The translations under genes and the position numbers were made by a program. A stretch of 41,956 nt of DNA from a virus, in IMG/VR virus record IMGVR_UViG_3300020185_000105, positions 1-41,956 of that record, one strand, 5' to 3'. The notes beneath the pieces were generated by a model. That model did no database searches. It worked only from the letters and a program-made list of their open reading frames with translations, and was not told the DNA's origin. Shown here piece by piece: positions 1-41,956 of the stretch. The number at the start of each line of letters is the position of its first letter. Within the stretch, counting starts at the first letter, position 1.

Positions 1-2233
1 CTGCTGAAATTTTCATTGTTCCAGCGTCATTCCATAACTGACCCGCATTTACTGGATCAACTGTTGGAAGGTTATTAAATACCACTGTTGCGCCACTTGC
101 AACTAGATCGGTCATTGTAACACCAGCACCAAACGTCCAATCGTTTGTAGTGTCGTATGTTAATGAACCAGCAGCAGACGTACGAATATCTATATCATAT
201 TGTGCAGTAGAATTGTATGCAGAAGAACCATCAGCTTTAATCATAATGGTGTTATTAAAATTGGACGTGTCGTTTGCTTTATATCCTATCGCAACTGTAT
301 AGTCACCAGAACTTCCCGCACCAGCGCTCTTACCCAATGCGACAGAACCTACGCCAGGATAAACTGCACCTGCTTCATGACCGATCGCAATCGCATAGTC
401 TGCCGGATTTGAGTTCCCGAAGTAGTTTGTGTGCCAACCAATAAATACACCACCAGTATTCGTAGACTGTGAACCAGCACCCGCCTGATAACCAATTGAG
501 ACACCGTTTGCTTGTGCACCAATATCATATCCCATAGCAATTGATTGTGGACCAATACCTGCCATATCGCTGATCTGAGTACCGATGATGATATTATTGT
601 TGTCTCCGTTCAACGTTGATGTGTCTGGAGTTATCTGAATAGCGTTGTCGCCTGCAGATTTATTCTGCATTCCGATTAGAGCGATTGTTGCCGCAGAATC
701 TAGACCGCCACCGGACGGAAGACCAGTCAAACCAGAACCATCACCAACAAATGCTGGTGCGTTGACTGTTGCACCAAACGTCCAATCGTTTGTAGTGTCA
801 TATGTTACTCTTCCAGCAACAGACGATCCGATAGTTACTGCATCGGCAGTAGTTGCGGTGACAGTATTACCAATGGCGATAGCGTTATCGCCGGTTGCAG
901 ACGTTTGTCGTCCGACCGCAACTGAATTTGATCCAGCAGAACTTTGAGATGCAAAATATCCGATTGCAACAGATCCTGCCCCAGCACCAATGCCTAATGC
1001 TTCTGTACCGATACCGACAGAGTAAGAACCTGCACCCACCTCACCAGTTTCTCTACCGATCATGATAGAATTATCGCTGATACTTTGTCCCGCTTTAAAT
1101 CCTAGAGCGATACTATTGGTTGCGTTTCCGCTATTGATACCAGACTCTTTACCGATTGCAATACTGAAGTTAGAAGTTGATGCGAAACCAGCGTCTAATC
1201 CGATATTTGTTTGAGCTGTCGCAACATCGTACAATGTATCCCTGAGATATGGTTCGTCTATTAATGCAGTGACACCAGCAGAATCTAGACCACCACCGCC
1301 AGTTGGAGCAGTTGATCCTGAGAATACTGGAATACCCCCGTCATTCCAAAGCAGACCTACTTCAGATGGATCCGAAGTTGGTAGACTGGATAGTCTCAAA
1401 TTGCCTTGAATTTCAGTACCAGTGTGAGATGCAGTAACACCTTTAAGAACAATACCTACCGTGTCACCACTACCCGATGCATCTGCTTCTACTAATGTAG
1501 ATCCTGAGACCTCACCGATCGAAAATCCAGTAGACCCAGTATAATTTAAACTTAACCCACGTGAATCTCCGGCCATCAAATTGGTTGGTGAAACAAAGGT
1601 ATTCAATGATATGGCAACTTGTTTTTGATTGCTGCCTACCTCAGCGATTCCATAACTTAATAAGTCGAGTACACCAGCAGAATCTAAACCGCCACCGCCA
1701 GCAGAAATACCAATAAGAGTCGCACCAGTAAAGTCTACTGTACCGTCTGCGGTAATGTCTGTAATATCGAGACTTCCGTCTGTACCGTCTGTACCCACAT
1801 CTAGAATTGTATGTGAACCTGTCGGTGTTGTACTATTGCCAGAAACTGTGCCCAACAAAGTGCCACTAAATGTCGCACTAGGACTTGATACGTCAACGAT
1901 AACAGAACCTAAGTCATTGATGATATCACCACGGAATGTTGCAGGGTCATTACCATCCTTTGCGTCTAATACGATAGAAGTGAAGTCACTGGGGTCAGCG
2001 GGATTGTATCCCACCAGTGTCGCATAAGTGCCACCACCACCAGAGATTCCGGTGAGTTGTGAACCGTCACCGATGAATGCGTTTGCATACACATCACCTT
2101 CGACAATCAAATCGGTTTGTAATGTAAATGGTTTTGTGCTTGACATATTAGGTAATCCACTCTGTTCTGCTAAATTATCCGGAACGTTCTGTTCACCACT
2201 ATTGACGTTCGGGGCTTCTGTATTATTAGACAT
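1..2233 (-). CDS. Trimeric tail-fibre-like protein with YadA-type head repeats (3' end beyond window)
   Basis: One minus-strand frame stays open for 744 codons from an ATG at 2231-2233 to the left edge. It is preceded by TTGAG and a late promoter. The N-terminus is polar. It then carries two 'GDGS-LTG' motifs, which in many marine phage fibres precede shaft modules, and three Gly-rich linkers containing LDSA. The central and distal parts carry many SxAIG/SVAIG-like repeats (SIAIG, SIALG, SVAIG, SVALG), the signature of the left-handed beta-roll head of YadA-type trimeric adhesins. I infer a trimeric fibre or baseplate-attached adhesin that contacts the host surface. The late promoter supports a virion role. 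The C-terminus, where an intramolecular chaperone is often found, is outside the window. The exact fibre position is unknown. Confidence 0.72.
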   Translation of the reverse strand, partial: MSNNTEAPNVNSGEQNVPDNLAEQSGLPNMSSTKPFTLQTDLIVEGDVYANAFIGDGSQLTGISGGGGTYATLVGYNPADPSDFTSIVLDAKDGNDPATFRGDIINDLGSVIVDVSSPSATFSGTLLGTVSGNSTTPTGSHTILDVGTDGTDGSLDITDITADGTVDFTGATLIGISAGGGGLDSAGVLDLLSYGIAEVGSNQKQVAISLNTFVSPTNLMAGDSRGLSLNYTGSTGFSIGEVSGSTLVEADASGSGDTVGIVLKGVTASHTGTEIQGNLRLSSLPTSDPSEVGLLWNDGGIPVFSGSTAPTGGGGLDSAGVTALIDEPYLRDTLYDVATAQTNIGLDAGFASTSNFSIAIGKESGINSGNATNSIALGFKAGQSISDNSIMIGRETGEVGAGSYSVGIGTEALGIGAGAGSVAIGYFASQSSAGSNSVAVGRQTSATGDNAIAIGNTVTATTADAVTIGSSVAGRVTYDTTNDWTFGATVNAPAFVGDGSGLTGLPSGGGLDSAATIALIGMQNKSAGDNAIQITPDTSTLNGDNNNIIIGTQISDMAGIGPQSIAMGYDIGAQANGVSIGYQAGAGSQSTNTGGVFIGWHTNYFGNSNPADYAIAIGHEAGAVYPGVGSVALGKSAGAGSSGDYTVAIGYKANDTSNFNNTIMIKADGSSAYNSTAQYDIDIRTSAAGSLTYDTTNDWTFGAGVTMTDLVASGATVVFNNLPTVDPVNAGQLWNDAGTMKISA
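126..807. repeat. Near-identical direct repeat inside the fibre gene (126-162 and 771-807)
   Basis: Two 37-bp stretches 645 bp (215 codons) apart differ at a single base. Both encode the same TYDTTNDWTFGA-like peptide at the boundary between a beta-roll block and the next linker. The in-frame spacing points to duplication of a whole structural module. Confidence 0.8.
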
Positions 2234-2263
2234 AATATTTTCTCAATGTGCGTTTGTTTATTC

Positions 2264-2271
2264 TATTTATA
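2264..2271 (-). promoter_or_regulatory. T4-type late promoter of the fibre gene
   Basis: On the minus strand this is an exact TATAAATA, 31 nt from the start codon. T4 gp55-RNA polymerase recognises this box without a -35 element, and gp55 is encoded in this window. Confidence 0.75.
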
Positions 2272-2295
2272 CAAAAGTGGACTACTAATTAAAAT

Positions 2296-2371
2296 TGGCA
2301 TCCCGTAGGGGAGTCGAACCCCTGTTACCGCCGTGAAAGGGCGGTGTCCTAGGCCTCTAGACGAACGGGAC
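2296..2371 (-). tRNA. tRNA-Glu (anticodon UUC), CCA encoded
   Basis: The 76-nt cloverleaf is complete: a 7-bp acceptor with a terminal G-U pair, a D-arm, an anticodon stem CCGCC/GGCGG with loop CTTTCAC, a T-arm AGGGG-TTCGACT-CCCCT, discriminator G and an encoded CCA. It resembles the gammaproteobacterial tRNA-Glu closely. It reads GAA, an A-ending codon favoured in AT-rich phage genes. Confidence 0.96.
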
Positions 2372-2372
2372 A

Positions 2373-2630
2373 TTAATAAATTTTCTCTACTAAGATTGTG
2401 ACTTCACCGATTGCACTAGAAACTGTGATTGCCCAATCAAACGCATCAACATAAACCTGATCATACTGATAATCTTTGGTAACTTCATGAACTGCTCTTT
2501 CAATCGCATCATCTGCATCACCATATACACATATAAGTCCACCTGTGTGATCGTACAGTATATATGCATTATTTACCTCTGCGTCCTCTGGGAATAACCC
2601 TGTTGTAAGAGATTCGTATTCGACTGGCAT
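2373..2630 (-). CDS. Small hypothetical protein (85 aa)
   Basis: I do not recognise this family. The acidic 85-residue protein starts at an ATG preceded by AGGAC, two bases after the cell-wall hydrolase gene, so the two are probably co-transcribed. It alternates short beta-like stretches (AYILYDHTGGLICVYG, EVTILVEKIY) with one helix-like segment. There is no signal peptide, membrane segment or cysteine cluster. tRNA-Glu follows immediately on the same strand. The close coupling to a lysis-type gene could suggest a shared expression window, but no function is assigned. Confidence 0.75.
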   Translation of the reverse strand: MPVEYESLTTGLFPEDAEVNNAYILYDHTGGLICVYGDADDAIERAVHEVTKDYQYDQVYVDAFDWAITVSSAIGEVTILVEKIY

Positions 2631-2632
2631 CT

Positions 2633-3154
2633 TTAGTCCTCTTTATAGAAAATATGATCTCCTATTCTACCTACCATCCTCATCCTTTCATGAGAACTCC
2701 ACGAAGGATTTACATAATTGGCATGATAATGAGTAGACCCCTCTGTTATACCATTGTACTTACGGAAGAAAATCATATCTCTTGCTACATCTTTTGCACG
2801 TAACCACGAGTATGTTTCTAACGGTTCATCTGCGAGACCATCACAATACCAACTGAACTGACACATGTTCTTTCTTGGTATCTCTAATCCCCTATCAAGT
2901 CCCCATTGACTCAGTACTGCCTGTTTAACTACTCCACAGATAGTCGATGGGTAACGCCGGTCCTGTACACGGTTGAGAGTAACATCCGCAACTGCATACT
3001 GACCAGCGACACTTTCACTTCTTGCCTCATGATATATATTCAAAGCCAAACACTCAACTTCATCGTTATCATGCATCTTTGGCGTTTCTGCATGTGCAAG
3101 TGTAATGTATCCTATAAAACCAAGCATAGACAGTGCTATTGACAAACGTATCAT
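2633..3154 (-). CDS. Exported cell-wall hydrolase, SleB/Hydrolase_2 family
   Basis: The likely product cleaves peptidoglycan in the periplasm, as endolysin or virion lysin. The N-terminus is a classical signal peptide: Met-Ile-Arg, a hydrophobic core of about 17 residues, then an AHA-E cleavage site. The catalytic domain matches the SleB/CwlJ pattern, with ALNIYHEAR containing the catalytic Glu, then VADVTLNRV, YPSTICGVV and QFSWYCDG. I use the second in-frame ATG because the GGAG box is 6 nt from it but directly abuts the first. The gene has its own early-type promoter and a near-late box (TATAAATT). No holin is recognisable next to it, which fits Sec export making one less necessary. Confidence 0.85.
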   Translation of the reverse strand: MIRLSIALSMLGFIGYITLAHAETPKMHDNDEVECLALNIYHEARSESVAGQYAVADVTLNRVQDRRYPSTICGVVKQAVLSQWGLDRGLEIPRKNMCQFSWYCDGLADEPLETYSWLRAKDVARDMIFFRKYNGITEGSTHYHANYVNPSWSSHERMRMVGRIGDHIFYKED

Positions 3155-3169
3155 AAACATCTCCAGTCG

Positions 3170-3177
3170 AATTTATA
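3170..3177 (-). promoter_or_regulatory. Near-consensus late promoter of the lysin gene
   Basis: The minus strand reads TATAAATT, one mismatch from TATAAATA, 16 nt upstream of the chosen start codon. It lies where transcripts from the neighbouring early-type promoter begin, so the gene may be served in both phases. Confidence 0.4.
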
Positions 3178-3182
3178 GGAAC

Positions 3183-3211
3183 ATTATACACTTATTTTGA
3201 GAAGATGTCAA
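3183..3211 (-). promoter_or_regulatory. Early-type promoter TTGACA-N17-TATAAT of the lysin gene
   Basis: Both hexamers match consensus exactly and the spacer is 17 nt. The predicted start leaves a leader of about 22 nt. The TGA inside the -35 hexamer is also the stop codon of the 41-residue gene upstream. Confidence 0.85.
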
Positions 3212-3333
3212 ACAGTTTTTCGTAAAAGTTTTAGAAGTTTATCTAATTTTTTTTGTTGTTTGGGAGTGGGGGTGTCTCCTACCTTGGATAGTAGGAGAGC
3301 ATATTCTTTGGCAAGATTTGACTGATAGTTCAT
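3208..3333 (-). CDS. Small basic hypothetical protein (41 aa)
   Basis: This gene is only 42 codons long. It begins at an ATG preceded by TTTGAGAAAC, and a perfect TTGACA-N17-TATAAT promoter lies 26 nt upstream. The protein has an N-terminal helix-like part (NLAKEYALLLSKVG) and a Lys-rich amphipathic C-terminus (KKLDKLLKLLRK). I do not know the family. Promoter, ribosome site and ORF line up at the spacing seen for the other genes here, which is the main argument that it is real. The coding sequence contains a perfect 8-bp inverted repeat (3275-3282 with 3291-3298). Confidence 0.6.
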   Translation of the reverse strand: MNYQSNLAKEYALLLSKVGDTPTPKQQKKLDKLLKLLRKTV

Positions 3334-3358
3334 TATAGTTTCTCAAAGTTGTTGAACC

Positions 3359-3387
3359 ATTATACTATAATGCACTATCCTTGTCAA
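3359..3387 (-). promoter_or_regulatory. Early-type promoter TTGACA-N17-TATAAT of the 41-aa gene
   Basis: Exact hexamers with a 17-nt spacer, with TAG before TATAAT as in several other promoters of the window. The expected leader is about 19 nt. Confidence 0.85.
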
Positions 3388-3390
3388 TAA

Positions 3391-4062
3391 CTACTTCTTG
3401 AGTTTTTGTGAAGTAATCCACTTCTTGGCCTTAGCATTATCTACAGGTGCCTGAGTGAATTTGGTTGCGTCACGGTATGCACGGACAGTCTCTTTCTGGT
3501 AATCCTTACCTTCAGAGTTATCCACTACTAGGAAGTTCTTCTTACCGAACATCGTCTGGAACTTACCAATATTTTGTTGTACCGATTTCCAATATTCTGT
3601 AACACCTTTAGCACCTAGTGTACGAGCACGTTGAGCATCACGAGAGATTGCAGTGTCAAGATCAGTGTTCACGAAAATCATTGCGACATCGTAACCTAGT
3701 TTCTTGAGTTCTTTTGCTTGGTCTGCAATCTTACTTGGGTCTTTACCAGTACCGTCAATGACCAGACCTAGACGACCTTTGATATACATTGACTGTTTAA
3801 TACCAGTAAGGTTCTTTGCCTTACCTCGAAGTTCTTGACCTTTCACGGAGAAGATGTTGTCTGGATTCATTTCCATCGATGCTTTCTTCATGGCGTTCTC
3901 GAACGCATCATCAGAGTTAACGACTTTATAACCCATAGAGGTTAGACCCGTCTTACCGACAATGAATGACTTACCAGAACCTGGTCCGCCTGCAAGGAAG
4001 ATTGCTTTGAAGATTGCTGGGTCGTTGACACCTTCATTTAAGAAGGACTTGAAAGTTTTCAT
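3391..4062 (-). CDS. Zeta-toxin-like P-loop kinase with apparent capsid-targeting sequence
   Basis: The 223-residue protein has a Walker A motif GGPGSGKS at residues 25-32, an acidic VVNSDDAF strand after it, the strand LVIDGTG, and a basic lid-like region (SRDAQRARTLG). This is the layout of zeta-toxin/polynucleotide-kinase-like P-loop enzymes. The first ten residues, MKTFKSFLNE, closely resemble the T4 capsid-targeting sequence of internal proteins (MKTYQEFIAE in T4). They end in L-N-E followed by G, which fits the gp21 protease rule (L/I)-x-E. I infer a protein packaged in the head, trimmed by gp21 and possibly ejected into the host. The substrate is unknown. Zeta toxins phosphorylate UDP-GlcNAc, but that cannot be assumed here. 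Confidence 0.7.
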   Translation of the reverse strand: MKTFKSFLNEGVNDPAIFKAIFLAGGPGSGKSFIVGKTGLTSMGYKVVNSDDAFENAMKKASMEMNPDNIFSVKGQELRGKAKNLTGIKQSMYIKGRLGLVIDGTGKDPSKIADQAKELKKLGYDVAMIFVNTDLDTAISRDAQRARTLGAKGVTEYWKSVQQNIGKFQTMFGKKNFLVVDNSEGKDYQKETVRAYRDATKFTQAPVDNAKAKKWITSQKLKK

Positions 4063-4063
4063 T

Positions 4064-4342
4064 CTACTTTTCCCAAATCTCTAGGGATGCTTCAATAAGA
4101 TCTGCCTTCTTAGTTGGTATACGACCTTTTGACTCACCTAATTTATTTTTGTTCTCTTTAACGTAACTCTTTAATTCAGGAACAGTCATTTTAGCAAAGG
4201 CCTTTCTTTGATCATTAAGTGATGGTCCACTTACTGGTGGAGTCGTTACTCCTCCTCCAGATTTGTCTTCATCTTTCTCATTTTTTATTACTATCCAAAC
4301 TACCAGTAAAGTAAATAGCATTCCTGCAAATGCATATTCCAT
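4064..4342 (-). CDS. Single-pass membrane protein with SAP/Rho-N-like C-terminal segment
   Basis: A membrane segment at about residues 4-20 (FAGMLFTLLVVWIVI) is followed by a Lys/Asp-rich stretch, a Gly/Pro linker and a helical C-terminus (MTVPELKSYVKENK...KKADLIEASLEIW). That C-terminus resembles SAP/HeH-type DNA- or protein-binding helices. The start is the ATG with GGAG 6 nt upstream. The longer reading from an upstream TTG would swallow that ribosome site. A late promoter lies 34 nt upstream, so the protein is probably made with the virion proteins. The function is unknown. A lysis accessory or membrane-anchored DNA-binding role is possible. Confidence 0.7.
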   Translation of the reverse strand: MEYAFAGMLFTLLVVWIVIKNEKDEDKSGGGVTTPPVSGPSLNDQRKAFAKMTVPELKSYVKENKNKLGESKGRIPTKKADLIEASLEIWEK

Positions 4343-4375
4343 ATTATTCTCCAAATATAAGTTGTGACTACAGTT

Positions 4376-4383
4376 TATTTATA
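4376..4383 (-). promoter_or_regulatory. T4-type late promoter of the membrane protein gene
   Basis: Exact TATAAATA on the minus strand, overlapping the 3' end of the SGNH-like gene and 34 nt from the downstream ATG. Confidence 0.7.
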
Positions 4384-5182
4384 CATCTTTCTGACTTGAC
4401 TTTACAAAAATCTCATGCAAAGAATCTGCGAAGACCACTTGTGTTTTCTCACCTGGGTGACCAAACTCTTTCATATCATCATATTCTTTACAAATAGTAT
4501 ACATGTCCTTACCTTTACCCAAACCAATACGACTTGTATTTTTCAATGTACCTATAGAGTTTAACAACCATTTTTTGTAATGTGGGGTAGCATCTATATG
4601 TAAACTCTTCTCTTTAATTTTTTTAGAAGCGTCATCCGGACATTGGTCTGTCAATATAGACATGATGTTAGACCAATTCCTTGAATGGAATACTCCCTGA
4701 ATCAATTGTATCCCTGCCGCATCACATATCACCTCAAGTGACTTCATCTTACTGATAGTGTGCATGATATCTGTTCTAGAGTCGTATGCGTTCTGAAACA
4801 TGTGTTCATATGCAATTCTTTTACTTTTATCGAATATAATATTAGTGCGTAATTGAGAAAACTGTGTGACATCATCTTGTCGACCAATCTTCACCTCACG
4901 AGCGTCCGGCATATGTTCGACAACCTCTTTCCTTTGCCACGCAGACCACATCACCACCAAGTGAGTCACCTTATCTTTATTGGGGTGATTATGTAAAAAA
5001 TCTGTAACCTCACGAAAAATCTTATCATTACAAGCACCACAGAAACCACGATTCGAATACTCAATGCCAAGTTTATCAGCAAGTAAATGTGTAAATGTGA
5101 GAGGCCAATGAGTAGGTGGTTTCGTATCAAATCCTTCTAATTCATCTCCCCATACAAAACTACAACCGGCAGTTAGCAACAT
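4379..5182 (-). CDS. SGNH/GDSL-hydrolase-like protein
   Basis: The 267-residue protein opens with LTAGCSFVWGDEL, the block I form in which SGNH hydrolases place the nucleophile Ser (residue 8 here). A second block (YSNRGFCGACNDKI) contains Gly and Asn in the positions expected for oxyanion residues. Near the C-terminus FGHPGEK could carry the catalytic His. The family is common in marine myophages and is usually unassigned. The substrate, perhaps an esterified surface sugar or lipid, is an inference. The start codon overlaps the stop of the DsbA-like gene (TAATG), so the genes are translationally coupled. Confidence 0.6.
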   Translation of the reverse strand: MLLTAGCSFVWGDELEGFDTKPPTHWPLTFTHLLADKLGIEYSNRGFCGACNDKIFREVTDFLHNHPNKDKVTHLVVMWSAWQRKEVVEHMPDAREVKIGRQDDVTQFSQLRTNIIFDKSKRIAYEHMFQNAYDSRTDIMHTISKMKSLEVICDAAGIQLIQGVFHSRNWSNIMSILTDQCPDDASKKIKEKSLHIDATPHYKKWLLNSIGTLKNTSRIGLGKGKDMYTICKEYDDMKEFGHPGEKTQVVFADSLHEIFVKSSQKDV

Positions 5183-5421
5183 TACTTAAACAACTCCTCG
5201 TATAAATCGTAAACTTCGGTGGACTCTGCACGAGACTCTTCGAGATTTCTTTTGTGGAAAATATTAGATATCTTACGGAAGTGTTTCTTATCAATTCCGT
5301 ACTTCTCATTAGTGACATCCACGATGTCTTTCATTAACTCTTTCTCTGCGTCAATACGCAACATGCTATCTGACATCTCTCTTACTGCCGCAGCGACCTT
5401 TTCTTTATCCGGACCTATCAT
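5182..5421 (-). CDS. dsbA: DsbA-like dsDNA-binding protein (late-transcription auxiliary)
   Basis: The pattern ELMKDI...EKYGIDKKHFRKISNIFHKRN...E..EVYDLYEELF recalls T4 DsbA, a small protein that binds double-stranded DNA near late promoters. I place the start at an internal ATG that forms an ATGA overlap with the preceding gene and has a GGAG 10 nt upstream, giving 79 residues. The longer 90-residue form would need a GTG start and a 37-nt overlap. A gp33-like helper is the alternative, since both are small and helical. The assignment is from remembered sequence pattern only. Confidence 0.55.
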   Translation of the reverse strand: MIGPDKEKVAAAVREMSDSMLRIDAEKELMKDIVDVTNEKYGIDKKHFRKISNIFHKRNLEESRAESTEVYDLYEELFK

Positions 5422-5690
5422 ACTAATTTTACTCCACTTGTTGCTTCTGTCCACGCATCTGAAAATGCAGTATTAGTTTTGGTACACAGTACGTACTGTT
5501 GAAAAGAAACCTTATCTGGATTTTCTTCACTAGTCATACATACACCACGGGCAAAACCAATTCCTTGGTCACCATTGATCAACATACGAGGATCGTTAAG
5601 GGTCACTGTACCATTACTATTCGTACTGTCAAGACGACCGACATATTCACCACTCACCGTAACTACTGTCACAATATCATTATTTTTCAT
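5418..5690 (-). CDS. Small beta-rich hypothetical protein (Sm-like?)
   Basis: The 90-residue protein opens with IVTVVTVSGEYVGRL and continues with GTVTLNDPRML, a strand-turn-strand pattern like Sm/LSm barrels. A conserved-looking GFARGVCMT segment follows. Similar proteins occur in marine T4-like phages. The start forms an ATGA overlap with the 2OG-like gene upstream, and the end forms another with the DsbA-like gene, so this is a tightly coupled set. No function is assigned. A protein of similar size and style lies next to uvsW. Confidence 0.7.
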   Translation of the reverse strand: MKNNDIVTVVTVSGEYVGRLDSTNSNGTVTLNDPRMLINGDQGIGFARGVCMTSEENPDKVSFQQYVLCTKTNTAFSDAWTEATSGVKLV

Positions 5691-6367
5691 TCTTCACTCT
5701 CAATTTCATCAATTAACATATCACGCATCTGTTGTGCTTGCGCATCTTCGGGATTATTCACACTACCACCGTTCACAAATTTGTATGCGAGGGTAATGCG
5801 TTGACAACCAGCATAAGCAGCGTGCCAACAGTGTAGGTCTTCTTCATTACCTGCACCGAAATAATAATGTCGACATTGCCAACCGGCAACATCCTGAATC
5901 TTTATAATCTCATCTGTCTTCTTATCATAGTACTCAAAGAAACCGTCTCCGGTCTCTGACCATGTAAACAAGACTTGATAAGCATTTGCATCATAGTTAG
6001 TATGCCATCCAACAAAACCACCTGGTGGATAATAAGATAGCAATGCAGAGGTGTGTGCACCAAGTTCTGAAGCAAAGTCATACTTCACCTTCTGCATAAA
6101 GTCTCCCCAGAGTTCTTTATCTCCACGAACCATTTTAGCAATAGGTTGCGCAAAGTATCGATCTGGTGGGCCTACTAACTCAGGGTATCTAGACAAACAG
6201 TCATCAAGATACTCACGAGAAGTGTAGTACTCTCCTTTGTGGATATCATCATACTCATGATACGTCCAGTACTTCTCATCGTTATAAGAAGGTTTTGATA
6301 ACATCTCATCAGAAAAACTGTTAAGAGTCTCTAACAACTCTTTATTACGAATAACTACCTCAGTCAT
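5687..6367 (-). CDS. 2OG-Fe(II)-oxygenase-like protein, paralogue A (HxN variant)
   Basis: The C-terminal half has the double-stranded beta-helix pattern of 2-oxoglutarate oxygenases: GWHTNYDAN with His122, a core strand TWSETGDGFFEYYD, and a distal LHCWHAA with His182, followed by Arg190 (QRITLAYKF) in the 2OG-anchoring place. The usual HxD Asp is Asn (His-Thr-Asn). The paralogue between uvsY and the tube-like gene shares this change, as well as YPPxGFxGWH and FTWSExGDG. The two are therefore old duplicates. The substrate is unknown. The coupled neighbours are small proteins without clear roles. Confidence 0.68.
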   Translation of the reverse strand: MTEVVIRNKELLETLNSFSDEMLSKPSYNDEKYWTYHEYDDIHKGEYYTSREYLDDCLSRYPELVGPPDRYFAQPIAKMVRGDKELWGDFMQKVKYDFASELGAHTSALLSYYPPGGFVGWHTNYDANAYQVLFTWSETGDGFFEYYDKKTDEIIKIQDVAGWQCRHYYFGAGNEEDLHCWHAAYAGCQRITLAYKFVNGGSVNNPEDAQAQQMRDMLIDEIESEE

Positions 6368-6369
6368 TA

Positions 6370-6555
6370 CTAGATATCATCTCCATCCATAAATCTTTCA
6401 TTTGCTCTCTTCAAGTCATCTTCAGTGCAAGCACCCATCTCAAGTAAGTATGAGACTGCTGCATTAATCCCTTCTTGTCTTCCCACTTTCTTACCGACAA
6501 CAGTAGCAATGAACATTAGTGCCATAGTAAAAAGTGTCTGCGATACTGGATCCAT
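6370..6555 (-). CDS. Small membrane-anchored hypothetical protein (61 aa)
   Basis: Residues 5-21 (SQTLFTMALMFIATVVG) form one membrane segment or signal anchor, followed by KKVGRQEG and a soluble acidic helix ending in DDLKRANERFMDGDDI. The ribosome site is TAGGGA ahead of the ATG. The gene sits just after helicase gene 41. Short proteins of this style recur in marine T4-like genomes without known function. A membrane tether or holin-like role is possible, but nothing in the sequence proves it. Confidence 0.7.
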   Translation of the reverse strand: MDPVSQTLFTMALMFIATVVGKKVGRQEGINAAVSYLLEMGACTEDDLKRANERFMDGDDI

Positions 6556-6564
6556 AGTGATTCC

Positions 6565-7959
6565 CTAAAATTTAAAGTTTTCGAATTTCTCTGAGTCAAT
6601 TCTCTGACCAGAGTTTGAATTATCAAAGGCTGGACCATTATCTACTTCTTTATTTAGTGGTGAATCGTTTTGGTCTACATCGAACAATCGCATCTTGCTT
6701 CGGTCAATACCCACGACGAATCTCTGATTTGCACTTGGGTCGTTATATCGATTCTTCAACTGTTTTATTAATATCTGTCCATTTGCATTCAGTTCATCAT
6801 TACTGATTAATGCGAACATCAGGTCTGCGGTGGCAGGAAGGCCAAAGGATTCTGAAGTATCCTCAAGTCCCACGTCGTCATTACTATAACCAGAACGAGT
6901 AGTCTGGGTCGCAGATACTACCGGAACATCAAACTCAACAGCAAGACCACGCAACTCTTCTGCAATAGACTTAATGTATGTATAGGAGTTGATAGCACCA
7001 CCCATAGACTTCATCCTAGACGACGCACAGATGTTTAGGTAGTCGATAAAGATGATGTCCGGTAGGAACTTCTTCTTCAGTTTCAACTCGTTTAGAAGTG
7101 CACGGAAGTGACTAGCATGTGCCTGACCTGTAGGGTATTCCTTGATAATCAGTTTACCATTAGTCTTATCTGCGATACCTTTGACACGATTTGAAAACAT
7201 GTCCTTACTAAGATTTTCCAACTGGTCTATTGGTACGTTCAGTAGGTTTGCATCGATCCGTTCTGCGATCCGTTCTTCGGCCATCTCCATAGTGATATAA
7301 AGGACATTCTTCCCCTGTGACATAGCAGCACCAGCACAATGACACATGAATAGAGACTTACCGACACCAGTACCAGCAAGAGCGATATTCAGAGTCTTAT
7401 TAGGCAAACCACCTTTGGTGATACGGTTGAGGTAGTCTAGGTCAAACGGTAAACGTTCTTCATCCATGTGGTAGAAGTCCCATCGTGCATCGATGTTCTC
7501 CAAGTAGTCGTGACCGATGTTAGTGTCGAATGACACAGACAGTGCCTTAGACAATACGTCAGGTATAGCATTCTTGGATAAATCTTGGTGCTTACCATCA
7601 ATGATAGAGATGGACTCCATCACTGCATTGAACACCGCACGGTCTTGACACCACTTCTCAGTTCGTTCTACCAACCACGACAGGTCTTCTTCGGCATACT
7701 TAAAGATGTCTGGAAGGATATCCATTGTGTGACGATAGTGTTCGTCTGACATACGGTCTTCAGAATCAATCTCAATCTTGAGTGCTTCTTTAGAGGGTAG
7801 GTTGTTATACTTCGCAATGTATGCAGTGAACTCTTGGAAGATACTTTTGTAAGTACCTTCGAAGTATTCAGGAGAGAGGAAGGGGGCAACCTTCCTCATG
7901 TAGGAATCGTTAGTCAGTAGATTCCGTAGAATCGTCTGTTGTAGATTGATGTCCGTCAT
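6565..7959 (-). CDS. 41: Replicative DNA helicase-primase subunit gp41 (DnaB-like)
   Basis: This is the 5'-to-3' hexameric helicase of the phage replisome. The 464-residue length is close to T4 gp41. The N-terminus resembles T4 (TILRNLLTNDSYMRKVAPFLSPEYFEG). Walker A is GTGVGKS at 196-202, and Walker B is DIIFIDYLN. The RecA-fold core includes a glutamine-ending strand (VVSATQTTRSG) and a C-terminal arginine region. AGAAGGA lies 5 nt before the ATG, supporting the start even though it gives a 50-nt overlap with the gene upstream. The order uvsX, small gene, 41 mirrors T4 uvsX-40-41. The acidic C-terminus may contact the primase. Confidence 0.95.
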   Translation of the reverse strand: MTDINLQQTILRNLLTNDSYMRKVAPFLSPEYFEGTYKSIFQEFTAYIAKYNNLPSKEALKIEIDSEDRMSDEHYRHTMDILPDIFKYAEEDLSWLVERTEKWCQDRAVFNAVMESISIIDGKHQDLSKNAIPDVLSKALSVSFDTNIGHDYLENIDARWDFYHMDEERLPFDLDYLNRITKGGLPNKTLNIALAGTGVGKSLFMCHCAGAAMSQGKNVLYITMEMAEERIAERIDANLLNVPIDQLENLSKDMFSNRVKGIADKTNGKLIIKEYPTGQAHASHFRALLNELKLKKKFLPDIIFIDYLNICASSRMKSMGGAINSYTYIKSIAEELRGLAVEFDVPVVSATQTTRSGYSNDDVGLEDTSESFGLPATADLMFALISNDELNANGQILIKQLKNRYNDPSANQRFVVGIDRSKMRLFDVDQNDSPLNKEVDNGPAFDNSNSGQRIDSEKFENFKF

Positions 7960-8272
7960 TTGAGTCCTTCTTCTGTAGTGATCCAGTTTCGATTGCTGCT
8001 TCTAGGATGTCTCCTAGTACTTCACCAACAAATCCTTGTAGGTTAATATTGTCAATATTATACACGGTTGGATCGTCTGTGTCAACCACATCGAAGTCAA
8101 AAGATATATTTTGTTCGTCACCATTAATACGAACGTTATTATATCGGATAGTTACCTCATTGTAGGGAGCCCGTAGTAAATCAACGTTCCACCCCTCAAC
8201 ACCATCAATGACAACAGGTACTAACTTATAGTCCAAATTCTCGGAAGGTTTATCTAAATCTAATTCTTTCAT
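7910..8272 (-). CDS. Acidic hypothetical protein between uvsX and 41
   Basis: This 120-residue protein occupies the position of T4 gene 40, but I cannot confirm homology. The N-terminal part is beta-rich (YKLVPVVIDGVEGWNVDLL, EVTIRYNNVRI, ISFDFDVVD), and the C-terminus is a Ser/Thr/Asp tail. The ATG overlaps the uvsX stop (ATGA), and the last 50 nt overlap gp41 in another frame. The tail composition may therefore be dictated partly by the helicase frame. The context suggests a head-replication accessory, unproven. Confidence 0.7.
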   Translation of the reverse strand: MKELDLDKPSENLDYKLVPVVIDGVEGWNVDLLRAPYNEVTIRYNNVRINGDEQNISFDFDVVDTDDPTVYNIDNINLQGFVGEVLGDILEAAIETGSLQKKDSNDGHQSTTDDSTESTD

Positions 8273-9318
8273 GCTATGGCCTCCTCGACTATAGACTCAG
8301 GGTTTATCACACTCTTGTATCCTATCTGATAAGTCTGCTGAAGGAATGTAGTGAAATCACTCGTTTCGAAAATAGGTGCCCAGAACTCATTACTCAGAGT
8401 ATCCTTAGTACGGAACTTCTTATCTTCTGCTTCAGTACCATGACAACGAGAGTACCAACCATTACTTGGTTTGATAACATACCCACCAGCCAATGCAACT
8501 TCAAGGAGACCAGAGTTCTTCTCAACACCACCATCCCAAGATACTGAGATTGGAATCTTAGACTGCTCTTTCACAAATCGAGACTTCTCAACCTTGATAA
8601 CAAAATCATAACCAGTCACTTCGGTACCAGTCTTATTCTGTCTACGACCGATAATCCAGATGTTGTCGGCAGAGTAATAGATACCAGTACCACCACTTAC
8701 TACATCTTTTGGAAACAGACCAATCTCTTTATAAGTGTGATTGATTGCAAGCATCGGGATGTTCTTCATCGCAAGGTATGGTGTTGACATACGGAACAGA
8801 CCTTTCAGTGCCTTCGCACGAGACATGTCTGCCACACCCTTCTCGTTCAGTGCATCGTCAAGTTCTTTCTTAGACGCAAGGTTACCAATAGAGTCAATCA
8901 CAATGATTACTTCATCGTCACGAGAGAGGTTCTCTAGTTGATTGATAAGGTCAAACTTTAGTTCTTCGACATTTGCAATAGGTGTGTGTAATACACGACT
9001 AGTGTCAATACCGAACTGTTCAAAGTAGGACTGTGGTGAACCAAACTCGGAATCATAAAACAACATGACCGCATCGGGTTTAGCATTAAGATACGCACCT
9101 GCCATGAGCAATGCGAATGATGTCTTAAAGTGTTTAGATGGTCCTGCCAGAACTGTAAGTCCTGGTGCAATACCACCATCGACAGAACCTGACAACGCAA
9201 CGTTCACCATAGGAACGTCAGTTGGGACCATATCTTTTTCAGTAAAGAATTTACTCGTCGATAGGGTCGCTGTCTCCTTTATCTTCGAGTTCTTCTTTAG
9301 TTTGTCCATTATCGACAT
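8269..9318 (-). CDS. uvsX: UvsX, RecA-like recombinase
   Basis: UvsX forms filaments on single-stranded DNA and drives strand exchange and recombination-dependent replication with UvsY. The match to T4 is strong: STSKFFTEKDMV, PMVNVALSG, the P-loop-like GPSKHFKTS, MLFYDSEFGSP, IVIDSIGNLASKKE, INHTYKE and GGTGIYYSAD. The start is the ATG 6 nt after GGAGG, giving 349 residues. The longer reading would begin at a TTG. The first 68 nt overlap the 3' end of the dehydrogenase gene in a different frame, which is unusual for uvsX. Confidence 0.95.
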   Translation of the reverse strand: MSIMDKLKKNSKIKETATLSTSKFFTEKDMVPTDVPMVNVALSGSVDGGIAPGLTVLAGPSKHFKTSFALLMAGAYLNAKPDAVMLFYDSEFGSPQSYFEQFGIDTSRVLHTPIANVEELKFDLINQLENLSRDDEVIIVIDSIGNLASKKELDDALNEKGVADMSRAKALKGLFRMSTPYLAMKNIPMLAINHTYKEIGLFPKDVVSGGTGIYYSADNIWIIGRRQNKTGTEVTGYDFVIKVEKSRFVKEQSKIPISVSWDGGVEKNSGLLEVALAGGYVIKPSNGWYSRCHGTEAEDKKFRTKDTLSNEFWAPIFETSDFTTFLQQTYQIGYKSVINPESIVEEAIA

Positions 9319-10237
9319 TTTTGCCTCCAAAATCTACAAATGTAATGTTATTAACTCTTTCACGTTCATCGAGGTCATATTGTACACGATAAGCACTATT
9401 GATGTCAAGTACTTTCTCCAATAAATCGAAACTAGTTGTAGTCCCGTCAGCAAACTCATGTGTAGAGAAGTCTAAGAATGCTCTCGTGTCTTTAGGTAGA
9501 CACGCACCACCGAATCCTCGTTTACCATCAAATCCCGGCACACGGGTGTGACCCATACCAACACGGTCGTCACTTCCTACAGCACGGACAATAGTGTTGA
9601 AGTTACAACCGTATAGGTTAACTAGATCATATAGTTGATTAAAGAAGGTTATCTTCGTGGACAGGAATGAATTGATCGTGTACTTCACAAACGATGCCTC
9701 GTACGCAGTCATACGGTGATAGTCATTAGACTCACATGCACCAAAGATTTCATACACGTCAATGAGTTCTTGTGAGGCCTGAGGCATACCACCAATGACG
9801 TGGAACTTAGCACTAACGAAGTCTGCCTTAGCATTCTTCTCAGTCAGAAACTCAGGGTTATAAACGAAACGATCAACTTGCTCTCTGTTCATTGCAGAAT
9901 ACAGACGGTCAATTGATTCTGGAGTAATTGTTGATTTCACCACAACCAGTGCATCAGTATAGTGTAGGCACTTAATAACGGATGCTTCTACGATAGAAGA
10001 ATCTACCGATCCATCATCATTGGATGGTGTGGGTGCACATATAAAGAAACACTTAGGGTGACGGTCTGCCGGAAGATCCTCCAGAGTGTCAAGGTTAGTG
10101 TCATACTTTGGATCATAGTAGTTAAAGTCTACGAGAGGATGCATGAACGCATACTCGACCGCCTGACCAACGAAACCATGACCGACAATACCTATTCGAA
10201 ATCTGGAGATCTCTCCTTCTGGTGTTGTTCTAGACAT
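9251..10237 (-). CDS. UDP-glucose/GDP-mannose dehydrogenase family protein (probable UDP-glucose 6-dehydrogenase)
   Basis: The expected reaction is NAD-dependent four-electron oxidation of UDP-glucose to UDP-glucuronate. The Rossmann motif is VGHGFVG (18-24). Further family marks are CAPTPSN, the VVKST strand, NPEFLTE, SFVKYTINSFLSTKITFFN with the catalytic Lys/Asn helix, and FGGACLPKD with nucleophile Cys246. Only about 82 residues follow that Cys, fewer than in full-length bacterial enzymes, so the UDP-binding domain is short. The last 23 codons overlap uvsX. The next gene upstream is a sugar epimerase, so the two probably act in series. GDP-mannose or UDP-ManNAc as substrate cannot be ruled out. 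Confidence 0.85.
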   Translation of the reverse strand: MSRTTPEGEISRFRIGIVGHGFVGQAVEYAFMHPLVDFNYYDPKYDTNLDTLEDLPADRHPKCFFICAPTPSNDDGSVDSSIVEASVIKCLHYTDALVVVKSTITPESIDRLYSAMNREQVDRFVYNPEFLTEKNAKADFVSAKFHVIGGMPQASQELIDVYEIFGACESNDYHRMTAYEASFVKYTINSFLSTKITFFNQLYDLVNLYGCNFNTIVRAVGSDDRVGMGHTRVPGFDGKRGFGGACLPKDTRAFLDFSTHEFADGTTTSFDLLEKVLDINSAYRVQYDLDERERVNNITFVDFGGKNVDNGQTKEELEDKGDSDPIDE

Positions 10238-11178
10238 TATTTAATCCCATTATAAGTTTTATACCATTCGTAAAATCTTTCAACACCTTCTGCGATACTG
10301 ACTTTTGGATCATATCCCAATTCTTGCAACTTAGAAGTATTAGACCAAGTTTCCAATGTATCTGCCGGATGTTTAGGTGCAAGGTTTTTGATTGCATCCT
10401 TGTTTGTGTTTTTCTCAATCTCACCAATAAAGTCCATCAATGCGACTTGTTCACCACGACCAATATTAAAGATCTCACCAGACTCAATGTCGGTGTTATC
10501 CAAGACGATTTCAATACCATCTAGAATATCTTCCACAAACGTGAAGTCACGTTTCATATCACCGTAGTTATATACAGTAATCTCTTCTTCAGCAAGTATA
10601 TTCTTAGTGAAGTCAAATAATGCCATATCTGGACGACCCCAAGGGCCATATACTGTGAAGAATCGTAGACCTACAGTATCAAGACCAGAAGATTGGAACT
10701 GACATTCATTTGCCCACTTGGTATAACCGTAAGCATTTAACTGTTTACCAGACTCCTGACCTTCAGTCCACGGGGTCGGAGATCCTGCATACACACATGA
10801 GGTAGACGCATAAACGACACGAGTCTCTGGTAAGTGTTCCTTACAGATATCGATAAGGTTTTGTGTGGCATCTATGTTATTCTGGTGATACGACTTCTCC
10901 TTTCCCATAGAATCACGAACACCGGCCATTGCAGCAAGGTGTACGATAGTGTCCGGTCGGAAGTCTCTCAGTAGTGCTTCTAGTTTAATTTCGTCTTTAA
11001 GATCACATCCCCAAATATCTAGATCGAAGTGTCTCATTCTATCTACTTTAAGTTGAGGTGTATACAAGTGGGTATTAAAATTATCAATACCCTTTACTGT
11101 CAGACCACGTTTCTGTAGTCGGTCTGATAATTGGGAACCAATGAAACCTGCGGCACCTGTCACTAATACTCTATTCAT
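10237..11178 (-). CDS. NAD-dependent sugar-nucleotide epimerase (probable UDP-glucuronate 4-epimerase)
   Basis: This is an extended SDR epimerase: TGAAGFIG at 7-14, HLAAMAGVR, YASTSCVYAG with the catalytic Ser/Thr, Tyr150-x-x-x-Lys154, and RFFTVYGPWGRPDMA. The last motif is characteristic of UDP-glucuronate 4-epimerases. With the dehydrogenase directly downstream (one-base overlap), the simplest pathway is UDP-glucose to UDP-glucuronate to UDP-galacturonate. The length of 313 residues fits the family. A decarboxylase or dehydratase role is less likely. The product could feed host envelope modification or glycosylation of phage DNA or proteins. The GT-like proteins elsewhere in the window could use it. 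Confidence 0.85.
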   Translation of the reverse strand: MNRVLVTGAAGFIGSQLSDRLQKRGLTVKGIDNFNTHLYTPQLKVDRMRHFDLDIWGCDLKDEIKLEALLRDFRPDTIVHLAAMAGVRDSMGKEKSYHQNNIDATQNLIDICKEHLPETRVVYASTSCVYAGSPTPWTEGQESGKQLNAYGYTKWANECQFQSSGLDTVGLRFFTVYGPWGRPDMALFDFTKNILAEEEITVYNYGDMKRDFTFVEDILDGIEIVLDNTDIESGEIFNIGRGEQVALMDFIGEIEKNTNKDAIKNLAPKHPADTLETWSNTSKLQELGYDPKVSIAEGVERFYEWYKTYNGIK

Positions 11179-11179
11179 A

Positions 11180-12121
11180 TTAACTATTCCTGTAAATATA
11201 TTCCAATGCTCTATCCGCTTCTACTGTCAACGGACGATTTTCATACCAATTACCTGTTTCACGATCAAACTCACGACACATATCTGAAATCTGTTTTGCA
11301 GTAATCGGATACCCTTTAGAGTATGCATTACCGGCAACTGCAAGCATTATCTTGTACATCTTAGAATACCAACCAGTCTCATTGATCGTTTGATATTCTA
11401 CTGCAAGACGTTTAGGCCAGAACGGACAGTCACGGTATGATGACCATCTGTAGTCGGTGTTATTTAGACTATTCTTACGATGTAGTATTACAGCACTCTG
11501 CATCTCTGGTGGCAATCTATCTAGGAAAGTATTACCTGTCTTCTCGTGATATGGATGTTTTGCAATCAACTCAGAAGTGTTGAGGGCAGTTCCTTGATTA
11601 GTAACAAAGAAGGACTTCGCATCTGGATACTGTGCCGGAACATAATACATACGTGCAAGGTCTTTTGTCTGGGGGTCACCTAGTTCACCTAACTCGGTAT
11701 TCAGTGCATACCAGAATGCCTTGATGCGTTCGTTCTCAATATGTTCGTCTAGTCGAAATACGATTCTAAACTTGAGATGTTCTTCTCGACTTGATGCAGT
11801 GTTGTACACCACGTAGTCGTACTCTCCAAAGAGTTTGTGCAATTGTTCATTAAGGACTTGTACATCTCTAGAGAAAGTATGATCGTCAACATCAACGCAA
11901 CACCAGCCACCCCAATAACGAGTAGATTTGTTACTGCGAGTCGTATCCACTTCGAAAACAGCAGGACTAATAAGAGGACTAGAATTATTTCCACCTTTCT
12001 CTCCTTTCTCTTTATACATGTTCTTCAGGACATTTACGAACTTATCCCAATCATCAAGAACCATGTGACGATGGGTCTTGTTATCGAACTGGTTTTTGAA
12101 GATAGTTAATTCGTAATTCAT
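11180..12121 (-). CDS. Possible AEP-type (PrimPol-like) DNA primase
   Basis: The segment around residues 71-162 has the three motifs of archaeo-eukaryotic primases. They are CCVDVDD with Asp77/Asp79, TASSREEHLKFRIVF with Ser/His/Arg in the nucleotide-binding place, and LGDPQTKDLARMYYVP with an acidic residue and Arg. A C-terminal helical part (KMYKIMLAVAGNAYSKGYPITAKQI) resembles primase C-terminal domains. I see no zinc finger or TOPRIM motif, so this is not a T4 gp61-type protein. The position in the 41-uvsX block fits a primase. The start is the ATG just after the promoter. The upstream in-frame ATG lies inside the -35 element and cannot be on the transcript. A Rep-like initiator is the alternative. 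Confidence 0.5.
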   Translation of the reverse strand: MNYELTIFKNQFDNKTHRHMVLDDWDKFVNVLKNMYKEKGEKGGNNSSPLISPAVFEVDTTRSNKSTRYWGGWCCVDVDDHTFSRDVQVLNEQLHKLFGEYDYVVYNTASSREEHLKFRIVFRLDEHIENERIKAFWYALNTELGELGDPQTKDLARMYYVPAQYPDAKSFFVTNQGTALNTSELIAKHPYHEKTGNTFLDRLPPEMQSAVILHRKNSLNNTDYRWSSYRDCPFWPKRLAVEYQTINETGWYSKMYKIMLAVAGNAYSKGYPITAKQISDMCREFDRETGNWYENRPLTVEADRALEYIYRNS

Positions 12122-12128
12122 GAGAGGT

Positions 12129-12157
12129 ATTATACTATAAAAAAAGGGGGATGTCAA
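12129..12157 (-). promoter_or_regulatory. Promoter TTGACA-N17-TATAAT overlapping a terminator; near-leaderless start
   Basis: Both hexamers are perfect with a 17-nt spacer. The -35 hexamer forms the loop and first stem pairs of the terminator of the preceding gene. The expected transcription start falls at about 12122, at or within two bases of the ATG. The mRNA would therefore be leaderless or nearly so, unlike the 19-25 nt leaders of the other promoters. Confidence 0.82.
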
Positions 12158-12165
12158 TCCCCCCC
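12139..12165 (-). terminator. Rho-independent terminator after the ParB-like gene
   Basis: The minus-strand RNA forms GGGGGAT-TGAC-ATCCCCC followed by seven U residues, starting a few bases after the stop codon of the upstream gene. Confidence 0.88.
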
Positions 12166-12171
12166 TTATGT

Positions 12172-13467
12172 TTAGATAATATAGATCAATTCTTCATATT
12201 TCAGATCATACAGGTCTAACCATGTCTTAACATCGGTAACTTCACCGAAAGGAATATCCAGTCCTTTCTTTTTAGCAAATTCCGTCAGTTCTTTAGACTG
12301 ATTAATAAACCCTTGGATCTTCCAACGACCAACAGGCACAAATGATCTGATTGCCTTGTTATGGGTCAGAATATCCTTATACCATTCCTTAACTTTGCTC
12401 TCAATTTTGGCAAGAACGTTTGATGGATCAATAGTACCAAAGTTGAGAACGATATTGTACAACGTATCCTCTGGTGATGCGATCAGATAACTGGGGTTAT
12501 CCTCTTCCGACATCTTGATCCGTTCGCAGACCATTCCAGAAAAAAAGTGCAATGTCTTACTTGCATAGTCGATGCTTACTGATTTATTAGATACATATCG
12601 TTGGTTGTCTGCAAAGTTAATACTATCCCTTTTCTTTAGATAAGTTATGCATGATACACCACTACTGAAAGAGAGAAGAGTTTGTTCACCTTTCACGTTT
12701 TCAGTCAACTGAATTAACAGTCGATCGATGGCTGCTTTTTTACTTGTACAGAATTTACCGTTGCCCATAAAGGCAATGTCTGACTTAACCTCACAACGAA
12801 ACATTTCTAACTGCCTAAGAGTCGATTTCTTACTGACGTTATATTCCTCGGCAACAAATTTTCGATTAACGACATCCTTACATGTATCCCAGTTGATCTC
12901 ATCTTCTGGTCGAGAAAGAGCATTATGTCGAGCACCGATCATGCTTGCTTGAGAAAGAGTGATGGGTACACCAATCATTTTGAAAACATGAACTATACGG
13001 TTTTCGAGATCTGGATACACTTCGCACAAAAGTTTGTGAGTGGTATTTCCACTAAAAACGTACTTAATCCTATCGTTTCCGTCAACGATAACAAAGATTC
13101 CCTTTTCTCGCAAGTCAAAACCATCATTCTTGATACTTGCTCGAATCTGAGGTCTTTTTTGGTTATCACCTTTACGGTATAGCTGCTGATTACCCACACT
13201 ATCTACGACGTTAGATATATCTTCAACCGACATAAATTGATCATGTGAATAGTAGACACCGTAATCGTCATATCCGTTTAGATACTCAAACCCATTTGTG
13301 TCTGGATTAAACCCCGTTCCGTGTAGATCAAGATGTTCTTGGGTGAACCGTTTCTGGTCGATCAGATCCACTATATACTTAGATTTCACAGGTTGTTTAG
13401 AACGTCTTAGAGTTCCGTCGTGACCACGACGTTTTGGTTTTTTCTGTTTTACTGCTATTAATGACAT
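12172..13467 (-). CDS. ParB/sulfiredoxin-fold-like protein of unknown function
   Basis: The 431-residue protein has a very basic N-terminus (KQKKPKRRGHDGTLRRSK). Its segment RPQIRASIKNDGFDLREKGIFVIVDGNDRIKYVFSGNTTHKLL follows the ParB N-terminal pattern: a set of bases to act on, then a G-D/N-R-like loop, then a helix. A helix-rich middle with VSKKSTLRQLEMF could be a DNA-binding helix-turn-helix. The C-terminal half is not recognisable to me. The gene is monocistronic, with its own promoter, a leader of about 80 nt carrying a 14-bp palindrome, and a terminator. That arrangement suggests autoregulation. It could act as a partition-like, nuclease or transcription factor. Confidence 0.5.
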   Translation of the reverse strand: MSLIAVKQKKPKRRGHDGTLRRSKQPVKSKYIVDLIDQKRFTQEHLDLHGTGFNPDTNGFEYLNGYDDYGVYYSHDQFMSVEDISNVVDSVGNQQLYRKGDNQKRPQIRASIKNDGFDLREKGIFVIVDGNDRIKYVFSGNTTHKLLCEVYPDLENRIVHVFKMIGVPITLSQASMIGARHNALSRPEDEINWDTCKDVVNRKFVAEEYNVSKKSTLRQLEMFRCEVKSDIAFMGNGKFCTSKKAAIDRLLIQLTENVKGEQTLLSFSSGVSCITYLKKRDSINFADNQRYVSNKSVSIDYASKTLHFFSGMVCERIKMSEEDNPSYLIASPEDTLYNIVLNFGTIDPSNVLAKIESKVKEWYKDILTHNKAIRSFVPVGRWKIQGFINQSKELTEFAKKKGLDIPFGEVTDVKTWLDLYDLKYEELIYII

Positions 13468-13492
13468 TTTGTCACTCCTATATAAAATGTTA

Positions 13493-13506
13493 TAGGCAAC
13501 TGCCTA
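13493..13506. promoter_or_regulatory. 14-bp palindrome TAGGCA-AC-TGCCTA in the leader of the ParB-like gene
   Basis: It is a perfect dyad with a 2-bp centre, 26 nt before the start codon and downstream of the predicted transcription start. The short centre suits a protein operator better than an RNA hairpin. Confidence 0.5.
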
Positions 13507-13555
13507 GATCATTGTTTTAAAAATCATTGACAGGAACTCCCATCAACGAAAATAT

Positions 13556-13585
13556 ATAGTATCAAATTAACTAGTACTATGTCAA
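13556..13585 (-). promoter_or_regulatory. Probable early-type promoter TTGACA-N18-TACTAT
   Basis: The -35 hexamer is perfect. The best -10 is TACTAT at 18 nt, weaker than the others in the window. It gives a leader of about 80 nt, the longest of the early-type units, which includes the palindrome. Confidence 0.6.
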
Positions 13586-13590
13586 GCCCT

Positions 13591-16074
13591 TTATCCAAAA
13601 AAATCCTCTAATGATGCCTGTGGTTCTGCTGTCCAACCAACTGCGTCGAGAATAGGTTCTAGTGGGTCTAGGAAAGTCTTCTCAAACATGAGGTCGTAGT
13701 CAACAAACTTGTGCAGTCCCAACTCTTCCGGAAGGTTAAGGGGATAAGAAACGACATTCTGTCCCAGACGATTAGGCATCTTGAGATAAACGAACTTTAT
13801 CTTCTCACCCTGTTTGACAGACTCGTATCGTCGGTTGATATCGTTCTCGACAATCGCATTGTTGTAACACAGGGCACCACGCACATGAATGGGAGTTCCC
13901 TTCTTGAAGATAGTTTTTCGGTCTGTCCACTTAGTAAGGTTAGACACACCACGAGGAAACGAAACATCTTCGGGAGGTAGAGACTTGAACAATGTCTTGA
14001 ACTCACGGATAAAGCCCTGAGTAGTATCCTCAGTACCCTCAATCAAAACACGGAAGATTTGTTTCATCTTATCACGGACAACCGACGGAGTCGATGACTT
14101 GATTGCCTCGATACCCATCATTTTAAGTTTAGGTTGTGCGTACTGGACACCCTCGTTGTTGTGCACATTCAGGATGTATCGTTTCTTTGCCATCCAGATA
14201 CCACGGTCTGCGATAACCTCACGTCCCATCTCCATGCGATTCTCGTAGGCACCAGTCGCATCTGCCATAGTCGCATAAGAGTCAGACAGAACTTTCTCGA
14301 AGTGGTCTGCGCAAATCTTGTCTAGGAACTTGACAGGGTTCTTCGGGGCAAACTTCTCGACCAAATCACCCATGCGAATATACACGGAGTCAGTATCGAT
14401 TGCGACGACATAGTCCTCATCTGTTTTGAGAACATCTTGCATCGCACCATTGACCGCACGTTCTGCCCACTTAATTGCCAACTGACCCGCAAGAGTAATC
14501 GACTCTGCAACACGTTGGTCAAAGTAACGGAACCAACGATTGCCCAGAGCACCATAAAGGGAGTTCATAAGAATCTTGATTGCCATCTGTTGGTTATCGA
14601 GAGAAGAGATCTTATATTCTAATTCCTTAGATGGGCTAGTCTGCATCTCTTGTTGACACTTCAACATCTCGTTCTTTATAACACGACGTTCGGAGTAGTA
14701 CTGTTTAATCACCGTAGGAATGACACCCTCACGGTCGTGAGTGAATCGAATACCAGTAGGAGCAACAGAGTATCCTTGTCCACCGACATTCACAGAACCA
14801 TCAAGGAACTTGTCGACACTGACATGCAAGTTCATGCCATCCAACACAGTCTCAGGTGACATGTTGTACTGAACAATGATATTCGGGTACAGGGAGTTCA
14901 AGTCAAAGGAAGTGACCCAGTCGTGCGCACCAACCTGTGGTTCTTTCACATAACCGCCGGGATATGATGTCTTGGGTTTCTCAACTTTCTTGGGAACGGC
15001 AATCTTCTGTTTGTTCAGTAGTCGATAGATGATAGTGTCCCAGATAGCAGTAGTACCTAAAGTATCATTATAATTGACACCTGCTTTATATGCCATAGTT
15101 AGAATCAGTGAAATCAAGTCGAGTTTGACATCTAGTTTATGCACCAACTCAACGTCCTTCACGTTATAGTCAATGAACTTCTGGAAGTCTTTCTCATAAA
15201 GAGTGTGAAGATTTCCATGTTCCTCATAGGAGAGTTTACGTTCTCCCAAAACTACGTGCGAGATATGGTCAAGTCGATATGACTCTTGTTTTCCGAGTGT
15301 ATTTCCAGTGAACTTCTTGAACACTTCCAAATAATCGAGTTGTTCGATACCTTCGAGGATATATTCTTGATTCTGTTTGCCGTTGATGGTGGTGTTGCGT
15401 TCACGGACGAGACCCCAAGGGGACATACGTTTTAATAACGTATCATCACCGAATAGTTTGTAACAACGGTTAACGATGTATGGTATATCAAAGAATCTTG
15501 TATTCCAACCAGTGATAATGTCGGGGCAATATTCTTCCATACGTCGGATAAACTTACGCACAAGGTCAATCTCATTGTCACACTTGATGTATAGAACATC
15601 CTCACGTGTGGGTGTGTAGTCACCACAACCCCAGACCCAGTATGTACCAGTATCCTCACGCATACAGATAGCAGTGATAGGATGTGCCGCATCTTCGGGG
15701 GCAGGAAAACCTTCGGCAGAGAAGACCTCAATATCGATGTTGGCAGTCTTGATTAGACTGCGGTCATAGTGAATCTGGTTAGGCCATTCTTCCGCAATGA
15801 ACTGTGAGGTGTAATTTGTATTTCCTGCGATTGCGAAGTTAGTGACGTTCTCATAACGTTTATTGAAATCTTTTGCCTCAGACATGGAGTCAAAGATGAC
15901 GGGTTGCATTGGAATACCGTCTAGGGTAGTCCAACCTTCCTCACTCTCCCCAGACATGAATAGTGTAGGTTTGAATGGGATTCGAGCTTTGGCAGCACGA
16001 CCCTCTTCGTCATATCCACGGTATAGTAGTTTGTTGCCATACCGGACGACGGAAGTATAAAATTTATTAGTCAT
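13591..16074 (-). CDS. 43: Family B DNA polymerase gp43
   Basis: This is the replicative polymerase with 3'-5' proofreading. Exonuclease motif I is [11 protein letters not shown], Exo II is [17 protein letters not shown] and Exo III is YNVKDVELV. Polymerase motif A is [12 protein letters not shown], motif B is [13 protein letters not shown] and motif C is IDTDSVY. The C-terminus ASLEDFFG is the clamp-binding tail, close to ASLDFLFG in T4. The start is the ATG beginning MTNKFYTSV, 827 residues, located after the promoter. The upstream in-frame ATG at 16131 lies in the -35 hexamer. T4 gp43 is about 70 residues longer. No intein or homing insertion is visible. Confidence 0.96.
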
Positions 16075-16102
16075 ATATAACATTCTCAATAATAATGGGG
16101 TA

Positions 16103-16131
16103 ATTATAACAAAAATAGGATGAGATGTCAA
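16103..16131 (-). promoter_or_regulatory. Early-type promoter TTGACA-N17-TATAAT of gene 43
   Basis: Perfect hexamers and spacing, with a leader of about 22 nt carrying TTGAG. The -35 hexamer contains the TGA stop codon of the gene upstream. Confidence 0.86.
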
Positions 16132-16928
16132 TCAATTACTTTGAAAAATTTATGTCGAGTCCACGGTTCTTGTTGATTCTTATCCGAGTAACCATGATGA
16201 TTCTGAGTCACTGCAAGACGTTTTGAAATCACTTGTGTGGTCGGTGTAGGTATGCCAGTCTTGTGTCTATCCTTCTCATTAAAGTACAACCCAATGTCAC
16301 GACCAATGCCTATTGTATCACATCCTGTCCAAGGATGTAAAGCAGTATTGCGAATTCCATAATAATTAATATCTGGTCGAGCAAGGAAGTCTGTCGTGTA
16401 TGTTCTGAAAAGACGTTGGAGAACACAGTACGGTCCACAGTTGATAGGGAAGTCCCTCTGTGCCAACATGTAATGACCCCAGTGTGCGAAACTCCTGTCC
16501 ATGCAGTACATGCCCATGAACAATCCGATGTTTGCGTAGAGAGTGTTATCTGCGTACTCAGAGAGAAGTTTGAACGCCTCGTAACGTTCTTCGAGCAACC
16601 AAGTGTCGTGTTCCATAATCCAGAACTTCTCGTCAGACTGTCCTTGTTGACGCATGAGTTCCCAGTGAGAACACATTCCAGCCTTCTCTGTAGGAGAGTG
16701 GTCGTCTTTACTGTTACCGGAATTTAAATCTAGGGTCATCAAACTTTTTGACCAGACGTACTTATCTACGTGGTCTTGGAAATCTTCTGATTGGGGAGTG
16801 AGGGCATCGAAGGTCTCTATGGAATCGATGTAACCATCATCTATGGCACGTTGGAAAGAACGTTGAGAGAGATAGGAATACTCCTCAGACCGTTCATCAC
16901 CTTTCATTACAATCTGTATTGCTTTCAT
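16128..16928 (-). CDS. Glycosyltransferase family 25-like protein
   Basis: The pattern [14 protein letters not shown] (about 80-93) followed by [13 protein letters not shown] (101-113) is the family 25 layout, in which an E/D-x-D-like acidic site binds metal and the sugar nucleotide. [17 protein letters not shown] and [11 protein letters not shown] resemble the later conserved block. The family transfers galactose or related sugars to LPS. Here the acceptor could be host LPS, a virion protein or modified DNA. The start lies directly after a terminator with no clear promoter, so expression may be by readthrough or from the near-late box CATAAATA. It sits between hsp20 and gene 43, so it is probably an insertion into a core block. 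Confidence 0.6.
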
Positions 16929-16939
16929 ATATTGTCCAT

Positions 16940-16964
16940 AAAAAAAGGGGGATTTGACTCCCCC
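16940..16964 (-). terminator. Rho-independent terminator after the microprotein gene
   Basis: The minus RNA forms GGGGGA-GTCAAA-TCCCCC followed by seven U residues. It closes the operon that runs from gp47/gp45 down to hsp20. Confidence 0.85.
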
Positions 16965-16976
16965 TTATTTATGCTT

Positions 16977-17111
16977 TTAGACTAATGGTTTTAGGCAAAT
17001 AAACATGGTATAAACCACACCTACTACCGCAAAAGTCAGACTCACATCTTCAAATCTAAAATACCTGTTATAAGGACTTCTTAGATGACGTGAAACCTTC
17101 TTCTGTTGCAT
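16977..17111 (-). CDS. Membrane microprotein (44 aa) overlapping hsp20
   Basis: The frame starts with an ATG 7 nt after a strong GAGGAG, inside the end of hsp20, and overlaps that gene by 44 nt in another frame. The N-terminus is basic (MQQKKVSRHLRSPYNRYFRF). A hydrophobic segment of about 18 residues follows (VSLTFAVVGVVYTMFICL). The stop codon is followed at once by the terminator. Ribosome site, membrane segment and terminator together make a real gene likely. I know no family. It would insert with the positively charged N-terminus in the cytoplasm. Confidence 0.65.
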   Translation of the reverse strand: MQQKKVSRHLRSPYNRYFRFEDVSLTFAVVGVVYTMFICLKPLV

Positions 17112-17565
17112 TTACGTTCTCCTCGTTTAATAGTTGAGGACTCAATGTTTGAGACCCGTTAATTTCAACTTTACGAGGCCGCTGAGAATCAGGGATTATT
17201 ACCTCCAATTGGATGGCAAGTAACCCGTTCCTGAAATCAGCTCCCATTACTTCAACATACTCCGACATGCGGAATTGTCTTTCGAACTTCTTCGTTGAGA
17301 TTCCTTTATGGATGTAATCTCGATCCGAATCTTTTATCTGTCCTCTAATGGTCAGTGTTCGGTTCTTTACTTCGATTTCGAGTTCGTCTTCGGCGAAACC
17401 GGCGACGGCTAACTCGATTAGGTATTGATCCTCTCCCGTCTTTAATATGTTATGCGGGGGGAACGTGTCACCAGAGTTTCTTGAGATTCGATCTAATTCA
17501 TCAATCATGGTATCAAAACCAACGAATGCTGAACGTGGGAACAATTGCTTTGCTGTTAATGTCAT
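17068..17565 (-). CDS. hsp20: Small heat-shock protein Hsp20 (alpha-crystallin)
   Basis: This is an ATP-independent holdase of the IbpA type. The alpha-crystallin domain runs from about residue 33 to 130: PPHNILKTGEDQYLIELAVAGF, then ELEIEVKNRTLTIRG, and NGLLAIQLEVIIPDSQRPRKVEI with an I-P anchor near the C-terminus. TTAGGAG lies ahead of the ATG. The gene is common in marine T4-like phages, usually in the gene 43-62 region as here. It probably protects phage or host proteins during the replication or assembly phase. No sigma32-type promoter is visible, and a weak TATATA-type -10 lies upstream. Confidence 0.93.
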   Translation of the reverse strand: MTLTAKQLFPRSAFVGFDTMIDELDRISRNSGDTFPPHNILKTGEDQYLIELAVAGFAEDELEIEVKNRTLTIRGQIKDSDRDYIHKGISTKKFERQFRMSEYVEVMGADFRNGLLAIQLEVIIPDSQRPRKVEINGSQTLSPQLLNEENVNATEEGFTSSKKSL

Positions 17566-17677
17566 GCTGTGACTCCTAAATAATTAGCAAGTTTATTATG
17601 GACACCCGACCAATTCGGCATATCCGGTACTATATATACAAGTTATGAGAATAAAAGTAACACTTTTTGAAAAAATA

Positions 17678-17923
17678 TTACTCGTTTGAGTTATCTTCGT
17701 CATCAATACTGATGATGGGTACCGAAGCATCAACCAACACGACCTTCTCATGTTCAATCATGTCGATTACTTCTAACGTAACATTTATGTCCATCTGGAT
17801 ATAGGACAACTTCTTTTCACATAGTTCTAAATGGTTACGATAAAATTCTAATTCTTTTTCCTTTTCTACCTTCTTCGCACTTATCTCGGCAAGAGATACC
17901 ACATTATTCTTTTTATCAGACAT
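17678..17923 (-). CDS. Coiled-coil hypothetical protein (81 aa)
   Basis: The protein is dominated by a long charged helix (AEISAKKVEKEKELEFYRNHLELCEKKLSYIQMDINVTLEVIDMIEHEK), probably a coiled coil, with an acidic C-terminus (SIDDEDNSNE). AAGGAC precedes the ATG. It sits between the JmjC-like gene and hsp20 in the replication operon. I do not recognise it. It could be an oligomeric adaptor. Confidence 0.72.
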   Translation of the reverse strand: MSDKKNNVVSLAEISAKKVEKEKELEFYRNHLELCEKKLSYIQMDINVTLEVIDMIEHEKVVLVDASVPIISIDDEDNSNE

Positions 17924-17932
17924 ACCACGTCC

Positions 17933-18475
17933 TTAATAGTACATTGATGGATCTGGGTCCCCTTCTACACCAAAAGAAAATGATACACGGGATTCCCTTG
18001 GAAATACTTGGTGGTGTGTTCCTCTCGGAAGATACACATACATACCCGGTTCAAAATCAAATGGTTCTTCGTCATTTATTCCTTCTACTTTTAGACCAAC
18101 AGTACTTATGACTTGAACCAAAAATACATCCATACCATCTTTATGCCATGGATAAGAACCACTCTCACGACCAAAACCACTGAAAGCGATATTGGTAATT
18201 TTGTTCTCATGAAGAGAGAATACGTCTTGCATCTCTTCATATATACTTTTAGCAAAGTCTGGTGCACTACCACGACTATGGAAAGAGTTTAATCCGATAC
18301 GCATTTTATCTGAATTTCGATCATACAAGTCATTCGGATGCGAGTCCATCATTTTCATGAATTCATTCCAGTCGTAGGTCGACTCCATATCAAACGGAAG
18401 CCGACCCACAAATGGAGTTTTTGTTCTAATGTTTTCTTCACGGTCTTCAAATATTTCATAACAAGTGTCAGACAT
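17933..18475 (-). CDS. JmjC/cupin-type 2OG-Fe(II) oxygenase, ROX (YcfD)-like pattern
   Basis: The motif order SYPWHKDGMDVFLVQVISTVGLKVE, FEPGMYVYLPRGTHHQVF and SRVSFSFG is that of JmjC-type cupins. It gives His111-x-Asp113 and a distal His154 or His155, with Arg163 as 2OG anchor candidate. The combination 'H-x-D...D-V-F..Q..G....EPG..Y.P.G..H' resembles bacterial ribosomal oxygenases of the YcfD/RoxA group, although this protein is only 180 residues and would lack their C-terminal domains. The start overlaps the regA stop (TAATG), so it is coupled to a translational repressor. Substrate unknown. A plain metal-binding cupin is the fallback. Confidence 0.6.
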   Translation of the reverse strand: MSDTCYEIFEDREENIRTKTPFVGRLPFDMESTYDWNEFMKMMDSHPNDLYDRNSDKMRIGLNSFHSRGSAPDFAKSIYEEMQDVFSLHENKITNIAFSGFGRESGSYPWHKDGMDVFLVQVISTVGLKVEGINDEEPFDFEPGMYVYLPRGTHHQVFPRESRVSFSFGVEGDPDPSMYY

Positions 18476-18849
18476 TAGCTATTCCCGATGTTATACTTTG
18501 GTTGCAAAGTCCATTCAGATTTATCTTTATACGATATAATTTTAATTTGTCGCATTGGTGCACAATCACGTGCAACTTCTTTATTCACGATTCCGACTAG
18601 TCCCCAGTCTGCAAGCAGAGTGGCGATTGTGTTACGTCTCTCCATATCAGAGGTCTCTAGATTAGACTTCTTTCCGTCTAGTAGAAACAACTCTTTGAAG
18701 TGGACGATGAAATACCTACCTTGCTTATGCAAGATATGGCATGATTGGTATAAGGTATTGTCTCTCCGAGACGCTACACCTATACGTGTTAATGTTTCTC
18801 TGACTTTTAAAAAGTCATCCGGTTCGGACAGACTGATCTCTAGCATCAT
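18475..18849 (-). CDS. regA: RegA translational repressor
   Basis: RegA binds start regions of early mRNAs and blocks translation. The match to T4 is clear: ISLSEPDDFLKVRETLTRIGVA, NTLYQSCHILHKQGRYFIVHFKELFLLDGK, ERRNTIATLLADWGLV, KIISYKDKSEWTLQPKYNIGN. I start at the first of two adjacent ATGs (124 residues, T4 has 122). A longer form would need a GTG inside gene 62. The gene follows 62 and precedes the oxygenase, partly as in T4 (44-62-regA-43). Confidence 0.94.
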   Translation of the reverse strand: MMLEISLSEPDDFLKVRETLTRIGVASRRDNTLYQSCHILHKQGRYFIVHFKELFLLDGKKSNLETSDMERRNTIATLLADWGLVGIVNKEVARDCAPMRQIKIISYKDKSEWTLQPKYNIGNS

Positions 18850-18871
18850 GTCCGAATTCCATTGGACTATG

Positions 18872-19252
18872 TTATTCTCTTCCACCTTTTGCTACCTTTA
18901 GTTTGATAGTTTTTATTTGTGATTCCGTTAAGAGCCCTATGACTTGCTTCGCCTTCTGTTCACTGTAACCAAAATATTCCTTGATACATTCCATGTCGGC
19001 TCTTTGATCAGGTTTGTCCCATTTAGAGAATCGTTTCTTTTTCCGTATAATATTTATAAGAAAATCGTATTGCATCTTATCATCTAAGTGATGTAATCTG
19101 TTCATTTCATTGGACATAAACACAGTGTCCGGAAAATATGAAAGTGACCTATTAATCACAAAACCATTATAGTACTTGGTGTTACCTTGGTCTTGATCAA
19201 TAAGATTTACTTTAGTGTCATTTATACTCTTCAGGAAGTCAAATGGACTCAC
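18872..19252 (-). CDS. 62: Clamp-loader small subunit gp62
   Basis: The product joins gp44 to load the sliding clamp. Family features are SPFDFLKSINDTK at the N-terminus, NGFVINRSLSYFPDTVFMSNEMN and FLINIIRKKKRFSKW. I place the start at a GTG that overlaps the gp44 TGA as GTGA, giving 126 residues, because the family begins directly with S-P-F-D. The longer ATG form would overlap gp44 by 43 nt. The low start-codon strength and coupling fit the 4:1 gp44:gp62 ratio of the T4 loader. Confidence 0.9.
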   Translation of the reverse strand: MSPFDFLKSINDTKVNLIDQDQGNTKYYNGFVINRSLSYFPDTVFMSNEMNRLHHLDDKMQYDFLINIIRKKKRFSKWDKPDQRADMECIKEYFGYSEQKAKQVIGLLTESQIKTIKLKVAKGGRE

Positions 19253-20193
19253 GATTTTATTTCCACGTTTGCCATGACTTCGGTCATACATGCGACAAGA
19301 TTCAGTTCGTGGTCAGCAACAAATGCATTCTTGTACTGGTAATCCGCAAGGATAAGGACCAACTGAGGAATACTGTTTGGTGCGACATAGTCATACATCT
19401 TATCGTAGACACCACGGAAGATTGACGCTGGTTCAACATCGATGTTGTTCACCACCCACCCTCGCATCTTCTTGAAGTTCTTCTCACGGATTGCACTGAA
19501 CAATTGAGAGTAAGTATCGGAGATATCCGCACTTACACTATTAGAGACATTGAGTGTTCCAGAGACAGAACCTTTCTGGCACTCATTCAGTACACGTCTC
19601 CAATCTGGTGCATGTTTCATGATGATGTTAGCTAAAACATTCTTATCATACTCCACACCCTCTTCTTGCAAGATTCCTTGGAGACGCTGCATGAACCCAC
19701 CACATAGCGAGGTCATAGTTTTCTTGTTGAAATTAAAGGTGTATTTAGAACACCTTGAATGTAGAGGTTCGATGATACGGTTCTCAAAGTTACATGTCAT
19801 GATGAAACGACAGTTGTTAGAGAACTCTTCGATAAACCCACGGAGAGCAGGTTGTGTCGATTGGGGATTTAGATAGTCAGCCTCATCTAGGATGACAACC
19901 TTGTAACCACCCGATAAGGACACCGATGACGCAAACTGTTTAATCTTACCACGTAGGGTATCGATGTTGCCTTCTTCAGACCCATTGATGACAATGTAGT
20001 CTAGGTCAAGTTCCTCACAGATCGCACGTGCGACTGTGGTTTTACCAGTACCAGCAGTACCAGTAAACATCATGTTGAGGATTTCACCACCATCCACGAT
20101 GTTTTGAAATGTTTGTTTTAACTCTGTCGGAAGGATAGTCTCAGAAACTTTCTTCGGACGGTACTTTTCAACCCACAAAAACTCATTGCTCAT
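19249..20193 (-). CDS. 44: Clamp-loader ATPase gp44
   Basis: AAA+ subunit that opens and loads gp45. Features are WVEKYRPKKVSE, Walker A GTAGTGKTT, Walker B ILDEADYL, sensor TCN and SRC motif (LHSRCSKYTF). The ATG lies 5 nt after GGAG and gives 314 residues (T4 319). The longer reading begins upstream of this ribosome site. An early-type promoter lies ahead, so 44-62-regA and following genes can be transcribed independently of gene 45. Confidence 0.96.
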   Translation of the reverse strand: MSNEFLWVEKYRPKKVSETILPTELKQTFQNIVDGGEILNMMFTGTAGTGKTTVARAICEELDLDYIVINGSEEGNIDTLRGKIKQFASSVSLSGGYKVVILDEADYLNPQSTQPALRGFIEEFSNNCRFIMTCNFENRIIEPLHSRCSKYTFNFNKKTMTSLCGGFMQRLQGILQEEGVEYDKNVLANIIMKHAPDWRRVLNECQKGSVSGTLNVSNSVSADISDTYSQLFSAIREKNFKKMRGWVVNNIDVEPASIFRGVYDKMYDYVAPNSIPQLVLILADYQYKNAFVADHELNLVACMTEVMANVEIKS

Positions 20194-20231
20194 TACAACT
20201 CCATAATATAAATTAACTTTCAATGAGGACT

Positions 20232-20260
20232 ATTATACTACATTAATCCTCTCATGTAAA
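20232..20260 (-). promoter_or_regulatory. Early-type promoter TTTACA-N17-TATAAT of gene 44
   Basis: One mismatch in the -35, perfect -10 with the recurrent TAG before it, spacer 17. The leader is about 32 nt. Confidence 0.8.
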
Positions 20261-20264
20261 CAAT

Positions 20265-20272
20265 TATTTATA
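20265..20272 (-). promoter_or_regulatory. Possible late promoter ahead of gene 44
   Basis: Exact TATAAATA on the minus strand, just upstream of the early-type promoter. Late expression of clamp-loader genes would be unusual, so this may be chance in AT-rich DNA. Confidence 0.35.
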
Positions 20273-20335
20273 ATAATTATCAGTTACAGACTCATGGTTT
20301 TTCAATTGTTGTGATAAAATCTGATTATTAAAAAA

Positions 20336-20411
20336 TGGAGCTCGGAACAGGAGTCGAACCTGCGACCTGCTGATTACAAGTCAGCTGCTCTACCAACTGA
20401 GCTATCCGAGC
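20336..20411 (-). tRNA. tRNA-Thr (anticodon UGU), CCA encoded
   Basis: The 76-nt cloverleaf has acceptor GCTCGGA/TCCGAGC, a D-arm with AGTTGGTA, anticodon stem GCTGA/TCAGC with loop CTTGTAA, T-arm GCAGG-TTCGACT-CCTGT and encoded CCA followed by six T residues. The discriminator base is U, where bacterial tRNA-Thr usually has A. It reads ACA. Confidence 0.95.
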
Positions 20412-20445
20412 ATTTCTTACTATGTATATATGTATACTGAAAAGG

Positions 20446-20534
20446 TCGGTCTCTTGAATCAATTAATTCATAATATAAGTTTAATCAATTCGAATCATAT
20501 CCTAGGGCAAAGACATTATGATCCAAGAGACCGA
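20446..20534 (-). ncRNA. Long-range RNA hairpin (16-bp stem, 57-nt loop) beside tRNA-Thr
   Basis: Arms 20446-20461 and 20519-20534 pair over 16 positions. The only non-Watson-Crick position becomes a G-U wobble in minus-strand RNA but an A-C mismatch in plus-strand RNA. The structure therefore fits the direction of transcription. The 57-nt loop has no ORF. It may be a processing site, an mRNA 3' guard or a small RNA. This and a promoter and tRNA-Thr fill the 348-base stretch between genes 44 and the next CDS. Confidence 0.55.
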
Positions 20535-20541
20535 AAGGGGG

Positions 20542-20775
20542 TTACTTCTTCTTAGATTTAGAAGCTTTGTTAGCTGCGACTTCTTCTTCTGCGAATGCCT
20601 TTGCGACAGTCTCATAGAGAGCAACAACTTGGATTGCTTGGTCACGTAATTGCCCAATGGTGGTTAGTTCTTCACCTTTAAAACCACCACGAGTGACTAC
20701 GGTATCTACTACCGCAACACATGAACGTGCGACACGATTTGATAGGTCATTTAAATTCTTCTGATCTTCAGTCAT
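20542..20775 (-). CDS. Small helical hypothetical protein between genes 45 and 44
   Basis: The 77-residue protein starts at an ATG 6 nt after GGAG, three bases after the gene 45 stop. It is helical (QKNLNDLSNRVARSCVAVVD, GQLRDQAIQVVALYETVAKAFAEEE) with a Lys/Ser-rich tail (KASKSKKK). T4 has rpbA on the other side of gene 45, so this is not obviously RpbA. It is co-transcribed with the clamp and followed by the long hairpin. A clamp or RNA polymerase accessory is a reasonable but unproven guess. Confidence 0.75.
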   Translation of the reverse strand: MTEDQKNLNDLSNRVARSCVAVVDTVVTRGGFKGEELTTIGQLRDQAIQVVALYETVAKAFAEEEVAANKASKSKKK

Positions 20776-20776
20776 T

Positions 20777-21454
20777 TTATGCTCCGTAAGTTGATGACTT
20801 TTCAAGTGCAATAAAATATTGCGTTTCTGAAGTGGTAGATTTGAAGTGTGATATCAACTTCGTAGATATTGATACTTCGTAATCTTCACCCAACAGTTTC
20901 ATATTCCCCACACCCATAATAAAGTTAAAGTCAGCACCTTCGGGAAAACTACCTTCAACCAATACAGAGAATGAGTTAGACGTGGAATCATTTGTATCGA
21001 CTACATTGACCTCAATTGAATTTCCGTTCGGACGGATAGAGATATTATCATAGCCAAGTGCGGATGATGCACGTTTGATCTTACTTAGGGTTTCATTAGT
21101 AAGTAAGAATTTGACTTCACACTCTGGCATTACGATATCTTTCTTAGGTGCAGAAAGCATCTCAGGATCAGAGTAGAAGTATTTCACAGATGACAACCCA
21201 CTGCCATCAGATACGGTGCAGAAGCTGTCCCCAAAAGTGATTGATGGACGGTCTACCAAAGACAACACAGACAAGAACTCAGAGAGATCATAGATACCGA
21301 ACGTATTCGGAAAACTCTCTTCAATCTCAGCACGAGATACGATGTTCTTTGCGATAGACATAGTCTTCAAGACGTTACCACCATTGACTACAATGTTGGG
21401 ATTGATAGTCGAGAAGTTACGCAGTATCTCGACCGTGCGATTAGATAGTTCCAT
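20777..21454 (-). CDS. 45: Sliding clamp gp45
   Basis: Trimeric processivity ring for gp43 and mobile co-activator of late transcription with gp55. Residue patterns shared with T4 are LSNRTVEILRNFSTINPNIV, FGIYDLSEFLSVLSLV, ISIRPNGNSIEVNVV, GADFNFIMGVGNMKLL and the final FIALEKSSTYG. The length of 225 residues is close to T4 (228). It has its own early-type promoter. Possible clients in the window with clamp-binding-like tails are gp43 (ASLEDFFG), UvsW (EDEFFG) and gp55 (SDLSDFI). Confidence 0.92.
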   Translation of the reverse strand: MELSNRTVEILRNFSTINPNIVVNGGNVLKTMSIAKNIVSRAEIEESFPNTFGIYDLSEFLSVLSLVDRPSITFGDSFCTVSDGSGLSSVKYFYSDPEMLSAPKKDIVMPECEVKFLLTNETLSKIKRASSALGYDNISIRPNGNSIEVNVVDTNDSTSNSFSVLVEGSFPEGADFNFIMGVGNMKLLGEDYEVSISTKLISHFKSTTSETQYFIALEKSSTYGA

Positions 21455-21483
21455 TGAATGTTTCCTCAGTTAATATGGTGACC

Positions 21484-21512
21484 ATTATATAACATTTGTG
21501 ACCGTCTGTCAA
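21484..21512 (-). promoter_or_regulatory. Early-type promoter TTGACA-N17-TATAAT of gene 45
   Basis: Perfect hexamers and spacing. The TGA stop of gene 46 is part of the -35 hexamer. Leader about 23 nt. Confidence 0.87.
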
Positions 21513-23233
21513 GTGCTTTCTCTCATTCGACTGAAGTTTTTATCTTTGACGAATGTCAACTTACGTTCGAAGTGGGCATCCTCAAGTTCAGTCTTGTGGG
21601 AGATAACAAAGACATTAGTGTCTTCTTTCAATGTGTCGATAATCTTCATAAGGTTATCAACACCTTCACCGTCCAACGAAGAGTCGAACGTCTCATCAAG
21701 TATCAACAAATTAGTCGATACCGAATTCTTCATCTTAGCAATCTGTCGCCACGTAAATAGTAGGGACAAGTCAATACGCTGTTTCTCACCTTCAGAGAAA
21801 GAGTCGTACGAGAACGTATCACGATACCGTGACCGGATGGTCTCACTAAAACTATCGTCCAACTCAAAGTGGACAAAGAAATCTAGAATCTGCAAGTACT
21901 TGTTCGTCAACTCATTGATGACTGGCACGTACTGTTTAATGATCTTGGTCTTGATTCCAGTGTCACGAAGTAACTCACTTGCGATACGGTTGTACGCAGC
22001 CCTCTCATTGAGGATAAACTTCTCATCTGTCCTTTCGTGTAATTCGGAATCCAGAGTCGTTAGATCTGTATTTGCTTGACCCATATCACCATGAGACTCT
22101 GTCATGTCCTGTAGGTCTTGCTGTATCTTACCAATAGATCGTTGCAGACGACTGATAGTCTGATTGTTATTGTTCAAGTTGTTTTGATCAGCAAGACAAC
22201 TAGACATCTGTTCCTCTAGGGAAGTTATCTCTATTTGGTACTGTTTCTGTTGTCCTTCTGCCTTATCCATTGCAGACTTTAGTTCTTTTGCCTTAGAGGT
22301 TGCAGACTCCTTCTTACTCTTGCGCAAGTCTTCTGCAATATCTTGGTCACACGTAGGACAGTGTTCATTATCATCAAAGAACTTTGCCTCTTTGACCACA
22401 GACTTCACTTGTGTCTTGAACTGTGCATAATATTCATCCAACTTACTTTTATTGGCACGAATACTGTTTAGACTCTCCGTGATAGTGGGTAACAAAGTGT
22501 TAACCGTCTCAGATAAAGCACTGTTCACCGCATTGAGTTCTTCTATCTCTGACCGAAGTTCTGCAATCTCACCTTCCTTATCCTTGCGATGTTGAGTATT
22601 GATAGCAGTAAGGTCACGGATATACTTCTTCTGTGCATTAATTTTGGTCTTGACAACTTCAATAGAATGGGTGTTGTTCTCAAGTTCGCCTTTTAGGAGA
22701 GAGGTTTTCTCCTTGAGTAACATATTCATCTTGGAGAAGATGTTAATGTCAAGGAGGTCTTCTATCACGTCACGTCGAGAGGTTGAGTTGAGTTGCATGA
22801 ACGGGACAAAAGACGACGAACCTAGAACAACAATCTGGTGGAAACTCTTGTGAGACATCTGAAAGACGTTCTTCTCAAGAATATCCTGATATTCACGTGC
22901 ATGTGAATTCTGGTTGATCATACTACCATCTTTCCAGATTTCAAACTTAGCAGGTTTAATCCCTCGCACTACACGATACTGGACCGCATTTACACTGAAA
23001 GTGACCTCAGTTACACAACCTTTGTTATTGATTGTGTTGACCAACTGGTTCTTGGTAATCTTGCGGTGTGCCTTACCAAACAGTGCGAATGATAACGCAT
23101 CAAGCATGGTGGACTTACCAGCACCATTCTCACCAACGATCAGGTTAGTGGAACTGTCGAGGAAGTTAATCTCATTATAATAATCACCAGTCGAAAGGAA
23201 GTTCTTCCAACGTAGGGTTTCAAACTTTATCAT
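21509..23233 (-). CDS. 46: Recombination exonuclease subunit gp46 (Rad50/SbcC-like)
   Basis: ABC-type ATPase that works with gp47 on DNA ends in recombination and host DNA breakdown. Walker A is GENGAGKS (34-41), two long coiled coils surround a zinc hook CPTCDQD, the signature motif is FSEGEKQRIDLSLLF and Walker B is LILDETFDSSLDGEG. The length of 574 residues matches T4 (560). The start forms an ATGA overlap with gene 47. Confidence 0.96.
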   Translation of the reverse strand: MIKFETLRWKNFLSTGDYYNEINFLDSSTNLIVGENGAGKSTMLDALSFALFGKAHRKITKNQLVNTINNKGCVTEVTFSVNAVQYRVVRGIKPAKFEIWKDGSMINQNSHAREYQDILEKNVFQMSHKSFHQIVVLGSSSFVPFMQLNSTSRRDVIEDLLDINIFSKMNMLLKEKTSLLKGELENNTHSIEVVKTKINAQKKYIRDLTAINTQHRKDKEGEIAELRSEIEELNAVNSALSETVNTLLPTITESLNSIRANKSKLDEYYAQFKTQVKSVVKEAKFFDDNEHCPTCDQDIAEDLRKSKKESATSKAKELKSAMDKAEGQQKQYQIEITSLEEQMSSCLADQNNLNNNNQTISRLQRSIGKIQQDLQDMTESHGDMGQANTDLTTLDSELHERTDEKFILNERAAYNRIASELLRDTGIKTKIIKQYVPVINELTNKYLQILDFFVHFELDDSFSETIRSRYRDTFSYDSFSEGEKQRIDLSLLFTWRQIAKMKNSVSTNLLILDETFDSSLDGEGVDNLMKIIDTLKEDTNVFVISHKTELEDAHFERKLTFVKDKNFSRMREST

Positions 23234-24288
23234 GCAATCTCTACACTCTGTGCTTCAATCATTAGTTCAGATACAACAGCTTTGATACGGTCTTTGTCCA
23301 AATCTGTTTCGACTTCTTTGATATAATTATACACTAAAGTTTCGGTGTCGTCAATAGTTATATCAGTATCCGACACATTTTCTCCACGGAATTCTTTGAA
23401 GTCCTCGGCTATCTTCAGTTCATGAATCTTTTGCGACTGAATCTTATCAACATATCTTTCGAACTTCTGCATATCAGAACGGTTAGAGACAATCAACTTA
23501 ACAAACTTACCATTCAGATACGATAGGTCTTCGAAGTAATTAATAGTATCTTCATTATAGTATATCTTATGAAACAGAGTGACCTTATTCTGCACTGGAG
23601 TCATCTCACGAGTTTCAGTGTCGTAGATGTGGAAGTACTTGGGATCATGGGCATCGTTCCAGAAGAACTCCATCTGAGAACCTAAGTAAGTGATATTACC
23701 CTTGCTAGATTTAGTATGGAAGTGTCCGGACAACACAGTTTCAAAACGTTCTAGAGGTTTCGGATCCATACCAGTATGGCATACAATACCCTTGTCCATC
23801 TCAAATCCTGCCAACTCGAAGTGTCCAGCGATGACATCAGCACCACACTTGTCTAAGAAGGTCAATATCTCTTTCTCGTTCTCAGGACATATCCATGGCA
23901 CTAGACCAAACTTAACACCATCATAGTCACGCACGATAGGGTCCATAAGGATATCTACTTCATTAATGTAGTGACCCATCAACTCTTTCAGAGAGTTCAG
24001 TTCAATAGTATTCTTGAAGTAAACGTCGTGGTTGCCTGGAATAATGTCCATGTGTATATTGTACTCACGGAGTTTGTCCAAGAATATTTGACGATTGTGA
24101 TTTAATGCTTTTAGATTGATTGTCTTGCGATTGTCATAGTAGTCACCCAAATGTAGAATCTGAGTGATACCATGTTCTTTTAAATAAGGAAAGAACTCTT
24201 CACTGTAGAATCGTTCTTGATAATCCATAAAGATGTCAGACGAATTACGGCACCCACAGTGAGTGTCGTTCAGTATTGCTATTTTCAT
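23230..24288 (-). CDS. 47: Recombination endonuclease subunit gp47 (Mre11/SbcD-like)
   Basis: Metallophosphoesterase partner of gp46. Motifs in order are NDTHCG, HLGDYYDNRK, PGNHDVYF, GHFE and GHFHTKSS, which supply the two-metal site. The 352-residue length fits T4 gp47 (339). The N-terminal MKIAILNDTHCGCRNS is typical. The early-type promoter ahead of it serves 47, 46 and perhaps 45. Confidence 0.96.
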   Translation of the reverse strand: MKIAILNDTHCGCRNSSDIFMDYQERFYSEEFFPYLKEHGITQILHLGDYYDNRKTINLKALNHNRQIFLDKLREYNIHMDIIPGNHDVYFKNTIELNSLKELMGHYINEVDILMDPIVRDYDGVKFGLVPWICPENEKEILTFLDKCGADVIAGHFELAGFEMDKGIVCHTGMDPKPLERFETVLSGHFHTKSSKGNITYLGSQMEFFWNDAHDPKYFHIYDTETREMTPVQNKVTLFHKIYYNEDTINYFEDLSYLNGKFVKLIVSNRSDMQKFERYVDKIQSQKIHELKIAEDFKEFRGENVSDTDITIDDTETLVYNYIKEVETDLDKDRIKAVVSELMIEAQSVEIA

Positions 24289-24318
24289 AAATGACTCAAC
24301 TCAATTTATATGACGACT

Positions 24319-24347
24319 ATTATACTACAATAAAAGGTGTCTGTCAA
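24319..24347 (-). promoter_or_regulatory. Early-type promoter TTGACA-N17-TATAAT of gene 47
   Basis: Perfect hexamers with TAG before TATAAT. Leader about 24 nt. A TATAAATT box also lies in the leader. Confidence 0.87.
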
Positions 24348-24354
24348 GTCATTA

Positions 24355-24939
24355 TTAAATAAAGTCCGATAGGTCCGAGTCAACATAAACGGCACGTTTC
24401 TTTCTCTTCTTCTCTTCCTTCACATACTCTTTAAATTCAGTATCCGCAGTTTTAACAACATCAATTCGTTGTCGCAAGGTGTCTATAAAAGGAGAAGTTT
24501 GGTGTTGAAACATTCCATCCTCATCATCACCCATGAAAGCACTGATATCTGCTTCAGCAATATACTTCATCTTGATGTCTTGTTGTTTCTTTTCCTTCTG
24601 TATCCTACGCAAGAATGCATACCATGATATCTGTGTGAAGTATGCGAAGGCATTTGGTTTACCCGAACGGGTTGCAGCTTCGATATCATAATTCTCTATT
24701 GCCTTTAGACAGTTCTCTACCGCATCCATCACCATCTCTTCACGATAGGTGTAACGAACGAAGTTACCCTTATGAGAAAGTCCCTCGGCAATCTTTAGAA
24801 AACAAGTAGCAATATAATTAGTAACCACAGGATGTGGATTACCTTGTTCTTTAGCCTCCATTACAGTTGTGCAGTACTCCACGACTGCATTAGAGAAGTC
24901 CCTATTGTTTACGTAATGCGGTTTTTCTTTTGGTTTCAT
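24355..24939 (-). CDS. 55: Late-transcription sigma factor gp55
   Basis: Minimal sigma factor that directs RNA polymerase to TATAAATA promoters. Features shared with T4 are PHYVNNRDFSNAVVEY, IAEGLSHKGNFVRYTYREEMVMDAVENCLKAIENYD and PNAFAYFTQISWYAFLRRIQKEKKQ, the region 2-like helices. The C-terminus SDLSDFI probably binds the clamp. The length of 194 residues is close to T4 (185). It has its own early-type promoter. The late promoters found in the window are its expected targets. Confidence 0.93.
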   Translation of the reverse strand: MKPKEKPHYVNNRDFSNAVVEYCTTVMEAKEQGNPHPVVTNYIATCFLKIAEGLSHKGNFVRYTYREEMVMDAVENCLKAIENYDIEAATRSGKPNAFAYFTQISWYAFLRRIQKEKKQQDIKMKYIAEADISAFMGDDEDGMFQHQTSPFIDTLRQRIDVVKTADTEFKEYVKEEKKRKKRAVYVDSDLSDFI

Positions 24940-24967
24940 AATATATAACTCGTTTAATTTAGTAGGT

Positions 24968-24996
24968 ATTATACCAAAATATTACTGGTTTGTCAA
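24968..24996 (-). promoter_or_regulatory. Early-type promoter TTGACA-N17-TATAAT of gene 55
   Basis: Perfect hexamers and spacing, located inside the last codons of the TagD-like gene. Leader about 22 nt. Confidence 0.86.
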
Positions 24997-25407
24997 TTGG
25001 TTGCTATCAACTACTCGTTTTCTTAGGTCACTAGATGAGAACCTGTGAGATCTTTCATTGAAATATAACTGTATGCCACGTTTACGGCAAATATCCTTTC
25101 CCGTAAAATCTAGGTCCCTATACTCCTCACCCATGATACGCAAGTCTATCTGGTACATGGCAAGGATATCTTCTAGGTCTTGTTCGGTCACATAGGGAAT
25201 GATTTCATCAACATACCCCACAGCATTCAACTGAGTATATCGTTCAACGATAGACTGTACTGGAGGATTTTTAAACGATCGGTCTAATGAAGGGTCTACT
25301 TGTAATCCACATATGAGATAGTCACAGTGAGCTTTCGCATCCCGTAACATAGCAACATGACCCGCATGGAGAAGGTCAAATGACGAACAAGTAAATCCTA
25401 CTATCAT
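24982..25407 (-). CDS. Cytidylyltransferase, TagD/RfaE-C-like
   Basis: Nucleotidyltransferase fold: GFTCSSFDLLHAGHVAML contains the HxGH motif, and RFSSSDLRKRV is close to the family RTEGISTTxIxxRI signature. ERYTQLNAVGYVDEIIPY is also typical. The family makes CDP-glycerol, ADP-heptose or similar activated precursors from a phosphate ester and CTP/ATP. Homologues occur in marine myophages without settled roles. The ATG overlaps the stop of the zincin-like gene (ATGA). A link to the sugar-nucleotide genes of the window is possible but not shown. Confidence 0.82.
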   Translation of the reverse strand: MIVGFTCSSFDLLHAGHVAMLRDAKAHCDYLICGLQVDPSLDRSFKNPPVQSIVERYTQLNAVGYVDEIIPYVTEQDLEDILAMYQIDLRIMGEEYRDLDFTGKDICRKRGIQLYFNERSHRFSSSDLRKRVVDSNQLTNQ

Positions 25408-25784
25408 AATTTACTATGTTCTTCAATTAATAACCTTTTTGCTCTCTTGGTCGTAATGTCCAATCTATAGTGGTCAGCAATACACCTTGCGAAATAGTCG
25501 AACTTAGGAGGTTTACCTAATTCTTCTCTCTTCTTTATCTGGACTGAATATCCCTCTAACTCAGAACGAAGTCGATATCCCTTACTGAATAGATACATCA
25601 GACCATGAGCACCAAAAGTTCTCCAGAACTGTTGAACGTGTACCTTCTCGTGTTCTATAAGGGGAATGTTATCTTTGTATTGTGGACGGACAAAAATAAA
25701 AAAACCACGGACTACTGCGGCAAATCTTTTAGGTATAGTAACATTTGTTACGATAGTAATATGAGGGTAGTTTTTTAATTTCAT
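25404..25784 (-). CDS. Zincin-like protein with HExxH motif
   Basis: The 126-residue protein contains LIEHEKVHVQQFW, with His45-Glu46-x-x-His49, and 26 residues further RSELEGYSVQ, whose Glu could be the third zinc ligand. The pattern HExxH...E defines gluzincin-like metallopeptidases. The N-terminal half is hydrophobic strands (HITIVTNVTIP, VVRGFFIFVRP). Small phage proteins of this type are uncharacterised. It may cleave a host or phage protein. A non-catalytic metal-binding protein is possible. It probably depends on readthrough from uvsW, as no minus promoter is visible. Confidence 0.5.
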   Translation of the reverse strand: MKLKNYPHITIVTNVTIPKRFAAVVRGFFIFVRPQYKDNIPLIEHEKVHVQQFWRTFGAHGLMYLFSKGYRLRSELEGYSVQIKKREELGKPPKFDYFARCIADHYRLDITTKRAKRLLIEEHSKL

Positions 25785-25790
25785 TTTCTC

Positions 25791-25819
25791 TTGACAGATC
25801 CTATTTTATAGTGTATAAT
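25791..25819 (+). promoter_or_regulatory. Only plus-strand early-type promoter, TTGACA-N17-TATAAT
   Basis: Both hexamers are perfect with a 17-nt spacer. Transcription would start at about 25826 and run antisense to the Sm-like gene and uvsW. The first bases include CCCC-CAGA-GGGG, a small 5' hairpin. No plus-strand gene follows. Confidence 0.6.
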
Positions 25820-25850
25820 CTATTAACCCCCAGAGGGGAATATATACAGA

Positions 25851-26279
25851 TTAATTCATCAACATTCCGTTAACATCAGAATCAAACTCTTTACCTTCGG
25901 AAGATTCTTGTTTCATTTCATCTAACCAGTCATTCAAAGACTTAGGAGTTTCTTCAAAGTCATCAATGAATTCATTGTTTTCCAATTCTTCAACATAGTT
26001 TGACATTTCTTTAAGTGCAATATTATACTGGCCCAACATCTCTTTAGTAGGTATTGCTAATGACATAATCTTGTCAGTGAATATGATAATACAATTCGAA
26101 GGAGTGTCTTGGTACACCATATAAGTTTTAAATGTGAAGAATTTTTCACCACTCTTCAATGTGTTCTGCATCAAACTCATTGCATTGTTTACTACTATAG
26201 ACTCTGGTGACTCATCCAACACTTCACAGATAAGTTCTTCACCCGTTACTAATTTCAAATGTCTAACCGAAGAACTCAT
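25851..26279 (-). CDS. Hypothetical Sm-like protein downstream of uvsW
   Basis: The N-terminus (RHLKLVTGEELICEVLDESPESIVVNNAMSL) is the Sm-barrel strand pattern, followed by FFTFKTYMVYQDTPSNCIIIFTDKIMSLAIPTKEM and an acidic tail. Marine T4-like phages often carry this gene near uvsW/uvsY. I start at the ATG 8 nt after AAAGG, overlapping the end of uvsW. The upstream ATG has no spacing. It could be an RNA- or protein-binding adaptor. The antisense promoter next to it points into this gene. Confidence 0.7.
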   Translation of the reverse strand: MSSSVRHLKLVTGEELICEVLDESPESIVVNNAMSLMQNTLKSGEKFFTFKTYMVYQDTPSNCIIIFTDKIMSLAIPTKEMLGQYNIALKEMSNYVEELENNEFIDDFEETPKSLNDWLDEMKQESSEGKEFDSDVNGMLMN

Positions 26280-27783
26280 CTTCATCCCTTTCTACTCTTA
26301 TAGGTTTTAAGTCAATTGGGTAAATTTTATATTTAAACCCTTCTTTAGTATATATCTTAATCCTTTCAGCACTATGTTTCAAAGTAAAATTCTTATGAGA
26401 CTTGACATGGAGATCATCAGCGATATCAATAAGCCTAGTAGTCCTACCGTCGTCAGACTGACGAAGACCACGACCAATTGATTGGAGGACTTTAACTTGG
26501 GACTTGGATGGAGTCGCAAATACAATATTATGCAAATTGCGGATGTTGATGCCAGTGCTGAAAGTGCCAAGAGAGGCAACAATAATAGCGTCATCTTCTT
26601 TCTCTACGATTCCTCGTATCTGTTCACGATCAGTAGCATCAACTTCACCAGATACATAAAAGACCTTACGACCCTCTGATACCATTGACTTGATCATCTC
26701 ATGCAATACCTTACCATGTTTCTCAACAAACTGAAACATGACTAACGTGTTACCCTTTTGGTCTAATGCAATCTTACTTATAAACTTATTACGTGGTTCA
26801 TATGTGACGATATAATCGAGTTCTTCTTGATAAGTCTTATCCCTCATCATGTTACAGATATCGTTGTGATACCGTAAAAGAAGAATGGATATGTCCAGTT
26901 CTGCAAGTTGTTTGTTCTTTTGCAATTCCACAGTACGTGTCACCGTAAAGGTAGGACCGAACAATCCCTCTAGGACCAACTTGTTAGTTTCAGTACCGTC
27001 CAGTGTTCCGGTAAGACCGAATCGATATTGTGCTTCTGTACACTTGTCCATCATAGTAGATAGAGACTTTGCTTTGAAAAGATGCACTTCATCTCCAAAG
27101 ACAGTGTTAAACTGCGAGAACCATTCTGCACCGAACTTGTAGATAGACTGCCACGTAGAGATTATCACACGTTTGTCAGTAATCTTTTCTTTACCAGAAT
27201 ATATCTTATGACAGAACTCTTCGGTATCATATCCATAGTCAGCAAAGTCTTTGTACATCTGTTCTACCAGAGAGGTAGTCGGGACGATGACCAATATCTT
27301 ACCTTCGGTCACCTCATAGCAATATCTCAGCAGATTGTATATGATGAACGACTTACCACTACCCGTAGGACTCAATAGAAGACAACGTCTGTTCTCAACC
27401 CCGTGTGCGATTGCTTTATACTGATAGTCCCTAGGTTTGAAAGGGGAATCTAACACCGAGAGAAAGTCGATTAGTGCTGGGTGGTCGATGTCCTCTTTGA
27501 AAGAAGGTATTCCATATACCTCATGTTCGAGTATTTCAAGTTGGTAGAAACGGTCAGCACAGAAACGACGCAGATGTGTATAGAGACCTACGTTCATTTG
27601 TTTTGAAACCATGTTGTACAGTTTCACCTTCCCGTCCCAGTGTCGAGATTTGAATGCTGGCATGAATTTGTAACCGGGGACAAAAAATGAGAAGTATTCT
27701 CTCAACTCTTGTTCCTGTGCTGGATGCGCCTCAACCAAAAAATGGGAGTGATCCTTCATCCTAATTCGTATCTTATTATCCAC
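26263..27783 (-). CDS. uvsW: UvsW, SF2 RNA/DNA helicase
   Basis: RecG-like helicase that unwinds R-loops and branched DNA and shifts replication from origin- to recombination-dependent. Features are FFSFFVPGYKFMPAFKSRHWDGKVKLYN, Walker A SPTGSGKS, GDEVH in the DEAD position, and QSIGRGLRQS as motif VI. I favour a GTG start that overlaps the uvsY stop by 8 nt, because it aligns with the T4 start (M-D-x-K). An ATG upstream would add residues lying in uvsY. The C-terminus EDEFFG looks like a clamp-binding tail. Confidence 0.93.
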   Translation of the reverse strand: MDNKIRIRMKDHSHFLVEAHPAQEQELREYFSFFVPGYKFMPAFKSRHWDGKVKLYNMVSKQMNVGLYTHLRRFCADRFYQLEILEHEVYGIPSFKEDIDHPALIDFLSVLDSPFKPRDYQYKAIAHGVENRRCLLLSPTGSGKSFIIYNLLRYCYEVTEGKILVIVPTTSLVEQMYKDFADYGYDTEEFCHKIYSGKEKITDKRVIISTWQSIYKFGAEWFSQFNTVFGDEVHLFKAKSLSTMMDKCTEAQYRFGLTGTLDGTETNKLVLEGLFGPTFTVTRTVELQKNKQLAELDISILLLRYHNDICNMMRDKTYQEELDYIVTYEPRNKFISKIALDQKGNTLVMFQFVEKHGKVLHEMIKSMVSEGRKVFYVSGEVDATDREQIRGIVEKEDDAIIVASLGTFSTGINIRNLHNIVFATPSKSQVKVLQSIGRGLRQSDDGRTTRLIDIADDLHVKSHKNFTLKHSAERIKIYTKEGFKYKIYPIDLKPIRVERDEDEFFG

Positions 27784-28222
27784 CGGCTTCGAACTTTCTC
27801 CAATCAATCATGTTCTTCACAGTTTGATGTCTCCACTTGAGAGTATCAACTATGTTACTTAGGGTTTCGATAAGTGTCTTGTGATAGACCACCTTCTCTT
27901 CAGACTTCTGAATCTCAGGGTCAGAGTCGTAGTAGTAGTCCATTTCACCCTTCAACATGCGAAGACCATTAAACGGGTCTAAGTCCCATCCAGTAGCAAC
28001 TATCTCTTCTTGAGACATCTTTCCGTTGTAGTATAAGAACTTTTGTTTGAGTAACGTCTTCTGGTTGTTTTCAGAACGTTTGAGTTGTAACTTTGCGAGT
28101 GCTAGATACTGCAAGTATTTTGCATGTAGTGAGGGAGTCTGTCGGGAGACTTCATCCAATTGGTGCTGTGATATCTCACAGTCTTCACGCCACTCTTTGA
28201 GAATGGATTCTAAATCAATCAT
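27776..28222 (-). CDS. uvsY: UvsY recombination mediator
   Basis: UvsY loads UvsX onto gp32-covered single strands. The family pattern is visible as LLKQKFLYYNGKM, a middle DSDPEIQKSEEKV and the end LKWRHQTVKNMIDWRKFEAGG, close to T4 (IKSRGFAIKHIQDMRAFEAGK). 148 residues against 137 in T4. It has its own promoter and is followed by uvsW. Confidence 0.9.
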   Translation of the reverse strand: MIDLESILKEWREDCEISQHQLDEVSRQTPSLHAKYLQYLALAKLQLKRSENNQKTLLKQKFLYYNGKMSQEEIVATGWDLDPFNGLRMLKGEMDYYYDSDPEIQKSEEKVVYHKTLIETLSNIVDTLKWRHQTVKNMIDWRKFEAGG

Positions 28223-28251
28223 ATAATAACCTTAGTTCACTGTAACTATAT

Positions 28252-28280
28252 AGTATAACACTAAGTCGCTATAAAGTCAA
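28252..28280 (-). promoter_or_regulatory. Early-type promoter TTGACT-N17-TATACT of uvsY
   Basis: One mismatch in each hexamer, spacer 17, leader about 23 nt. The -35 lies in the last codons of the oxygenase-like gene. Confidence 0.7.
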
Positions 28281-28905
28281 TGCAATCTTTCCAATAATCC
28301 TCATCGTGACCTAGGACATAACTGAGAGTCATTCGGTAACAGTTAGTTCTTGCGGCATGGTAAACCACATCACCAGATCCATATGAACCAAAGTGTCCGG
28401 CCTTCAGGTTCCACCCTTGCTCATCCTCAACTGTGATTATTTCTTCAGTCTTAGGATCTACGTATCTAAACCACCCATCACCTCTTTCGGACCAAGTAAA
28501 TATTAGATTATAAGCAGCTGCATTTGCGTTATTATGCCAACCAATAAATCCCTGTGGTGGGTATAAGGTAGATAAGGCACTGTGTTGTACCCCTAGTTCT
28601 TCTGTCAAAGAGGCATTTAGATTATGCCATGTCTTTGCGTACTCTTCGGGGTGGGTTCCGTTATAGTGATCCGGTTTGATAGGATAACATACGGAAGTAG
28701 ATGCAGCACCATCATGGTCTTCTCCCATGTCGATGATTCTCCACATCTCATCTTCACCAGTATAGTGATCTGCTTTACCCATCATATCCGGAAACATACA
28801 TCGATTGGTTGTCTCTGGTTGATATAGTTCTCGATAGGTGTACCGGAAGTCTTCAAGAATGCTTAGTACTTCTGGATTCTTGATAGAGTATTTTTTTAGA
28901 CTCAT
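28261..28905 (-). CDS. 2OG-Fe(II)-oxygenase-like protein, paralogue B (HxN variant)
   Basis: It shares with paralogue A the blocks YPPQGFIGWHNNANA, FTWSERGDGWFRYVD, KTEEIITVEDEQGW and YHAARTNCYRMTLSYV. His124 and His183 are the candidate iron ligands, and Arg191 the 2OG anchor. The HxD aspartate is Asn126. The gene lies in the capsid operon, between the tube-like gene and uvsY, and overlaps the former as ATGA. It is therefore probably late, in contrast to paralogue A. A virion or host-ribosome hydroxylase is conceivable. Substrate unknown. Confidence 0.68.
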   Translation of the reverse strand: MSLKKYSIKNPEVLSILEDFRYTYRELYQPETTNRCMFPDMMGKADHYTGEDEMWRIIDMGEDHDGAASTSVCYPIKPDHYNGTHPEEYAKTWHNLNASLTEELGVQHSALSTLYPPQGFIGWHNNANAAAYNLIFTWSERGDGWFRYVDPKTEEIITVEDEQGWNLKAGHFGSYGSGDVVYHAARTNCYRMTLSYVLGHDEDYWKDCIDFIAT

Positions 28906-29369
28906 GACAGAACGAATTCACTGAATCGGAAAGTGGTATCGAAGTTGATATATGTAACGTCACCAGTAGTCGATGTCAACTCGACCGAACTTAGTTGAGT
29001 GGGTATGCAGTTTTTATATTTTATTTGTGCACAAAAGTTATTGTGACTAGTTAAGACAATAACAGTGATATCGTGATACGGTGAGTTTTCACTATAGATA
29101 GACCCTTCCATCCACTTTTGCACTTCCTTGTATGCGGTTAGGTCTTCGTCCAAGATTAAACTGAGAGTTAGTTCTCCATAGTTGATAGAGTCTCCTGCAA
29201 CAGGAAGACCACCCTGAAGTCTAGGATTAGAAATTTCTGCCGCAGATACGATAGCACCTGGGTGTTGTACCGATTGGGCAAAGAACTCTAAGTTCCCATA
29301 GTTCTCTCTTTCCACAATTACACGGAACCCAGTTGGTTGTAAGAAGTTTTTGTTGTCTGTCAGTGCCAT
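28902..29369 (-). CDS. Tail-tube-like virion protein (second gp19-like fold)
   Basis: The 155-residue protein has the tube-fold style: PTGFRVIVERENYGNLEFFAQSVQHPGAIVSAAEI near the start, LTLSLILDEDLTAYKEVQKWM in the middle, and TYINFDTTFRFSEFVL at the end. This parallels the gp19 pattern without being a close copy of the gene 19 product in this window. Such proteins occur next to gene 23 in marine T4-like phages. It could form a tube terminator, an initiator ring or a baseplate hub layer. A late promoter precedes it. Confidence 0.65.
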   Translation of the reverse strand: MALTDNKNFLQPTGFRVIVERENYGNLEFFAQSVQHPGAIVSAAEISNPRLQGGLPVAGDSINYGELTLSLILDEDLTAYKEVQKWMEGSIYSENSPYHDITVIVLTSHNNFCAQIKYKNCIPTQLSSVELTSTTGDVTYINFDTTFRFSEFVLS

Positions 29370-29390
29370 TATAATTCCTCTTTATCACTT

Positions 29391-29398
29391 TATTTATA
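29391..29398 (-). promoter_or_regulatory. T4-type late promoter of the tube-like gene
   Basis: Exact TATAAATA on the minus strand, 22 nt before the start codon and directly after the gene 23 terminator. Confidence 0.8.
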
Positions 29399-29403
29399 CA
29401 CAT

Positions 29404-29428
29404 AAAAAAAGGGACTCCGAAGAGTCCC
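29404..29428 (-). terminator. Rho-independent terminator after gene 23
   Basis: The minus RNA forms GGGACTC-TTCG-GAGTCCC followed by seven U residues. The UUCG tetraloop makes it very stable. A second small hairpin (29436-29449) precedes it. Confidence 0.92.
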
Positions 29429-29457
29429 TAAAACGACTAGTAAACTAGTTCTATTTT

Positions 29458-30792
29458 TTATGAGTTTGTAACCATTAGGTTGTCAACTCGCATGATTCGG
29501 TAGTAAGTGTTCTTACCAGCAGAACTCTGTACACCTGCTCCACCGTTAGCATCTGTAACGAATGGGTTTGCAGCCATGCCATAACGAGTCTTGAAACCAA
29601 TCTTAGGTTGGAAATCATTCTCGCCAACTGCCTTAACCATTTGTAATGGAACATATGGGCAGTAGAATACACCTGCGTCATAAGCGTTAGAACCCTTATA
29701 ACCAACAGTGATGTAGTCGATAGTTGCGTATGGATCGATGTATACTTTCATCTTACCGTTTAGAGTACCAGCAAAAGTGTTACCAGTATCGTCTACTTGT
29801 AGACCAGCACCTACTTGATAGTCCAACTGACCAGAAGCAGCAAGTGCAGTAGCAACGTCTGAAGAACAGATTACGATGTTACCTTTACCACGACGAGTTG
29901 ACTTAGCAATCTCGTTTGCTTCACGATCTAATTGAATTACTAGACCTTTGAACTTCTCTGCTGACCATCGTCCGTCTGCATCAGCAGTTAGATCGAATAC
30001 GCCTTTAGCAGCGATTGATGCTTGTTGTGCACCTAGAACAGCTTGAGTGTTTACTGTACGAACTACTTCACGGTTGATTTCCGCTAGGATTTCAGTTGAA
30101 AGAATGTTCGCTAGTTCTGTTTCTGCGTCAAGACCGTGGATTGCTTTCAAGTCTTGTGCAAGTTCTAGAGAGTACTCTGCCTTCAATGCACGTGACTTAG
30201 CAACAACAGATTGCTTCTCGATTGAGAAACCCATTTCTGCGAAGTCTGGACCAGTGTTACCTAGAGATTCAGCAACAGAAGTGTTCATTGGTCGACCAGC
30301 AGCATCTAGTTCACGAGTTGATGCAGGGTCTACGTCAGCTGGATCGAATCCAGACATACCTGATGAATCACTAGTCTGTGATGAACCAGCAGAACCAGAG
30401 AATGCTGAGTTTGGTTCGTTTAGACCTAGTGCTTCGTCACCAGTCTGTGAATCGTAGTGTGACTTCATAGCAAAGATAAGACCAGTAGGTCCAGACATTG
30501 GTTGTACACCACATACGTCATATGCCATTAGGTTAGGCATTGCACGACGTACTAGTGAGATTAATACTGGATCCCAGTTTGCGATTGGTGCAGCACCACC
30601 GTGCTGTACGTTAGTTGGGGATTCAGATAGGAAACCAGCAGATGCTTGACGTTCTTCCATCATAGCACGTTCTTGGTTTTCTAGGATAGCAGCAGTAACT
30701 GCTTTACGGTGATGATCTTGGATCTTACCAGCAGATTCTTCGTTTAGTACTGGTGCCCACTTCTCGATCAATTGATCGTATGAATTGTTCAT
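29458..30792 (-). CDS. 23: Major capsid protein gp23
   Basis: It forms the hexamers of the prolate head. The N-terminal part (KWAPVLNEES..IQDHHRKAVTAAILENQE) resembles the T4 delta region. FLSE-S at residues 54-58 fits the gp21 cleavage rule, so maturation would remove 57 residues (65 in T4). The mature part begins near VRRAMPNLMAYDVCGVQPMSGPTGLIFAM, a strong gp23 signature. The length of 444 residues is shorter than T4 (521), as usual in marine relatives. No gene 24 vertex homologue follows. Confidence 0.96.
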   Translation of the reverse strand: MNNSYDQLIEKWAPVLNEESAGKIQDHHRKAVTAAILENQERAMMEERQASAGFLSESPTNVQHGGAAPIANWDPVLISLVRRAMPNLMAYDVCGVQPMSGPTGLIFAMKSHYDSQTGDEALGLNEPNSAFSGSAGSSQTSDSSGMSGFDPADVDPASTRELDAAGRPMNTSVAESLGNTGPDFAEMGFSIEKQSVVAKSRALKAEYSLELAQDLKAIHGLDAETELANILSTEILAEINREVVRTVNTQAVLGAQQASIAAKGVFDLTADADGRWSAEKFKGLVIQLDREANEIAKSTRRGKGNIVICSSDVATALAASGQLDYQVGAGLQVDDTGNTFAGTLNGKMKVYIDPYATIDYITVGYKGSNAYDAGVFYCPYVPLQMVKAVGENDFQPKIGFKTRYGMAANPFVTDANGGAGVQSSAGKNTYYRIMRVDNLMVTNS

Positions 30793-30803
30793 TTTTAGAT
30801 TCC

Positions 30804-31850
30804 TTATTTCTTAGAGGTTTTTCTTAGAGCAGTGATGTAACCTTCCATAGAGGAAGATACTTCAACTTCTTCTTCAGCTTCTTCTGAAACTGATTCTTCG
30901 AGTTGCTCAGGGATTTCTTTTGAAAAGTATGACTCTTTCACAGTAGTTACTTTTGAAGTAAATGTTTCTTCACTTTCAAATTCTACTGTTTCAAGAAGGT
31001 CTTTTAACTTTTCCGCTTGGGTGTCTGCTAGGTCACGAGATGCTTCAGCAATGATTGAATCACGCTTATAAGTTTCTAGTTCTTCAGCAAGTTGAATTGC
31101 GTCACCAGTAGTTGAGTTTAGTTTTTCTTCTAACTCGTCTACTTGTGAAGATAATTCATCAACTAGGTCTACCTTAGACTCTGGAACGTCGATGTAAGAC
31201 TCTGTAAATACGTCTTTCAACTTTTCCATGAACCCTTCAGCAATTTCGGTACGTAGACCGGATTGAATTGCTAACTTGTTCTCTTCCATCCAAGATTCAA
31301 CAACATAGTTTAGGTAAGAATCGACTTTACCGACTAGGTCAGTTTTAATCGAATCGACTTCTTCAGCAAGTTCTTCAGCATATTGCTCTTCAAGACGTGT
31401 AACTTCTTCGGACAACTTTGTTTTAACAGCTGCTTCGAAAATTACTGATGTCTTTTCCTTGAACTCTTCTGATAGAGTTGCTTCACCGTCAACGATTGCT
31501 GCAAGTTCAGACTGTGTGTCTGTCTCTTCTGCAATAACGTCTTCTAGGTCAGTACCTTCCATCATTTTAGAATAGGCAGCCTGTAGGTCACCTTTTTTCA
31601 TTTTATTTAAGGACTGGTACATCGCATTGATCATACCTGCCTTAGTTTTTGGTAATGAAGCCTTAGAAGTTGCGTCGGCTGCTTTGTCCACTGATGCGAT
31701 TGACTCCGGCTCTGATACTGGTTGAGCGTCAGTCTTCGCACCCTTAGCTGCAGGAGCTTGTGCTTCTTCGAGAGTTTCCTCCACGATTTCGTTAGTTTCA
31801 ACATCTGTATCGCGGATTTCAACTTCGACTTCTTTATTAAGATCAGTCAT
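30804..31850 (-). CDS. 22: Prohead scaffolding core protein gp22
   Basis: Internal scaffold removed by gp21 during maturation. The protein is very acidic and helical, with the gp22 core pattern SVIFEAAVKTKLSEEVTRLEEQYAEEL, DLVGKVDSYLNYVVESWMEENKLAIQSGLRTEIAEGFMEKLKDVF. Its 348 residues exceed T4 (269), owing to an N-terminal Glu/Ala-rich extension and an acidic C-terminal stretch. Position between 21 and 23 is as in T4. Confidence 0.93.
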   Translation of the reverse strand: MTDLNKEVEVEIRDTDVETNEIVEETLEEAQAPAAKGAKTDAQPVSEPESIASVDKAADATSKASLPKTKAGMINAMYQSLNKMKKGDLQAAYSKMMEGTDLEDVIAEETDTQSELAAIVDGEATLSEEFKEKTSVIFEAAVKTKLSEEVTRLEEQYAEELAEEVDSIKTDLVGKVDSYLNYVVESWMEENKLAIQSGLRTEIAEGFMEKLKDVFTESYIDVPESKVDLVDELSSQVDELEEKLNSTTGDAIQLAEELETYKRDSIIAEASRDLADTQAEKLKDLLETVEFESEETFTSKVTTVKESYFSKEIPEQLEESVSEEAEEEVEVSSSMEGYITALRKTSKK

Positions 31851-31860
31851 AGATGACTCC

Positions 31861-32520
31861 TTATAGTTTAGATTTGATTAACGAGAGGAAATTCTTGAAC
31901 TCACGTATTTGCACTTCTGGACGATGTGCAATCGGTGCTTGCTTGATTTCAGTCTCTATCTCTTCAATGACTTGAGGTTGCAGAATTCCATTATTCCATA
32001 CCCAGTCGACACCTTCCATAATCCCATTAACGAAAGCTTCAGGTGCACTTGGATCCTGTACGATATCTACAGTATTAAGAATAAAGTCTTCTTTGACGTA
32101 CATGACGCCATTTTTGCTCTCAAGACTTCCCATACCACGAGTTGACACTCCTAGTTGGACACCACCTTCTAAGAGACCTTTTACGATCTTACCCATAGGA
32201 GTGTCTAATATTTGTGCCTTTCCGACCACATCATTACCTTCTAGTTTAAGGTCTGTGATGAGGTGCGAAACCTTGTCCAAGTTAACAGTCGGTCCTTCAG
32301 GGTGATTCAATTCACCTACGGCACGTTTCTTGCTAACTTGTTCTTCAACGTACTTGCCTACCGCAGACTCCATTATGGCCTTCGGGTAAACACGTCCGTT
32401 ACGATTCTTCTTGTCTGCTTGCGCAAATACACCTTCAATAATGTAATTCTTCTCACCATTATCTTTAGCTTCGACGATACACTGTACGTCGTTTTCTACG
32501 TATTCGCTAATCAGTTTCAT
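31861..32520 (-). CDS. 21: Prohead core protease gp21
   Basis: Serine protease that cuts scaffold, capsid and internal proteins at (L/I)-x-E. Features are IIEGVFAQADKKNRNGRVYPKAIM, GELNHPEGPTVNLDKVSHLI with the catalytic His, and LGVSTRGMGSL with the nucleophile Ser. The length of 219 residues matches T4 (212). Likely substrates in the window by sequence rule are gp23 (FLSE-S), the core protein upstream (LRE-A) and the P-loop kinase (LNE-G). Confidence 0.94.
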   Translation of the reverse strand: MKLISEYVENDVQCIVEAKDNGEKNYIIEGVFAQADKKNRNGRVYPKAIMESAVGKYVEEQVSKKRAVGELNHPEGPTVNLDKVSHLITDLKLEGNDVVGKAQILDTPMGKIVKGLLEGGVQLGVSTRGMGSLESKNGVMYVKEDFILNTVDIVQDPSAPEAFVNGIMEGVDWVWNNGILQPQVIEEIETEIKQAPIAHRPEVQIREFKNFLSLIKSKL

Positions 32521-32521
32521 T

Positions 32522-32719
32522 TTATTTTCCTAAGTCTTTAAGGACTTGTTTTGCGGTTGATTCCGCTTCTTTCTGAGACTTAAACGTGTCGACAGAATCT
32601 CCATCTATAGACAGATGAAATCCCTTACTAGTCTTTGTGATAACGACAGGATACTTGGACATCTTCTTGTTGAAGACGACCTTATCTTTAGCTTCCCGTA
32701 AATTCTTAAATGTTTTCAC
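32522..32719 (-). CDS. Small prohead core protein with capsid-targeting sequence (gene 68 position)
   Basis: The 65-residue basic protein starts at a GTG, 8 nt after GAGG. The N-terminus MKTFKNLREA resembles the capsid-targeting sequence and has L-R-E-A as a gp21 site. The remainder (YPVVITKTSKGFHLSIDGDSVDTFKSQKEAESTAKQVLKDLG) resembles DUF2188-type small folds. Two late promoters lie directly upstream. Position fits T4 gene 68 but the sequence does not clearly match it. The mature protein may stay in the head with DNA. Confidence 0.65.
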   Translation of the reverse strand: MKTFKNLREAKDKVVFNKKMSKYPVVITKTSKGFHLSIDGDSVDTFKSQKEAESTAKQVLKDLGK

Positions 32720-32739
32720 AATTAGTCCTCGTTTAAGAG

Positions 32740-32763
32740 TATTTATACAAAAAAGTATTTATA
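32740..32763 (-). promoter_or_regulatory. Tandem late promoters of the head operon (32740-32747 and 32756-32763)
   Basis: Two exact TATAAATA boxes 16 bp apart on the minus strand, the nearer 21 nt before the GTG. They would drive the small core gene, 21, 22 and 23, whose products are needed in large amount. Confidence 0.85.
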
Positions 32764-32779
32764 ACGAAAATTACTTATG

Positions 32780-33421
32780 TTATCGATATAATTTCTTTGT
32801 ACTGCCCCATTGTTGGTCTGCATATATTTTACCCACACCCATATATGGAGTCGACCTTATCGAATAATGTTTTGGTATAAAATAGTATGATGGCCAGATG
32901 GTTAACTTATTTTTTTCTGCATCTGGAACAAACTGTGATAACCAAAAGTTTCCTGTAGACATCCAAGGTCTAGGGTCCAACTCATCCGTCGTTAATTTGT
33001 GTAAACTATCTATCAACATCTTAACAAAGACATTTCCAGCATTACATGCTTGCACAGGTGATATCCAATTGGGTGCTAAGTGTACATCTCGGTCATTTTC
33101 AAAAACCGTATATGCCCAGTCTGATGGACTTGTAAACAGTTCATCTGTGTTTTCATAACACTTAGAATCTGCTGGAGGTAAAAACCCACCTTTCTCAAAG
33201 AGCAATTCATATCGTATCAAGTCAGCAACACCTGCCCATACACGATCTTTGTAATACTTGTCTATAAGATGTTGATTATGCCACTTACGTGACTTTAACA
33301 TCTCATCGGTGAATACCATGTATTCCCAATCTGGGTGTTTCTCTTTCCAAGTATCCATCCACTGGGTAGGTGCCTTATGAGGACCAATCCAGATATGAGT
33401 CATCTTTTTTACAAGATTCAT
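32780..33421 (-). CDS. OCH1-like sugar transferase (DXD-type family) with altered metal site
   Basis: The 213-residue protein follows the Gly_transf_sug pattern: HIWIGPHKAPTQWMDTWKEKHPDWEY, then GVADLIRYELLFEKGGF, and WMSTGNFWLSQF later. In active members GG is followed by hydrophobic residues and D-x-D. Here the residues are LPPADS (81-86), so the first Asp is Pro. It may be inactive, use another acid, or have a new binding mode. It sits inside the head-gene operon between 67-like and 68-like genes. That suggests insertion and late expression. Confidence 0.68.
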   Translation of the reverse strand: MNLVKKMTHIWIGPHKAPTQWMDTWKEKHPDWEYMVFTDEMLKSRKWHNQHLIDKYYKDRVWAGVADLIRYELLFEKGGFLPPADSKCYENTDELFTSPSDWAYTVFENDRDVHLAPNWISPVQACNAGNVFVKMLIDSLHKLTTDELDPRPWMSTGNFWLSQFVPDAEKNKLTIWPSYYFIPKHYSIRSTPYMGVGKIYADQQWGSTKKLYR

Positions 33422-33422
33422 C

Positions 33423-33671
33423 TCAATCTACATTCTCTTCCTGATCTATGACTTGAGCAAGTTCAGCATCTAAATCTTCATCGTCGATACTAACATCTTC
33501 ACTCTCCACCCCATTAAAAATGCTGTCTGCAACCGCAACTTTCTCCGCATCTAGTGACTGTTGTAATTTATCACCTAAGATGCCATTAAATAGTTTCTCT
33601 GCATCATTATAGTCTTCACCTTGTAAGGCATTGACAAAATCTAATGTTGGGTTTGCTTCTACTTCACTCAT
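33423..33671 (-). CDS. 67: Acidic prohead core protein gp67-like
   Basis: The 82-residue acidic protein (LDFVNALQGEDYNDAEKLFNGILGDKLQQSLDAEKVAVADSIF, then an Asp/Glu tail) has the pattern of T4 gp67-type core proteins and lies directly after the portal gene as in T4. GAGG precedes the ATG. It would be degraded by gp21 during head maturation. Confidence 0.75.
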   Translation of the reverse strand: MSEVEANPTLDFVNALQGEDYNDAEKLFNGILGDKLQQSLDAEKVAVADSIFNGVESEDVSIDDEDLDAELAQVIDQEENVD

Positions 33672-33673
33672 TA

Positions 33674-35173
33674 CTAAAATTCCTCTTCGTTGTCGTCACC
33701 GTTTGCATTTTCAGATTCGACTTGTTTAGACATATCTTGGATGTCTTCATCATTAAACATCATTACGTTTTTCATTACCCACTCACGTGAGAAATATTCT
33801 CCGACATAACTAGAAATCTGATCCATTGTCTGTAGACGTTCTCGCAGAAGTTCTGCATCCTTCATCTCCGTGAAATGGTTGTCTCTAGAGAAGTCGACCT
33901 GAATCTGACTCTTCCAATTTTCCCAGTCTTGTTCAGTACATATGCCCTTTATTATAAGTTGTTTCTTCAGAATACCGATAAACAACTGAGCAAACTTTTT
34001 ACGCAGACGGTCAATGAACTTTTGAAACTTGACTTCGTCACGGTTGATTTCTGTTGTACGACCCAAAGAGAACTGAGACTCTTGTTCCAAACGAGACATT
34101 GGTACGTTCAGTGAACGATACAACTTCTTTTGGAAATAAATGATATCGTCAATCTGTCCTAGGTTTTCACCGCCTGGCAATGTACTTATCTCTGTACCAC
34201 GACCACCTTCTCGACGTGGTAACCAGAAGTCCTCTAACATAGACATATGCTTTCGGTCGTCTTTAACTTCACCGTTGTTCGCATCGTAAACAATTTTGTT
34301 ACGGTAACGAGACATGATATCTTTAATATGTTGTTCCGCCTTACCCTTTGGTAAGTTACCCACGTCAATATAGAATATACGACGTTCGGGTGCACGTGCG
34401 AGCCGATAGATGACCAATGAGTCTTCCATCATACGCAACTGGTTTACGGGTTTCATTGCCTTCTGTAGATACGACAGTACACGTTTCTTACTGGTGTCTA
34501 GAAGACCTGAAGTGACATACGAAACAGAATCCGAAGTTAACTTGATGCCGTTATTCGCACCGGCACGTTCCTGATAGATGTAGAAATCGTTAGTTTTGTC
34601 TACGATCTTTGCACCTGTCTTCGCATCCTTTTTATATTGTATCTCTTTAACCTTACGAATCTTAGTCGCATCAACAGGACGTACCTCTTGGATACCTGCT
34701 TTTAGATTCGTGTCATTGACTACTAGGTGATGATAGATTCGTCCGTCGACATACCATGAACGGAACATATCGTGGCCATACTCCTCGAAGTTCAACATGG
34801 CAACCACACCATCAAACTCTTCAGTAATGGATTTCTTGATTTTATCTGGTGCTTCGACTTTGTCTAGGTTGACAGTTACTGAACTTTCTAGTTCAGAAGA
34901 AACGATTGCTTCGTTAATGATATCTTCGATTGCAGCATCACACTCTGGGTGTTCTGCCATTCCTCGATATTTTTTGATTAATTCTTGGTTATCTTTTGCC
35001 GCAGTGCCTTCCATGTCGACATACTGACCGAAGTAAGAACCAGAGGCAGTGACATAACCAGCACCATCTTCATCCACTTTAGGAACGATAGAAGAGGTTT
35101 TCTCACCTTCTTGCTTTAGTTTTTGAACTTTCTTTAGTTCAAATCCAAATGCTTTGAATACATTATCTGCCAT
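33674..35173 (-). CDS. 20: Portal protein gp20
   Basis: Dodecameric portal through which DNA enters and leaves. Recognisable blocks are DAAIEDIINEAIV, EFDGVVAMLNFEEYGHDMFRSWYVDGRIYHHLV, RRIFYIDVGNLPKGKAEQHIKDIMSRYRNKIVYDANNGEVKDDRKHMSMLEDFWLPRREGGRGTEISTLPGGENLG and SQFSLGRTTEINRDEVKFQKFIDRLRKKF. These are strongly conserved in T4-like phages. 499 residues against 524 in T4. A strong hairpin precedes the start. Confidence 0.96.
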   Translation of the reverse strand: MADNVFKAFGFELKKVQKLKQEGEKTSSIVPKVDEDGAGYVTASGSYFGQYVDMEGTAAKDNQELIKKYRGMAEHPECDAAIEDIINEAIVSSELESSVTVNLDKVEAPDKIKKSITEEFDGVVAMLNFEEYGHDMFRSWYVDGRIYHHLVVNDTNLKAGIQEVRPVDATKIRKVKEIQYKKDAKTGAKIVDKTNDFYIYQERAGANNGIKLTSDSVSYVTSGLLDTSKKRVLSYLQKAMKPVNQLRMMEDSLVIYRLARAPERRIFYIDVGNLPKGKAEQHIKDIMSRYRNKIVYDANNGEVKDDRKHMSMLEDFWLPRREGGRGTEISTLPGGENLGQIDDIIYFQKKLYRSLNVPMSRLEQESQFSLGRTTEINRDEVKFQKFIDRLRKKFAQLFIGILKKQLIIKGICTEQDWENWKSQIQVDFSRDNHFTEMKDAELLRERLQTMDQISSYVGEYFSREWVMKNVMMFNDEDIQDMSKQVESENANGDDNEEEF

Positions 35174-35194
35174 ATTACCCTCTTATAATAAATT

Positions 35195-35214
35195 GGGGGT
35201 GGAGAACCACCCCC
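35195..35214 (-). terminator. Strong hairpin between genes 19 and 20, possible attenuator
   Basis: The minus RNA forms GGGGGTGG-TTCT-CCACCCCC, an 8-bp GC-rich stem, followed by AATTTATT rather than a clean U-run. No late promoter is visible between it and gene 20, so partial readthrough is likely. Confidence 0.55.
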
Positions 35215-35235
35215 TTCATATTACTTATAATACCT

Positions 35236-35760
35236 TTAACTAGTGGTATTTGACTCCCAGTACTGAATTGAGAATGCTACTTCGAACTCTTCTACTGTAT
35301 CAGTAGTTTCATAGTTTAAATCGATAGCACCGATGCTGTTAGGGAAAGCACCACGGAAGTTATAAGTCTTCAGTGAGTTACCATCCTTATCAAGTTGGTC
35401 TACAATGAGATCTGCTTGATATGCAACAGGATTAGTGAATCCAGTATTTGCGGTGTGACCGTTGATACCATTCATCCAACGTTCCATTGCGTTGCGAACT
35501 TCAAAACCAGTATCGTTGATTACGGTTACTGACCAATCTTCGAAAGTTCGGTCTCCAGCAATCTTCAACTGACGACCACGGAAAGGTACATCAATTGCAG
35601 CAACTGTTGATGCTGGTAACTGTGCTCCCTTACACATGAATGAAGTTAGTTCTGCGTCTCCACCAGCATATGCTGGAAAGTTTACGGTTACACGGAATAA
35701 GTTAGGACGTGCACCACCACCTTTTAATTTTGCTTTAAAATCATCTACTCTTAGTGACAT
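35236..35760 (-). CDS. 19: Tail tube protein gp19
   Basis: Forms the inner tail tube. The pattern is ARPNLFRVTVNFPAYAG, FMCKGAQLPASTVAAIDVPFRGRQLKIAGDRTFEDWSVTVIND, WMNGINGHTANTG and YNFRGAFPNSIGAIDLNYETTDTVEEFEVAFSIQYWES. 174 residues against 163 in T4. Directly follows the sheath gene, as in T4. Confidence 0.94.
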   Translation of the reverse strand: MSLRVDDFKAKLKGGGARPNLFRVTVNFPAYAGGDAELTSFMCKGAQLPASTVAAIDVPFRGRQLKIAGDRTFEDWSVTVINDTGFEVRNAMERWMNGINGHTANTGFTNPVAYQADLIVDQLDKDGNSLKTYNFRGAFPNSIGAIDLNYETTDTVEEFEVAFSIQYWESNTTS

Positions 35761-35771
35761 GATTATTCCCC

Positions 35772-37322
35772 TTATACTGTGCCGACTACTTCTTCAAATT
35801 CAACACCAGTTCTTACAGCTACGAAGTTTAAAGTTACGTAGTTGATTGAACGTGCTGGTTTGATGAAGCAAGTTGCGATGAATTCGTTGCGGTCAACAAC
35901 TTCCGGAGTATTGTTTGTTTCATCACAAACAAGACGGAAGTCAGTGATACCACGACGACCCTGAATTTCACGTAGGAATGGTTCTACGATATTGATAAAC
36001 TCTGCACGAGTGAAGTCATCGTTGAATTCAAACATGACGTTTTGACCAGCTTCACTGATTGCTCGTTCAATGACTAGGAATAGTCGACGAACATTGATGC
36101 GGTCGAATGCAGACGGACGTGATTGGTGAGTCTTGTCACCATACAACATAACACCTTTGCCAGGTATACTGACGATTGGGTTGATGCCAGACTTGTAGAG
36201 TTTATCACGTTCTGTCTTGCTTGGGTTAACCAACAACTCGGTGACACCTAGGTATTGACCACGACGTGAACCTGCTGGTGAGAACCACGGTGCAGATACT
36301 GCGTCTGTTGCTGCCATAACACCTGCTGTTGAAGATGCAGCGGGAATAAACTCGTACTTATCGTTGTATTTGTCGTAAACTTTAAACCAGTTTCCGTCAA
36401 CGATAAGGTAAGATGAATCTTGGCTAAGTGTATCGTTAACATAGGAAACCATGCTATCGACATCACCTGAAGTTGGAGAAACTACTGCAACACAGTCTTT
36501 TCGAGAAGTCGCAACTTCAACAAGTTTCTGGTGAATAGTTTGCACTGAACCTTGGCCACCAGCTGGTGGAATTAGGAAATCGATTTGGATCGCTTCTTTG
36601 TTTAAGAATGCGTCGTATGCGGTTACGTAGTCAGCTTCGGTCTGAAGTGGAGTACCGTCAGAACCACCTGTCAATGTATCTGTTGATACTGTTGGAACTC
36701 CAGAAGCGAAGACCCAAGAAGATTCTTTATTAATAACGTCTGCAACGAAATTGTTAGAACCATTCGGGAGTTTAGCATTAGGGTCGGTAGAAACAAATTC
36801 GTATGTTTCGACAACATTACCCAATTCGGATGATGAGACATATCCTAGGGAGACAACAACATGAAGTTCGTCACCTACTGGAGCTGCCGTGAAGAATCCT
36901 TCGAAATCCCAAGTGGCAAAGTTTGTTGAATCTGCTACAGATACAGTTATTGTGTTACCAAGTTCACCGAAGTATTTTGCTTCGAAGACACCAGCTGATG
37001 CTTTCGCATGGCCTGGGAACGCAATAGTTCCGTCCGAATCTAGGATGTCTGGTCGAGATGCACGAACAATGAATGCACTTGAAGAGTATTTTAGAAAATA
37101 CGAAGCAGATAAGAAGTCCCCTGCATACGCATCTCCTGATAGTGGAGAACCAAATGTTGATGCCAATTCAGATTCGTTACCGATTAGAATTGGTGTATTC
37201 ACTGGTCCCCAATTAAAGTCGCCTACAATAGCACCAGTCGTAGAAGTGACCGCAGGTACGATACCTGTCAAGTCAATTTCTTTTATTGTGACTGCTGGCG
37301 ACTCTGATGATTTAAGAGTCAT
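35772..37322 (-). CDS. 18: Contractile tail sheath protein gp18
   Basis: Sheath subunit. The N-terminus (SPAVTIKEIDLTGIVPAVTSTTGAIVGDFNWGPVNTP) and C-terminus (RRLFLVIERAISEAGQNVMFEFNDDFTRAEF, FLREIQGRRGITDFRLVCDETNN, VTLNFVAVRTGVEFEEVVG) are typical. 516 residues against 659 in T4, the shorter form lacking one surface domain. It has a late promoter 66 nt upstream. Confidence 0.95.
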   Translation of the reverse strand: MTLKSSESPAVTIKEIDLTGIVPAVTSTTGAIVGDFNWGPVNTPILIGNESELASTFGSPLSGDAYAGDFLSASYFLKYSSSAFIVRASRPDILDSDGTIAFPGHAKASAGVFEAKYFGELGNTITVSVADSTNFATWDFEGFFTAAPVGDELHVVVSLGYVSSSELGNVVETYEFVSTDPNAKLPNGSNNFVADVINKESSWVFASGVPTVSTDTLTGGSDGTPLQTEADYVTAYDAFLNKEAIQIDFLIPPAGGQGSVQTIHQKLVEVATSRKDCVAVVSPTSGDVDSMVSYVNDTLSQDSSYLIVDGNWFKVYDKYNDKYEFIPAASSTAGVMAATDAVSAPWFSPAGSRRGQYLGVTELLVNPSKTERDKLYKSGINPIVSIPGKGVMLYGDKTHQSRPSAFDRINVRRLFLVIERAISEAGQNVMFEFNDDFTRAEFINIVEPFLREIQGRRGITDFRLVCDETNNTPEVVDRNEFIATCFIKPARSINYVTLNFVAVRTGVEFEEVVGTV

Positions 37323-37387
37323 AATAGTGTCCTTTTAGTTAAGGTATAATAAGTTAGTCATAATACGGATATTTCTTTCAATGTATC

Positions 37388-37395
37388 TATTTATA
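37388..37395 (-). promoter_or_regulatory. T4-type late promoter of the sheath gene
   Basis: Exact TATAAATA on the minus strand between genes 17 and 18. The leader is longer than at the other late promoters. Confidence 0.78.
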
Positions 37396-37407
37396 CTTTC
37401 CGGAAGT

Positions 37408-39015
37408 TTACCATTCATTAGGGTTATAGTCAGTCCAATCCATGCTATATGGGTCGGACAAGTCTGAAGGTGGAACATAATCACTACCATCATCGATGAT
37501 TCCGAACGGTGGTATATCATCCTCAATTTCTTTCATCCGTTGATCAAATAACATCTGTTTGATATCCACGTCAGCAACATTACCAAATGATTGCGTTCCT
37601 ACAAAATATCCAAACATCACGAGGTTCATCATTAAATCATCATGGTTACCATCACTTGCTTCGAATGATGTTCCTTTTGATATGAAAGTTGATATCTCCA
37701 TGATGGTATTCTCATCAACAATATCCAATTTGTGATTTTCTATAATATCCTTAATAGAGGAACACCCCATCCTCTTCACCTTTCTGTCCATACGAATACC
37801 GATAGCATCTGCTTTGACCGCAGACTCTAGGTGAATATTCTCATATTCTAGATCCTGATAAAGACCCACACATACTACCATACCTTGGTCATTATTCTCG
37901 ACGACGACATACGACTCGTTGTATAGTGTCGCATACTTGTATATGATATTAGGATATAATATCGGTGATATTCTATTGTTCCTGTATACACAAACTTGTT
38001 TGAACGGTTGTACCGAAACATCGATTATGTTAAAAGTGGAATAATCTTGTCCTCTGCCTTGACAAACATCGACAGTCATGATATACTGATGATCTAGTAT
38101 CGGTTCTTCATAAACTAATAAGTCCCCACCTTCTAGTCTTCTAGAAGGTTCTCTAGCACGTAAGTCAAGTAACACTTGACCCTCAATAAGAGTATTACCA
38201 GTACCAAAGAAAGTGTTGCCAAACTCTTGGTCAAACTGTAGTTGTGATGTGTTAGCAATAGTCTGTGCTTTCCACTTATCATCTCGGCCAGGCACATCCC
38301 ACCAGTCTACACGGAATGGTTTATACTCATTGACCTTCTGTACCGCACCTTCCCATAGTTTCTGATACGTGTTACCTATACCGTTCGCAGTACTTGTTAT
38401 GATAACTTTTGTATCTTTACCAGATGAGATTACTGGGTACGTAGATGTGTAGAACTCTGCGGCATTCTCTACGAACGCAAACTCATCTAGGAATAGAAGG
38501 TTGACCGACATACCACGAATGGATGACCCAGAAGTTGCCGCAGCAATGATGCGAGAGTTGTTAGAGAACTCGATAGAACCTTTGTTCAGTGCTTTACATC
38601 CTGGTTGTAGGAAGAAAGGAAGATTCTCTAACATGAGTGTTACACGAGATAACATTTCACGTGCGGTGGCACCTTTGTTCGCAAGAATTGCAATAGTCTT
38701 TTCAGGATGGAATAGTGTATACCATAGAAGGTATCCTACAGAGGAAATAGACTTACCCGACTGTCGACATGCTAGAACAATAGAGAATCGATTATCATTG
38801 AAGTGTTCGAACATCTTCTCTTGATAATCGTATAACTTGAATGGAACCAAACCTTTATCTAGGTGCACGACTTTAACGTACTTCTTACAGAAATACGATG
38901 GGTCGTTCATACACTTGCGGTATTCACGGAGTTTCTTTTTGTCCCACTCTTCTGCGACACCATCTCGCTTGACTTGTGGGTTACCTAGGTAGGAATTCTT
39001 AGTATAGGATGTCAT
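37408..39015 (-). CDS. 17: Terminase large subunit gp17
   Basis: Packaging motor and headful nuclease. The ATPase domain has Walker A-like ACRQSGKS, Walker B LLFLDEFAF and coupling motif ITSTANG. The RNase H-like nuclease has MTVDVCQGRGQDYS, VVVENNDQG and SDGNHDDLMMNL with the three acidic clusters. 535 residues, shorter than T4 (610). The start overlaps gene 16 as ATGA. Confidence 0.96.
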   Translation of the reverse strand: MTSYTKNSYLGNPQVKRDGVAEEWDKKKLREYRKCMNDPSYFCKKYVKVVHLDKGLVPFKLYDYQEKMFEHFNDNRFSIVLACRQSGKSISSVGYLLWYTLFHPEKTIAILANKGATAREMLSRVTLMLENLPFFLQPGCKALNKGSIEFSNNSRIIAAATSGSSIRGMSVNLLFLDEFAFVENAAEFYTSTYPVISSGKDTKVIITSTANGIGNTYQKLWEGAVQKVNEYKPFRVDWWDVPGRDDKWKAQTIANTSQLQFDQEFGNTFFGTGNTLIEGQVLLDLRAREPSRRLEGGDLLVYEEPILDHQYIMTVDVCQGRGQDYSTFNIIDVSVQPFKQVCVYRNNRISPILYPNIIYKYATLYNESYVVVENNDQGMVVCVGLYQDLEYENIHLESAVKADAIGIRMDRKVKRMGCSSIKDIIENHKLDIVDENTIMEISTFISKGTSFEASDGNHDDLMMNLVMFGYFVGTQSFGNVADVDIKQMLFDQRMKEIEDDIPPFGIIDDGSDYVPPSDLSDPYSMDWTDYNPNEW

Positions 39016-39395
39016 TCATCAGAGTCTTGATCAATTACTTTCTCATCGCCCAACAACATACGTTGAAGGTCTGTAGTGGAACCGACGAATAGATTATTAT
39101 TAGTAGTTGAAGTATCGGTAGGTTTGTCTTCCTTGGTGAGTTCTTTCTGTTTCTTGTTGAGATCCATCAACTTGTCATTGACATCTGCGATGCCTTTGAT
39201 CATACCAGACAGAACCTCAAACGCACGAGGATGTTCACTCTCACGTGCGACTTCTATCATGAGTTCTAGAGACTCACGACCCTTTTCAATTAGGTCATAA
39301 TACGTATCACGAGAGTACTCATAGTCCTGTTCGTGTACAAAGTTCTTCTTCTGCTCGTCATCAAACAAAGCAGGTGGTTTACTATTGTCTCTCAT
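39012..39395 (-). CDS. 16: Terminase small subunit gp16
   Basis: A 127-residue helical protein (YDLIEKGRESLELMIEVARESEHPRAFEVLSGMIKGIADVNDKLMDLNKKQKEL) with the short coiled-coil core typical of T4-like gp16, coupled to gene 17. It regulates DNA recognition and gp17 ATPase. T4 gp16 is 164 residues. Confidence 0.9.
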   Translation of the reverse strand: MRDNSKPPALFDDEQKKNFVHEQDYEYSRDTYYDLIEKGRESLELMIEVARESEHPRAFEVLSGMIKGIADVNDKLMDLNKKQKELTKEDKPTDTSTTNNNLFVGSTTDLQRMLLGDEKVIDQDSDE

Positions 39396-39409
39396 AATAT
39401 ATTTCCTGA

Positions 39410-40183
39410 TTATTCTGGGAAAATTATCTCAGTGTTAAATCCGTAATCTCCGTCCGGACTCACATCAATTGGGTCTGGAGTAGTATTTATTGTTTCTATA
39501 AGAAGTTCTTCTTCCTCCGGAGACAGGAGATTCAGGTTCGTGTTAACCTCACGGATAATAGGAACTGTACTTTCTGGACCATAAAAGTTAACCTTCATCT
39601 CAAAATTGAGAGTATATATGATAGTGCGTCTCTGTTCCACTGGTCCTTCGAAGTCATCTTGGAAATCTAGTCCTGATAATATGATAGGGACATCTTCTTT
39701 TATATCTGGTTGGTCGGCAAATGGTTTTACCGTCAAGGTGTATTGTGGTGCGAAATATGGTATAATCTGTTCTACAACCTGTAGTGCATCATCCTGTGAC
39801 TTAGCATACACAGATAGTGAGAAACCTACATTATACGGAACACCGACATACACTTTCCTCTTAGACCCTGTGTCTGATGCGACAACTGTACCAAATCCAT
39901 TGACTTTAGGTAATTGACGTGTCGGGTCATATGCAATAGAAGTAATCTCAAATGACATGCGTGGAAGTTTAATAGCAACTCTGCGTTCTGCTTCCTCTCC
40001 GTTAGACATTTCTTCTAGTCGTTCTATGAAAGATCTCTTGGGTGCATATGATAGAGGCACCTTGACCTGTGATAGCACCTTACCTGCTGAGTCTGTTCTC
40101 AAAACATGTAGGTCATTGAACATTGAACCGAATACGGCAACGCAAGTACGAACACGTTTATGGTAGAAGTGTCCTCCCATCAT
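39410..40183 (-). CDS. 15: Tail sheath stabiliser / tail terminator gp15
   Basis: Caps the finished tail and joins it to the neck. Family features are HFYHKRVRTCVAVFGSMFNDLHVLR, KVPLSYAPKRSFIERL and LPRMSFEITSIAYDPTRQLPK, with VNFYGP near the end. 257 residues against 272 in T4. The start forms ATGA with gene 14. Confidence 0.94.
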   Translation of the reverse strand: MMGGHFYHKRVRTCVAVFGSMFNDLHVLRTDSAGKVLSQVKVPLSYAPKRSFIERLEEMSNGEEAERRVAIKLPRMSFEITSIAYDPTRQLPKVNGFGTVVASDTGSKRKVYVGVPYNVGFSLSVYAKSQDDALQVVEQIIPYFAPQYTLTVKPFADQPDIKEDVPIILSGLDFQDDFEGPVEQRRTIIYTLNFEMKVNFYGPESTVPIIREVNTNLNLLSPEEEELLIETINTTPDPIDVSPDGDYGFNTEIIFPE

Positions 40184-41058
40184 GGTGATAAATCTCCGAA
40201 TGGATTGGACTCAGAAAAGTCCACAAAATCATTTGCAAAATCACTAAACACTTTATTCTGAGAAAGTCTCTGGATTTCGTTGACGCCTTCGTCCGCAGAT
40301 ACCGGAGTCAGGGACGCATCAGCACCAACAATCGGTTGGTCTGTTCCCCATTCATGGTACTTACCATCGGTGGCACCAGTGTGCGCAATCTTGAGTAATC
40401 TGGTTTCGTGATTCCAGTATGTGACCTCACCTTCAATCTGGTAATCGGTAAAGTCCTGAGATACATTCTCACCCACCGTATAGTACTCTGATTCTCCGGT
40501 GCCATCCATAGTGAGTTCGTATTGGAATGCAGACTCTTCTTCCACTTGATCGATAGAGGCAATACCAGTGTCGAAGTCTTCGTCCGAGAACTCGAATAGT
40601 TCGCAAGTCATACGGAACTGTGGTAATTGGGATAACTGGTAGAAAGGAGACTCAGTCTCGACCTTCTTGACCTCGAATAAGGATTCGGACAGTGGGAGAT
40701 AGATTACATCACCTTCTCGTGGACGGAACTGATGGTCTGCGAGACGGTCACCGACTAGTTCTCTCCATCGACGACGTGCGATAACAAAGGTTGCTTGGTC
40801 TCTCAGTTCGATACCAAACTTAGTGAATAGGTCTCCCTCACCATCAAAAGAATCTCCGTTCTCAACGTAGACTTCAACTTTGTATGCGTCAGAAAACTGT
40901 GACTGAATACTATCGAGGAAGATTTCTTCTCTTGCGACAATCTCTCTAGGTAAGTAATATACGTCTTGACCATAGAATTGGATAGCTTCGATTAAAAGAT
41001 CTTCGTAAAGATTCTGTTCCGGTCTATATTTTGTACTAATATATGGATTGATAGCCAT
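40180..41058 (-). CDS. 14: Neck protein gp14
   Basis: Head-completion/neck protein. The N-terminus (YEDLLIEAIQFYGQDVYYLPREIVAREEIFLDSIQSQFSDAYKVEVYVEN) and GDVIYLPLSESLFEVKKVE with FYQL are strongly conserved. 292 residues against 256 in T4. It lies between 13 and 15, as in T4. Confidence 0.93.
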   Translation of the reverse strand: MAINPYISTKYRPEQNLYEDLLIEAIQFYGQDVYYLPREIVAREEIFLDSIQSQFSDAYKVEVYVENGDSFDGEGDLFTKFGIELRDQATFVIARRRWRELVGDRLADHQFRPREGDVIYLPLSESLFEVKKVETESPFYQLSQLPQFRMTCELFEFSDEDFDTGIASIDQVEEESAFQYELTMDGTGESEYYTVGENVSQDFTDYQIEGEVTYWNHETRLLKIAHTGATDGKYHEWGTDQPIVGADASLTPVSADEGVNEIQRLSQNKVFSDFANDFVDFSESNPFGDLSP

Positions 41059-41061
41059 GTC

Positions 41062-41832
41062 TTACCCCATGAAGAACATAGGACCTTCGTCTTCTTCGTT
41101 ACGGAACCTCTCCATGATTCTTTCAATGTCCGCAAGGGCATCTTCATAGATGAGACGTGAATTGACCGTTACACCACCTGGTAGTGTCATGCCATCAAAC
41201 TTAATTAAATTTGAACCCCACTGACGTTTGATCAATGCGGTTGCATATTCTTTTAGGAATCGATGATTCCATAGTGAATTGTATTCGTTAACCGTTTCGT
41301 CTGGATTACGGATACCATAAACCTCAAAGATAACGTAGTCATCTACTTTAAGATTCGTTTTCGAAACATGTAAGTTAACACGATTGTATTGTCTATCAAA
41401 TGTGATTTGTGGAGTTCCACCTAGTTTCATATCTAATAGTGATAGATTTTGTTGCATCTGTTCGTAGTGTGCAAGGTCACCAAGAATACCACCACTTCTA
41501 GTAAAATCAGAGATAGTGTATGCCATCAATTGCCATGCATCACTGAACCAACCAGAGTGGGCATTACTAAAACTCATCGGTATCATGCGAACTACGGCAG
41601 TAAGGTCTAGATTGTCGGCTAAATCGACAGTTTGGTTGTCGATGTCTGATTGGGTCAATTGGTGTTTTAAGTAGTATCGTCTAGAACCATCAGGGTGGTG
41701 TTCACGAAACCACTGTAACGCCTCGTCTATACGATCGTCAAGTTGTTCTTCGTCTATATTGACTTCGACTACTGGGTGCCCTAGAGCACGTAAACAATAG
41801 TCCATCAATTCTTCTTTGCTAGTTGAATACAT
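41062..41832 (-). CDS. 13: Neck protein gp13
   Basis: Neck protein that closes the filled head. Features are LMDYCLRALGHPVVEVNIDEEQLDDRIDEALQWFREHHPDG near the start and YNSLWNHRFLKEYATALIKRQWGSNLIKFDGMTLPGGVTVN near the end. 256 residues against 309 in T4. Two late promoters precede it. Confidence 0.93.
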   Translation of the reverse strand: MYSTSKEELMDYCLRALGHPVVEVNIDEEQLDDRIDEALQWFREHHPDGSRRYYLKHQLTQSDIDNQTVDLADNLDLTAVVRMIPMSFSNAHSGWFSDAWQLMAYTISDFTRSGGILGDLAHYEQMQQNLSLLDMKLGGTPQITFDRQYNRVNLHVSKTNLKVDDYVIFEVYGIRNPDETVNEYNSLWNHRFLKEYATALIKRQWGSNLIKFDGMTLPGGVTVNSRLIYEDALADIERIMERFRNEEDEGPMFFMG

Positions 41833-41858
41833 GAATACATTCCAATGTTGTTACTTAC

Positions 41859-41878
41859 TATTTATACGTTTATTTATA
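41859..41878 (-). promoter_or_regulatory. Tandem late promoters of the neck-terminase block (41859-41866 and 41871-41878)
   Basis: Two exact TATAAATA boxes 12 bp apart on the minus strand, the nearer 27 nt from the gene 13 start, right after a terminator. Confidence 0.85.
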
Positions 41879-41892
41879 CTAAAATTAAATAT

Positions 41893-41916
41893 AAAAAAAA
41901 GGGGACCGAAGTCCCC
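41893..41916 (-). terminator. Rho-independent terminator of the gene beyond the right edge
   Basis: The minus RNA forms GGGGAC-TTCG-GTCCCC followed by eight U residues. It shows that a further minus-strand transcript enters from the right. Confidence 0.9.
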
Positions 41917-41956
41917 TTTCATATCTTGGTCGAAACCTAGATTAGTTAACGATAGT

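Follow-up and report, generated by a model that had tools for sequence, protein, structure and literature searches.

Capsid targeting and gp21 processing have been described in phage T4 (PMC3012670, PMC5694885, PMC9391042, PMC12373910), and the internal proteins (IPs) of T4 are small inhibitors of Type IV restriction (PMC12373910). In marine T4-like phages, virion proteomics keeps finding metabolic enzymes. Cytidylyltransferases/NMNATs were detected in cyanophage virions by Sullivan et al. (PMC3037559), and an NMNAT/cytidylyltransferase is reported for S-SCSM1 virions (PMC9602691). For cyanophage S-CREM2 (OR473000), the publication gives a mass spectrometry (MS) proteome of CsCl virions comprising 52 proteins (its Table 3). 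Its authors state that some of the matches could be co-purified contaminants, and they leave the choice between cargo and contamination undecided (PMC10665884).

The window, which is the whole stretch of 41,956 nucleotides analysed here, is DNA of a T4-like phage and encodes a portal, a gp67-like protein, an S77 protease, a gp22-like scaffold and gp23. It also encodes a P-loop kinase, read from 4062 to 3391 on the minus strand (the first-pass annotation gave no strand), whose N-terminus (MKTFKSFLNEGVNDP) carries the leader MKTFKSFLNE followed by GVNDPAIFKAIFLAGGPGSGKS, reading MKTFKSFLNE↓GVNDP across the predicted cut (the arrow marks known or predicted cleavage sites throughout). The first-pass annotation had seen in these residues a T4-style capsid-targeting leader ending in L-N-E before Gly, and both observations hold. 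Using leaders taken from the T4 record, identity was 7/10 to gp61.1 (MKTFKEFIKE), 6/10 to IPI (MKTFKEFT..) and 5/10 to IPII/IPIII (MKTYQEFIAE). By Monte Carlo simulation, a 7/10 match has a chance of 2e-5 per N-terminus, or about 0.001 over the 49 ORFs of the window. The other ORFs scored at most 5/10, and the second-best (5) was the small protein encoded at 32522-32719. Note that T4 gp61.1 itself (18966-19130; L079), which adjoins the anti-toxin island, has a near-perfect targeting leader and may be an unrecognised internal protein.

Table 1. Features of the kinase locus and of the head genes in the window.
Feature	Position	Strand	Evidence
P-loop kinase ORF, 223 aa, Zeta_toxin/AAA_33 superfamily	3391..4062	-	Pfam, AlphaFold, Foldseek
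Asp51 (invariant), aligned to the T4 polynucleotide kinase motif NRDDYR at its first Asp	3910..3912	-	
Walker A GGPGSGKS, kinase residues 25-32	3967..3990	-	
Capsid-targeting-like leader MKTFKSFLNE, codons 1-10; predicted prohead-protease cut after Glu10	4033..4062	-	
Upstream gene, one transcription unit with the kinase; likely start ATG at 4342	4064..4354	-	
TATAAATA, late promoter of T4 type, preceding the two genes of the unit that ends with the kinase	4376..4383	-	
gp23 major capsid protein	29458..30792	-	Pfam
gp22-type scaffold/core protein	30804..31850	-	Pfam T4_CASP 2e-65
gp21-type prohead protease, Peptidase_S77	31861..32520	-	Pfam S77 4e-40
Small protein (M)KTFKNLRE↓A, 65 aa, GTG start, gp68 position	32522..32719	-	
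Late promoter TATAAATA twice in tandem, preceding the gp68/21/22/23 operon and just upstream of the small protein	32740..32763	-	
gp67-like prohead core protein	33423..33671	-	phrog_1064 prohead, 1.6e-5

The AlphaFold model of the kinase has a mean pLDDT of 86.6. Residues 1-10 form a low-confidence short helix (mean pLDDT 54), and the remainder lies mostly between 80 and 95, so that the leader is the sole low-confidence stretch, short loops aside. The gene upstream of the kinase encodes a protein with an N-terminal hydrophobic segment and, by eye, a SAP-like C-terminus, and a family search with it gave no match. The gene downstream of the kinase encodes a cell-wall hydrolase (Pfam).

Among cultured phages, relatives of the kinase were found in the Melnitz phages (50% identity), HTVC008M (45%) and Atu_ph07 (42%), and at about 26% identity in Straboviridae of Klebsiella, Aeromonas and Cronobacter. 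Their N-termini read MKTFAELQE↓G in the Melnitz phages and MIPFILKE↓G in HTVC008M, no more than a minimal leader and so a point against the targeting reading; the site is internal in Atu_ph07 (VTE↓G), and the Straboviridae homologues begin MKSFKQFTESTLTE↓A and MKTFREFVKLEE. From uncultured virus contigs, 578 stretches coding for a relative were obtained, 80 of which were kept. Among the distinct stand-alone versions, the residue before the first Gly of the kinase domain (P1) is Glu in 83/83, and P3 is Leu in 50, Ile in 22, Met in 6, Phe in 3 and Val in 2, with P2 free. This invariant hydrophobic-x-E↓G junction is the (L/I)-x-E rule of T4 gp21. The leader varies from 8 to 18 residues in length, and the pattern M-x(1-3)-[FYWL]-x-x-hydrophobic is kept in 64 of the 72 unique leaders. 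Mean pairwise identity is 32% for the leader versus 59% for the kinase, and 28% for the leader where domain identity is 50-60%. Since the leader diverges faster than the kinase yet keeps its pattern, it is maintained separately from the kinase domain, a point for which the first-pass annotation had proposed the alignment of N-termini.

That annotation had also considered that homologues with the same N-terminus might exist in non-phage genomes. In the bacterial and archaeal genome collection we obtained 23 matches to the kinase, nearly all on short MAG contigs, several of which also bear T4-like genes; two of these (G017:C28 and G009:C116) hold the kinase together with gp23 and are therefore phage contigs. 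As far as the contigs with phage genes go, this concern has thus not materialised. Two more small proteins, with MKSFKTHLEE and MKKFKKYIDE starts, were seen in a long relative, at 27518-28122 of the contig of L012 (G001; L048:7518-8122), and are candidate packaged cargo.

The S-CREM2 proteome offered a calibration of the leader. A strict leader pattern, taken from the T4 and kinase-family leaders, matches 5 of the 219 S-CREM2 proteins, and all five are in the virion MS list (Fisher p=0.0006), a figure to be read as that of five proteins from one phage whose MS-listed leaders had been seen before the regular expressions were fixed. These are the SAM hydrolase (MKDFDSFLEE), gp13 (MKDLHSFLTE), an APH/ChoK-like kinase (MKRFDAFLTE), gp136 (MQTFSMFFSE) and a cytidylyltransferase (MKNFSSFLTE). 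A sixth protein of the same list, Cas9-like, has LRFASFMAEA at residues 17-26. A loose pattern (any [LIVMF]xE near the start) had no predictive value (7/20 in the MS list, p=0.17), so only the stricter one was used. No mention of a T4-type leader on the virion enzymes was found in the available part of the authors' text (PMC10665884), and we argue that the leaders of these enzymes point to cargo rather than to contamination. In S-CREM2 (L083/L085), the virion-detected gp6, gp12, gp13, gp14, gp136 and gp154 have T4-type leaders, which would explain their presence in the virion. Given the 5/5 agreement with the MS list, the leader rule provides a sequence test by which the packaged effectors of a phage, cultured or uncultured, could be catalogued without more than its genome sequence.

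These data bear on the simplest alternative, that the kinase is simply made late and works in the cytoplasm, in nucleotide or RNA metabolism, with an N-terminus that belongs to the fold or serves some other binding, and with a merely coincidental likeness to a leader. Glu10-Gly11 is invariant and so could be structural, and the location of the kinase gene is not conserved between phages, as might be expected of such an enzyme. The leader varies in length and sequence, however, and yet the targeting pattern ends in the protease rule; the same [LIV]xE junction parts domains in the fusions described below; the leader alone, short loops aside, is modelled with low confidence; and the same leader predicts virion proteins in S-CREM2. 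We consider this alternative unlikely.

Packaging by the T4 route would need a protease and a core to dock to, and the window supplies both. In its gp23, FLSE↓S falls in the alignment where T4 gp23 is processed (FLTE↓A), and FLNE↓G of the kinase is, judged by these residues, a site of that type. The second protein pointed out by the first-pass annotation, given there as MKTFKNLREA, does read (M)KTFKNLREA; its ORF adjoins the S77 protease on the upstream side, where T4 has gp68, and the arrangement is the same in two long relatives. It probably belongs to the prohead core and bears a leader of this type. A glycosyltransferase gene (Gly_transf_sug, 32780-33421) lies between the gp67-like and the gp68-position genes.

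The timing of expression also fits. The coding strand of the window has 10 copies of the late promoter motif TATAAATA and the opposite strand has 0, with about 1.2 expected, and the motif precedes the head operons. It is found within 600 nt upstream of the kinase in 40/82 relatives (about 0.11 expected per locus), in many of them at 31-42 nt; no p value is given for this count because the sequences of the relatives are not independent. By its promoter, then, the kinase would share the late expression of T4-type internal proteins.

The best explanation, which we hold with good confidence, is that the kinase is packaged and trimmed through the T4 internal-protein route. That it would be packaged by capsid targeting and gp21-type cleavage, as the first-pass annotation proposed, is well supported by the leader pattern, the 83/83 junction, the independence of leader and domain, the phage's own S77 protease, the late promoter and the S-CREM2 calibration. 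The kinase would be made late in infection and would dock to the prohead core by its first ~10 residues, serving as a capsid-targeting sequence of the T4 type. The gp21-type protease of the phage would then cut after Glu10 (FLNE↓G), leaving the free P-loop kinase, from Gly11 onward, inside the head. The mature kinase would depart with the DNA into the next cell and there phosphorylate a small molecule or an RNA ahead of all phage gene expression. What can be read in the DNA is the leader, the cleavage-site rule, the protease and scaffold of the same phage, the late promoter and an intact-looking kinase active site; from these we infer physical packaging, cleavage, ejection and the kind of substrate. 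The account taken from end to end seems likely to us. Ejection into the next cell, which we propose by analogy with T4, is probable, if somewhat less certain than packaging and trimming. In practical terms, the leader rule predicts the exact N-terminus of the mature kinase (Gly11) and its delivery ahead of gene expression.

Alternatively, the kinase could be packaged and cleaved but act as a component of the prohead core or of maturation, and not as an ejected effector. The window's other protein with such a leader is encoded within the head operon, where T4 has gp68, and a group of distant fusions (L033-L038, see below) persists without active-site residues, as a structural role would allow. 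Against this, Lys31, Asp51 and Arg145, which align with T4 polynucleotide kinase, are invariant in the stand-alone family, indicating that catalysis is under selection there. Moreover, the T4 core proteins gp22, gp67 and gp68 are degraded, whereas the leader-bearing IPs and Alt stay in the head (PMC5694885) and are then ejected (PMC3012670). We therefore give the assembly role a rather low probability.

As to what a delivered kinase would do, its ATP-binding and catalytic residues are intact by sequence, and the protein looks active. Residues 19-151 match Zeta_toxin (7e-10; 39.1 bits versus the curated cut-off of 22.3) and the protein also matches AAA_33 (1e-8) in Pfam. Searches of the PDB gave adenylate kinase, polynucleotide kinase and zeta toxin at similar weak levels, together with a similarly weak match to seryl-tRNA(Sec) kinase over nearly the full length. 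Foldseek with the kinase model returned adenylate kinases, polynucleotide kinase, zeta toxin and PezT. The kinase lacks the D-x-x-R acceptor motif of T4 polynucleotide kinase, since Asp51 is aligned and the Arg position is Phe54, and it falls far short of the adenylate kinase equivalog (TIGR01360, 17.8 bits versus a cut-off of 284). A weak match to phrog_16619 'minor head protein' (6.6e-5) was discarded as evidence, and a partial GajA match in PADLOC (0.001) was taken as chance.

The 'zeta-toxin-like' label of the first-pass annotation is consequently kept for the fold family and not for the function. A true zeta-type toxin, injected to phosphorylate UDP-activated amino sugars and so block cell-wall synthesis in the new host, would agree with the Pfam score and with the Foldseek matches to zeta and PezT. 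The matches to adenylate kinase and polynucleotide kinase are just as good, though, and no epsilon/PezA-type antitoxin was recognised in the genes adjacent to the kinase (the upstream partner and the downstream neighbour), for which two reasons a toxin function was not concluded. No evidence of toxicity was found for the kinase, and an attack on the cell wall so early in infection would be detrimental to a lytic phage. We regard the toxin reading as very improbable.

Further support for packaging came from the fusions. Several contigs encode the kinase as the C-terminal half of a polyprotein that begins with a CTP_transf_like domain (phrog_395/3041); the S-CREM2 cytidylyltransferase in the MS list belongs to this family, and such enzymes have repeatedly turned up in cyanophage virions (PMC3037559, PMC9602691). 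The fusions have a targeting-like leader at their N-terminus (e.g. MIKGFKQYNEE) and an [LIV]-x-E site, (V or L)-E-E↓G, at the domain junction. Nine of them (L134, L135, L138, L139, L143, L145, L149, L153 and L157) are polyproteins of 600-1270 aa in which an intact kinase is combined with a CTP_transf_like-type domain; DUF5824 (PF19141) is present in several of them as well, and (V or L)-E-E↓G precedes the kinase. In HTVC008M, the cytidylyltransferase-family gene and the kinase gene overlap by 4 nt. In the more distant fusions L033-L038, the kinase has lost the Walker Ser/Thr and the catalytic Asp residues (GSGKD, NSVQAF, INGPADD) and the interdomain LHE/INE site is retained; kinase activity is therefore not needed everywhere.

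One refinement, compatible with packaging and ejection, is that the kinase works with a cytidylyltransferase-like enzyme packaged alongside it, as a two-step salvage module resembling NadR (kinase plus adenylyltransferase), which would make NAD or another cofactor immediately on entry, for example against NAD-depleting defences. The kinase fell outside the ribosylnicotinamide-kinase family in all searches, the active site of the kinase is degraded in one lineage of fusions, and the nucleotidyltransferase domain may use another substrate; the module is accordingly a doubtful proposal. More broadly, and tentatively, marine T4-like and related jumbo phages may commonly package enzymes in the head. 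An NMNAT-like nucleotidyltransferase and a P-loop kinase would be carried either separately, with their own leaders, or as a polyprotein cut by the prohead protease inside the capsid, and would reset host nucleotide or cofactor metabolism or disarm defence before any phage gene is read. If true, the cutting of a polyprotein into separate enzymes within the head would be a new mode of effector delivery.

The jumbo phage Atu_ph07, which is cultured, lends the packaging reading some further support. The homologue there, AUZ94865, corresponds to gp53 when the numbering is anchored on gp18 = AUZ94830, and lies within the virion-protein gene cluster CDS 31-76, for which the paper gives 29/46 proteins detected by MS, a figure for the cluster that makes no claim of detection for gp53 itself (PMC6102473). 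Like the window kinase, gp53 has the kinase module, 42% identical and preceded by VTE↓G, in a cluster rich in MS-detected virion proteins. Unlike it, gp53 spans 778 aa and several domains, has a different domain at the N-terminus and starts with a leader of its own, MKWNDLNE↓A. At 39484-50000 of Atu_ph07 (L046) there are about nine tandem paralogues, mostly of ~255 aa, all starting M[KR]W..L[TNI]E like gp53. Their divergent domains have YRG and S-x-x-C-[ST]-[ST] motifs and look ADP-ribosyltransferase-like by eye, and a Pfam search gave no match for them. Like T4 Alt, these paralogues may be packaged effectors.

Compared with the known systems, the kinase would be of the T4 internal-protein kind. 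It shares with IPI, IPII and IPIII, and with the uncharacterised gp61.1, the leader pattern (MKTYQEFIAE↓A and MKTFKEFIKE versus MKTFKSFLNE↓G), and with the IPs a gp21-type cut after [LI]-x-E, predicted for the kinase, and a leader that is modular on unrelated cargo; indeed, the same leader is found on unrelated S-CREM2 and T4 proteins. In contrast to the T4 IPs, the predicted cargo here is a P-loop kinase, conserved and with its active site intact. Alt, likewise an enzyme where the IPs are inhibitors, reaches the head by way of an N-terminal leader that is cleaved and enters the cell with the DNA, as proposed for the kinase; it differs in being an ADP-ribosyltransferase with another leader (MELITE↓L...). 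With zeta toxin/PezT and T4 polynucleotide kinase, the window kinase has in common the P-loop kinase superfamily, the Walker A motif, the invariant Asp and the lid Arg (aligned with T4 polynucleotide kinase); it departs from them in lacking an antitoxin partner, in having Phe54 for the Arg of NRDDYR, and in its predicted head-targeting leader. Finally, the cyanophage virion enzymes (the S-CREM2 APH/ChoK-like kinase, cytidylyltransferase and SAM hydrolase, and the S-SCSM1 NMNAT) are also non-structural enzymes in marine T4-like virions, and those of S-CREM2 carry the same leader as the window kinase, the S-CREM2 kinase having an APH/ChoK fold where that of the window has a P-loop fold.
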